Source of the DNA: Spirochaeta cellobiosiphila DSM 17781
GTDB lineage: Bacteria; Spirochaetota; Spirochaetia; DSM-17781
Assembly: GCF_000426705.1 (NCBI RefSeq)
Contig: NZ_KE384556.1
Span: 366,876-430,875 of the forward strand
Reading direction: 5' to 3'
Length of the DNA stretch: 64,000 nucleotides
Made by a program: the position numbers and the translations under genes. A model generated the notes under the pieces. The model was not told the origin of the DNA, ran no database searches, and was given only the letters and a program-made list of their open reading frames with translations. Below, piece after piece: positions 1 to 64,000 of the stretch (its first letter is position 1; each line of letters starts with the position of its first letter).

Positions 1-456
1 ACCATGATTAACATGTGCAGCTTTAAGAGTTCCTTCTGGATCAATAATAAAAGTACCTCTCCAAGCAACACCCTTTTCATCATCATAAATACCATAGGCA
101 GCACTAATCTCACCTGTTTTATCAGAGGCATGAGGATGCTCTAATCTACCTAAATCTTTACGGTCCTGCCATGCAAGATGAGAGAATACTGAGTCGCAAG
201 AACAAGCTACTAATTCAGCACCTAATTCCTTAAACTTAGGATATAGTTCATTAAACCTTTTGATTTCTGTCGGACAAACAAATGTGAAGTCTAAGGGATA
301 AAAATATAGAACAGTCCACTTGCCAGCAGCCTTGATCTCTTCTAGAGAAACCTTTCCAAAACGGTCAAGACCCTCCCCTTCTGCTAATACAGCTTCCATT
401 TCAAAGTTGGGAGCAGGTTTTCCAACCTTTGCTTCTGTGTAATATGCTTCAGACAT
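1..456 (-). CDS. ahpC: 2-Cys peroxiredoxin (AhpC family), C-terminus outside window
   Basis: The first 151 residues of a thiol peroxidase that reduces hydrogen peroxide and organic peroxides in the cytoplasm. The peroxidatic cysteine lies in the family motif FTFVCPTEI at about residue 61, followed by the usual SCDSVFSH and AWRGTFIIDP segments. The resolving cysteine would lie beyond the window edge, so the typical 2-Cys class is inferred from family knowledge. The start is ATG at 454-456, with a strong GGAGGA ribosome binding site just upstream. A perfect dyad at 480-498 overlaps the likely promoter and suggests PerR/Fur-type control. Confidence 0.93.
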   Translation of the reverse strand, partial: MSEAYYTEAKVGKPAPNFEMEAVLAEGEGLDRFGKVSLEEIKAAGKWTVLYFYPLDFTFVCPTEIKRFNELYPKFKELGAELVACSCDSVFSHLAWQDRKDLGRLEHPHASDKTGEISAAYGIYDDEKGVAWRGTFIIDPEGTLKAAHVNHG

Positions 457-479
457 TTACAGTTTTCCTCCATTTAGTT

Positions 480-498
480 AATAGTAATAATTACTATT
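480..498. promoter_or_regulatory. PerR/Fur-like operator upstream of ahpC
   Basis: A perfect 9-1-9 inverted repeat, AATAGTAAT-A-ATTACTATT. Its central 15 bases match the Bacillus PerR box (TTATAATNATTATAA) at most positions. On the ahpC strand it directly follows a GATAAA -10-like element, so a bound repressor would cover the transcription start. A Fur-family regulator is encoded at 36120-36605. The assignment to PerR is inference. Confidence 0.6.
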
Positions 499-567
499 TA
501 TCAAATAAATGAACTTTTGAAAAGGCTTTTTAGGAATTATTATTAATTATCATAAACTTTGTACTTC

Positions 568-596
568 TTTACCAGAGGAATAAAAAAGACTACACT
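568..596 (+). promoter_or_regulatory. Probable trmL promoter (leaderless arrangement)
   Basis: TTTACC (568-573), a 17-base spacer and TACACT (591-596). The ATG at 604 follows the -10 by 7 bases, so the transcript would start at or next to the start codon. No ribosome binding site is seen at a usable distance. Confidence 0.4.
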
Positions 597-603
597 AGCT
601 ACC

Positions 604-1116
604 ATGGCTCTTAACATTGTATTAGTGGAACCCGAGATCCCTCAAAACACGGGAAATATCGCAAGAACTTGTGCTGCCTTGGGGGTGACTCTTCATTTGA
701 TTGAACCCTTAGGATTTAAAATAGATGAAAAGCAAGTACGCAGGGCTGGATTGGATTATTGGCCTTATCTGACTTTACATACCTATCCTAATTTGGATGA
801 TTTTTTTGCCAAGAATCCAGGAATCTATTATATGGCCACAACTAAAGCTGAACATACTTATTCAGATCCCCAGTATAGCCAGGATCAAGATGTGTATTTA
901 ATGTTTGGTAAGGAAAGCGCTGGCTTACCTGAAGAATTGCTAGTACAACATAGACAAAATTGTGTAAGAATCCCTATGAAAGAAGTAGCAAGATCACTGA
1001 ATTTGTCTAATGCAGTAGCTATCATGTCCTATGAAGTTATGCGTCAATGGAACTTTCCTACCTTGGAAGAGGAAGGACAATTACATAGACTAAAGTGGAA
1101 TGACGAGGGTAAATAA
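604..1116 (+). CDS. trmL: tRNA (cytidine(34)-2'-O)-methyltransferase TrmL
   Basis: SPOUT-class RNA methyltransferase of 170 residues that 2'-O-methylates the wobble base of leucine tRNAs using S-adenosylmethionine. The N-terminus LNIVLVEPEIPQNTGNIAR and the C-terminal knot motifs FGKESAGL and SLNLSNAVAI are characteristic. An in-frame TTG at 559 would add 15 residues that do not look like the family. The ATG at 604 matches the usual N-terminus and fits a promoter ending 7 bases earlier. Its stop codon abuts the proC start, so the two are probably co-transcribed. Confidence 0.9.
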   Translation: MALNIVLVEPEIPQNTGNIARTCAALGVTLHLIEPLGFKIDEKQVRRAGLDYWPYLTLHTYPNLDDFFAKNPGIYYMATTKAEHTYSDPQYSQDQDVYLMFGKESAGLPEELLVQHRQNCVRIPMKEVARSLNLSNAVAIMSYEVMRQWNFPTLEEEGQLHRLKWNDEGK

Positions 1117-1911
1117 ATGATAAAAATTGGTGTAATCGGATTTGGCAATATGGGCGAAGCCCTAACAGCGGGTATGATTAAAAATCTGGACCCTTTTGAA
1201 CTTTTAGTATGTTCACGCAGTAAGCCATCAGTACAAAAAGCCAGTGAATCCTATAACGCAAAGATATATAGTGACCCTTGTGATTTAGTTGAGGCATCTG
1301 ACTTTATCATACTCAGTATTAAGCCCCAAGATATGATTCCCATGTTAGAAAAAATAAGCCCCTATTGTGACAATAAAAAGGGAATTATATCTGTCGCAGC
1401 AGGGATAAAATTATCTCTATTACGAGACTATATCAAAGAAGCCTCCCTAAGTCGCTTTATGCCCAATCTGGCAGCTAAAGTGGGCTCCAGCCCTGTTGCT
1501 GTATCCTTTCCTGATGATACAAATCAGAACTTTAAAGATAAAGCTCTAAGTTTTGCCAGTGCTGTTGGCAAAGCCTATGAGATGAAAGAAGAGCTAATAT
1601 CGGCTTTTATCGGAATATCCGGTTCAGGAATAGCCTACCTCTTTGATGTTATTCATGGCTTGGCTTTAGGTGGAACCAGAGAAGGTTTGGCATATAGCAA
1701 AAGTCTGGAAATTGTTTTAGACACTATGGAAGGAGCTGCAAAAGTTCTTAAATCTAATGAGGAAAATCCTGCAGCCATGTTAAGCAAAGTCACCTCTCCT
1801 GCTGGTACAACTATTGAAGGAGTCAAGGCCTTGGCAGAAGGTAAATTACAAGATACATTGATGGAAGCCGTTCACCGTGCTGCAACCAGATCAAGAGAAT
1901 TGGAAGGATAG
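1117..1911 (+). CDS. proC: Pyrroline-5-carboxylate reductase
   Basis: Last step of proline synthesis: NAD(P)H-dependent reduction of 1-pyrroline-5-carboxylate. At 264 residues it has the family length. The N-terminal Rossmann motif is GFGNMGEAL (residues about 8-16). The C-terminal dimerisation domain carries the signature around TSPAGTTIEG. The ATG directly follows the trmL stop, and the ribosome binding sequence (GACGAGGG) lies inside trmL, so translation is likely coupled. No other proline genes are nearby. Confidence 0.95.
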   Translation: MIKIGVIGFGNMGEALTAGMIKNLDPFELLVCSRSKPSVQKASESYNAKIYSDPCDLVEASDFIILSIKPQDMIPMLEKISPYCDNKKGIISVAAGIKLSLLRDYIKEASLSRFMPNLAAKVGSSPVAVSFPDDTNQNFKDKALSFASAVGKAYEMKEELISAFIGISGSGIAYLFDVIHGLALGGTREGLAYSKSLEIVLDTMEGAAKVLKSNEENPAAMLSKVTSPAGTTIEGVKALAEGKLQDTLMEAVHRAATRSRELEG

Positions 1912-1917
1912 AAAATT

Positions 1918-3189
1918 ATGCTGGATTTAAAATTTATAAAAGAAAATATTGATGCTGTAAAAGCCAATATACAAGCAAGAAACATGTCAGCAGATGCAGA
2001 CAAAGTTGTTGAATTATATGACAAACGAAATGATTCCCTTGGTAAAATCGAAGATCTCAGGCAACAACGGAACCAGAATGCCGCCAAAATGAAGCAAAAA
2101 CTATCAACTGAAGAGAGACAAGTCCTCATAGATCAAGGTAAAGAACTAAAAGAAATCATTGCCAAAGAAGAAGAAGCTCTAAACGAATTAGAATCAAAAC
2201 TTCAACAAGCAGCACGAATGATTCCAAACATGGCTCACCCAGAGGCCCCTGTGGGAAAAGAAGACAAAGATAATACAGAAATCAAAAGAGTAGGAACTAT
2301 ACCCGATTTTGATTTTACTCCTAAGGACCATGTAGAATTAGCAGAGGCCCTGGATATCATTGACTTTGAAACGGGAACTAAGGTATCTGGAACTAAATTC
2401 TATTACCTCAAAAACGAAGGGGCCCTCTTGGAAATGGCCCTGTCAAGATATGCCATGGATAAACTAAGACAAAAAGGTTTTACCCTAACCATTACCCCTG
2501 ATATTGCAAAAGAAGAAATCCTTGAAGGTATTGGTTTTAATCCCCGGGGAGAAGAAAGCAATATTTATCCTTTAGAAGGGACAGGGACTTGCCTCGTTGG
2601 GACTGCAGAAATCACCCTTGGAGGCTATTACTCTGATCAGATTGTAGACCTGACTAATGGCCCTATTCTCATGGCAGGCTTGAGTCATTGTTTTAGAAGA
2701 GAAGCTGGTGCAGCAGGTCAATATTCTAAAGGTCTTTACAGGGTTCACCAATTTAGTAAAGTGGAAATGTTCGTCCTTTGTAAACCTGAAGAATCTGATG
2801 CCCTGCATGAGACTTTAAGAGAAATCGAAGAAGAAATATTCTCTGATCTAGAAATTCCTTTTCGTGTCGTTGATACCTGTACAGGGGATTTAGGGGCACC
2901 CGCCTACAGAAAATATGATTTAGAAGCTTGGATGCCTGGAAGAGGAGAAAAGGGAGATTGGGGAGAAATAACATCTACCTCAAACTGTACAGACTACCAA
3001 AGTAGACGGTTAAAAGTACGTTACAAGGAAGATAAGAAAACAAAGTTCGTCCATATGTTAAATGGGACAGCAATAGCGATTAGTCGAGCGATTATTTCCG
3101 TCCTTGAAAATTGTCAGAATGCTGATGGATCGGTCTCTATTCCTACCAAATTACAGCCTTATACAGGTTTTGATAAGATAGCAAGATAA
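1918..3189 (+). CDS. serS: Seryl-tRNA synthetase
   Basis: Class II aminoacyl-tRNA synthetase of 423 residues that charges serine onto tRNA-Ser (and tRNA-Sec where present). Residues 1-110 form the tRNA-binding long coiled coil, rich in K, E and Q. The catalytic core shows motif 2 (CFRREAGAAGQ), the TSTSNCTDYQSRR segment and motif 3 (NGTAIAISR). It starts 6 bases after proC and its TAA overlaps the next ATG by one base, so trmL-proC-serS-HAD reads as one transcription unit. Confidence 0.97.
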   Translation: MLDLKFIKENIDAVKANIQARNMSADADKVVELYDKRNDSLGKIEDLRQQRNQNAAKMKQKLSTEERQVLIDQGKELKEIIAKEEEALNELESKLQQAARMIPNMAHPEAPVGKEDKDNTEIKRVGTIPDFDFTPKDHVELAEALDIIDFETGTKVSGTKFYYLKNEGALLEMALSRYAMDKLRQKGFTLTITPDIAKEEILEGIGFNPRGEESNIYPLEGTGTCLVGTAEITLGGYYSDQIVDLTNGPILMAGLSHCFRREAGAAGQYSKGLYRVHQFSKVEMFVLCKPEESDALHETLREIEEEIFSDLEIPFRVVDTCTGDLGAPAYRKYDLEAWMPGRGEKGDWGEITSTSNCTDYQSRRLKVRYKEDKKTKFVHMLNGTAIAISRAIISVLENCQNADGSVSIPTKLQPYTGFDKIAR

Positions 3190-3860
3190 TGAAATTGAAA
3201 TACAAAGCTATACTCATTGATCATGATGATACTGCGGTGGATTCCACACCGCATATTCATTATTTGGCTCATATAGAACAAATGAAACGCTTCAATAGAG
3301 AAGAACAGATACTTAGTCTTGATGAGTGGTTCCAAATAAACTATTCACCAGGATTAAGGCCATACTATGACAACATTCTAAAACTAACGGCTCAAGAAGA
3401 AGCACAATTTCATGAAGTATGGAGAGAGTTTACAACAAAACTTAATCCGCCCTTTTTCCCAGGTATACTTAACACCTTAAGTGAGGCCAGACAATTAGGA
3501 GCTAAAATCATTGTCGTGTCCCATTCAGAAGAAGATATCATTACAAGACATTACAAAGTGCAACAAGATATCCCGGGATTCTTACCTGATATGATTATCG
3601 GATGGACAGGTGATCGTTCTAAAAACAAACCCTATCCCTGGCCAGTTGAAAAAATTGAACAAGAATTTCTGATAGACCGGAACGAAATGATCATCATTGA
3701 TGATTTAAAACCTGGTATCGTTATGGCTCAAACAACAGGCATTGATAGCTTTGGTGTAGGATGGAGCCATAAGATTCCCGAACTGATGGAAGACATGCAT
3801 ACTTCAGCCACCTATTATGGGCAAAGTATTGAGGAGCTACGGTCAGTACTATTTAATTAG
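3189..3860 (+). CDS. HAD-superfamily hydrolase, phosphoglycolate-phosphatase-like
   Basis: A 223-residue phosphatase of the haloacid dehalogenase fold. The nucleophile motif is [10 protein letters not shown] (residues about 9-19). Motif II is IVVSHS, the motif III lysine lies around NKPYPWP, and motif IV is IIIDD. The alpha-helical cap follows motif I, as in subfamily I. The substrate cannot be told from sequence. Start and serS stop overlap as TAATG. The last 8 bases overlap the end of the convergent chemoreceptor gene. Confidence 0.8.
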
Positions 3861-5841
3861 TTGTGGCAGACTTAAGTGCCCTGACTGTATCAGCATTATT
3901 ATCTACAAGTTTCTGCAATTCCTGAAAAAAGTCTTCAAAAGCTTTTACAGATTCATTTTGTTCATCCATTTTTGTTTTAATAATCTTTGTGGCTTTAGCT
4001 AAAGAATCAGAGTTGGCAAGAACAGAACTTGATTGGCCTCTTTGATTATCCATTCGTTCTAAAACATCACGGGTCAAATCAAGAAGTTTTTCCATCGCTG
4101 ACTGTATATCTCTACTTCCCTGACTCTGTTCTTCCATTGCCATGGATATAGAAGTATTAATGGATGTCATCTTCTCAACCCCCTCTCTTATGGAAGAAAA
4201 CATATGCAGGGCATTCTCTGTTTTCGTCAGTCCGGAGGCGGCACGACTATTCATATCTTTAATCATTTGATTCATTTTCTTAGCAGCCGTACTAGATTCT
4301 TCTGCAAGATTACGAACCTCAGTAGCAACCACAGCAAATCCTCGTCCCAAATCGCCCGCATGGGCGGCTTCAATGGCAGCATTCATAGCCAATAAGTTAG
4401 TTTGAGCCGCCAATTTTGATACCTGAGATATACTTGTTGTGACTTGATTAGAGAACTCCGCAATAGATTGGATTTCCTGTAACAAATCTTTCATAGCTCC
4501 TTCACCAGCATAGGACTGATTCTGTAAATCCTGGGTTTGATTGGCCGCTTCTTCAGAACTATTGGTTACAGATCCAATGCTAGCAGTCATTTCTTCTATA
4601 GCTGCAGAGGAGTCTTCAACAGCCTTGCTTTGGGTTCTCAAGTTCTCATCTGATTCCTCTATTTCAGATACCAGTTTATTTATATTGGTGCTAGTTTCTT
4701 CTATAGCATTATTTTGATGAGTTACTGATTCACTTACTTCATAGGCTGTCTGCCCCAAACGTTGTTTAATCTTAAGAGCCTGAGATCCCATTGCCGTAAG
4801 GTTTGACGACATCACTTCAATGGAATTGGCCGTATCTTTTATTGTTTGGAATAATCCTTTCTGCCCCACGAGAAAGGTATTAATCCAATGGATGGTTTGC
4901 CCTATCTCATCTGATTCAGTGATGGGTAATTGATGAGTATTCAAGATAGATCCCGAAGCCAAAGCTTCCATATTTTCATTTATAAATTTCAATCTTTGAG
5001 AAGTGGGAACCTGTTCCATTCGAAACATTACCCAACCTAATAACAAAATGATGACACTCAAGATGCCCATCTTAAGATAGAACTCTACCATTCGACCATG
5101 GATATAGGGATCACTCAGACTGAGGGTAATATTTTGTCCACTAATAACTTTCGACCATGTATCATAACGATAGTCCTGCATTTCAGAAGCAGCAGAGACA
5201 GCATCAACTTTGGCAGGAGCTAGTAATTCTTCTTTTAAATATCCTAAACCTGCAGAACTAATTAAGGTGACACTGAAATAAAATAAGGTAAAAGCGGCCA
5301 GATATTGCCGTCTGGACCAAATATTCCGACTAGAATTAAGTAAATATACTTTACGTGAAGCTTTAAAAGGGAACAGGATTCTTTCAGCTATTCTCATTTG
5401 AATCACAGTTACCAAAAGCCCCATAGAGGTAGAGTCAAGAAAATCAGTAATTATGTCAAAAAGAGACAGTTCCTGATGAGCTAAGACATTTTTAATAACA
5501 TTTATCATCAATGGTGCAACAAAGAGTGTAAATACATTACCTAATAAGAATAAAAGGAAAAGTCCACTTAGCTCCTTGTCTGTTTGTTTTGTTTGCTCCA
5601 AATCAGGTTGTTGTCCTGATTTTATAAGGCGGTCTTCACGAACTATATTTTTTGTTTTGATTACCAGGATCACTAATAAAGCAATAATGAGAAGGGAGAT
5701 AGTACCAAGGTACATGCCTAATCCATTGATCACAGTGGTATAATCTCTTTGGACATAGAAAACACCGAAAAGCCAAAGCAATAGGGCTCCTACTAGATCT
5801 ACAATGACAAAATTAAGCAATAGTTTGCTTCGTATGGACAT
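3853..5841 (-). CDS. Methyl-accepting chemotaxis protein with a multi-pass membrane sensor
   Basis: Chemoreceptor of 662 residues. The highly conserved cytoplasmic hairpin tip is clear (about residues 480-515, with [15 protein letters not shown] and [18 protein letters not shown]). Unlike standard receptors it has no large periplasmic ligand domain. I count six hydrophobic segments, at about residues 7-27, 44-63, 92-115, 130-150, 179-199 and 252-272, before a HAMP-like linker. The input may therefore be sensed in or near the membrane. The C-terminus lacks a CheR-docking pentapeptide. It is a single gene, convergent with the HAD gene. Confidence 0.88.
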
Positions 5842-6123
5842 TTAGCACTCCTAATATCTTGATTATATTAAATATTTTATAATTTTGCTGAAAACTTTGC
5901 TTTATTATATGTTATTCCTGTATACAATTCATACACAATAGTGAATATATTAATATAAAAATCAACAAATAACATATGAATGACACTATCTACAAAGAAC
6001 CTGGGCTGGCATTAACATAAGGTTATGAGATTGTCTTAGCTATGGTTTGTCCTACAGGAAAAGCCATATTTATTGTGATTACTGATTTAAATGACGGGGT
6101 AGATGAAACTCGTGAACAGAGGC

Positions 6124-7002
6124 CTATTTGTTTGCCTCACAAAAATCCACAAATTCATTTATAAACTCTAAAGGACACTCGGAAGTCCATACAAAGTACA
6201 TGTTTCGATAGAGAGGTCCAAAAGCAAAAGGTATAGAAATTATAGAATTATTATCCAATTCTTGTTCTACAGCTCTTGTAGACATTATAGAGTACCCAAG
6301 ACCAGCAGCAACTAATGACTTGATAGCCCCTAGACTTGCAATCTCCATAACTCCTTGAGAAGCGCCTAAATCTATGTTATTTCTTTTGCAATAAGAATCC
6401 CAATAATACCTGGTTCCTGACCCTTTTTCTCTCAGAATAAGTTTTGCAGAGGACAAAAAGGCTTTGTTAACTGACTGAGGTAAAGATATTTGTGTAGAGG
6501 AAATGAATACCATTTCATCCTTCAAGAAAAGTCGGCTTTGGTATTTTTCTTGGGAATAAGGTCCTTCTACGATAGCTAAATCAATTTCTCTACGATCCAG
6601 TTTTTCCAAAATATTAATAGTATTATCGATTTGTATGGTCAGATCTAGACTAGGAAACTCCTTCCTATACAACCCAAGATAATGAGGAAGTATATATTCT
6701 CCAATAGTTAGGGTGGCACCCATACGATAGCTTTTGTGCCCATATTTCAAACTTTTCAAGTCATGCTTATAACGATCGAACAGAACCTGGCCCTTAAGAG
6801 CATATTCATGAAGTAGCTTACCAGCATCATTGAGAACGAGTTTTCTACCTTGATGATTAAATAATGTCACCCCATATAATTCTTCAATGGCCTTGATATG
6901 TTGTGAGACAGCGGGCTGGGTCAAACCTAATTCAATAGAAGCCTTATGCAGGGTCCCTTGTTCAACAACTGTTAAAAACGTAACAATTCGATAATCTAAC
7001 AT
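6124..7002 (-). CDS. LysR-family transcriptional regulator (CysB/YeiE-like)
   Basis: N-terminal winged helix-turn-helix (about residues 5-62, with GLTQPAVSQHIKAIEE) followed by a periplasmic-binding-protein-like effector domain, about 292 residues in all. It is divergent from a YeiH-type transporter 96 bp away. This is the classic arrangement of a LysR regulator and its target, as with yeiE/yeiH. The start is taken at ATG 7002 (MLDYRIVTF, the family N-terminus) rather than TTG 7020. TAGAAT lies 7 bases upstream of this ATG and no ribosome binding site is seen, which suggests a leaderless start. The effector is unknown. Confidence 0.85.
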   Translation of the reverse strand: MLDYRIVTFLTVVEQGTLHKASIELGLTQPAVSQHIKAIEELYGVTLFNHQGRKLVLNDAGKLLHEYALKGQVLFDRYKHDLKSLKYGHKSYRMGATLTIGEYILPHYLGLYRKEFPSLDLTIQIDNTINILEKLDRREIDLAIVEGPYSQEKYQSRLFLKDEMVFISSTQISLPQSVNKAFLSSAKLILREKGSGTRYYWDSYCKRNNIDLGASQGVMEIASLGAIKSLVAAGLGYSIMSTRAVEQELDNNSIISIPFAFGPLYRNMYFVWTSECPLEFINEFVDFCEANK

Positions 7003-7098
7003 ATAAGATATTCTAAACAATTATGAAGATAATATAAATATTCTTTATTCTTCAAACAGGATAAACTCCTCACATATTATTAGTTGAGGAGATAGTCC

Positions 7099-8091
7099 AT
7101 GACATTAAGAAAGTCAATTCCAGGATTAATCTATTGCTTAATCCTAGGTGTCATAGCCTACTTTTTGGGAAAAGTACTCCCCCTTGGAGGAGTTACCATT
7201 GCCCTATTATTAGGAATTGCAATAAGTAACTTAGTTAAATTACCAGAAAAGGTTAAACCAGGTATCGTATATAGTGAGAAGAAGCTTTTAACCCTAGCTA
7301 TTGCTCTATTAGGATTTAACCTAAATTACAGCCTACTTCAATCTCTTGGTTTGAAGTTCTTAATATTTATCCTATTGGGTGTGGTTGTTACCATCTCTTT
7401 AGGACTGATTTGGGGAAGGATATTTAAATTACCCAAAGAACTATCTTTATTACTGGGAATAGGTAATGCCGTTTGTGGAAGCTCAGCCATAGCCACTGCT
7501 CAATCCGTCATCCATAGTGATGAAGAAAATGTAGGTCTATCTCTGGCTACCATCAACTTATTAGGGACCATAGGTATATTTATTTTACCCCTTATAGCCT
7601 CTCTTATTCCTCATTTGGATTTTAGTCAGAAAGGGTTACTTATTGGGAACACCCTTCAAGCAGTGGGACAAGTGACAGCCGCAGGTTTTACCTTGGGTAA
7701 AGAGACTGGAGATACAGCAACACTTGTTAAAATGGGACGTATCTTATTATTAACTCCTCTTGCATTGATCCTTACGATTGTGTTTAGCGGTAAGAATCAG
7801 AGCACGACCCCTAGAAAAGGCAATATTTTGAGCTTCATAAAAGTACCTCCTTATATCATAGCCTTCCTTATCTTTTCATTAGCTAATACTTTTTTCCAAT
7901 TGCCCGAATTACTAACGAAATCGACGGCATTCCTAAGTGAAAGTCTTTTGATCATAGCGATGTCGGGAATAGGTTCTAGAATCTCTTTTAAAGGAATTAT
8001 GCAAGAAGGATATCAAGCTTTTTTAACAGGTTTACTTATTTGGTGCTGCCAGATTGGTTTCAGTGTTTTCTTGATAACACAGTTTATATAA
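7099..8091 (+). CDS. YeiH-family putative sulfate exporter (UPF0324)
   Basis: Integral membrane protein of 330 residues with about ten hydrophobic segments. The family signature is around GIGNAVCGSSAIATAQ (about residues 127-142), with the repeat-related GNTLQAVGQVTAAG near residue 195. The family is annotated as a putative sulfate exporter, but direct evidence for the substrate is thin. A GAGGAGA ribosome binding site precedes the ATG. The adjacent LysR protein is the probable regulator. Confidence 0.85.
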   Translation: MTLRKSIPGLIYCLILGVIAYFLGKVLPLGGVTIALLLGIAISNLVKLPEKVKPGIVYSEKKLLTLAIALLGFNLNYSLLQSLGLKFLIFILLGVVVTISLGLIWGRIFKLPKELSLLLGIGNAVCGSSAIATAQSVIHSDEENVGLSLATINLLGTIGIFILPLIASLIPHLDFSQKGLLIGNTLQAVGQVTAAGFTLGKETGDTATLVKMGRILLLTPLALILTIVFSGKNQSTTPRKGNILSFIKVPPYIIAFLIFSLANTFFQLPELLTKSTAFLSESLLIIAMSGIGSRISFKGIMQEGYQAFLTGLLIWCCQIGFSVFLITQFI

Positions 8092-8107
8092 TCTCCTATT
8101 AGAAAAG

Positions 8108-8138
8108 AAGGCCAAGCAGCTTTATGCTCCTTGGCCTT
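8108..8138. terminator. Bidirectional terminator between the yeiH-like gene and cellobiose phosphorylase
   Basis: AAGGCCAAG (8108-8116) pairs with CTTGGCCTT (8130-8138). The stem continues after one mismatch as AGC/GCT around a TTTAT loop. A T-rich tract follows on the + strand and the mirror A-rich tract precedes it, so it can serve both convergent genes. Confidence 0.8.
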
Positions 8139-8146
8139 TATATTAA

Positions 8147-10585
8147 CTAAAGGTTAATGGCGACTTGATGAGTTCCGTTGTATTTTTCAAAGGGAATTAA
8201 TACAGAACCATCAGAATCTACAGTTAGGTTGTCAGCTCCTATCTGGGCAGACTTAACACCTTTTCCACTTCCAGAGATAACAATGTTATACTCACTACCC
8301 CGGAACTTTCTTGTTATTTTGATAGTTCCCAATTGTTTAGGTAAGCAAGGATTAATTCTAAGGCCGTCATAATCTGGCTGTACACCTAGAATATACTGAG
8401 TAATCGCATAATAATTCCAAGCTGCTGTTCCAGTTAACCAAGAGTTCTTAGCTTCTCCCGGTTTAAAAGCATCTTTACCTGCTATCATTTGACAATAGAC
8501 ATATGGTTCTACACGGTGTAGATCACTAATTTCTTCCAAATAGGAAGGAGCAATCTTAGACCAATATTCAAAAGCCCGATCTCCACGACCTATCTTCGTT
8601 TCACCTATCATAATCCAGGGATTATTATGGCAGAAGATACCAGCATTTTCTTTATACCCTGCAGGATATGTTGAGATCTCACCATACTCTATGTAGTATT
8701 TTGTAAAAGCCGGATTATTGAGGACTATCCCATATTCACAATCCAATCGTTCTTTGACCGAATCCAAAGCCGTTTCACAGTAGCCATCGTCTTTTCCAAT
8801 CTCTGCCATCGTACAGAAGCCCTGGGATTCAATAAAAATCTTACCTTCTTCATTCTCATCAGAACCTACTTTATTACCAAAATAATCATAAGCCCTTAAG
8901 AACCATTTGCCGTCCCAACCATGTTCCAGAACAGCAGTTTCCATGTTTTTAATAGCTTCGGCAGCCTTGGTTGCCAAATCACCCTTTCCTAAGCGTCGAC
9001 AAAGAACTTCATATTCCTTTCCATATAACACAAATAATCCTGCAATCATCAGAGATTCTGCTGTATTACCTACTTTGTTTCCTGTTGTTTGGAAAGACTC
9101 ATTAGGATCATTACTAAAACAATTTAAATTAAGACAATCATTCCAGTCAGCCCTTCCAATTAATGGTAAGCCATGAGGACCAAGATGATTAATCACATGA
9201 TTAAAACTTGCTGTTAAGTGATCAAAGTGACTTTTGGCTTTACTTTCATCATTATCAAAAGGAACGACTTCATCCAAGATGGAGAAATCACCAGTTTCTT
9301 TTATATAAGTTACTGTTGATAAGATAAGCCAAAGAGGATCATCATTGAAATTACCACCAAGAATGTCATTTCCCCGTTTTGTTAAGGGTTGATATTGATG
9401 ATAAGCGGAGCCATCTTCCAGCTGAGTGGCAGCAATGTCTAAAATACGCTCTTTTGCTCTATCAGGACATTGATGAACAAATCCAATAAGATCCTGGTTA
9501 GAATCACGGAAGCCCATTCCCCGACCAATTCCAGTTTCGAAGAAAGAAGCTGAACGACTCATATTAAAAGTAACCATACATTGATATTGGTTCCATATAT
9601 TTACCATTCTATCTAATCGATCATCACTAGACTGAATTGTGTACCGGCCCAATAAATCATCCCAGTATTCACGAAGATCGTTAAAGGCCTTATCTACTTT
9701 TTCTACCGTATCAAATTGGGCCATCATAGACTTGGCCTTTGTTTTATTAATAACTAACTTGGATTCCCATTTGTTATCTTCTTCCATTTCTACATAACCA
9801 AGTAAAAAGATAAAATCTTTACTTTCACCCGGCTTTAATTCAACTTCCAAGTAATGGGATGCGATAGGAGACCAACCATGAGCAATAGAGTTGCCAGGTT
9901 TACCTGCTTCTACAACCTGTGGCTTATCGAACCCATTATAGAGTCCCATAAAAGTTTCTCTGTCAGTATCAAAGCCTTGAATATCCTGATTAACAGAATA
10001 AAAAGCATAATGATTTCTTCGCTCTTTATATTCTGTCTTATGATAAATAGTGGAATCTTCAACCTCTACTTCTCCAGTAGACAAATTTCGCTGAAGGTTA
10101 TTCATATCATCTTCCGCATTCCACAAACACCATTCTGCAAAACTAAATACCTTAATAGTCTTTGTTTTAGTTCCTTTATTTTTAAGTGTGAGTTTTTGCA
10201 CTTCACCCCAAAAATCATTTGGAATAAAAAATAAGAGATCTGAAACTATATCGTTTTTCTCAGAGACAAACCTCGTATAGCTCATACCATGACGACATTC
10301 ATAATGGTCGAGCTCTGTTTTAGAAGGTTTCCATCCTGGATTCCATTGCGTCTCACCATCTTTGATGTAAAAATATCGACCACCAACATCCATAGGTACA
10401 TTGTTATATCGATATCGTGTTAAACGTCGAAATTTAGCGTCTCGATAAAAAGTATACCCTCCAGCTGTATTAGATATGAGGCCAAAGAAATCCTGATTCC
10501 CTAAATAATTTATCCATGGATAGGGTGTTTCCGGGGTCGTAATGACATACTCCCTTTTATCATCATCAAAATATCCAAACTGCAT
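8147..10585 (-). CDS. Cellobiose phosphorylase (GH94)
   Basis: Intracellular enzyme of 812 residues that splits cellobiose with phosphate into glucose 1-phosphate and glucose, saving one ATP. The sequence follows the clostridial cellobiose phosphorylases over its whole length, with the same size and N-terminus ([14 protein letters not shown]). It has the [14 protein letters not shown] segment and the catalytic-acid region [10 protein letters not shown] (about residues 485-495). There is no signal peptide, so cellobiose must be imported, and no transporter is present in the window. It is divergent from the ROK regulator at 10755 with a 169-bp shared region. Confidence 0.95.
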
Positions 10586-10754
10586 GACCGCTCCTTTTTA
10601 TGTATAAGAATTAATTGACTTTACCAACCAACTAAACCTTAATATCCCTGCTTTTTAAGAATTACTAGAGCATTATACTACATGGTTTGTTGATTGACTA
10701 CACTAACTTGACAAAATTTAACTTATAGGCAGACAATAAGGAAAAGGAAGGGAA
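10586..10754. promoter_or_regulatory. Divergent control region of cellobiose phosphorylase and ROK regulator
   Basis: A 169-bp spacer between two divergent starts. A GGTTTGTTGATTG element at about 10684-10696 is nearly matched on the opposite strand by ACCAACCAACTAAACC at about 10624-10639. The two could be operator half-sites about 50 bp apart. TTGACA occurs at about 10709 toward the ROK gene but has no good -10 at 17 bases. The operator assignment is tentative. Confidence 0.35.
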
Positions 10755-11903
10755 ATGGCTAAATCAAACAAAGTCAATTCGATCAATACCAGTCGAGTAT
10801 TAAAAGCCATATGGCAACATGAACAGATCAGCCGTATTGACTTAGCCAGATTGTTAGATCTGGATAAATCCTCTATTACAAAGATTGTATCAAGCCTGAT
10901 TGATAAAGGGATACTGCAAATACTGGAAGAAGGTGATTCCACTCCTCAAGGAGGGCGTCGGCCAATATACCTTGGTTTACAAAAAGATTTTGGGATAATT
11001 CTAGGAATAGAAATACAACCCAGAAGCTATCACCTGGTAGGAATAAACCTTTATGGTAAGATCCTATTTGAACATACAGACAATCTAGAATTAGATCACC
11101 TCGGTTTAAAAGGAGCCTTCCTATCAATATATGAAAAGGCAAAATCATATATTGGGAAGTGCAAGATACCCTTAATTGGTATTGGTGTTGGTGTATCTGG
11201 AATTATTGATATACACAAGGGAATCATAAGACAATCTTTTCCTCTTGACATAAATCAGCCCTATTTCTTCTATGAAGAGGTCAAGGATCACCTCAAGGTA
11301 CCTCTCGTCATTGAGAATGATGCTAATTGCGGTTGCTTTTCTGAACTCATTCGGAACAAAGCTCAACGAATAAGCAATTTTCTATACATATTAAGTGAGT
11401 TTAGACAAATACAAACATCTCAACCATCAATCGAAAACCTTTCAATAGGACTAGGTCTCGTTATTGAAGAACAGGTTCTACATGGCGAAAACTACTCTGC
11501 AGGGGAGTTCCGAAGCATCAATTGGAATGACAGTAATCATAGCCAATTTAGTCTATCCAGAGGGGCAACCCTAGAGATTTCCCAAATGATAGAGGAATTA
11601 GGAGCAAACATAGCTTTACTGGTAAATACTTTAGGTTTAGATAAGATTGTACTATCTGGAGAATTGGAAAAACATATATCACAAGTAGAAGAGGTATTTC
11701 AAAAAGCGATACAGAAAAACTGGGCATACCCCGCACGGGTAAACTGCCTTATCAAGACGAGTCCCTTAAAAGACAGGGCCATTGCCTATGGGGCGGCAAG
11801 TGTTTTTCTCGAAAAACTATTTAGTCTACCAAATATTGAAGAAGAAAAAGATCTTATTCCTAGGGGAAGTCTACTCTTTGATCAAATTATAGAATCCCAA
11901 TGA
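10755..11903 (+). CDS. ROK-family transcriptional regulator
   Basis: A 382-residue NagC/Mlc/XylR-type regulator. The N-terminal winged helix spans about residues 8-60, with ISRIDLARLLDLDKSSITK. The sugar-kinase-like ROK domain follows (GVGVSGIID, ENDANCGCFSEL). The zinc motif typical of ROK proteins (CxCGxxGCxE) is absent, and the region after GEFRSINW has no cysteines. It is therefore unlikely to be a sugar kinase and may sense ligand differently from Mlc. GGAAGGG precedes the ATG. Adjacency suggests control of cellobiose use. Confidence 0.85.
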   Translation: MAKSNKVNSINTSRVLKAIWQHEQISRIDLARLLDLDKSSITKIVSSLIDKGILQILEEGDSTPQGGRRPIYLGLQKDFGIILGIEIQPRSYHLVGINLYGKILFEHTDNLELDHLGLKGAFLSIYEKAKSYIGKCKIPLIGIGVGVSGIIDIHKGIIRQSFPLDINQPYFFYEEVKDHLKVPLVIENDANCGCFSELIRNKAQRISNFLYILSEFRQIQTSQPSIENLSIGLGLVIEEQVLHGENYSAGEFRSINWNDSNHSQFSLSRGATLEISQMIEELGANIALLVNTLGLDKIVLSGELEKHISQVEEVFQKAIQKNWAYPARVNCLIKTSPLKDRAIAYGAASVFLEKLFSLPNIEEEKDLIPRGSLLFDQIIESQ

Positions 11904-11917
11904 AAAGCAGAAGATTA

Positions 11918-11949
11918 GGAGATCTTTCTGGATAACCTGAAAGATCTCC
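11918..11949. terminator. Strong hairpin after the ROK gene
   Basis: GGAGATCTTTC (11918-11928) pairs perfectly with GAAAGATCTCC (11939-11949) around a 10-base loop, between two convergent genes. Neither side has a clean T tract, so termination is likely but not certain. Confidence 0.55.
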
Positions 11950-11964
11950 CCATTATGGGAATAA

Positions 11965-12195
11965 TTAACAATACTTGTCCAAAGCTTTGGCAATAATTTC
12001 CTTATAAGCTTTAAGGGAATATTTACCATGACCCATCTGGGCTAATGAAGCACGAGCGATCTCATCTAACTTATCCATACCCTCTCGGCTCAAAACTTTA
12101 TTTTTGATAGTAAAAAAGTCTATTTCCCTGATTAATGTCTTCCCAAGGGAAGGAGTAATTTCTTTTCCAGTCATATCACATTTAAGTGTCTTCAT
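11965..12195 (-). CDS. Small conserved-looking hypothetical protein
   Basis: A 76-residue charged, mostly helical protein starting MKTLKCDMTGKEI. The single N-terminal CxMTGK motif resembles half of a zinc ribbon, but no second cysteine pair is present; the only other cysteine is the last residue. The start is supported by AGAGGT 8 bases upstream. It is transcribed alone, convergent with the ROK gene. I do not recognise the family. Confidence 0.65.
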   Translation of the reverse strand: MKTLKCDMTGKEITPSLGKTLIREIDFFTIKNKVLSREGMDKLDEIARASLAQMGHGKYSLKAYKEIIAKALDKYC

Positions 12196-12288
12196 ATCTC
12201 ACTACCTCTTTAAGGTTTGATGATAATAATTCTAGCCCAATTATCTAGATTTTGTCGAGGTAGGTAATTTTTTTTATAAAAAGTAAGC

Positions 12289-12315
12289 TTGACCAGTCTT
12301 TTTTGCCTATATAAT
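12289..12315 (+). promoter_or_regulatory. neuB-like gene promoter (leaderless arrangement)
   Basis: TTGACC (12289-12294) and a perfect TATAAT (12310-12315) with a short 15-base spacer. The start codon is only 8 bases beyond the -10, and no ribosome binding site precedes it. Confidence 0.5.
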
Positions 12316-12323
12316 GTGAATAC

Positions 12324-13397
12324 ATGAATGACAAGACCACGATTATCGCAGAAATAGGCACATCACATAACGGCTCTCTACAACGGGCAAAAGAACTTAT
12401 TCTACGGGCTAAAGAATCTGGAGCAGATTGGGCCAAATTCCAAATTGTTATAGCAGAGGAAATCATTCATCCCCGAACAGGGTTAGTTTCATTACCCGGG
12501 GGACAAACTTCCTTATTTGACCGTTTCAAGGCATTAGAGAGACCTCTGGATTTCTATCAAGAAATAAAAGACTTCTGCGAATCTCAACACATTGGTTTTT
12601 TTGCCAGTCCTTTTGGAATTCAAAGTGCCAGAATGTTGAAGCAATTAAAGGTAGAACTCATTAAGATAGCCAGTCCGGAAGTTAATCATTATCCCTTACT
12701 AGAAGAGATTTCCCACTATAAGACCCCTGTCATATTATCAACAGGTGTAAGTCGAATCTCGGATATAGAAGAAGCTTTAGATATTTTGCCCCAGAATACC
12801 AGCCTTCTCCATTGTATTACCCAATACCCCTCACCAGAAGAAGAGTACAATCTTCTAGCTATTCCCGCCATGGCAAGGATATTTGGAAGAAAGGTTGGTT
12901 TGAGCGATCATTCTCTCCATCCAGAATTAGTACCTGGCATTGCTGTTTCTTTAGGAGCCTCAATTATTGAAAAGCACTTTACCCTAAGCCACGCTGATGG
13001 GGGACTGGACGATCCTATTGCTCTAGAACCAAAGGAATTCTCTCAAATGGTAAATATAATAGGCCAAGCTGAAAATGATCCAGAAAAAACCATGAAAACC
13101 CTCATGGACAAATATGGAGCAACAAAGATTCAAAAAATCATGGGAGATGGGCAAAAAGAACTGGCCCCTTCTGAAAAAGACAATTATCGCACGACAAATC
13201 GAAGTATTCTTGTGACACAAGATATACTAGCAGGAACCATCCTTGACGACAGTAATACAGCCTTATTAAGAAGTGAAAAACAATTAAAACCTGGGCTACA
13301 CCCCCGGTATTGGAAGATAATAAAAGGGGCTAAAATCCATAGGAATCTAACAAGTGGCCATGGTTTAGAATGGAAGGATATTCTTGACTATTCCTAA
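12324..13397 (+). CDS. NeuB/SpsE-family sialic-acid-type synthase
   Basis: Condenses phosphoenolpyruvate with an N-acetylated sugar to make a nonulosonic acid (sialic, legionaminic or pseudaminic type). It has 357 residues. The TIM barrel shows IIAEIGTSHNGS, the LIKIASPEV segment, VILSTGVS, LHCITQYPSP and GLSDHSLHP. A C-terminal antifreeze/SAF domain covers about residues 280-355. No neuA, neuC or flagellar glycosylation gene lies in the window, so the product class cannot be assigned. The start is ATG 12324. The downstream gene has its own promoter inside the end of this gene. Confidence 0.85.
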   Translation: MNDKTTIIAEIGTSHNGSLQRAKELILRAKESGADWAKFQIVIAEEIIHPRTGLVSLPGGQTSLFDRFKALERPLDFYQEIKDFCESQHIGFFASPFGIQSARMLKQLKVELIKIASPEVNHYPLLEEISHYKTPVILSTGVSRISDIEEALDILPQNTSLLHCITQYPSPEEEYNLLAIPAMARIFGRKVGLSDHSLHPELVPGIAVSLGASIIEKHFTLSHADGGLDDPIALEPKEFSQMVNIIGQAENDPEKTMKTLMDKYGATKIQKIMGDGQKELAPSEKDNYRTTNRSILVTQDILAGTILDDSNTALLRSEKQLKPGLHPRYWKIIKGAKIHRNLTSGHGLEWKDILDYS

Positions 13398-13411
13398 TGT
13401 CACAATACAAT
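13384..13411 (+). promoter_or_regulatory. Internal promoter at the end of the neuB-like gene (leaderless arrangement)
   Basis: TTGACT (13384-13389), a 16-base spacer and TACAAT (13406-13411). The ATG at 13418 follows after 6 bases, so the mRNA would begin at the start codon. Confidence 0.5.
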
Positions 13412-13417
13412 TAGGTT

Positions 13418-14269
13418 ATGAGAATTCCTTCAAATCAATATCTAAATGAATTTGGAACAACAGAATTTAAACTTAATTCCTACAGCATCGACAAATTGGG
13501 TATAGCCAATACTCAAGCTTATCTGAAAATCAAAGATTATCATATCAATACCGTTCCCTATCTGTTTTCATTGAAGAAGATAACATTACTGGCTGTATTG
13601 AATGTGAACGAAGTGAGTCTCTTTCAAAAGTATATTGATTCACTGGCTACGCTAACAATGTCCTTTATACTTCCCAATAAATCGGGATATGATAATGTCC
13701 TCATTCGAAGCAAGATAATATCTATATCTGCCATGGAAAACAGGGAAAATGTCTGTATTTTTGTTTTAGAAATTCCATCCCCCCCGGATCAAATGGTAAA
13801 GGCTGTAGGGGATCATCTGTGTCATATCCAGGAACTCAATGACTGTTTTAAAACATATCATAACAAGTACATTCCCCTAACAAAGGAAAGCATTCAAAAA
13901 CTAGGATATAATAATTACGCTGAGATAAAGCATGGAGAAAATCCCATACTTTTTCGTATAACCCATCTAGGAGTCAATCGTCTTAAAGCCAATATTCCCA
14001 GATCTATTGAGGAGATTAAAGAGTTTGGAGACATATCGGGGAAGCTTTTCTTTAGAAAGTACCGGATAGAATTATCTATGACCTTAGGAGATACAAAATC
14101 CTTAGGTTCCAAATTAACAACCTGTACTTATTATTTTAAGAAACATCTTCCCTATCTGGAAATCCTGGAAGATTATTTATTAAGCAATGATGAAGAATTA
14201 CAGATTGAACCTAATCTGTCACAGGAAGAAGTCCCCCAGGAATCTCAACCGGAACTAGGGGGTGAATAA
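13418..14269 (+). CDS. PilZ-like two-domain protein, probable c-di-GMP-related
   Basis: A cytoplasmic 283-residue protein. Its C-terminal half (about residues 155-260) has the pattern of a PilZ domain from spirochaete PilZ proteins: alternating strands, FRITHLGVNRLKANIP, and a late basic strand. The N-terminal half would then be a PilZ-N-like domain. The canonical RxxxR and D/NxSxxG c-di-GMP motifs are not evident, so ligand binding is uncertain. The tail is acidic and low in complexity. Function is inferred from fold-like pattern only. Confidence 0.5.
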   Translation: MRIPSNQYLNEFGTTEFKLNSYSIDKLGIANTQAYLKIKDYHINTVPYLFSLKKITLLAVLNVNEVSLFQKYIDSLATLTMSFILPNKSGYDNVLIRSKIISISAMENRENVCIFVLEIPSPPDQMVKAVGDHLCHIQELNDCFKTYHNKYIPLTKESIQKLGYNNYAEIKHGENPILFRITHLGVNRLKANIPRSIEEIKEFGDISGKLFFRKYRIELSMTLGDTKSLGSKLTTCTYYFKKHLPYLEILEDYLLSNDEELQIEPNLSQEEVPQESQPELGGE

Positions 14270-14275
14270 AAAAAA

Positions 14276-14302
14276 AGGCTGCCCATGGACAGCCTGATTT
14301 TC
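14276..14302. terminator. rpmB terminator, bidirectional
   Basis: AGGCTG and CAGCCT close a hairpin with an inner CCATGG. Reading on the minus strand it is followed by a run of nine T, a typical terminator for rpmB. The + strand side has a weaker ATTTTCT tract. Confidence 0.8.
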
Positions 14303-14315
14303 TAAAACTAAGTGC

Positions 14316-14546
14316 TTATAAAGCCTTAGCTACCTTTCCAGCTTTAAGACATCGTGTACATACTTTGATCGTTTTCTTTGTTGATCCAATCGTAGTTTTA
14401 ACCTGAACCAAGTTTGGTTTGAAAGTTCGTCTAGTCTTTACACCTTCGTTCTGACCAGCTCCGCCTTTTTTCTTAGGTAAACCTTTACGAGGTACGTTAT
14501 TTCCAAATACGGTGCCTTTGCCACATAGATCGCATTTTCGCGCCAT
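14316..14546 (-). CDS. rpmB: 50S ribosomal protein L28
   Basis: A 76-residue L28 of the zinc-binding (C+) type, with cysteine pairs CDLC near the N-terminus and CTRC near the C-terminus. It contains the family core RRTFKPNLVQVK. It is monocistronic, with its own promoter and terminator. AGGTGG precedes the ATG. Confidence 0.97.
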   Translation of the reverse strand: MARKCDLCGKGTVFGNNVPRKGLPKKKGGAGQNEGVKTRRTFKPNLVQVKTTIGSTKKTIKVCTRCLKAGKVAKAL

Positions 14547-14568
14547 CTTGTTCCACCTTTCTATCTAA

Positions 14569-14597
14569 AAAATATTTTAGTTGCTATATAGAGTCAA
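14569..14597 (-). promoter_or_regulatory. rpmB promoter
   Basis: On the minus strand TTGACT, a 17-base spacer and TATTTT, leaving a leader of about 20 bases with a ribosome binding site. Confidence 0.6.
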
Positions 14598-14640
14598 AAG
14601 AACCTATCACATAAGGAAAATCATGTAAAGACCAAAGCAG

Positions 14641-14668
14641 TTGACATCTTGTGACGATAATGAATAAA
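14641..14668 (+). promoter_or_regulatory. Promoter of the GH13-like gene
   Basis: A consensus TTGACA, a 16-base spacer and AATAAA. The predicted transcript start (about 14675) lies downstream of the first in-frame ATG (14668), which supports the ATG at 14692 as the real start. Confidence 0.5.
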
Positions 14669-14691
14669 TGATAAAAAAAATGGGAGTATCT

Positions 14692-16056
14692 ATGTCTAAC
14701 AGAATAATTCAACTATGGAAATCCCTCTATAATGATAATACGACACAACTTTGCCATAACATCATAGGGTATTGTAAAAATAAAACAACAAACAACGGAA
14801 GAATCAATATAAAGGGGACAGTTCTAAAATCAAACCCCTACGAATTAGGTGGTAACTTTCGAACGATCCGAGAGAAGATACCTTTTCTAAAAGAACTGAA
14901 TATCGGCAGCCTTTGGCTAACATCGGTATTTTCCACACCTTGTAGACAAAAAGGCTTCGATATCTCTAGTCTGGATGAAATCGAATTTGAACTGGGATCA
15001 GAAAAGGGCTTGGAACTACTCATCGAAAGTCTGCACAATGACAATATTAGTCTCATCTTGGATGTCGTCATTAGCAGAACAAGTATAGAACATCCCTGGT
15101 TTATTGATGCACGGACAAGCCCCAAAAGTAAGAATCGTAATAAATATATATGGACCAATACAACAGAAGGCTTAAAACCTGTTAAACACAACCATTGGCC
15201 CTCACCAGATAAAACCTGGTTCTATAACTCCTCAACAGATGATTATTACTTAAGCTCTCGAGGGGAAGATATGCCTGACTTAAATTGGAAAAACCCTGAA
15301 GTAGCCCATGATATCATCCTATCCCTTCTTAAGCTAACAGAACTGCCCATTGATGGAATACACCTGCCCTGGATACAGGATATCTGGCATCACAAAAAAG
15401 TACTCAAGCTAATTAAATATTGTTTCGAAGAAATTGGTGCGGACTTACCTATTATCTGTCACCAAAACATCCCCCACAAGACAACAAAAAGCATACTCAA
15501 ACCTTTTGCCTACGAGAGTAAAATAGCCCCCGAAGAATGGGTAAAGCTGATCAGTAAAAATATAACACAAGATTGGAAACGTCATAAAAACCTAAGTTTT
15601 AATTTGCTTCAGGATTATTTCCATAATCACTGTCAAATGGTAGAAAACAAAAAATATCTATGGGATATAGTAGATGGAGATCACCAAAAACTCTTACTTA
15701 TACAAGCACTAAATGCAAGTCTCACAGGATTCCATACCATATTAGGCCCGAATAGTGTGGGAGCTACTGAAACAATAGGAACCTATGATGAAGAATACAT
15801 AAGAAAAACCCGATTTGATAAATTCTTTCCTCCCCATAAGTACTACAATCAATTAATCGAATTGAATAAGCAATGTGTTGAATTTAAGGACTTCCTGCAG
15901 CTTAAACCCAAAGTGAAAAGCAAAGGCACTCTCTTGATAATCCAACGGCGTCATAAGAAAGAAAGATTATGGCAAATCTTCAATCTCTCTAGCAAAAAGA
16001 TAGATTATAAAGACAAATCGATAGAGGCATACAGCTATTTGTGGTACTTAGAATAA
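14692..16056 (+). CDS. GH13 alpha-amylase-family protein, catalytically degenerate
   Basis: A 454-residue protein with the order of an alpha-amylase barrel: LKELNIGSLWLTSVF, the domain-B-like HPWFIDARTSPKSKNRNKY, and a trehalose-synthase-like DMPDLNWKNPEVA. The catalytic sites are changed. Region I reads LDVVISRTS, without the NH. Region II reads DGIHLPWIQD, where active enzymes have GFRxDA. Region III reads IICHQNIP, without the acid/base Glu. Region IV reads VDGDHQ in place of NHD. It is probably not a glycosidase. ATG 14692 is chosen because GGGAG sits 5 bases before it. Confidence 0.75.
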   Translation: MSNRIIQLWKSLYNDNTTQLCHNIIGYCKNKTTNNGRINIKGTVLKSNPYELGGNFRTIREKIPFLKELNIGSLWLTSVFSTPCRQKGFDISSLDEIEFELGSEKGLELLIESLHNDNISLILDVVISRTSIEHPWFIDARTSPKSKNRNKYIWTNTTEGLKPVKHNHWPSPDKTWFYNSSTDDYYLSSRGEDMPDLNWKNPEVAHDIILSLLKLTELPIDGIHLPWIQDIWHHKKVLKLIKYCFEEIGADLPIICHQNIPHKTTKSILKPFAYESKIAPEEWVKLISKNITQDWKRHKNLSFNLLQDYFHNHCQMVENKKYLWDIVDGDHQKLLLIQALNASLTGFHTILGPNSVGATETIGTYDEEYIRKTRFDKFFPPHKYYNQLIELNKQCVEFKDFLQLKPKVKSKGTLLIIQRRHKKERLWQIFNLSSKKIDYKDKSIEAYSYLWYLE

Positions 16057-16081
16057 TTTCTCTAAACAAACCCTGCTCATA

Positions 16082-16110
16082 TTGCACACATACTTAATTT
16101 TATTTAGTAT
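16082..16110 (+). promoter_or_regulatory. leuCD promoter
   Basis: TTGCAC, a 17-base spacer and TAGTAT, followed by a short leader with AAGGAG before leuC. Confidence 0.55.
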
Positions 16111-16136
16111 CCCTTCATACAGTTAAGGAGATTACT

Positions 16137-17429
16137 ATGGGTAAAACAATAGCTGAAAAAATATTCGATGCTCATCGAATAGATACTCAACCCGGAGACA
16201 TTAACGTACTCAGTCTTGATGCCGTGTTCTGTCATGAGATCACAACACCAATTGCCATTACAGACTTGGTTAGCAGAGGTAAAGATAGAGTTTTTGATCC
16301 TGATAAAATCAAGGTGGTCATCGATCATGTTAGCCCTGCCAAGGATTCTAAAACGGCAGAACAAGGCAAAATATTACGTGATTGGGCCAAAAGACAAGGT
16401 ATAAAGGATTTCTTTGATATTGGACGAAATGGAGTATGCCATGCCATTTTTCCGGAAAAGGGTTTTAGCCGACCAGGCTACACAATCATCATGGGTGACA
16501 GTCACACCTGCACTCATGGTGCTTTTGGAGCCTTTGCAGCAGGTGTCGGAACCACAGACCTGGAAGTGGGAATATTAAAGGGTGTATGTACTTTTAAAAG
16601 CCCTAAGACCATCAAAGTAGATCTACAAGGTGTTCTGAACAAAGGGGTCTATGCCAAGGATATCATCTTATATGTCATAAAAAAATTAGGAGTCAATGGA
16701 GCTACTAACAAAATCATTGAGTTCGTAGGTCCTGTCATAGACAACATGTCTATGGAAGCGCGAATGACTCTATGTAATATGGCCATCGAAGCAGGGGGAA
16801 CAAGTGGTATCTGTTACCCTGATCAAGTAACCGTAGATTACCTATGGCCTTTCATCCAATCAGAGTACAAAACCAAAGAAGAAGCCCTCCAAGATTATCA
16901 AAAATGGATTAGTGATAAAGATGCCATCTATGATAGCTCCTTACGAATTGATGTCAGTAGCATTGGTCCTCAATCCACTATAGGATACAAGCCTGATCAA
17001 GTATCAGATATAAGCGAATTAGGACGGACTCCTGTCAATCAAGTCTACATTGGAAGTTGTACCAATGGTCGTATCGAAGACTTACGTGAAGCGGCGAAAG
17101 TGCTAGATGGCCAAGTCATTCATGAAGATGTTCGTGCCATTGTATCTCCTGCAACTCCAGGAGTCTATAAAGAGGCCCTAAAAGAAGGTCTTATCGACAT
17201 CTTCATGGAAGCAGGTTTTTGTGTGACCAATCCCACATGCGGTGCCTGCCTGGGTATGAGTAATGGTGTATTAGCTGAAGGGGAAGTTTGCGCCTCCACT
17301 ACCAATCGTAACTTTAATGGTCGTATGGGTAAAGGGGGAATGGTACATCTCATGAGCCCTGCCAGTGCCGCAGCAAGTGCCATTAAGGGATATATAACAA
17401 CAGCAGATAGATTAAAGGAGGTCTCTTAA
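16137..17429 (+). CDS. leuC: 3-isopropylmalate dehydratase large subunit
   Basis: Aconitase-family subunit of 430 residues that isomerises 2-isopropylmalate to 3-isopropylmalate in leucine synthesis, with LeuD. The [4Fe-4S] ligands are visible in YIGSCTNGR and TNPTCGACLG. The MGDSHTCTHGAFG active-site segment is present. The length fits the shorter, homoaconitase/archaeal-like LeuC class, so a role on a related substrate cannot be excluded. It overlaps leuD by one base (TAATG). Other leu genes are not in the window. Confidence 0.93.
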   Translation: MGKTIAEKIFDAHRIDTQPGDINVLSLDAVFCHEITTPIAITDLVSRGKDRVFDPDKIKVVIDHVSPAKDSKTAEQGKILRDWAKRQGIKDFFDIGRNGVCHAIFPEKGFSRPGYTIIMGDSHTCTHGAFGAFAAGVGTTDLEVGILKGVCTFKSPKTIKVDLQGVLNKGVYAKDIILYVIKKLGVNGATNKIIEFVGPVIDNMSMEARMTLCNMAIEAGGTSGICYPDQVTVDYLWPFIQSEYKTKEEALQDYQKWISDKDAIYDSSLRIDVSSIGPQSTIGYKPDQVSDISELGRTPVNQVYIGSCTNGRIEDLREAAKVLDGQVIHEDVRAIVSPATPGVYKEALKEGLIDIFMEAGFCVTNPTCGACLGMSNGVLAEGEVCASTTNRNFNGRMGKGGMVHLMSPASAAASAIKGYITTADRLKEVS

Positions 17430-17956
17430 TGAAAAGCTTTGAAGGTAAAGCCCTATTCCTTGATAGATCAGATATAAATACTGACGAGATTATTCCTGCA
17501 AAGTATCTAACAGAGATTACCAAGATAGCTCTTAAACCTTACTTGTTAGAAGATTTAAAAGTAGAAGGGTTTGATCCATCTAGAGATCTTAATGATATTA
17601 AAGTTATAGTCACAAGAGACAATTTTGGATGCGGATCAAGCCGTGAACATGCCCCATGGGCACTTGAAATGAACGATATCAATTTGGTTATAGCAGAAGG
17701 CTATGCCCGAATATTTAGACAAAACATGTTTAACTGTGGAATGATGGCCCTGGAGCTTAGCAAAAAACAAATAGATGAGATTTTTAATGAGTTCCAAAAC
17801 GAACCAGAGGTGACCATATCAGCAGATCTGGACAGAATGACTTTATCAATCAACTCAAGTTCTCATCAAAAAATAATGCCTTTCAAAATATCAGACTTTG
17901 ACCTTGATCTTATAAAGGCGGAAGGCTGGGTAAACTTCGCAGACTCTCGGTATTAA
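17429..17956 (+). CDS. leuD: 3-isopropylmalate dehydratase small subunit
   Basis: The swivel-domain partner of LeuC, 175 residues. The signature is DRSDINTDEIIPAKYL at the N-terminus and NFGCGSSREHAPWAL around residues 67-81, which includes the substrate-binding SSREH. AAAGGAGG at the end of leuC is its ribosome binding site. The unit ends in the hairpin at 18034-18060. Confidence 0.95.
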   Translation: MKSFEGKALFLDRSDINTDEIIPAKYLTEITKIALKPYLLEDLKVEGFDPSRDLNDIKVIVTRDNFGCGSSREHAPWALEMNDINLVIAEGYARIFRQNMFNCGMMALELSKKQIDEIFNEFQNEPEVTISADLDRMTLSINSSSHQKIMPFKISDFDLDLIKAEGWVNFADSRY

Positions 17957-17969
17957 TATAATTTTAGTA

Positions 17970-18080
17970 CTGTACTTTTTATAAAAAAGTCAGACCTTTT
18001 CGTCAATTATGTCTGACCTTTTACCCTATTTTGTCAGACCTTTTTACTTAAAAGGTCTGAGCTTTTTGATATAAGTACAG
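17970..18080. repeat. 111-bp inverted-repeat element with three 22-bp-spaced internal repeats
   Basis: The ends are 31-base arms (17970-18000 and 18050-18080) that match as reverse complements at 25 of 31 positions, including perfect CTGTACTT/AAGTACAG tips. Inside, GTC[AT]GACCTTTT occurs at 17989, 18011 and 18033, exactly 22 bases apart, and a fourth inverted copy lies at 18050. There is no open reading frame. It could be a MITE-like element or a phased binding array. No clear target-site duplication is seen. Confidence 0.7.
18034..18066 (+). terminator. Hairpin terminating leuCD, formed by two repeat copies
   Basis: TCAGACCTTTT (18034-18044) pairs perfectly with AAAAGGTCTGA (18050-18060), followed by GCTTTTT. 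The stem is made from the last two copies of the 22-bp-spaced repeat. Confidence 0.65.
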
Positions 18081-18095
18081 TGGGAATGAGAATAT

Positions 18096-18126
18096 AAGAG
18101 GGTGTTGTAAGGGCTCCCTCTTTATT
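18096..18126 (+). terminator. Second hairpin upstream of the chemoreceptor gene
   Basis: AAGAGGG (18096-18102) pairs with CCCTCTT (18116-18122) and is followed by TATT. It may be a back-up terminator or a leader structure of the gene at 18192. Confidence 0.4.
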
Positions 18127-18191
18127 AATACTGGATTTTTTACCTCATCTGCATATGCTTCTAAAAGGAAGGATAGAAAAGTAGAGGTACA

Positions 18192-20483
18192 ATGAGGAAA
18201 ATACCACTAACAAAACAACTGGGATTTAAACAGGCTCTTCAGAATACAATTATTGTATTGATATTGATTTTAACACTTGTGTCCATTACGACAGGAGCCA
18301 TACAGAAAGCTTTGCTGTCGAAAAACTTTGATCAATTGCACAGTGTCCTAGTCTTGAAAAAACTGCAAGTCATTGACTATTTACAGGAAAAACAAAAAAA
18401 CATTAAAACAGCTAGCATAAATCCGGATATAAATGAATATGTATTGGAACTTATACAATATCATAATGAAATGGGGATAGGAACCGATGAAGGATTTGAT
18501 ATCTCCAGCTCTGGGTCACAAGTAACACAACCCTATTCTAAAATAGAAGAAAAAATATACGCAGCATTACAACCTTATTCCCGGATCTATGACATAAATG
18601 ATATTTACCTGATATGTTCCCGCCATGGACATGTCATGTTTTCCTTAAAAAAAAGAGATGATTTTCCTAGCAATATTGCCCAGGGAAGGTATAAAGATAG
18701 TGTTATAAACCGACTATGGAAGACGGTTGTAAGCACAAAACAAATACAGTTTGCAGATATTGATCTATATGCACCTGCTAATAATGAACCTGTATTATTA
18801 GTGGGAGCCCCTGTTTTTAATGGGGAGGAACTTCTGGCTGTAATGGTATTTGACTTACCAATTCAAAAAATCACCAATATTTTACAGGAAAAAAGTGGCA
18901 TGGGCTCTACGGGAGAATCTTATCTGGTAGGACAAGATTTTCGAATGAGGACCTCTTCCTTACTAGATCCTATCCAACATTCCTTAAAAGCCTCCTTTAA
19001 CGGACCTATAGAAAAGAACGGGGCAAAAACAGAGGCTGCAGGCAAAGCTTTACAGGGCGAAGAAAATGAAGGAAGTGCAACAGATTATCGAGATATAAAG
19101 GTATTTGCCGCTTGGAGTCCTCTCATAGAAAATACGCTGAACTGGGGGATTGTTTCTAAAATAGATCAATCAGAAGTTCTGACACCTCTCCATGGGATCT
19201 ACAGAACTATGACAATACTGGGATTAATATCCTTTATCATTGTGACTATTCTATCCTTACTCCAGGTAAAAGGGCTAACAAACCCTCTGAACGACCTAAT
19301 TGAAGCTTCTACTGAAATCGCCCAGGGGAACTTATCCTTCACCGTAAAAGACATGAAGAGACAGGATGAACTTGGTTTACTACATTCGCAATTCAAAGAC
19401 ATGATTGACTCTTTGACTGCCAAGGAAGAAGTTATCCATGCCATCGCTCAGGGGTCTGGTGACTTTACCGTTAAGGTTAAACTATCCTCACAAAATGATA
19501 GTTTTGGTCAGAATCTTCAGAATATGCTATCCAATCTAAATCAAGTATTACAAAAGGTTAGGAAGGCCTCCCTACAAGTATCAGAAGAAGCTGATCAAGT
19601 AAGTAATGCCAGTCAAAGCTTGAGTCAAGGATCAACAGAACAAGCCAGTGCCTTAGAACAGATATCAGCCTCCCTAACCTCTATTGAAGGACAATCCAAG
19701 CAAAATGCAGAGAATTCAGGGGAAGCCAATGCCTTGGTTAAACAGGCATTAATACAGGCTAGTGATGGTAATTCATTAATGAGTGAACTCAAGAAAGCTA
19801 TGGATGAAATCAATCGTTCCTCAGATCAAATCGGGCGTATCGTCAAAGTCATTGACGATATAGCTTTTCAAATAAATCTCCTTGCTTTAAATGCGAATGT
19901 GGAAGCAGCCAGAGCAGGAAAATATGGTAAGGGTTTTGGGGTGGTGGCTGAAGAAGTAAGGAATCTGGCAGCCAAAAGTGCTGATGCCGTAAAAGAAACG
20001 ACAGCGATGATAAAAGGGACCCAAAGCAATATCAAATCAGGTTCCCAGATTGCACAGCAAACAGCAGAGCAATTGAACAATATATTCGAAGGCGTAGACA
20101 AGGTCGCTGATATCATTGAGGAGATCTCAATGGCGAGCAAGGAGCAAGCCCAGAATATAGCCGAAATATCCACTGGACTCTCTCAAATAGATACAGTGAC
20201 CCAGGGAAATACAGCAAGTGCTGAAGAAAGTGCAGCAGCCGCTCAGGAGTTAGCCTCCCAGAGCCAATTCGTTATGAACTTAATATCCCAATTTAAACTA
20301 ATAGGAGACAATCCCAGTAACCAGACTTCTTTTGATCTTTCTCAAAAAGAAGATCACAAAGAAGATATTAAAAGACAAGCACTCCCTCCTATTGAACCTA
20401 AACGAAAAGAGGAAACGGGAATTAGACCACTCAACCCTGAGGACATCATCTCCCTTGACGATGAAGATTTTGAAACATTCTGA
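18192..20483 (+). CDS. Methyl-accepting chemotaxis protein with C-terminal CheR-docking-like tail
   Basis: Receptor of 763 residues. An N-terminal membrane segment (about 20-42) is followed by a dCache-like extracellular domain (about 45-330), a second membrane segment (about 336-358), HAMP (about 360-410), and a signalling domain. The tip motif contains AFQINLLALNANVEAARAG and KGFGVVAEEVRNLA. After the hairpin comes a polar linker of about 60 residues ending in DFETF. That matches the aromatic-x-x-aromatic pentapeptide that tethers CheR/CheB in other bacteria (NWETF in Tar). GTAGAGG precedes the ATG. The ligand is unknown. Confidence 0.92.
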   Translation: MRKIPLTKQLGFKQALQNTIIVLILILTLVSITTGAIQKALLSKNFDQLHSVLVLKKLQVIDYLQEKQKNIKTASINPDINEYVLELIQYHNEMGIGTDEGFDISSSGSQVTQPYSKIEEKIYAALQPYSRIYDINDIYLICSRHGHVMFSLKKRDDFPSNIAQGRYKDSVINRLWKTVVSTKQIQFADIDLYAPANNEPVLLVGAPVFNGEELLAVMVFDLPIQKITNILQEKSGMGSTGESYLVGQDFRMRTSSLLDPIQHSLKASFNGPIEKNGAKTEAAGKALQGEENEGSATDYRDIKVFAAWSPLIENTLNWGIVSKIDQSEVLTPLHGIYRTMTILGLISFIIVTILSLLQVKGLTNPLNDLIEASTEIAQGNLSFTVKDMKRQDELGLLHSQFKDMIDSLTAKEEVIHAIAQGSGDFTVKVKLSSQNDSFGQNLQNMLSNLNQVLQKVRKASLQVSEEADQVSNASQSLSQGSTEQASALEQISASLTSIEGQSKQNAENSGEANALVKQALIQASDGNSLMSELKKAMDEINRSSDQIGRIVKVIDDIAFQINLLALNANVEAARAGKYGKGFGVVAEEVRNLAAKSADAVKETTAMIKGTQSNIKSGSQIAQQTAEQLNNIFEGVDKVADIIEEISMASKEQAQNIAEISTGLSQIDTVTQGNTASAEESAAAAQELASQSQFVMNLISQFKLIGDNPSNQTSFDLSQKEDHKEDIKRQALPPIEPKRKEETGIRPLNPEDIISLDDEDFETF

Positions 20484-21644
20484 CTATATGAGAAGGGATA
20501 AGGTCATCACTGTCCGGTCACTATTAGCGATTTGACTAACCAGAGATTCCAGATATAATCCAACCTTTTGGCATTCATCAGATAAATAAGAAAGGTAATA
20601 AAGACCTAAATCACTCATTCCTGAGGACTGAGAATTATCTTTATAGAAATCAAGAAGGCTCTTCCTTTTCAGGTTGAGGTTCTTCTTGTCATTGACATTT
20701 TCTTTAAAAAACTCAAAATCAGCCACATTATTGTAAATGGATAACTGCAGCTTTGATCTTGACAATAGATTATTCTTGCGCGGGGACAGATGCCAGTTAA
20801 GATAGAGATTCTCTTCCCTCTGGGCCATTTCATTGACAAGCATGGCACGGACATCATCATCATAGAGCACTTGCTTAGGATCCATTCGTCCCTGGTATCG
20901 TTCCATGACAAATTTTTGTATATTCTTATTTTCTCCATAGAGAAGTAATTCCATGACAATCAAAGCAAGATATTCGGTGATTTTGGATTTATCAATAAAC
21001 TCTACTAGCAGTTGCCTTACTTTTGTTAAGGTCTGTTCAAAACCCTCTTCTTCAAAAAATTTGATAAAGATAAACCATCCTAAAGGACGTATCTTATCGA
21101 GGTATTTTTCACATAAGAAAATCTTTGTATTCTTCTCTCGAATATCCAGATCACTGGAGGTGATACTTTTAACCAAGGGATCCATAATGTTGTTCTTAAC
21201 TTGTTGAACGACTTTATAATTATCCTTTGTATATGCCACTAGATGGGATTCGGAAAAAGGACTTTGATCATATATCAGGTTCCCAGGATGGGTACGATTC
21301 CAATGTTTAATGAAAGGACTTCCTATTAACAGATCAAACACCAACTCATCAAATCGCCTATAAAAAGTCCCGTAACTTATTAACTTGGACAGATCCATTA
21401 TATCCTGCCTTTTGGATAAAAACTCAGGACGGCTCATTTCAATGTCCCTGATATAACCTAGATGAATCATCCGTTGCAGGGTCTGAGCATTAATGGATTC
21501 AAAGGAAGCCCCATAGCGTTCACTATTGTTGGCCATTTTATATTTTTTTAACTTCTTACCACTTTTGATAAAGAAACTGATTCCTTCATCTGTAAAAGTC
21601 ATTTTGACAGGTATTTTAATTGTTGAAGACTGTAATTTCTCCAT
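20484..21644 (-). CDS. Hypothetical protein of 386 residues
   Basis: I do not recognise this protein. It is cytoplasmic by sequence, charged and largely helical, with no membrane segment and few cysteines. It starts 7 bases after the nitroreductase stop, and its ribosome binding site (AGGGGA) lies in the end of that gene, so the two form an operon. Its stop codon abuts the stop of the convergent chemoreceptor gene with no spacer. A sensitive profile search is the only way to place it. Confidence 0.7.
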   Translation of the reverse strand: MEKLQSSTIKIPVKMTFTDEGISFFIKSGKKLKKYKMANNSERYGASFESINAQTLQRMIHLGYIRDIEMSRPEFLSKRQDIMDLSKLISYGTFYRRFDELVFDLLIGSPFIKHWNRTHPGNLIYDQSPFSESHLVAYTKDNYKVVQQVKNNIMDPLVKSITSSDLDIREKNTKIFLCEKYLDKIRPLGWFIFIKFFEEEGFEQTLTKVRQLLVEFIDKSKITEYLALIVMELLLYGENKNIQKFVMERYQGRMDPKQVLYDDDVRAMLVNEMAQREENLYLNWHLSPRKNNLLSRSKLQLSIYNNVADFEFFKENVNDKKNLNLKRKSLLDFYKDNSQSSGMSDLGLYYLSYLSDECQKVGLYLESLVSQIANSDRTVMTLSLLI

Positions 21645-21651
21645 AGGTCCC

Positions 21652-22161
21652 CTACCAATGTTCGAAGGAAGAGATACTGCCTACTGGAGTTCTATTCCGA
21701 ACACTTATATCTTCGTCAGGATAGCCAATAGTAATTAACATTACTACTTTCATTGAATAAGGAACCGTTAGGATTTCCCTGATTACCGGTTCTTGGTAAG
21801 TTGTGACAATACAAGAGCCAAGGCCTTCATGCTGAGCTTGTAATACCATATAGGAAGCAGCGAAAGTGAGATCAATAGGATAAGACAACTGGCCATTAGG
21901 CATTTTATAATCAACATTAGTCGTACATACAGCGATTATGGCTCCTGCCTGACTAATAAACTCCTCTCCATAAGCCGCATCCATTATCTGATCTTTGTTT
22001 TCCTGATTCTGGATGACAATGAACCGCCAGGGTTGTCTGTTTTTTGCAGAAGGAGCAATGCAACCAGCTTCAAGTATCCGATCAATAACAGACCTATCTA
22101 TGTCCCTATTTAAGTAACGTCTGATACTAAAGCGCTCACTTATTTCCTTCAGAATTTCCAT
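21652..22161 (-). CDS. Nitroreductase-family flavoprotein
   Basis: An FMN-dependent NAD(P)H oxidoreductase of about 169 residues. The N-terminal RFSIRRYLNRDIDRSVIDRILEAG and APSAKNRQPWRFIV segments bind FMN. GLGSCIVTTYQEP and IGYPDED mark the C-terminal part. The substrate is not predictable. The start is ATG 22161, 8 bases after AAGGAG, rather than the TTG one codon earlier. It is divergent from the M28-like gene 54 bp away and is followed by the unknown 386-residue protein. Confidence 0.88.
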   Translation of the reverse strand: MEILKEISERFSIRRYLNRDIDRSVIDRILEAGCIAPSAKNRQPWRFIVIQNQENKDQIMDAAYGEEFISQAGAIIAVCTTNVDYKMPNGQLSYPIDLTFAASYMVLQAQHEGLGSCIVTTYQEPVIREILTVPYSMKVVMLITIGYPDEDISVRNRTPVGSISSFEHW

Positions 22162-22178
22162 CAATAAATCTCCTTAGG

Positions 22179-22208
22179 TTGACGAAGGCTCAATACTACA
22201 CATAGACT
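22179..22208 (+). promoter_or_regulatory. Promoter of the M28-like gene (leaderless arrangement)
   Basis: TTGACG (22179-22184), an 18-base spacer and TAGACT (22203-22208). The ATG at 22216 follows 7 bases later and there is no ribosome binding site between them. Confidence 0.45.
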
Positions 22209-22215
22209 ACATCTT

Positions 22216-24426
22216 ATGTCGGGGCGAACCTTATTTATTTCTATGTTTATTATCTCTATGCTTACATTTACATTGTATCCTCAATCGACGAATACTGTAA
22301 GCCAACAAAATTTTAATGAGTATTATGAATATCTGACTCAACTAACCCCACGGCTAGAAGGATCGGTTAGAGAACAAAACGCTATTGCTTACATCATTAA
22401 TAAACTTAACAACTTAAGTCTTAGCTATGTTACAGATGATCTCTCCCAGGTAGAGAATACACACTCCTTCTCAAGTAGCATTCGTGTAGAGATTCCAGGA
22501 CAAAGACAAGACACACTCCTCATTGCTATTCCTCTATCAGCGAAAAGAAATAGCCAATCCCCCCATGATGGATCTGCTAACATTGCCCTTGCTTTAACTT
22601 TATTAGATATTTACAGTTCTATCAAACCCGAATTAACACTTAACTTTCTTTTTCTTGGAGCAGAGCAAGGTTCGTCCGAAGAATACCCCATAGGTAGTAA
22701 ATATTTCCTATCAGAATATTTTCCAACAGCACCTACGGCTCTCTTTTATTTAGATATGAAAGACCTCCCCCAGAGAATCACTATACAAACGGGGGGGGAT
22801 GGTATCATTAGCCCATACTGGTTGATCAAAGAAAGTACGAGAGCTTTAAAACAAGCAGATATTTTCTTTTTGTTAAAAGGAAATGAAACCCAGGTATTAC
22901 GTTTAGGACTACCTTCAGGATACAACAAGATTAGTCCCTATCTGAATGAACAAATTCCTGCCATTCTATTTGAAACAGGTGATAATGTATTAGCTAACAA
23001 TGAAGAAAGAGAAGAATGGGTTCAAAATTTTGATCAGTTTATCCAACAGTTTATGATCAATAATAAATCTGGTTTGAGTGAAGAATGGGATTTACATTAT
23101 CTTTTTTTCCAAGTACGGGAAAACTTTTTTCTATTAACAGAACAAACGTTGACAATCTTTTTATTAGCCTCTCTTCTTGTGCTTTATATTCTCACTAGTA
23201 TTTTCCAAAAAAACTTTAACTCACGTGTAGGTAAGGTCATACTGGGATTTTGGAATTTTCCTTTGCTCTTTGTTTTATTATTTACCATCTTTTATTTGTC
23301 TACCATCATTCTCAATTTAGTTATCGAGATTAGATCTTTCTCTGATTTATGGACCTATATTCCGTTAATATTTCTTTGGCTTAAGATTGCCGTAACAGCA
23401 TTCCTGTTTATGCTCTTCTTTGCCGCGTTTAAGCATTTGCCTATCAGTAGAAATCCGAAGCTATACTCTTCTATTGCTTTATTATTGTTTCTGGTGCTCT
23501 TCGTAGTAGCCCTCATCTATAATATCAGTTATTCCTACTATCCTCTGTGGGCATTGGTCATGACCATTTTGTTTATCATGATCCCTAAGAAAGAACTAAA
23601 GTTCCTGGCATTAGGAGCGAGCCCTATATGGTTTATAAAAGCTTCGGTAGATGTATTCTCCATACCCGAATACACCATTGTCAGAGGTCTGCTATTAAGT
23701 TCAGTTCAGGGCAACCTTATCCTTGGATTAATAATATTTCCCTTCGCCCTCCTTATCACCAGCTATCATTTTTTACCTAATAATCATCCTTTAAGAGGGA
23801 GTCAATATGTGACTTTAGGAGTGACAGGGGTATCAGGGATATTGGCCTTAGGATTATTTATATTCATCCTCAACTACAATCCTTTTACCTTAGAGAATCC
23901 TCAACCCATTAATGTGACCGTTGAAGCAGATATGCAGGAACAAAAGCATCAAATGACTATCACAACACCTATGCCTGTAGAAGAACTAACCTTTAATATT
24001 CTTGGTAGTGAATATGTTCTTCCTGCTAAAGAACAAGAAGCTTCTTATGATTTGCCATTCACTCCGGATTTATTGATGGTGGATAGTTTTGGTAATGCCT
24101 TCCTGGATAGAACTCACTATGAAATAGTCATTTTCCCTTTAGGAGAACCACGTAAGATTGACTTAACACTTACAGGAGACAACTTTAGTATCTATGATCT
24201 AAACTTTCCCTTTGATATCTACCCTGCTGATAACAAAGCAATCATTCATATTGGGGAAAATCCTCCCATCCCCTTGATTCTGGATATTACCTTAAATGGT
24301 GACGCAGATACGGCTCTCGATATTAATACCTATTATGATCAGTTGCCCTATAGATTTGTTTTTGATGATCCTTTTTTTAAATTAATAGAGCATATGAAAA
24401 TTCATACGAAATACCAAATACCTTAG
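22216..24426 (+). CDS. M28 peptidase-like membrane protein, active site degenerate
   Basis: A 736-residue protein with a signal peptide (about 1-25), an extracytoplasmic M28 aminopeptidase-like domain (about 30-290), some eight membrane segments (about 315-560) and a C-terminal beta-rich domain (about 570-736). In the M28 domain the HxD zinc motif is missing: PLSAKRN stands where aHyD is expected. The second Asp site may survive as PHDGSAN. The catalytic EE has become GAEQGSS. It is probably not a functional zinc peptidase. An 8-G run lies at 22791-22798. A HEAT-repeat protein follows 44 bp downstream. Confidence 0.7.
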   Translation: MSGRTLFISMFIISMLTFTLYPQSTNTVSQQNFNEYYEYLTQLTPRLEGSVREQNAIAYIINKLNNLSLSYVTDDLSQVENTHSFSSSIRVEIPGQRQDTLLIAIPLSAKRNSQSPHDGSANIALALTLLDIYSSIKPELTLNFLFLGAEQGSSEEYPIGSKYFLSEYFPTAPTALFYLDMKDLPQRITIQTGGDGIISPYWLIKESTRALKQADIFFLLKGNETQVLRLGLPSGYNKISPYLNEQIPAILFETGDNVLANNEEREEWVQNFDQFIQQFMINNKSGLSEEWDLHYLFFQVRENFFLLTEQTLTIFLLASLLVLYILTSIFQKNFNSRVGKVILGFWNFPLLFVLLFTIFYLSTIILNLVIEIRSFSDLWTYIPLIFLWLKIAVTAFLFMLFFAAFKHLPISRNPKLYSSIALLLFLVLFVVALIYNISYSYYPLWALVMTILFIMIPKKELKFLALGASPIWFIKASVDVFSIPEYTIVRGLLLSSVQGNLILGLIIFPFALLITSYHFLPNNHPLRGSQYVTLGVTGVSGILALGLFIFILNYNPFTLENPQPINVTVEADMQEQKHQMTITTPMPVEELTFNILGSEYVLPAKEQEASYDLPFTPDLLMVDSFGNAFLDRTHYEIVIFPLGEPRKIDLTLTGDNFSIYDLNFPFDIYPADNKAIIHIGENPPIPLILDITLNGDADTALDINTYYDQLPYRFVFDDPFFKLIEHMKIHTKYQIP

Positions 24427-24435
24427 CTGTTTGAT

Positions 24436-24464
24436 TTGACTAATGGTCTTGATACTCTTAGGAT
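24436..24464 (+). promoter_or_regulatory. Promoter of the HEAT-repeat gene (leaderless arrangement)
   Basis: TTGACT (24436-24441), a 17-base spacer and TAGGAT (24459-24464), with the ATG 6 bases further on. Confidence 0.45.
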
Positions 24465-24470
24465 GTCTTT

Positions 24471-26750
24471 ATGAAAAGAATAGTTCCTTTATTTATTTGG
24501 TTATCTATGTTACCCATGGTCTACGGACAAGTCATTAATAACAGTTTGGGTGATAAATTCACTTCTATATATCCTGAACTAAAACAAGGTTATATAGATC
24601 TTAATCGTAATTCCAGAAAAGATGAGTCAGGAGATATCAATGAAGTCATCCCTGATTCCCGTGTTAAAGACGAGAAAATACAAGTACAAGAAATCTTAGA
24701 TTTTCTTAAAATGTATTATCAATATATTCCCATGGCCAAGCTCGATCAAAGTTATCAAGCCTTGGTTAATGCCCAAGGACCTATAGGAGAACTGATAGCC
24801 CTAAGTTATACAGGAACAATGGCAGATATTCTCGATAAAAAGAAAGCCATAGGTGATCAACTGTTCTTAACACCTGCCGCGTACCAGGAAGCAATAGAAA
24901 AAATCAATGGGTACATAGCTAACATGAACAAAGCTTATCAGGAGGAAGGTCGTTCTCTGGAACAGACATTCCTCACATCAAGAGAGGAATTGCTTAAGAT
25001 GGTAGGAGAAGGCTATCCCTACCCTACTGGATTAAGTAATGCAGAAATCAAAGTACTGACCAACTCTATGATAACCTTAATGAATAAACCTCAGAACTAT
25101 TCAGAGGACCAGATAAAGAGTGCAATGAAACTCTCTGCTTTTCTAAAAGCAGAAGATACGGTTCCCTATATAGAACCCCTTTTAAGCACCCCTACATACT
25201 TTGATGAAGGAATTAACACCTTAGGGAAGATTGGAGGAAGTCAGGCTAGACAAATCCTTACTACCCAATTGCAGACTATCGGCAAGGCCAGAGAAGTCAT
25301 ACCCGTTTTAGAAGCTCTGGGCAAAGTCGCAGACGAAGAAGATGTTAACAATATAGTCAATTATATTGAACCTGAAGATGGATCAGCTCCCGTTCCGGAT
25401 TACGAAAAAGCGGCATTAAAATCATTGGCAGATATGTCCTTACGAGGGATAAGCGATAACAAAATACAAAGTATTTTTGAAACATATCTCAAATCAAACA
25501 ACCCAGAATTACGAATGGGAGCGATTAAAGGCTTGGGGAACCAGGGGACAAAAGCTGAGGAACTACTATTACCTCTTCTCAGGACAGAAAAGGATGAACA
25601 AGTTATCATTGAAACGATCAAAGCCTTATCTAGCTCAGCAAGCCGAGCAACCACACAAACCTTTTTAGGTCTACTGAGAACTGATACGTTAGAACCCCCA
25701 GTCCGTAGGGAGATCATTAAAAGTCTGGCCTCCTCCGATCAGGGAGTGCAAGCTGTACCATATATTGCCAATGACCTGAGTTCATCAGAAGAAATAGTAC
25801 AGTCTGCAGCGGTACAGGCTATGCTGGATCTATATCCCTATAATCCACAAACTGTGACGGCAACCTTAACCAGAGGGCTTCTCACCAATACGAATCCTAT
25901 ATACCGGGAATCAGCCAGTCAAATACTAGCCCAGTTAGCAGATCCGAATGCGGTTCCCACTCTCATTCAAATGCTGGATAAACCAGAAAGACAGGTTAAA
26001 GAGAATGCCACTTGGGCTTTGTACAAAATAGGCCCTGATAACAATGTAAGGCTATTAACAAATTTAAAAAACCTGGTTACCAGTGAAGCAGAACCTTTAT
26101 CTGTTAGGGTGAATGCCGTAAGAACCATTGGTAAAATAGGAACCGATACTCCCCAGCTAAATCTCTGGCAAACTCTTATGACGGCCGCCAAAATGAAAGG
26201 GGATAAGTATTACATGTTAAAGTTTTATGCTATCGAAGCCTTAGGGAATTTAGGGGATAAAAGAGAAGAAATCATTGATATATTAACACAAATTGCCACA
26301 CGAGACCGTGATGAGGAAACCCAAATAGTAGCCCTTGAGTCTTTGGGCAAATTAGGAATCCCTATTGCAGATACCGAATCTTCCCTCATTAGTTTATACA
26401 AAAAGAGTGACAACCCTAATGTTAAGCTACAAATCATATTGACCTTGAGTGATATGGATGCTTCGCGAGTGGTGGAAATCGCACCTGAAATGCTAGTTAA
26501 GGATATTGATTTATCCGCCAGAAAGAAGATCATTTATTCATTAAGTAGAATGGGAACAACTCAGACATTAACACTGTGTCTGGATGCGGCCAAAGTAGAA
26601 GATATATATGATTATGTTGGACAAATATTATCAGAAGCGAATCCCACTGTTATGAAACCACTTATCGCCCAAAGATTGAAAGGGGAAACAAATCAGGAAA
26701 TCATCCAATTACTGGAAGATTTGCAAGCAGAAATTGACGCGAGTTTTTAG
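24471..26750 (+). CDS. Exported HEAT-repeat protein
   Basis: A 759-residue protein with a signal peptide ending near MVYGQ (residue 20). A helical N-terminal region is followed, from about residue 230 to the C-terminus, by at least a dozen HEAT/PBS-lyase-like repeats of about 30-37 residues (for example LGKIGGSQARQILTTQL and ILAQLADPNAVPTLIQML). Such arrays act as protein-binding scaffolds, here probably periplasmic. It overlaps dinB by one base (TAGTG). The neighbouring M28-like membrane protein may be its partner, but this is inferred from position only. Confidence 0.8.
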   Translation: MKRIVPLFIWLSMLPMVYGQVINNSLGDKFTSIYPELKQGYIDLNRNSRKDESGDINEVIPDSRVKDEKIQVQEILDFLKMYYQYIPMAKLDQSYQALVNAQGPIGELIALSYTGTMADILDKKKAIGDQLFLTPAAYQEAIEKINGYIANMNKAYQEEGRSLEQTFLTSREELLKMVGEGYPYPTGLSNAEIKVLTNSMITLMNKPQNYSEDQIKSAMKLSAFLKAEDTVPYIEPLLSTPTYFDEGINTLGKIGGSQARQILTTQLQTIGKAREVIPVLEALGKVADEEDVNNIVNYIEPEDGSAPVPDYEKAALKSLADMSLRGISDNKIQSIFETYLKSNNPELRMGAIKGLGNQGTKAEELLLPLLRTEKDEQVIIETIKALSSSASRATTQTFLGLLRTDTLEPPVRREIIKSLASSDQGVQAVPYIANDLSSSEEIVQSAAVQAMLDLYPYNPQTVTATLTRGLLTNTNPIYRESASQILAQLADPNAVPTLIQMLDKPERQVKENATWALYKIGPDNNVRLLTNLKNLVTSEAEPLSVRVNAVRTIGKIGTDTPQLNLWQTLMTAAKMKGDKYYMLKFYAIEALGNLGDKREEIIDILTQIATRDRDEETQIVALESLGKLGIPIADTESSLISLYKKSDNPNVKLQIILTLSDMDASRVVEIAPEMLVKDIDLSARKKIIYSLSRMGTTQTLTLCLDAAKVEDIYDYVGQILSEANPTVMKPLIAQRLKGETNQEIIQLLEDLQAEIDASF

Positions 26751-27949
26751 TGAACAAAGTTATTTTCCACATTGATATGGATGCTTTCTACGCCTCTGTA
26801 GAACAAAGGGATAACCCCGACTACAGAGGTAAGCCGGTCATAGTAGGAGCCCTGCCGGGACATCGTGGCGTTGTATCGACCTGTAGCTACGAAGCACGTC
26901 AATTTGGTGTCAGATCTGGGTTGCCGATTTCCTATGCCTATTCACGTTGTCCTCAGGGAATATATATCCTCCCCAGAATGAAACACTATCAGCAGGTTAG
27001 TAATCAAATAATGACCATATTCCAGGATTATTCCCCTGCTATAACCCAACTATCTGTGGATGAAGCTTTCCTTGATATGACGGGGACGCAAAAACTATTT
27101 GGGGATCCCCAGTCAATTGCTGAGACAATAAAAAAACGAGTATATGACGAATTGGGTCTAACCTTAAGTATTGGAATTGCTCCTAATTATCTAGTAGCCA
27201 AAATGGCATCAGATTACAATAAACCTAATGGGTTATATGAAGTAACAGAGGATAAGATAGAGGACTTCATTGATCTTCTCCCTTTAAAGGACTTATGGGG
27301 AGTCGGCAAGAAGAGCCTTCAAATTATTGCTGAAGTGGGAATCACATCAACTAAACAATTAAGACAAGTTTCTCTAGAAGAATTGAAAAGCCTGTTCGGT
27401 CAGGCATCTGCCCATTATTTATATAATGTGGTTAGGGGCATTGATCCAGGACTTTTTGGCTCTGCACCTAAAAGTCATTCTATTAGTGCGGAAAGAACCT
27501 ACCCGGAAGATACAAGAGATGTTTTGCGTATAGAACGCACCTTATTAGAGATAAGCCATACCATTATGTTTCGTCTCATGCAAGAATCCTTTAGAGGAAA
27601 AACACTCGTATTCAAAATCCGATATGAAGATTTCACCACTTCGACAATTCAGCAAAAAAGACAAACCTATCTAACCAGTGCGGAGGAGATCTATGAAGGA
27701 GGCTTGGAACTTCTCAGGAAAAAGTGGAATAGAACCACCCCTATCCGTCTTATCGGTTTGGGTGTTACAAACTTAGAAAAACTGGGAGGTGCTAGCCAAC
27801 AAGAATTATTCGAGACTCCCTATACGAAGAAAAGAAAACTAGAAGAGACCGTATTACGAATCAAAAATAAATTCCCAGAAGGGAAGATAACAAAAGCTAG
27901 TTTGTTAAAAACAGAAAAAGATATTCCCTCTCATCCCCTCAAAAAATAG
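26750..27949 (+). CDS. dinB: DNA polymerase IV (Y family)
   Basis: A low-fidelity translesion polymerase of 399 residues. The catalytic sites are DMDAFYASVEQ near the N-terminus and SVDEAFLDMT near residue 105. A helix-hairpin-helix thumb (LWGVGKKSLQIIAEVGI) and a little-finger domain follow. The start is GTG at 26750, overlapping the stop of the HEAT gene, so expression appears coupled to that envelope protein. A beta-clamp-binding peptide is not obvious in the basic C-terminal tail. No LexA box was recognised nearby. Confidence 0.93.
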   Translation: MNKVIFHIDMDAFYASVEQRDNPDYRGKPVIVGALPGHRGVVSTCSYEARQFGVRSGLPISYAYSRCPQGIYILPRMKHYQQVSNQIMTIFQDYSPAITQLSVDEAFLDMTGTQKLFGDPQSIAETIKKRVYDELGLTLSIGIAPNYLVAKMASDYNKPNGLYEVTEDKIEDFIDLLPLKDLWGVGKKSLQIIAEVGITSTKQLRQVSLEELKSLFGQASAHYLYNVVRGIDPGLFGSAPKSHSISAERTYPEDTRDVLRIERTLLEISHTIMFRLMQESFRGKTLVFKIRYEDFTTSTIQQKRQTYLTSAEEIYEGGLELLRKKWNRTTPIRLIGLGVTNLEKLGGASQQELFETPYTKKRKLEETVLRIKNKFPEGKITKASLLKTEKDIPSHPLKK

Positions 27950-27996
27950 ATCCTATCCATTGTCATAACTTACAGATATAGACTAGCCTGTAATCT

Positions 27997-45041: not shown

Positions 45042-45746
45042 TTATAAGATATAACAGACAGAAGACAATACAGCTACAAGGAGAAAGAACATATCCCCTA
45101 GACCAAAACCAATCTTACAAATATTTGTTCGTTTAATGGGGCTCCCTAGTCCTCTTGTTAAGGCAGAAACAGATAAATCCTCTCCTATACTAACTATGGA
45201 TGAAAGCAACGGAACAAAACAGTATTCCAGGTAACGAATAGGATTAATAATAAAAATCTTATTGTGTAGTTCTCTCATTCTCATGGCACTATATATATGT
45301 TTGTATTCTTCCCTAATGGTAGGAAAAAACCTAAACATAACAGATAAGGGGATAGTAAGCATTTTAGGCATATGCATCCTTTCCATAGCCACCAAAAACT
45401 GACTTACAGTTGTTGTTTCCATTATATAAAATCCTACAATAACGGAAGGAAGAAGTCTTGTAATAATACCTGATATCATTGTTATGATTATGTTCAAAAC
45501 ACCATGAGTATTGTACACAAGATTCTTTTCAGAATAGGATGCCGCCAACAGAAGAACCCCATAAAGGATTGAAGATTTCATTCTTTTGAGAAACAGAAGC
45601 AAAATAAAAGGGATAGTAGCTAGAACTATTCTAGGATATATATGGGCTCCTTCTATCCCACCACTAATCATAAATATACTAATAATTAAGACTAAAACTA
45701 GCTTGGTTCTAGGATCCAGTACTAATATATATCCTTGTTTCTTCAT
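45042..45746 (-). CDS. ECF transporter transmembrane (T) component
   Basis: A 234-residue membrane protein with about five segments. The T-component coupling motif is around MRMRELHNKIF (about residues 147-158), near the usual A-R-G-type motif region. It links the S component to the ATPase. Its ATG overlaps the S-component stop (TAATG) and the ATPase follows after 14 bp. Confidence 0.88.
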   Translation of the reverse strand: MKKQGYILVLDPRTKLVLVLIISIFMISGGIEGAHIYPRIVLATIPFILLLFLKRMKSSILYGVLLLAASYSEKNLVYNTHGVLNIIITMISGIITRLLPSVIVGFYIMETTTVSQFLVAMERMHMPKMLTIPLSVMFRFFPTIREEYKHIYSAMRMRELHNKIFIINPIRYLEYCFVPLLSSIVSIGEDLSVSALTRGLGSPIKRTNICKIGFGLGDMFFLLVAVLSSVCYIL

Positions 45747-46327
45747 TAAGCGATCCCGACTCTTTGAAAGTGTTTTTTAAGAACTTTTCTTCCTAAATAC
45801 GCTCCAAGAATAGACCCAATTATGGCTAAAATAAATAGAATAATAATCATGTTACCACTCATGAGAGACATCAATTTATCCGTGTATTCATCACCATAGC
45901 CCTTACTGGTTCGTTCTATAAAACTATCTCTCATTATCCACATAGGTAGCATAGCACCAAATATCCATTCAGAAAAAACAGCATAACTAATAACTAATTT
46001 GGGCCAACTATTATATTTTCCAGATAATAAAATAAGATCAGCAAAAACAGGTAACAAAATTCCCGTAATAAGAATAGGCCAACCATGACCTGTTACAAAC
46101 ATAAAGATAGTTATTAATACACCAGTTATGCTAATCATCCCAAACTTCTTAACCTTTGTCAGATAGAGCATAAAAGGGATTCCTCCAACAAAAGGAATAG
46201 CAAAGGGGAGTGCCACCATAAACATAGGAATATACCCAAACATTGCTACTGCAAAAAAGACGACTATATAAATAGCCGTAAACAAACCTACATTTATTAA
46301 ATCTTTTGTCGTTAATTTATTTCCCAT
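45746..46327 (-). CDS. ECF S component, MptD (Trep_Strep) family
   Basis: A 193-residue substrate-binding membrane subunit with about six segments (for example YIVVFFAVAMFGYIPMFMVALPFAIPF). It fits the MptD family, first noted in Treponema and Streptococcus, whose substrate is not established. The start is ATG 46327: AGGAGAG lies 11 bases upstream and the longer frame (to 46351) adds only polar residues. The start lies inside the end of the ABC pseudogene, a sign that the genes were once coupled. Confidence 0.85.
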   Translation of the reverse strand: MGNKLTTKDLINVGLFTAIYIVVFFAVAMFGYIPMFMVALPFAIPFVGGIPFMLYLTKVKKFGMISITGVLITIFMFVTGHGWPILITGILLPVFADLILLSGKYNSWPKLVISYAVFSEWIFGAMLPMWIMRDSFIERTSKGYGDEYTDKLMSLMSGNMIIILFILAIIGSILGAYLGRKVLKKHFQRVGIA

Positions 46328-46610
46328 AATCGTTTCTCTCCTTTTTATCACTCTGAGTTTTTACCATAGTGAAAAATATACCATTCATCTTTTGTAATTC
46401 ACTGGGAGTACCCTTTTCTACAATTGATCCGTTTTTTAAAACAACTATGTTATCCGCGCTTTGAATAGTCCGCATTCTATGTGCAATAATGAGAACGGTT
46501 TTATTTTTAACAAGTTCACTAAGCGCTAACTGAATTTTACTTTCATTCTGAGCATCCAATGAAGCAGTAGCCTCATCAAGAAGAAGAATAGGGGCATCTT
46601 TTTTATAAAG
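46317..46610 (-). pseudogene. C-terminal remnant of an ABC exporter-type ATP-binding protein
   Basis: The last 97 residues of an ABC ATPase. The frame begins abruptly just before Walker B (DAPILLLDEATASLDAQNE) and continues through the H-loop (LIIAHRMRT) to a normal C-terminus. Walker A, the signature motif and all membrane segments are gone. The break coincides with the point where the tetR fragment ends. In related loci one or two fused ABC permease/ATPase genes sit between tetR and the S component, so they were probably deleted here. Confidence 0.85.
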
Positions 46611-46752
46611 TCATCACATTTATATTACCCTTAGTAACACCTGCTTTTTGAGCAATATTTCGCAAAGAGGCTTTTTCAAAACCCATACTGAGAAACTCAA
46701 GTTTGGCTGTTTGTAATACCATTTCTCTTACGTCTTCTTTCTTTTTTTGCAT
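46603..46752 (-). pseudogene. N-terminal remnant of a TetR-family regulator
   Basis: 49 codons encode an intact TetR helix-turn-helix (AKLEFLSMGFEKASLRNIAQ, then KAGVTKGNI). Where YYYF should follow, the frame instead gives NVMTL and a stop. The ligand-binding domain is absent. It overlaps the start of the ABC remnant by 8 bases, so the two fragments meet at one deletion joint (about 46603-46620). The fragment might still be translated as a DNA-binding stub, but without a dimerisation domain it is unlikely to work. Confidence 0.85.
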
Positions 46753-46864
46753 TCAATAAATCCCACTGGACTTTGTTAATGTACATTAATTCTATTTCTT
46801 TATCAACATATCTAATGATCTTGTAGTTATTTTTTAAAATTGTTAAATTTAATGACATATAGGT

Positions 46865-46897
46865 AAAACCCCACCACTAATGGGTGGGGTTTTTATA
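46865..46897. terminator. nrdJ terminator, bidirectional
   Basis: AAAACCCCACC (46865-46875) pairs with GGTGGGGTTTT (46883-46893). Both strands run into T-rich sequence. The nrdJ stop codon is 8 bases away. Confidence 0.85.
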
Positions 46898-46900
46898 AGA

Positions 46901-49900
46901 TTAACTACAACCTGTAGTAGATCCACAAGTTTCACATTTCAAACAGGTACCATTACGAACAAGAGTAAAGTGGCCACAAGTAGGACAAGGATCTCCTTCG
47001 TAGCCTTGCATTCGGGCAATTTCCCGTTGGGACGGGGATTTTGATTCTGCTTTTTCAACCCCTTTTAAAGAAGAGGCCCTGGTTTTTGATTTAACAACCT
47101 TCTTAATTTTCACATCATTCATACCCTTACTATCTACTTCAGAAGGCTTAACTTGAACCAGATCTGTTCGTCCTAAATAAGACAAAGCGAGATCTCTGAA
47201 TATAAAATCAAGGACAGATGTAGTCATTTTTATGTTGTCATGCCCCCTAACAATACCACTTGGTTCAAAGCGGGTAAAAGTAAAGGCATCAACATATTCC
47301 TCTAAGGGCACACCATATTGAAGCCCCAAACTTACAGCAATGGCAAAACTATTCAATAAGGATCGAAAAGCAGCCCCTTCCTTATGCATATCAAGGAAGA
47401 TCTCTCCTAACTGTCCATCTTCATACTCACCTGTTCGTAGAAACAAACTATGACCACCAATCTTAGCCTTTTGAGTATATCCGTTCCTTCTACTGGGAAG
47501 GGGAATTCGTTCTTCACTTCTGGTGTTTAACACAGGAGACGTGGGGACTTGTCCATTCTTAACCTGATCCTCAATGGTCATCAGTGCATCAGCAATGCCA
47601 TCTTTATGAGAAGACAGACTACTCAATGGTTGACTTAGTTTGGAACCATCACGATAGAGGGCTATGGCTTTAAGCATATAATTCCAAGACATCTGATAAG
47701 CCCCTTTAACTTCATCTACAGTAGCAGAATTGGGCATATTTATAGTCTTGGAAATAGCACCGGATATAAAAGGTTGGGCCGCAGCCATCATCGTGATATG
47801 AGCTTCCCAGGGTATGGATCTCGTCCCGATCTTACCACTGGGAGTTGCAGTATCAAATATGGAATAGTGTTCTTTCCTTAAGTGGGGGGCCCCTTCCAAA
47901 GTCATCGTTCCACAAGCATAGAACTCAGCAGCCTGAATATCCTCTTGGGTAAAACCAAGATGCCCTAGAAGATTAAATCCTGCCAAACTATAGGTAACTT
48001 TGGGTATGCCCAATACATTCTCAACAAACTCATTACCTAAGGTATAAGGGGTAAAGACTCCTGCAAAACTAAAGGCATTTTTAAGAGAATCATCAATTTT
48101 AGCTAGAATTTCCGGAGGGAATTGCTTTGCTGTCAATCTCTCATAAGATACCCCGGGAGCACCTTTTAAGGATCCTGTACCCAGACAGTAACTAACCATA
48201 TCTTCAATCTGATCATGGGTATAACCAATCTTAGCCAAAGCAGGTTTGATGGAGTTATTAATGATCTTGAAGTATCCCCCTCCGGCCAATTTTTTAAACT
48301 TAACCAAAGCAAAATCCGGTTCTACTCCCGTTGTATCACAATCCATTACCAGACCAATAGTTCCTGTAGGAGCTATAACTGATACCTGGGCATTTCTATA
48401 TCCATATTTGTCACCATACTCTAAAGCCTGATCCCAGCTTAATCGAGCCGCTTCCAGCAAATTACCGGGACAAATATCTTCATCAATTCCTATAGGATAG
48501 ACACTTAATCCTTCATACTCATCATGGGGGAGATTATAAGCAGCCCGTCTATGATTTCGGATAACCTTGAGCATATGCTTCTTATTAGCTTCATAACGAA
48601 CAAAAGGACCTAACTCAGAAGCCATTTCCGCACTAGCCTTATAAGATTCTCCTGTAAGAATAGAAGCTAAAGCACCAGCGACAGTACGGCCTTCATCAGA
48701 ATCATAGGGTATACCCATCACCATAAGTAGTGCGCCTACATTGGCATAACCTAATCCAAGAGTACGATAATCATAGGATCTCTGGGCTATCTCCTTAGAG
48801 GGGAATTGGGCCATCACGACAGAGATCTCAAGAATCAAAGTCCAAATCCGTATAGCATGTCTATAACTATCCAAATCAAAGGAACAGGTTTCTACATTGT
48901 AGTATTTCATAAGATTCAAGGAAGCCAGGTTACAAGCGGTGTCATCAAGAAACATATACTCTGAACAGGGATTAGATCCCCGGATCTCACCGTCTTCAGG
49001 ACAGGTATGCCATTCATTTATTGTAGAATGGAACTGGATACCCGGATCAGCGCATTTCCAGGCTGCTTGGGCGATTTTATTCCATAAATCCCGGGCTCTG
49101 ATGGTTTTCATAACTTGCCCTTCTACACGCCCTTTGAGCTCCCAATCTTTATCATCTAATACAGCACGCATAAACTCAGTGGTTAATCGAATAGAATTAT
49201 TAGAAGACTGTCCACTTACTGAAGAATAAGCCTCTTCATCCCATTCTGTTGAAAATTGTTCCAAATCAGTATCATCAATACCTTGTTTGGCCAGCTGCAT
49301 TATTTGATAAAGAAAAGGAGAAGGTACCTCATCATGGATAGCTTCTTCTATAGCCTGATATAAGGCATGATTCTGTTTTGGGTTGAACTTGGCTTCATCA
49401 GAACCTTTAAAGGAACGGATAGACTCAAATATTTTATCTACCTGCTTTTTAATAATCTTGGATCCAGCCACCAAAGAAGCAACCTTGTGCTCTTCTTTTA
49501 CTTTCCAGTCTATATATCTTTCTATGTCTGGATGATCAGCATCGAGGGTGACCATTTTAGCAGCCCGTCTGGTCGTACCCCCACTTTTAATAGCTGAGGC
49601 AGAACGGTCCATTATCTTAAGAAAGGATAAGAGCCCCGAAGAAATGCCTCCTCCTGAGAGTTGCTCTCCTTCTCCCCGAATTTTGGAGAAGTTGGATCCT
49701 GTACCAGAACCATATTTGAATAGACGAGCTTCCCTGGTAATCAGATCCATAATACCACTTTCATTAACCAGATCATCTTCTACATTCATAATGAAGCAGG
49801 CATGAGGTTGAGGTCTCTCATAAGCACTGGTAGAGGCTTTGACTTTATTCGTATCAGGATCTACATAGAAGTGTCCCTGGCTAGGGCCGTCAATTCCATA

Positions 49901-50311
49901 TACAGAATGGAGACCAGTATTGAACCATTGAGGCGAATTGGGAGCGCCCATTTGATGGGACAGCATATAACAAACTTCATCATAGAAAGCTTGTGAATCC
50001 TCTTCTGTTTTAAGATATCCTGCTCTCTCCCCCCAGATTTTCCAGGTGTATGCTAAACGATGAAAGACTTGCCTGGCATCATTCTCTCCCCCAGTCGATC
50101 CATCTTCCTTAGGAACACCTGCTTTACGAAAGTACTTTTGAGCTATGATGTCTGTTGCAATTTGACTCCACCCTTCAGGAACGACTACATCATCTTGTTT
50201 GAAGATAGCCTTCCCTTCAGGATTGCGAATTTCACTAGTCCTTTTTACCCAGTTAATTCCTTCATACGGCGATTTACTTTTTTTTGTAAAGTGTCTTTTA
50301 ATTTCCACCAC
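46901..50311 (-). CDS. nrdJ: Adenosylcobalamin-dependent (class II) ribonucleotide reductase
   Basis: A 1136-residue enzyme that makes deoxyribonucleotides with or without oxygen, using vitamin B12. The ten-stranded barrel shows [21 protein letters not shown] split near residues 450-470, and [21 protein letters not shown]. The C-terminus carries a zinc-ribbon-like tail with CPTCG and [13 protein letters not shown], which includes the redox cysteine pair. The start is GTG 50311 after AGGGGAG; a second GTG follows immediately. An NrdR box covers the predicted transcript start. Confidence 0.96.
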
Positions 50312-50342
50312 ACTCCCCTATTTAGTTGTAATTTTTAAAACA

Positions 50343-50387
50343 ACACTATATATGGTGTATTATCGAATTAACAAGAATGGATTGCAA
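50343..50387 (-). promoter_or_regulatory. nrdJ promoter with NrdR box
   Basis: On the minus strand TTGCAA (50382-50387), a 17-base spacer and GATAAT (50359-50364). ACACCATATATAGTGT follows at once (50343-50358 read on this strand). It fits the NrdR-box consensus closely and covers the expected transcription start. NrdR is not encoded in the window. Only one clear box is seen. Confidence 0.7.
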
Positions 50388-50467
50388 GAACAAATAAGTT
50401 TTTTTAAAGTAAATTTAGAAGAGTTCCCAAGAATAGAATGGGGGACGAATGATAAGGAAAGGATCCC

Positions 50468-51874
50468 TTAGTTCTTGATAAATATTCTCATTTCTCCTGA
50501 TTTAATTCCATACTGAGGGATAGTAAATTCTTCGATCAACTGAGATGTGTCAACAAAGATAGTGGGGTTATCCCTAAGATATTGATTAAGAAAACCATTT
50601 AGATAAGGTCTGGAAGATAGAACACGCCCAACAGATAAAGGCCCCAGATAAGCTCTGGCATCCTCTTTAGGCTGCTGCATTAGGTAAGCCATGAACTCAT
50701 TTATCAATAGATATTCATTATCAACATCATACTGACGCCAATCTAACTGAATGCTCCAGAAACGGTGACTGTCCTCATCCAAATCATACCAAACTTTACG
50801 AATATAATCCCGATACAGTGGATCCGTAAAAAAAAGGCCATGAAACAATTCATGAGTTAAGAGGAACCGACGCAAATAATCATAAGATTCAAAGGAGGCA
50901 CTCACAATCGCTCCTTTCCCCTCTCTATATTTATCAGAATCTATTTGGATCACACCCAATTCAAGAAGCCAATTCTTCAAGACAAGTTCTTCCTCGTTTA
51001 AAGGGAACTTCTCTTCTTCCACCAAGTTGAAAAAAGCAGCTAAATCATCAGCCTTATAATCATGAGCATTATAGCCATGACGTGAAGCCAAATATCTGTT
51101 ACTCCTGAGAATACCTACAGAGCCTTTCTTTTCCACAAAGAAGGCCAAGCGTTTAAGAAAACGGGATTGTACACGGTAATCTCGAAACATGAAGACATAG
51201 ACATCATCCTTCACCCCCCATTGGAACAATCCATATTCAGGAGATTGCCATAAAATCTGACTTTCCTCTAAAACCATCTGGCCCGCATCAATAGAAGGAA
51301 TTAGCCCCTTATCTTCAACAGCTTCTAATGCGAATACAGAGGAAACATCCTCCAGGGACAAAGAACGCCCTGCATCAAAGAAATAAAAAGGTTCCTTTTT
51401 ATCCGTGCCTCTAGCGCTATAGGAGACATCACCATCAAAATTCATAGTCAAATCCCGGCCTAAAGCTATTTGAACCATCAACTTATCACTGTCCTCATGG
51501 AAATCGAAATGAAAGGATTCATCCCTCTGAGGCAGGATTTGAAAGCTCTTCACCTTAAGAGGCTGATTCGTCCTTACAGAACGTATATATCTAACATAAC
51601 CAAGAGGAATAATGATACGTTCAAAACTACCTGAAGGGAGATGTAAGACTTTCTTATCATTCAATCCGGTGAAATCTATGGTCATTCTGTCAGGGATGAT
51701 GACATCTTTTAAAACAATAGAGACAAAATCATCAACCCAGTAGGGGCTGTCCCAGAACCACTTAACTCCTTGATCAAAAGGAATGTAATGAGCTGATTTC
51801 TCAGGACCAGCCCAGGCCATGCCAGACAGAAGACAGAAGATTAACCCAAGGAGATAATGCTTTTGGCGAATAAT
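50468..51874 (-). CDS. Exported HExxH metallopeptidase-like protein, probable ATT start
   Basis: About 468 residues. A gluzincin-type site is visible: LTHELFHGLFF, with a further Glu in LINEFMAYLMQ about 50 residues later. The first ATG in frame (51820) would remove most of a signal peptide. Read upstream, the frame gives RQKHYLLGLIFCLLSGMAWA, a clear signal sequence. The only start-like codon with a ribosome binding site (AGAGAGG, 7 bases before) is ATT at 51874. The N-terminus overlaps the end of the preceding gene by 34 bases. The substrate is unknown. Confidence 0.65.
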   Translation of the reverse strand: MIRQKHYLLGLIFCLLSGMAWAGPEKSAHYIPFDQGVKWFWDSPYWVDDFVSIVLKDVIIPDRMTIDFTGLNDKKVLHLPSGSFERIIIPLGYVRYIRSVRTNQPLKVKSFQILPQRDESFHFDFHEDSDKLMVQIALGRDLTMNFDGDVSYSARGTDKKEPFYFFDAGRSLSLEDVSSVFALEAVEDKGLIPSIDAGQMVLEESQILWQSPEYGLFQWGVKDDVYVFMFRDYRVQSRFLKRLAFFVEKKGSVGILRSNRYLASRHGYNAHDYKADDLAAFFNLVEEEKFPLNEEELVLKNWLLELGVIQIDSDKYREGKGAIVSASFESYDYLRRFLLTHELFHGLFFTDPLYRDYIRKVWYDLDEDSHRFWSIQLDWRQYDVDNEYLLINEFMAYLMQQPKEDARAYLGPLSVGRVLSSRPYLNGFLNQYLRDNPTIFVDTSQLIEEFTIPQYGIKSGEMRIFIKN

Positions 51875-52611
51875 TCGGCTACCTCTCTCTTTCTTTCTGG
51901 ATCGAGATCCCCTTCCTTCCTCAACAGAGCTTCAAGACGACCTTCATACCCCTCAGGTAAAATAGCTAATTGACTACCTAAGGAATCCAATTGACGGGGA
52001 GCCGGCTCAAATTGACGATTGATAGCAAACAGGCTACCCATTCCATGGGTAAGGAACTTACTTAATGATAATTGAGTAAACAATCTATCCCCTTTTAGGA
52101 CAGCGGCACTAAAATCATTAAGGGCATTCTCCATTCTTGTTATATGATAACGTTTTCTGTGCCACCAGAATTCATCATTCAAGAGAGCCACACGGGATCG
52201 AGCCCGTTCTAACCAGTCTCTCTTTTCTTCAATAATCTGGGCATTACAAAGCCGAAATAGCACGTAGGTACTATCAGATTTTAGTTCATAGGGAGGAATC
52301 TCTGCTTCATCCAGCAGCTGATTAATGGTATTGATCTCTTTATATTCTATCCGCACTGGCAAATCGTCAACTACAAACCTGTCTTTTTCCTTGCCAACAG
52401 AGGATTCAAAAGCTCCTGATTGGGGAAACATCCGACGACGTTCATCCTTAACAGGTAAAAAACCTTGGTAATAAACATCCAAGGCCAAATAAAAATAGGG
52501 ATCAAAGGGATCCAACTCATTAAGTCCGGCTAGGGTGACAACATATACAGAATCCCAACCGATCAGAGTTTGAGCTATATCCTTAGCCAAGCTCTGAGCT
52601 TCACTTCTCAT
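51841..52611 (-). CDS. Hypothetical protein, partner of the exported peptidase gene
   Basis: A 256-residue mixed alpha/beta protein that I do not recognise. No signal peptide is seen. ATG 52611 is chosen because GAGGA lies 7 bases upstream; the open frame continues to 52713 but would collide with the divergent gene. It overlaps the next gene's predicted N-terminus, so the two are an operon. Helical, charged C-terminus (LEALLRKEGDLDPERKRE). Confidence 0.65.
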   Translation of the reverse strand: MRSEAQSLAKDIAQTLIGWDSVYVVTLAGLNELDPFDPYFYLALDVYYQGFLPVKDERRRMFPQSGAFESSVGKEKDRFVVDDLPVRIEYKEINTINQLLDEAEIPPYELKSDSTYVLFRLCNAQIIEEKRDWLERARSRVALLNDEFWWHRKRYHITRMENALNDFSAAVLKGDRLFTQLSLSKFLTHGMGSLFAINRQFEPAPRQLDSLGSQLAILPEGYEGRLEALLRKEGDLDPERKREVAELFAKSIISLG

Positions 52612-52682
52612 TCTATGTTCCTCATTTACAAACACTACGCTATAATTAAGCTGATACACTATATCATAGGATAGATTATTTG

Positions 52683-53165
52683 ATGAAGACACTCCTCCTT
52701 GGAATCTCCCCACCCCAGAACGGGGATGTGGAACTATATAACTTAAAAAGAGAGCTACTCAGTCAATATAGAGAGACGGGGGCTCTTATATTCCCTCCGT
52801 TTATTCCCTTGGGGACCATAGATCAATTAACAAAATCAAAGGAAATCAGTCAAAAACTTCAGACCTTAGAAGGAATAGAATTGTCCCGGGATTGGTACCT
52901 TAGCTCTGAACTTTTAGGTAATAACTTGTATATCAAGACAAATATTCCAGGAAGCCGGGAATTTTGGACAAAAACCTTTCCCGATTTAGACTGGAAATGC
53001 CCAGAAGGTATATTAATGGGCCACAACATAATCAATGTCCCAGACCTACAGATTCCCTCCCTACACTGGCATGTATGGAAACTTATTCTACTAGCCTATG
53101 AATCACCGTCCCCTGAGGAACACAAATGGTGGGTAGAAGAAGAAATTAACAAAAAGCCTAAATAG
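52683..53165 (+). CDS. Hypothetical protein of 160 residues
   Basis: A cytoplasmic protein without recognised domain. It begins MKTLLLGISPPQNGD and is rich in Leu, Pro and Trp (LHWHVWKLILLAYESPSPEE). It is divergent from the 256-residue gene, with 71 bp between starts. ATG 52683 is preferred to TTG 52680. The DUF1232 gene follows after 39 bp. Confidence 0.6.
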   Translation: MKTLLLGISPPQNGDVELYNLKRELLSQYRETGALIFPPFIPLGTIDQLTKSKEISQKLQTLEGIELSRDWYLSSELLGNNLYIKTNIPGSREFWTKTFPDLDWKCPEGILMGHNIINVPDLQIPSLHWHVWKLILLAYESPSPEEHKWWVEEEINKKPK

Positions 53166-53204
53166 TATTATATTGAGTTATATATAGCAGTAAAAGGAGA
53201 TACT

Positions 53205-53627
53205 ATGGCTTCTGCCCATCCTATTAATGACCTGAGTAAACTTGAAGAAGAGTTTAAAAAATCTCAAAGAAAAGCCAAGAAAATATATCGCAAACCAGAA
53301 GAAGTTCATAAGGTACTCAAAGATTCAGAGAGCAAAGCCTATGATGTCAGAGACAAAATAGAATCTGTCTGGGAGTATATCCTTCTCTTTATTGATCTTG
53401 TAAAGAATTGGGTAACTCAGAAATACGATAAGATTCCTGGTAAAAGTATTATCTCAATCATTGCTGGACTATTATATTTTGTATCTCCTATTGATTTAAT
53501 ACCTGATATGATACCTGTCATTGGTTATTTAGATGATATATTTGTCATAGGCTTAGTAGTAAAAGCAGTCAAACATGATCTGGAAGCCTATAAACATTGG
53601 TTGGAAGAGCAAAAACTGGTTCAATAG
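53205..53627 (+). CDS. DUF1232 (YkvA-type) membrane-associated protein
   Basis: A 140-residue protein. The C-terminal DUF1232 motif is clear: LYFVSPIDLIPDMIPVIGYLDD (about residues 92-113), a short hydrophobic hairpin. The N-terminal 60 residues are lysine-rich helix. The function of the family is unknown. AAAGGAG precedes the ATG. It is convergent with the histidine kinase gene. Confidence 0.85.
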   Translation: MASAHPINDLSKLEEEFKKSQRKAKKIYRKPEEVHKVLKDSESKAYDVRDKIESVWEYILLFIDLVKNWVTQKYDKIPGKSIISIIAGLLYFVSPIDLIPDMIPVIGYLDDIFVIGLVVKAVKHDLEAYKHWLEEQKLVQ

Positions 53628-53631
53628 CTCA

Positions 53632-55602
53632 CTAGTGTTTAGTAGATGGTAGGGTTATAATAAATTTGGCACCCTGCCCTTCTTCTGATTCTACTTTAAT
53701 ACGCCCCTGATGTTTATTAACGATAATATCATAGGAGATATTCAGACCGAGCCCCGTTCCTACTCCTATGTCCTTTGTGGTAAAAAAAGGATCAAAGATA
53801 TTTTGTAAATTCTTTTTTGGTATTCCACATCCAGAATCCTGGATTTCCACTTTGATAGAATCCTGTTCCTGGTAGGTCTTAATGGATATCCTTCCCAGAC
53901 CTTTCTTCCCTGTATCCTTGATGGCATGAGCTGCATTCACAATCATATTCAAAAACACTTGATTCATTTGATTAGCAGATCCCCATACAGGTGGGATTTT
54001 TTGCAGATCCTTCTCGACATTAGCCACATATTTGTATTCATTCTTGCAAATCACCAAGGTGGATTCAATACATTGATTAATATCAATGGGTCCTAATTCT
54101 GACACCTGATCAATACGGGAAAAGTCTCTCAGGTTTTTGACAATTGACAAAATCCTATTAAAACCTTCCTCTGACTCTTTAAGAATTTCATCAGTATCAT
54201 TCAGATAATCATTAACCTTGCCCCATTTAAGATCATCTTGCTCCACAGTATTCTGCCAATTATGAAAGAACTCCTTTATATAGTTCTGATACTTCTCCAT
54301 AGTTTCATAGTTACTTTTCAGAAAACCAAGGGGGTTATTAATTTCATGAGCAACACCTGCCGCTAAGTGTCCAATAGAAGCTAACTTTTCCTGGGATACC
54401 ATCTGTGCCTGGGTTTCTTTAAATTTTCTGTTGGTTTCTTCTAATTGAAAATTCATCTGCATCAAGTCCCTGGCTTCCTGAATACGAATGGTGACATCTT
54501 TCACAATGCATTGAAAGCTTGCCACATTCCCCCCACCGTCATGAATCGCAATACAAGATTCAAGACCAAACTTTTTTTTACCTCCTACTTCCACCATGAA
54601 TTCAAAATCATTGATATAACCTTGCGTACTAATAACTTTATAGAAATATCCCGACTTAACATCAGGATGCAGGGTTTTAAAATCCAGCTTAAAAGCATCC
54701 TCTACAGAACTGGCCCCAAAAAACTGAGCTCCAGACTGATTTATACTTAATAACTCACCATCCTTTGATAAAGAAAATATGCCATCTATACTATTCTCAA
54801 CAACATCCCTATAGCGGTTAGAGATCCTATCCTTTTCAACAAGAGCTTTTTTCCTATCCTGGCGTTCTACCTGATAGTTCAGGACAATTTTAAAAAGAGG
54901 AGTAGAATGTTTAAGGAGGTCTCGAAACATTTGAACTTCCTCTGCTTTAAAGGGAGCCGTCCTGGCGATCTCAGCAAAACCCAAGACGTCATTAGCATAT
55001 CGTAAACAATACACAAGGGAGGTATCTAAGATACGGTTCCCGATAATGCTACGATGGGAAGTATTAAAGCAAAGCAGATCATTATCTTCCACATCAATAG
55101 GATCGATATTCAATACTTCTGGCCAATCCTTGGATTCCATTCCTAATAATAAGGGGATTCCTCTGTTATCTTTGGTGTAATAGTCGATATCCCATATCTT
55201 ACCTTTATGAATGAGAATCAAACGCCCTTCTTGAGAACAAAAAAAATCAACCATTCTTTGAAGGAATACCTTTACCCCATTCTCCTTGGGTAATTCTTCC
55301 AGAATATCAACCATGGTATGTTGATGTTGTAACTCTTTATTGAGTGAAGAGGCTCCTTCCTTAACTTTGTGATAGTTCTTATCTATTTTTCTAACCAGAT
55401 AGGCTAATCGATAATCTAAATCATTATTATTATGAGAAATATGAGACCATTTGATATGCCCTTCCTGAATCTGATTGATAAGATCCTTTATGGCTTTGAT
55501 TTGAATTTTATTTCTATTAAACAATATGAGCTTAATCAGAATAATAACAAGAATAAAAGTGGAAGCTGTAAAAACATAGAGAAGGATCTCTGATAGAACC
55601 AT
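53632..55602 (-). CDS. Sensor histidine kinase with PAS domain
   Basis: A 656-residue kinase. One N-terminal membrane segment (about 4-28), a GAF-like region (about 105-245), a PAS domain (about 265-380), a coiled coil, then the H box LAAGVAHEINNPLG (His about 419) of the HPK4 type. The ATPase domain has NQVFLNMIVNAAHAI, DSGCGIPKKN and FFTTKDIGVGTGLGL. There is no extracytoplasmic sensor, so the signal is probably internal. It overlaps the response-regulator stop by one base (TAATG) and is last of a three-gene signalling operon. Confidence 0.92.
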   Translation of the reverse strand: MVLSEILLYVFTASTFILVIILIKLILFNRNKIQIKAIKDLINQIQEGHIKWSHISHNNNDLDYRLAYLVRKIDKNYHKVKEGASSLNKELQHQHTMVDILEELPKENGVKVFLQRMVDFFCSQEGRLILIHKGKIWDIDYYTKDNRGIPLLLGMESKDWPEVLNIDPIDVEDNDLLCFNTSHRSIIGNRILDTSLVYCLRYANDVLGFAEIARTAPFKAEEVQMFRDLLKHSTPLFKIVLNYQVERQDRKKALVEKDRISNRYRDVVENSIDGIFSLSKDGELLSINQSGAQFFGASSVEDAFKLDFKTLHPDVKSGYFYKVISTQGYINDFEFMVEVGGKKKFGLESCIAIHDGGGNVASFQCIVKDVTIRIQEARDLMQMNFQLEETNRKFKETQAQMVSQEKLASIGHLAAGVAHEINNPLGFLKSNYETMEKYQNYIKEFFHNWQNTVEQDDLKWGKVNDYLNDTDEILKESEEGFNRILSIVKNLRDFSRIDQVSELGPIDINQCIESTLVICKNEYKYVANVEKDLQKIPPVWGSANQMNQVFLNMIVNAAHAIKDTGKKGLGRISIKTYQEQDSIKVEIQDSGCGIPKKNLQNIFDPFFTTKDIGVGTGLGLNISYDIIVNKHQGRIKVESEEGQGAKFIITLPSTKH

Positions 55603-56741
55603 TAAAGGATATCAACCTTCAAAAGGAGGTAATCATCCCAATAGGTCTTATCCTCTCTTAGCTTCCCTATATGATTATTCCATTGAGATAAGGCTTCCTT
55701 ATGGGCTATAGATTTAAGTAATCCCTTTTTGACCTGGCTTACTTCTATTAATTCACTATGACTGTTTTTCTTGCGAAATCCTCTTGTGTATATATAAAGA
55801 CTATCTTGAGACTTAAGACCAATCTTCATAGATCGGTATTGTATTTGATTTTTGAACCCTACGCCTGGTTCTTTTAGGTGAATGGTTTCCAGAGCCGAAC
55901 CTCGATGGACAAAAAAAGGTTCTGCATCAGCCAAAGTAAAGGAGAGCACTTTCTCTTCTGTATTATAGAGAAAAATAGATAAACCCAGGCTTAATTCAGG
56001 GAGATTAAGATCTGCCTCGACAACAACATCATTAACCTGATGCATTAGATAATTCGTAGTGTATTTTTTTTTCTGATCAATCAAACGGTCCAGGTGCATT
56101 TTCATCAAGCAAGTAAGATATAAACCTTTTGATCCATATAAATTCTGGTTCCCCAATGCCCATACAAGATAGTGCCCATTTTCAAAAATCCTTTGATAGT
56201 AGAATTGGCTACTCCCTAAAAACTCACTAAAATAGACTTGTTTTTTGACTAAATGTAAATGCTCTTTGAAGGGTAAATAACGGGTCAGTATCTTATGAGA
56301 TTTTTTGGACCATTCTAATTCATCCATCAAGTCCTGATTGATTTTGTTTGTCTCTTTATTCATTTTGTAACGAAGAAGGGCATTATTCAGTCCATCAATA
56401 AGTTCATCGTTTTCCCAAGGCTTATGAATATAAGAATTGATACCCGATTGAATAGCATTCTGTATGGAATCCAAATCTGAATATCCTGACAATAGGACAC
56501 AACCCATATCAAAGAAAAAGCCCCTAATCTGAGCTATCAGTTCAGCACCAGTCATACCAGGCATTCTAAAATCAGTCACAAGAAGAGCCACACTTTCTAA
56601 CCCACTCATATAATCAAGAGCTTCCTGAGGATCCGTGAAGGATATGATTTCTAACTGTTGTTCTTCTGCCCAATCGGCGAGTTGACGTTTAAGAGCCAGT
56701 ATAATGTTCTTTTCATCATCAACAATGACAAACTTATCCAT
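55602..56741 (-). CDS. Response regulator with degenerate PP2C/SpoIIE-like output
   Basis: 379 residues. The receiver domain (1-125) has VDDEKN, phospho-acceptor Asp in LLVTDFRMPGMTG and the Lys in IHKPWE. The C-terminal domain (about 165-379) follows the SpoIIE/RsbU pattern: SLGLSIFLYNTEEKVLSFTLADAEPFFVHRG split around residues 250-280, and DDYLLLKVDIL at the end. The metal-binding YTDG motif reads IYTRGFRKKN, with Asp replaced by Arg, so phosphatase activity is doubtful. It starts 2 bases after the upstream regulator gene. Confidence 0.8.
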   Translation of the reverse strand: MDKFVIVDDEKNIILALKRQLADWAEEQQLEIISFTDPQEALDYMSGLESVALLVTDFRMPGMTGAELIAQIRGFFFDMGCVLLSGYSDLDSIQNAIQSGINSYIHKPWENDELIDGLNNALLRYKMNKETNKINQDLMDELEWSKKSHKILTRYLPFKEHLHLVKKQVYFSEFLGSSQFYYQRIFENGHYLVWALGNQNLYGSKGLYLTCLMKMHLDRLIDQKKKYTTNYLMHQVNDVVVEADLNLPELSLGLSIFLYNTEEKVLSFTLADAEPFFVHRGSALETIHLKEPGVGFKNQIQYRSMKIGLKSQDSLYIYTRGFRKKNSHSELIEVSQVKKGLLKSIAHKEALSQWNNHIGKLREDKTYWDDYLLLKVDIL

Positions 56742-56743
56742 AA

Positions 56744-57988
56744 TTACACCTTTTTAACTGTGATTGTTGTACCTTTTATCTGATCAGCCAATTTCATAAC
56801 TTTCTCAATCAAGTCCTCTGTCATAAAGGTTTCTGAAGGGAGAAATAGGACACCACTCTTTAGGCGTATATTTGACATAATAGTCATCCCAGCTTTCAAT
56901 TGAGGAAGCTCTATCTTTTCCACAAGCTGTTTTACCTGTCCCTTCACCTCTTCTTCCATCATTGCATAGAAAACCTTGTAAAGAGCAGGATCATAGAAGC
57001 GTTTTTTTTGATCCATGATTTGTAGACATTTACGTCCATCCTGCTCTTGATTCACCCATAAATCATCCCAGTCAGAAGCTAATTTAATAATCCGAGAGAA
57101 GAGAGGGATAGAAGATCCACTCAAATGATTAGGGATACCCGAGCCATCCCAACATTCTTTATGATAACGAATGGTATGAGCTATTTTTTCTAATTCAAAG
57201 ACTTGCTCTAATAGGTTGGCTCCTATTTCAGGATCACTTTTGGGATTTTCCTTATCTTGCTGACTTTCATGGCCGATGGCTCCAATGTCATGTAACATGG
57301 CGGCTAATACCAAATCTTGAACTTCCTCTTCCTTCAAATCCATTTTGTGAGCCATCTTGGAACATAGAGAGGCAACCCTCCTGTGATGGGTACCTAAATT
57401 TGCTTGAAACAATTCAGTAATACTGGTTAATAACAGAACGATTTGTTTAAGGTTGGAAGTCGTTTCTATTTGCCTGGCTTGTAAGGATACAAGGGCTTTT
57501 TTTAACTTATCAGTCCTGTCTTCCACTAACATTTCCAACTTATGATTCATAGATTGAAGTTGTTTATTCTGAGTTATAACCTTGGCATTAAGGGATCGGT
57601 TCTCATTGACTAAACGTCCATACTCCAGGCCGTTACGCACCGTCATTATGATAGTCTCATTATCCCAAGGCTTTTCTAAAAATCGGTATACTTCACCGGA
57701 ATTCACCGCACGCATTACGGCATCTTTGTCAGCATAACCAGTTAACATAATCCGTACTATGTGGGGGAACTTGATTTTGACAGCTTCCAGAAAGCGACTT
57801 CCTGCCACTTCCGGCATTCGCTCATCGGAAATAACAAGATCGATATGGCGATCTTTGGAGGCTATTATGGCCATAGCCTCTCTGGCAGAAGAAGCGGTAA
57901 AGATGAGTAGATCCCTATAATCAATAAAGACTCTCTTGAGGGAATTCAGAATGTTGGCTTCATCATCCACTAAAAGTATTTCGTGCAA
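56744..57988 (-). CDS. Response regulator with HD-GYP-like domain
   Basis: 414 residues. Receiver domain (1-125) with VDDEAN, acceptor Asp in DLVISDERMPE and Lys in LEKPWD. A coiled coil follows (about 135-180), then an HD domain with THHRRVASLCSKMA, LHDIGAIG and HKECWDGSGIP. In HD-GYP phosphodiesterases the last motif is HHExxDGxGYP. Here it is YHKECWDGSGIP, so c-di-GMP hydrolysis is possible but not certain. First gene of the operon with the PP2C-like regulator and the kinase. Confidence 0.87.
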   Translation of the reverse strand: MHEILLVDDEANILNSLKRVFIDYRDLLIFTASSAREAMAIIASKDRHIDLVISDERMPEVAGSRFLEAVKIKFPHIVRIMLTGYADKDAVMRAVNSGEVYRFLEKPWDNETIIMTVRNGLEYGRLVNENRSLNAKVITQNKQLQSMNHKLEMLVEDRTDKLKKALVSLQARQIETTSNLKQIVLLLTSITELFQANLGTHHRRVASLCSKMAHKMDLKEEEVQDLVLAAMLHDIGAIGHESQQDKENPKSDPEIGANLLEQVFELEKIAHTIRYHKECWDGSGIPNHLSGSSIPLFSRIIKLASDWDDLWVNQEQDGRKCLQIMDQKKRFYDPALYKVFYAMMEEEVKGQVKQLVEKIELPQLKAGMTIMSNIRLKSGVLFLPSETFMTEDLIEKVMKLADQIKGTTITVKKV

Positions 57989-58169
57989 AGCTATTCCTCA
58001 ACATAATTTCCTATTTGAAAATGTAGTTGATGGTCTGTCAAATTGCAAAGAAAGGGTTAATTTTTTGTATTAATTAGCTCCAATACTATTATCTAGTACT
58101 GAAATATCAATTTTACTTATTAGACTTCATTGGTCTTCAATAAGCAGACTTCCAGTTTGAGCTTTAAGA

Positions 58170-58198
58170 AATCCCGAAAGCACATGACCTCCGGGATT
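58170..58198 (-). terminator. Terminator of the M16 peptidase gene
   Basis: AATCCCG (58170-58176) pairs with CGGGATT (58192-58198). On the minus strand TTCTT follows. The rest of the 233-bp spacer (57989-58221) shows no gene. Confidence 0.55.
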
Positions 58199-58221
58199 AT
58201 CGGTCTATATAAGTAAAATAA

Positions 58222-61023
58222 TTACTTATCTTCAGGTGTTAAGATCAGTTTGACATAATGATCAGGATTTATATAGGTCTTAATCATTCGTGATATATTG
58301 GCAGGAGTGATCTGATCTATGATTTTAGATTCCTCCATAATGACATCAAAATCCTTACCATCTAATTCCAGATCAATCATTTGGGATAACCAGTAGGAGT
58401 TTTCTTTTAATCCCTTCTCCTGATCTCTAATGAGTCCTTCTTTTACCTTTACGATATTTTTCTCCTGAACAACACCACTGGCAAGCTTTTTGATCTCATC
58501 GAATACAGCGGCAGTTAGTTCCTCTTCCCGTCCCGGTTCACAGCCAAAATCTATATTTAAGGAAAAGTGATCATTAGGTACATCTGTGGCAGCACCAGAG
58601 ACTCGGACCCCATAGGTTCCACTCATATCTTCCCGAATCTTTTCATGAAGTCTAAGGGCTAAGACATGACGGGCCGCTTCAAAGAGATCTTTTTGCCATT
58701 TCCCTGGAGTAAAATCTCCGGAGAAAGTAAGGTGAACTCGGCTTTGAGGCTCCAATCCTTTGTGTATGGTCTCTTCGGTTATACCTTTAGGAAAGTTAAC
58801 ATTTTGATCCACAAAAGATTCTCGTTTTGTTGTGGCGGGCAGACTGGCTATATAGGTAGAGACTTCTTCTTTGAGTTCTTTCATATCAATGTTACCTACA
58901 AAGAAGAATGTAAAATCAGCAGCATTGGCGAATCTCTCTTCACCAATCTTTTGAGCCTGCTCAAGTTTTACTTCACTCAACAAAGAGGAGGTCAAAGGTC
59001 TATATCTGAAATGCCCCCCTGAAGTCAGTACACGTAGACGGTCACTAAATATGGTTTGTGGATCATTTTCTTTATTTTCCAGAAAACTAGAGTAACGGTT
59101 CATAAGCGAATTAAAAGCCTGTTTTGTATACATCTGCTTTGTGAATGATAGATTAACAAGCTGGAAGAAGGTTGTCCCATCTTCAGGACTATACTGACCG
59201 GAGACTCCTTCATAATAGTCATGAATCCAGGAGTTTACTTTGACAGACTTGCCTGCCAAAAGGTTTTGTAGCTCAATGGAATTAAAACCATTAAGACCAG
59301 ATTGACTGGCAATGGCCATAGCAAACTGGGAAGATAAGTAGTCCCTATCCTTCACAAGAGAAGAACCACCGGGACTTACAGCATAAAAGAGGACTTGGTT
59401 GTCCATAAAATCTGTTGGCTTTACAATAACCTGGGCTCCATTAGATAAGGTCCATCTGGTGATTCCTGTAGCAGGATATTTTTGTTCATCCAGGATAGCT
59501 CCGGGAGTAGGTATGTTTTCCATTAATTCTCTATCATCTGCCATAAGAGCATAGGGTTTTAAATCTTCTGACTTAACCTGATTAAAAATTCCTTCCACAT
59601 CACTTTCTGTAGGAATCATTTCCCCCTCTGGTGCCGAGATGAGAACTACAGGACCAACATCGTCTAGCCAATTGGAGACAAATTGATTCATTTCTTTTAG
59701 AGATATGCCGGGAAGGAAATCTTTATACAGCTGATACTCAACTTCAATTCCCGGAATTGGTTCGCCAAATAAATAGTGACGTTTTAGTTCATCCGCAAGA
59801 GAAGAAGATGGTATATTCTCTTTTTCTAAATAGTATTGCCGCATGGAAGAGAGGAGATTGTTCTTTTCTCTATCTAATTCTGCTTGGGTAAATCCATAAC
59901 GTTTGACCCGTTCTGATTCTTCTAATAAAGCCCTGAGACTTGTATCGATGCCCCCACTTGGAGCTATGGCGATGAGATACCCCAAATCTTTATTTCTCAC
60001 AAAACGCTGTGAACCTGTGCTCACATCAAGGAAGGGAGGATTTTCTTCCTGAAGGATCTCAGCTAATCTTTTATTAAGCATACGGAATTGTAAAGCTTGT
60101 TTGATAGTCTCTCTATAATCCCCTCTTGTGAAGAAATCCTTAGGATCTTGTTTGTAATACACTTCTACCTGATTGTAGGAGGTTTCAGGATCAGTTGTGA
60201 TATTGATATTTATATCCTTGTTATCAGGAACAGGATAAGAAGGTCTTTCCGGCCCGCCCTGTGAGGGATAGTCAAATTGCTCTTTGATCTTTTTAATTAC
60301 TGTGTCCTGATCCACATCTCCCACGACAATGATCGACATTAATTCTGGTCGATACCATTTATGATAAAAGTCTTTTAATCTCTGTACAGGTGCATTCGCC
60401 ACAACATCCATATGTCCTATGGGAAGACGATCTGCATACCGGGATCCATCAAATAGAACAGGAAATTGCTGATCCTGTATACGACCCTGAGCCCCACGTC
60501 CTAGACGCCATTCTTCTGTAACAACACCCCGTTCCTTATCCACTTCTTCAGGATCAAAACTTATTGAGGTAGCCCAATCATGAAGGACAAGAAGGGCTTT
60601 ATCCAGAATCTCTGGATCATCTGCGGGGATACGAAGCATGTACACTGTTTCATCAAAACTAGTGTAGGCATTGATTTCAGGACCAAAGTCCATTCCAACC
60701 ATCTCAAAATAATCCACTAATTCCTGTTTGGCGAAATGTTCTGTTCCATTGAAAGCCATATGTTCAATAAGGTGAGCTAATCCTTGTTGATCCTCTTCTT
60801 CCATTAAGGAACCAGCGTTCACTACAAGTCTTAAGGCAATTCTGTTGTCTGGTTTTTTATTTTCTCTAACAAAATAGGTTAATCCATTATCTAAAGTATC
60901 CGTCGCGACACGAGAGTCGAAAGGCAAGGCAGATTTGGTATCGGCCTTTGACAATTCATTTGAGCCCGCACAGCCAGCGAATAGTATGACGGCCAATATT
61001 AAGGGCCATATTTTCTTTAACAC
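58222..61023 (-). CDS. M16-family zinc peptidase lipoprotein
   Basis: A 933-residue two-lobe peptidase of the pitrilysin/PqqL type. A lipoprotein signal peptide (LILAVILFAGCAGS, Cys about residue 18) anchors it to a membrane. The inverted zinc motif is HLIEHMAFNGTEHF (about residues 86-99), with the distant Glu in EVDKERGVVTEEW. The second half (from about 500) repeats the fold without the motif, as usual. It probably degrades peptides in the periplasm. The start is GTG with AGGAGTG upstream. Confidence 0.93.
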   Translation of the reverse strand: MLKKIWPLILAVILFAGCAGSNELSKADTKSALPFDSRVATDTLDNGLTYFVRENKKPDNRIALRLVVNAGSLMEEEDQQGLAHLIEHMAFNGTEHFAKQELVDYFEMVGMDFGPEINAYTSFDETVYMLRIPADDPEILDKALLVLHDWATSISFDPEEVDKERGVVTEEWRLGRGAQGRIQDQQFPVLFDGSRYADRLPIGHMDVVANAPVQRLKDFYHKWYRPELMSIIVVGDVDQDTVIKKIKEQFDYPSQGGPERPSYPVPDNKDININITTDPETSYNQVEVYYKQDPKDFFTRGDYRETIKQALQFRMLNKRLAEILQEENPPFLDVSTGSQRFVRNKDLGYLIAIAPSGGIDTSLRALLEESERVKRYGFTQAELDREKNNLLSSMRQYYLEKENIPSSSLADELKRHYLFGEPIPGIEVEYQLYKDFLPGISLKEMNQFVSNWLDDVGPVVLISAPEGEMIPTESDVEGIFNQVKSEDLKPYALMADDRELMENIPTPGAILDEQKYPATGITRWTLSNGAQVIVKPTDFMDNQVLFYAVSPGGSSLVKDRDYLSSQFAMAIASQSGLNGFNSIELQNLLAGKSVKVNSWIHDYYEGVSGQYSPEDGTTFFQLVNLSFTKQMYTKQAFNSLMNRYSSFLENKENDPQTIFSDRLRVLTSGGHFRYRPLTSSLLSEVKLEQAQKIGEERFANAADFTFFFVGNIDMKELKEEVSTYIASLPATTKRESFVDQNVNFPKGITEETIHKGLEPQSRVHLTFSGDFTPGKWQKDLFEAARHVLALRLHEKIREDMSGTYGVRVSGAATDVPNDHFSLNIDFGCEPGREEELTAAVFDEIKKLASGVVQEKNIVKVKEGLIRDQEKGLKENSYWLSQMIDLELDGKDFDVIMEESKIIDQITPANISRMIKTYINPDHYVKLILTPEDK

Positions 61024-61167
61024 TTAATCACTCCTTTTTATCTTTCATTTAAAAAAAACATTATTGTTCTTATGGTAACAAATAAAAAATACCACATGTT
61101 TCCATTCTTTGTTACAATGTAAATGAAATCTAACACTAAAAACCATAGGATTCCAGGGGAGACTCAA

Positions 61168-62034
61168 ATGATTGATACCTTTGACATAATGGAAACTCCA
61201 AGCGTCATTACGACTATGGACGGTAAAATAACCAGGTCAAACCCAGCTTTTCTGAAGATGTTTAATATCAATGAAGTCATGGCCCTGGATCATCGTATTC
61301 AAGAGTTTATTTATCCCAAAGATCTAAGTCTTCATCATTCGGAATGCGAACGATTGTTTGCTGCAAAGAAAAGCAGTTTCACCCAGCGATGTCGGGTTTT
61401 TCCAAATGAAGGAGACATCTTCTGGGTTGATGCTATGGTAAGTATAATGATTGAAGAAAATATTCCCAAAGCTTATCTCTATACCTTTCATGATGTTCAT
61501 GACCTGGTGGTGACAAAAGAAAGATTGGAAAAGTTATCCACCAAAGATGAATTAACAGGAGCTTATAGAGAAGAGTACTTCTTTGATCTTAAGTTGAACA
61601 ATGAATGGGCTAGATGGATCCGATACAAAAGACCATTTGCTCTGGTTTATATTGATCTGGATATGCTTCATCATATTAATGTCCAAATAGGTAGACGAGC
61701 AGGGGATTATGCCTTAAAAAGTTTGGCTGAAAAGGTAACCCATTTAATACGTGAGAATGACTTCCTGGGTCGTGTTCAGGGCGGTGAATTTGTGCTTTTC
61801 CTTGCAGAAACTATAGAACCTGAAGGGGTAGCCAAACGCATTCATGAAGAGATAAGAAAAATTGTCATACTGGAAGAGGATCAGGAAACGTCTTTTACTG
61901 TTAGTATAGGAGCCGCCACTGTTCTTACTGACGACAGAAGTATTACAGATGTTCTGGAAAGGGCAAAAAAAATGTTGCACAGAGCCAAAGAACAAGGTAA
62001 AAACCAAGTTCATGTGACTACTGGCAACAGTTAA
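61168..62034 (+). CDS. PAS-GGDEF protein with degenerate GGDEF motif
   Basis: A 288-residue protein. A PAS domain (about residues 5-115) is followed by a GGDEF domain (about 125-285) beginning with TKDELTGAYR. The signature loop reads RVQGGEFVLF where active diguanylate cyclases have RxGG(D/E)EF, so the first Gly and the third acid are replaced. Cyclase activity is unlikely and a sensing or binding role is more plausible. AGGGGAG 7 bases before ATG 61168 decides the start; an earlier ATG at 61123 lacks such a site. No membrane segment is seen. Confidence 0.85.
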   Translation: MIDTFDIMETPSVITTMDGKITRSNPAFLKMFNINEVMALDHRIQEFIYPKDLSLHHSECERLFAAKKSSFTQRCRVFPNEGDIFWVDAMVSIMIEENIPKAYLYTFHDVHDLVVTKERLEKLSTKDELTGAYREEYFFDLKLNNEWARWIRYKRPFALVYIDLDMLHHINVQIGRRAGDYALKSLAEKVTHLIRENDFLGRVQGGEFVLFLAETIEPEGVAKRIHEEIRKIVILEEDQETSFTVSIGAATVLTDDRSITDVLERAKKMLHRAKEQGKNQVHVTTGNS

Positions 62035-63777
62035 TTAGTTCTCTACTGTCTTTTCGATTTTAGCTTCTAGTACACCAGTAAGAGAATTGAACTCAGCTTG
62101 CAAGGAATCAAGTCCTTTCAAGAAACTTTCCTTAGTATTAAGAGCGAATTTATCAGCTAAAGAATGGTAATAACTGATACCACTTGAGATATTCTTGATA
62201 AAGCTTTCGATAGTCTTTTCTCCATCTTTTAATAAACCAAGAGAAAAATCCTCGCCCTGCTTTCTAAGGTAATTAATATATAATTCCAATTCCTTAAGAA
62301 ACATATGTGGTCTTTCTTTAACTTTTAGCAAATTAATACGTCCATAGATATGTGAGACCATATCTTTAAGACTGGAAATGCCTTTGAAATAGGCTAAATT
62401 AGGTCCAGGAGTCATAGCTGGTAGAGCTAGTTTGTCTATCCCCAACTTTTTAGTAGCACAACCAGCCAGATCATGACAAATACAAGCCTTGTCTAATACA
62501 CTTTGACGAAGTCTATCATAAACGGCAGTACTTAAATCGGCTGCTTTTAGAGCTAATAACTTTTTATTTTGATATGCCCGACTGGCAGTACACCTTGGGT
62601 TACCCTCAAATTCCTCATTAAGAGCCAGAAAACCTTTAACACAGGGGGCCCCTGGCTTACCTGCTTCAATACGTTCAATACGTTTTGTTTCACTGGCAGA
62701 CCCATGAACATTCCAGAATGGAACTCCCAGAGGACTAGCTTCACTTAAATAAATATCTTCTTCACCAGCTTCACTAAGCAGTTTTAAGCTGTCATCATCC
62801 ATATTAATGGCTTCTGGTACAAGCATAAAAGGTGTTCCCCAACCAGTACCATCCATGGCAAATTCAGACTGAAGGAACTTATCTTCTTCATGAGTCCCTA
62901 TTCCCCCTTGTACTGTGATACGTACACGTGAACTGGATAACTCTTTCCCACCTGCTTTTAGATAAGCATTATAAAGAGTGGTTTGAAGATTTTCTCTACT
63001 ATTGCGAAATTCTTCAAGAATAGGTCCCAATAGAACGCCTTGAGAAGGGAATGTATGACCACCACAATTTAGTCCGGATTCGATACGATATTCACTCACC
63101 CATAAACCTTTACGGGCTAACATACGTCCTTGAACCATGGCTGAACGGTAATCACTAACTTTGATAATGATTTTTTTCTTAATAACACCATCTTCGTTTG
63201 CTTTAAAATCATCATATTGTTCTAAGATTCCAAATAATCCCGGGTTCATACCGGCAGATAGAACAACAGAACCTTCGACCTCAGATTCTGCAAAACCTAT
63301 TAAAGCAGTATGAGCATACTTTTTGACTCCATCTAGTTTGGTCATAATGTTGACATCAATGGATCCTTTAGACAGCTTTTGCTTCAAGAGATCAATCTGA
63401 GAACGAGCTTCTTCTCCTTCCATTTCCTTACAAGCATAAAAAGCTTGTCGAAGCTCACCTTCAGGCAACATCTCTACTAATCGCCATAAGTCATTTTCTA
63501 GGGTTTGTTCGAATTCTATGTCTATTATGTCATTTATTAAATTCAAATAAGCTGTAATACGTTTTGCACGATGATTATCTTCAGCTTTGGTAATAGGGGT
63601 ATAATCCCTATTCCATTGCTGACAGTAATGAGCCCGCATAGACTCGATCAATTCATCATCTACCAGTGATATTACTGATGAGATCCCGTAACTGGCCACT
63701 TTTACCGGAGTATCAACTGTGAAGCCAGTCCCCAGCACGGGAATGTGAAAAGAATGTAAAGGGCTTGGTTGCTCCAT
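62035..63777 (-). CDS. Large conserved-looking protein of unknown function
   Basis: A 580-residue cytoplasmic protein. The N-terminus (FHIPVLGTGFTVDTPVKVA, then YGISSVISLVDDELIE) and segments such as GLNCGGHTFPSQG and ITVQGGIGTHEED look like glycine-rich strand-loop units of a TIM-barrel or flavin-type enzyme. I cannot name a family with known function. A cysteine-rich stretch (DKACICHDLAGCATKK, about residues 435-450) could bind metal or a cluster. ATG 63777 is chosen for the GAGG 7 bases upstream. Its stop abuts the GGDEF gene's stop. Confidence 0.75.
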   Translation of the reverse strand: MEQPSPLHSFHIPVLGTGFTVDTPVKVASYGISSVISLVDDELIESMRAHYCQQWNRDYTPITKAEDNHRAKRITAYLNLINDIIDIEFEQTLENDLWRLVEMLPEGELRQAFYACKEMEGEEARSQIDLLKQKLSKGSIDVNIMTKLDGVKKYAHTALIGFAESEVEGSVVLSAGMNPGLFGILEQYDDFKANEDGVIKKKIIIKVSDYRSAMVQGRMLARKGLWVSEYRIESGLNCGGHTFPSQGVLLGPILEEFRNSRENLQTTLYNAYLKAGGKELSSSRVRITVQGGIGTHEEDKFLQSEFAMDGTGWGTPFMLVPEAINMDDDSLKLLSEAGEEDIYLSEASPLGVPFWNVHGSASETKRIERIEAGKPGAPCVKGFLALNEEFEGNPRCTASRAYQNKKLLALKAADLSTAVYDRLRQSVLDKACICHDLAGCATKKLGIDKLALPAMTPGPNLAYFKGISSLKDMVSHIYGRINLLKVKERPHMFLKELELYINYLRKQGEDFSLGLLKDGEKTIESFIKNISSGISYYHSLADKFALNTKESFLKGLDSLQAEFNSLTGVLEAKIEKTVEN

Positions 63778-63861
63778 CTCATACCTCAACAAATAAAATT
63801 TTAGTTCAGGTTAAGCTGATAAATAAGCTAAGACAAGCCCTTAGACGATATTTTATTGAAT

Positions 63862-64000
63862 TTATTTCCTATATCGTTCAGTTTTACGTCTATTATCCCG
63901 GTATCGACGTTGCTGAGTGGAGCGACCATTGTTCTCAGCAATAGTAACACTAATGCTACGACCATGATGCTCTGCACCTTTAAAAGATCGTAGGATTAAA
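63862..64000 (-). CDS. C-terminal end of a probable RNA-binding protein
   Basis: The last 45 residues of a gene that continues outside the window. The sequence LRSFKGAEHHGRSISVTIAE resembles the final helix and strand of a DbpA-type or RRM RNA-binding domain. It is followed by an Arg- and Asn-rich tail (QQRRYRDNRRKTERYRK). It may belong to a DEAD-box helicase or a stand-alone RNA-binding protein. The fragment is too short to decide. Confidence 0.5.
   Translation of the reverse strand, partial: LILRSFKGAEHHGRSISVTIAENNGRSTQQRRYRDNRRKTERYRK

Follow-up and report, generated by a model that had tools for sequence, protein, structure and literature searches.

The leuD gene of Spirochaeta cellobiosiphila DSM 17781 is followed by a 111-base stretch of inverted and regularly spaced repeats, and this raises the question of what kind of element has come to lie there. 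A sequence-only reading had named a dispersed repeat of MITE type that supplied the terminator, a phased binding array and a small structured RNA as the options. The window analyzed here comprises 64,000 bp (C26:366876-430875) of a genome of 3.95 Mb in 29 contigs. The element consists of four GTCWGAC-centred units with an exact period of 22 bp, set within imperfect inverted arms, and the distance from the leuD stop codon to unit 1 is 33 bp. The features of the locus, in positions of the window, are as follows.

17429-17956, + strand: leuD, 3-isopropylmalate dehydratase small subunit (ORF list; Pfam Aconitase_C)
17969-18081, no strand assigned: whole element, a dispersed copy of a four-unit 22-bp-phased array (sibling arrays elsewhere in the genome)
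17970-18000, + strand: left inverted arm CTGTACTTTTTATAAAAAAGTCAGACCTTTT, including unit 1 (25/31 complementary to 18050-18080)
17989-18000, + strand: unit 1, GTCAGACCTTTT (pattern match)
18011-18022, + strand: unit 2, GTCTGACCTTTT (pattern match)
18033-18044, + strand: unit 3, GTCAGACCTTTT (pattern match)
18034-18070, + strand: intrinsic-terminator-like hairpin of units 3 and 4 (stem 18034-18060, 11 pairs) with T tract (terminator scan)
18050-18080, + strand: right inverted arm (25/31 match to the left arm)
18055-18066, + strand: unit 4, GTCTGAGCTTTT, in phase, one mismatch (pattern match)
18192-20483, + strand: downstream gene on the same strand for a methyl-accepting chemotaxis protein (ORF list; Pfam)

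The original observation holds base for base and lies far above chance. The two 31-base arms match at 25 of 31 positions, as had been read, and form the sole pair of such geometry scoring at least 23/31 in the 64-kb window; the perfect tips ascribed to them correspond to perfect runs of 8 bases (outer) and 11 bases (inner). The motif GTC[AT]GACCTTTT, described as recurring every 22 bases, was found at 17989, 18011 and 18033. The fourth copy, described as inverted, can indeed be read in this way at 18050-18061 because the core is palindromic, but it is also present as a direct, in-phase GTCTGAGCTTTT at 18055. When periods of 12 to 40 were scanned, the self-match of the element at lag 22 was 45/66, while the other lags reached at most 36 anywhere in the window, and none of 300 dinucleotide shuffles of the region attained the lag-22 score.

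Folding of the transcript gave z values of -5.4 (+ strand) and -6.7 (- strand) for the whole element. The stem at 18034-18060 is followed by the T tract GCTTTTT, giving a stable hairpin with a T tract downstream of leuD; the terminator scan at this place detected one such hairpin against 0.6 expected in shuffles. The earlier claim that the last two copies form the leuCD terminator stands as far as the hairpin and the T tract are concerned; termination itself is a prediction, according to which the leuCD transcript probably ends at the hairpin of units 3 and 4. A small structured RNA is not supported, since the Rfam search of the element revealed nothing above the noise or gathering score and the complementarity between spacers of neighbouring units was below that of random pairing. 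A model in which the hairpins drive the repeat structure, tried by a spacer covariation test, was not supported.

A whole-genome pattern search revealed five four-unit arrays of the window type (C26:384864, in the window; C26:277322; C25:301975; C25:357762; C1:382159), while control patterns gave about 0. Sibling arrays are identical at up to 87% of positions over 91 bp. The absence of any other copy would have spoken against a repeat family; with four further arrays at unrelated sites this objection fails, and the description as a dispersed repeat is right. All five arrays are located downstream of at least one gene, three of them between convergent genes, and two overlap gene 3' ends. Near sod, a separate terminator-like hairpin is already present upstream of the array. 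The outer arms are significantly complementary in just two of the five arrays, and the unit centres alternate between A and T in 14 of 15 neighbouring pairs. Two further two-unit copies (C25:369589 and C25:370658) belong to a duplicated region. It should be mentioned that this region (L096) contains a duplicated lipoprotein-like gene pair with a period of ~1.07 kb, each gene copy having at its 3' end a two-unit GTCAGACC hairpin that looks like a simple terminator. The window-type array was absent from 393 genomes of the phylum and 248 of the class, where two isolated single matches with two mismatches were the only ones seen.

One sibling array (C25:301975-302047) overlaps by 13 bp the 3' (stop) end of a gene, C25:302034-302726, encoding a 230-aa ORF of the HU superfamily. 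The protein matches PF14848 (HU-DNA_bdg; 3.6e-19, 69.5 bits against a cut-off of 30) and PF18291 (HU-HIG; 5e-7, 30.2 bits against a cut-off of 26.2). Its AlphaFold2 model (pLDDT 80.7) has as its best PDB match 4fmr, a Bacteroides DNA-binding protein (E 2e-11), which was also found by profile (3e-20). We therefore count the protein as one with a predicted HU-like fold and a C-terminal Ig-like domain, its domain arrangement being uncertain because the global TM against 4fmr is only 0.36; PF14734 (DUF4469 Ig-like) was detected only in the paralogues of families e and h (we designate families of HU-adjacent arrays by letters). The HU proteins of this genome form one clade (support 0.86) and are about 230-260 aa long.

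In total, PF14848 had 13 matches in this genome, some of them at contig ends that are probably duplicated assembly ends, and none in 22 other spirochaete genomes. Since T. denticola TDE_2259 is reported to contain PF14848 and PF14734 (PMC12724145), the family is patchy in the phylum. Some HU-like genes run off contig ends (C2:1-454; C3:6-173; C4:173906-174377). Across the part they share, the C2 gene and the HU gene of C29 are nearly identical, and the draft assembly therefore seems to break at repeated gene/array loci.

The HU-like genes of this genome are associated with different phased arrays. Nine of the 10 HU genes with usable flanks have an array of lag 22 or lag 23 scoring at least 36/66 within 300 bp, a level reached by random loci of 1.2 Mb of the same genome with P of 0.009 (lag 22) and 0.0015 (lag 23). 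Some of the HU genes are recent duplicates, and when these three were counted once, an array was found beside seven of eight genes. In all eight families tested (family d at lag 44), none of 300 shuffles reached the array score. Array sequences differ between the HU-gene subfamilies, examples being TTAGAAGGNCCTTCTAA upstream of C24:308137, GGTCTAAGNAAA beside C26:213551 and GTGACAGGCTAGAATT beside C24:555671 and the duplicates of that gene. In two families the array is located directly upstream of the gene. The sister proteins c and f are 52% identical and have related arrays, both of them upstream. As a rule, array similarity rises with protein identity (Spearman 0.50, the pairs not being independent).

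Copies of the HU-adjacent arrays were revealed elsewhere in the genome by a scan for all families that covered 1.2 Mb of the 3.95 Mb. At lag 22, 18 sites scored at least 40/66 (two of them N runs), against two to six such sites for each of the other periods from 16 to 30 in the same 1.2 Mb, and, among the real lag-22 sites listed, only two fall outside the HU-adjacent families. Family c has six dispersed copies, g four (the window element among them), a two or three, b three or four, f one and d one weak copy; families e and h had none in the part searched. Nine of 17 dispersed copies are located between convergent genes, compared with 39 of 350 background gaps (11%), as judged with a crude gene caller. 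Besides these, C24:230684-230975 (L290:10720-10940) contains a near-perfect 22-bp tandem repeat CCTCAGTGAGCTTTAGAGAATT, interrupted by N, that lies outside all HU-adjacent array families found.

Arrays of GTCWGAC units recur in other phyla. In a scan of public genomes the two-unit pattern was found as long arrays in Verrucomicrobia UBA4286, Kiritimatiellae RGIG9733 and the uncultured RUG10619, and in a shorter form in Bacteroidales MAGs; further Bacteroidales contain related families of period 22 bp whose spacers differ. Across phyla, conservation extends to the core and the 22-bp period, and not to the T tract or the hairpin pairing. The Bacteroidales genomes searched encode HU-HIG proteins in many copies, and the association with arrays was revealed outside S. 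cellobiosiphila as well: of 44 HU-HIG/PF14848 loci in other genomes, 19 are accompanied within 700 bp by a 21-23-bp array with a score of at least 40, against at most one locus for each control period at the same 44 loci. About half of the HU-HIG/HU matches, some of them canonical HU, have no array nearby. As an independent test, loci of two Bacteroidales genomes (G425 and G426) were fetched by the GTCWGAC pattern alone and then compared with the HU-HIG-adjacent arrays of the same genome; they matched them at up to 1e-26 and at 2e-17, respectively, and 60 kb of own-genome control sequence gave no matches. A HU-HIG ORF of G464 is preceded, at a distance of 28 bp, by a GTCWGAC array. Two genomes (G422 and G423) with many GTCWGAC arrays had no detectable HU-HIG gene; perhaps these MAGs are incomplete, or the link is not obligate.

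Several of these genomes have peculiarities of their own. In the Bacteroidaceae MAG G425 (L192-L196, L258), GTCWGAC arrays continue into 21-22-bp AAAACTTTTG repeats, forming composite arrays, and the AAAACTTTTG repeats match the array beside a HU-HIG gene. In RUG10619 (G424; L184:2715-3193, L187:120-466, L185, L186), the arrays are located inside dispersed repeats of at least 350 bp whose flanks are conserved and differently combined. The Bacteroidales G462 (L202-L206) and G448 (L207-L211) have 22-bp array families of their own (TCYGACTTAAGTCRGA; GCTCAGACGAAAATTTCCGAGC). These are highly homogeneous, up to 93-96% identical between loci, and have therefore apparently spread recently.

We consider it likely that the leuD element represents a satellite of a phased array belonging to an HU-superfamily (HU-HIG/PF14848) protein. 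Most likely, it is a candidate binding array for the protein of C25:302034-302726, a satellite that landed at a gene 3' end. Of the options raised earlier, the repeat family was on the right track, and a phased binding array appears to be the best supported functional reading because arrays of this type adjoin the gene of a HU-like, putatively DNA-binding protein. The pairing of gene and array rests on statistics; binding, function and dispersal we infer.

The unit of the proposed system would be the gene of a HU-like DNA-bending protein with, at one gene end, a private array whose palindromic sites recur at intervals of 21-23 bp, copies of the array being scattered intergenically, preferentially at gene 3' ends. 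For the window family, the HU-like gene C25:302034-302726 with the four-unit array overlapping its 3' end would represent the home locus. Because the period equals two helical turns, the palindromic sites lie on one face of the helix, and they would therefore suit cooperative binding and bending by HU-type dimers. Each HU-like protein may recognise its own array, with a dimer on every palindromic unit, giving a bent or wrapped complex. The bound array could organise or insulate the 3' intergenic DNA, or regulate the protein's own gene. Array copies may have spread by a possibly selfish route, may have been kept at 3' ends because they insulate or terminate there, or may owe their distribution to both, and the leuD copy would double as a terminator.

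The reading that survives best beside this one assumes that a non-autonomous mobile element (MITE) carries the array and that the HU-like genes are passengers of mobile DNA, hence the association. The occurrence of copies at unrelated loci, the patchy phyletic distribution, the arrays that extend into two genes and recode their 3' ends, and the location of the G424 arrays within larger 350-bp repeats are consistent with it. However, alignments of the copies revealed no shared terminal inverted repeats, the outer arms being different, and no target-site duplications; the arrays had no match in phage and plasmid collections, no HU relatives were found in viral contigs, and most families differ in sequence while keeping the period. 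The MITE-like element suggested earlier is thus not established, as a Y1 transposase, the type searched for in the genome, target-site duplications and shared terminal inverted repeats were not found; we regard it as a possible but unlikely reading that lacks the hallmarks of such elements. Pattern matches to the arrays in viral contigs were nil or mostly simple tandem repeats, and were set aside.

Satellite arrays of HU-like proteins also have to be distinguished from ordinary bidirectional intrinsic terminators that were copied around, with the phasing and the HU association as by-products. The leuD hairpin with its T tract, the strong folding on both strands, the 3' placement and the A/T alternation of unit centres in 14 of 15 neighbours, which favours pairing, agree with terminators. 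Nevertheless, in the related arrays of Verrucomicrobia and Bacteroidales the period of 22 bp and the core are conserved but the T tract is mostly lacking and the alternation is not maintained, spacers of neighbouring units are less complementary than random ones, and the sod copy has its own terminator-like hairpin upstream. Since this explanation also leaves the HU association and the family-specific arrays unaccounted for, we find it very unlikely.

It is highly improbable that the arrays are REP/BIME-like selfish repeats moved by a Y1 (RAYT) transposase, with the HU gene an incidental neighbour. They do resemble REPs as dispersed palindromic extragenic repeats at gene 3' ends, and Y1_Tnp genes are present in G422-G424, which have the same array type. 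However, REPs are reported as tied to a cognate RAYT (PMC2817692), and a search for Y1_Tnp (PF01797) gave no match in the S. cellobiosiphila genome, with positive controls, or in G425-G427; moreover, the Y1 genes of G422-G424 have no arrays alongside, whereas HU genes do. Operator arrays of a conventional transcription regulator are scarcely probable: the GGTCTGACC core resembles GntR-type (PdhR/FadR/LldR) operators, a literature search on the string having given PdhR and LldR papers, and the array lies directly upstream of the HU gene in two HU families, but the dispersed copies are mostly at gene 3' ends with few in divergent gaps, the neighbouring genes form no regulon, and families with unrelated cores have the same period.

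A phased array belonging to an HU-superfamily protein thus remains the preferred reading of the leuD element. A point against it is that HU proteins usually show little sequence specificity in binding. To our knowledge no target of HU-HIG proteins is known. Since many HU-HIG genes have a private array beside them, a candidate site can be named for each paralogue, and the function of these proteins becomes open to direct tests. If the reading is confirmed, HU-fold proteins would be seen to act by a sequence specificity that they have acquired, and numerous unannotated extragenic repeats of 21-23 bp, in Bacteroidales as in other genomes, would be accounted for. In a more general form, it can be hypothesized that each lineage-expanded HU-like protein recognises a private, rapidly diverging, helically phased array that seeds itself round the chromosome. 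Such pairs of a sequence-specific HU protein and its satellite DNA would form an undescribed class, widespread among Bacteroidales and patchy among Spirochaetota, with related arrays known from Verrucomicrobia/Kiritimatiellae; in our estimate this has an even chance of being right. The protein-plus-array system is apparently undescribed, the literature search having revealed no open paper that describes HU-HIG arrays.

Dedicated proteins that act on dispersed or tandem palindromic or phased sites are known from ParB-parS, MatP-matS and plasmid iterons, the last of which are often about 22 bp long. Those proteins have different folds, and the genome studied here has many paralogues, each with its own array. 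Among HU proteins, PG0121 of P. gingivalis prefers, in vitro, the capsule-locus inverted repeat of 77 bp to a non-specific 77-mer, and here too a HU-family gene lies near a long inverted repeat (PMC3969353). Unlike the proteins described above, PG0121 is a canonical HU with a single long inverted repeat, for which no phased units or dispersed family are described (PMC3969353). The HU-HIG/PF14848 proteins with an Ig-like DUF4469 domain (Bacteroides 4fmr, BVU_2165; T. denticola TDE_2259, PMC12724145) share the N-terminal domain with those of S. cellobiosiphila and have the same HU plus Ig-like layout, PF14734 being detected in some of the paralogues; in contrast to the latter, the open papers searched describe no cognate DNA arrays beside them.

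The remaining comparison is with REP elements, BIMEs and REPINs with their RAYT transposases (Nunvar 2010, PMC2817692; Bertels and Rainey 2011, PMC3116915). Unlike in these systems, the protein is of the HU superfamily and not a Y1 nuclease, the array is located at one gene end instead of forming two inverted flanks, the about four units are strictly phased at 21-23 bp, and the copies are few, not hundreds. Like REPs, the arrays are short, dispersed, palindromic and extragenic, with five copies in the window family and more in others. In both cases palindromic repeats lie at the end or ends of a protein gene, with further copies scattered outside genes; repeats and protein seem to diverge together, and several protein/repeat families coexist in one genome.
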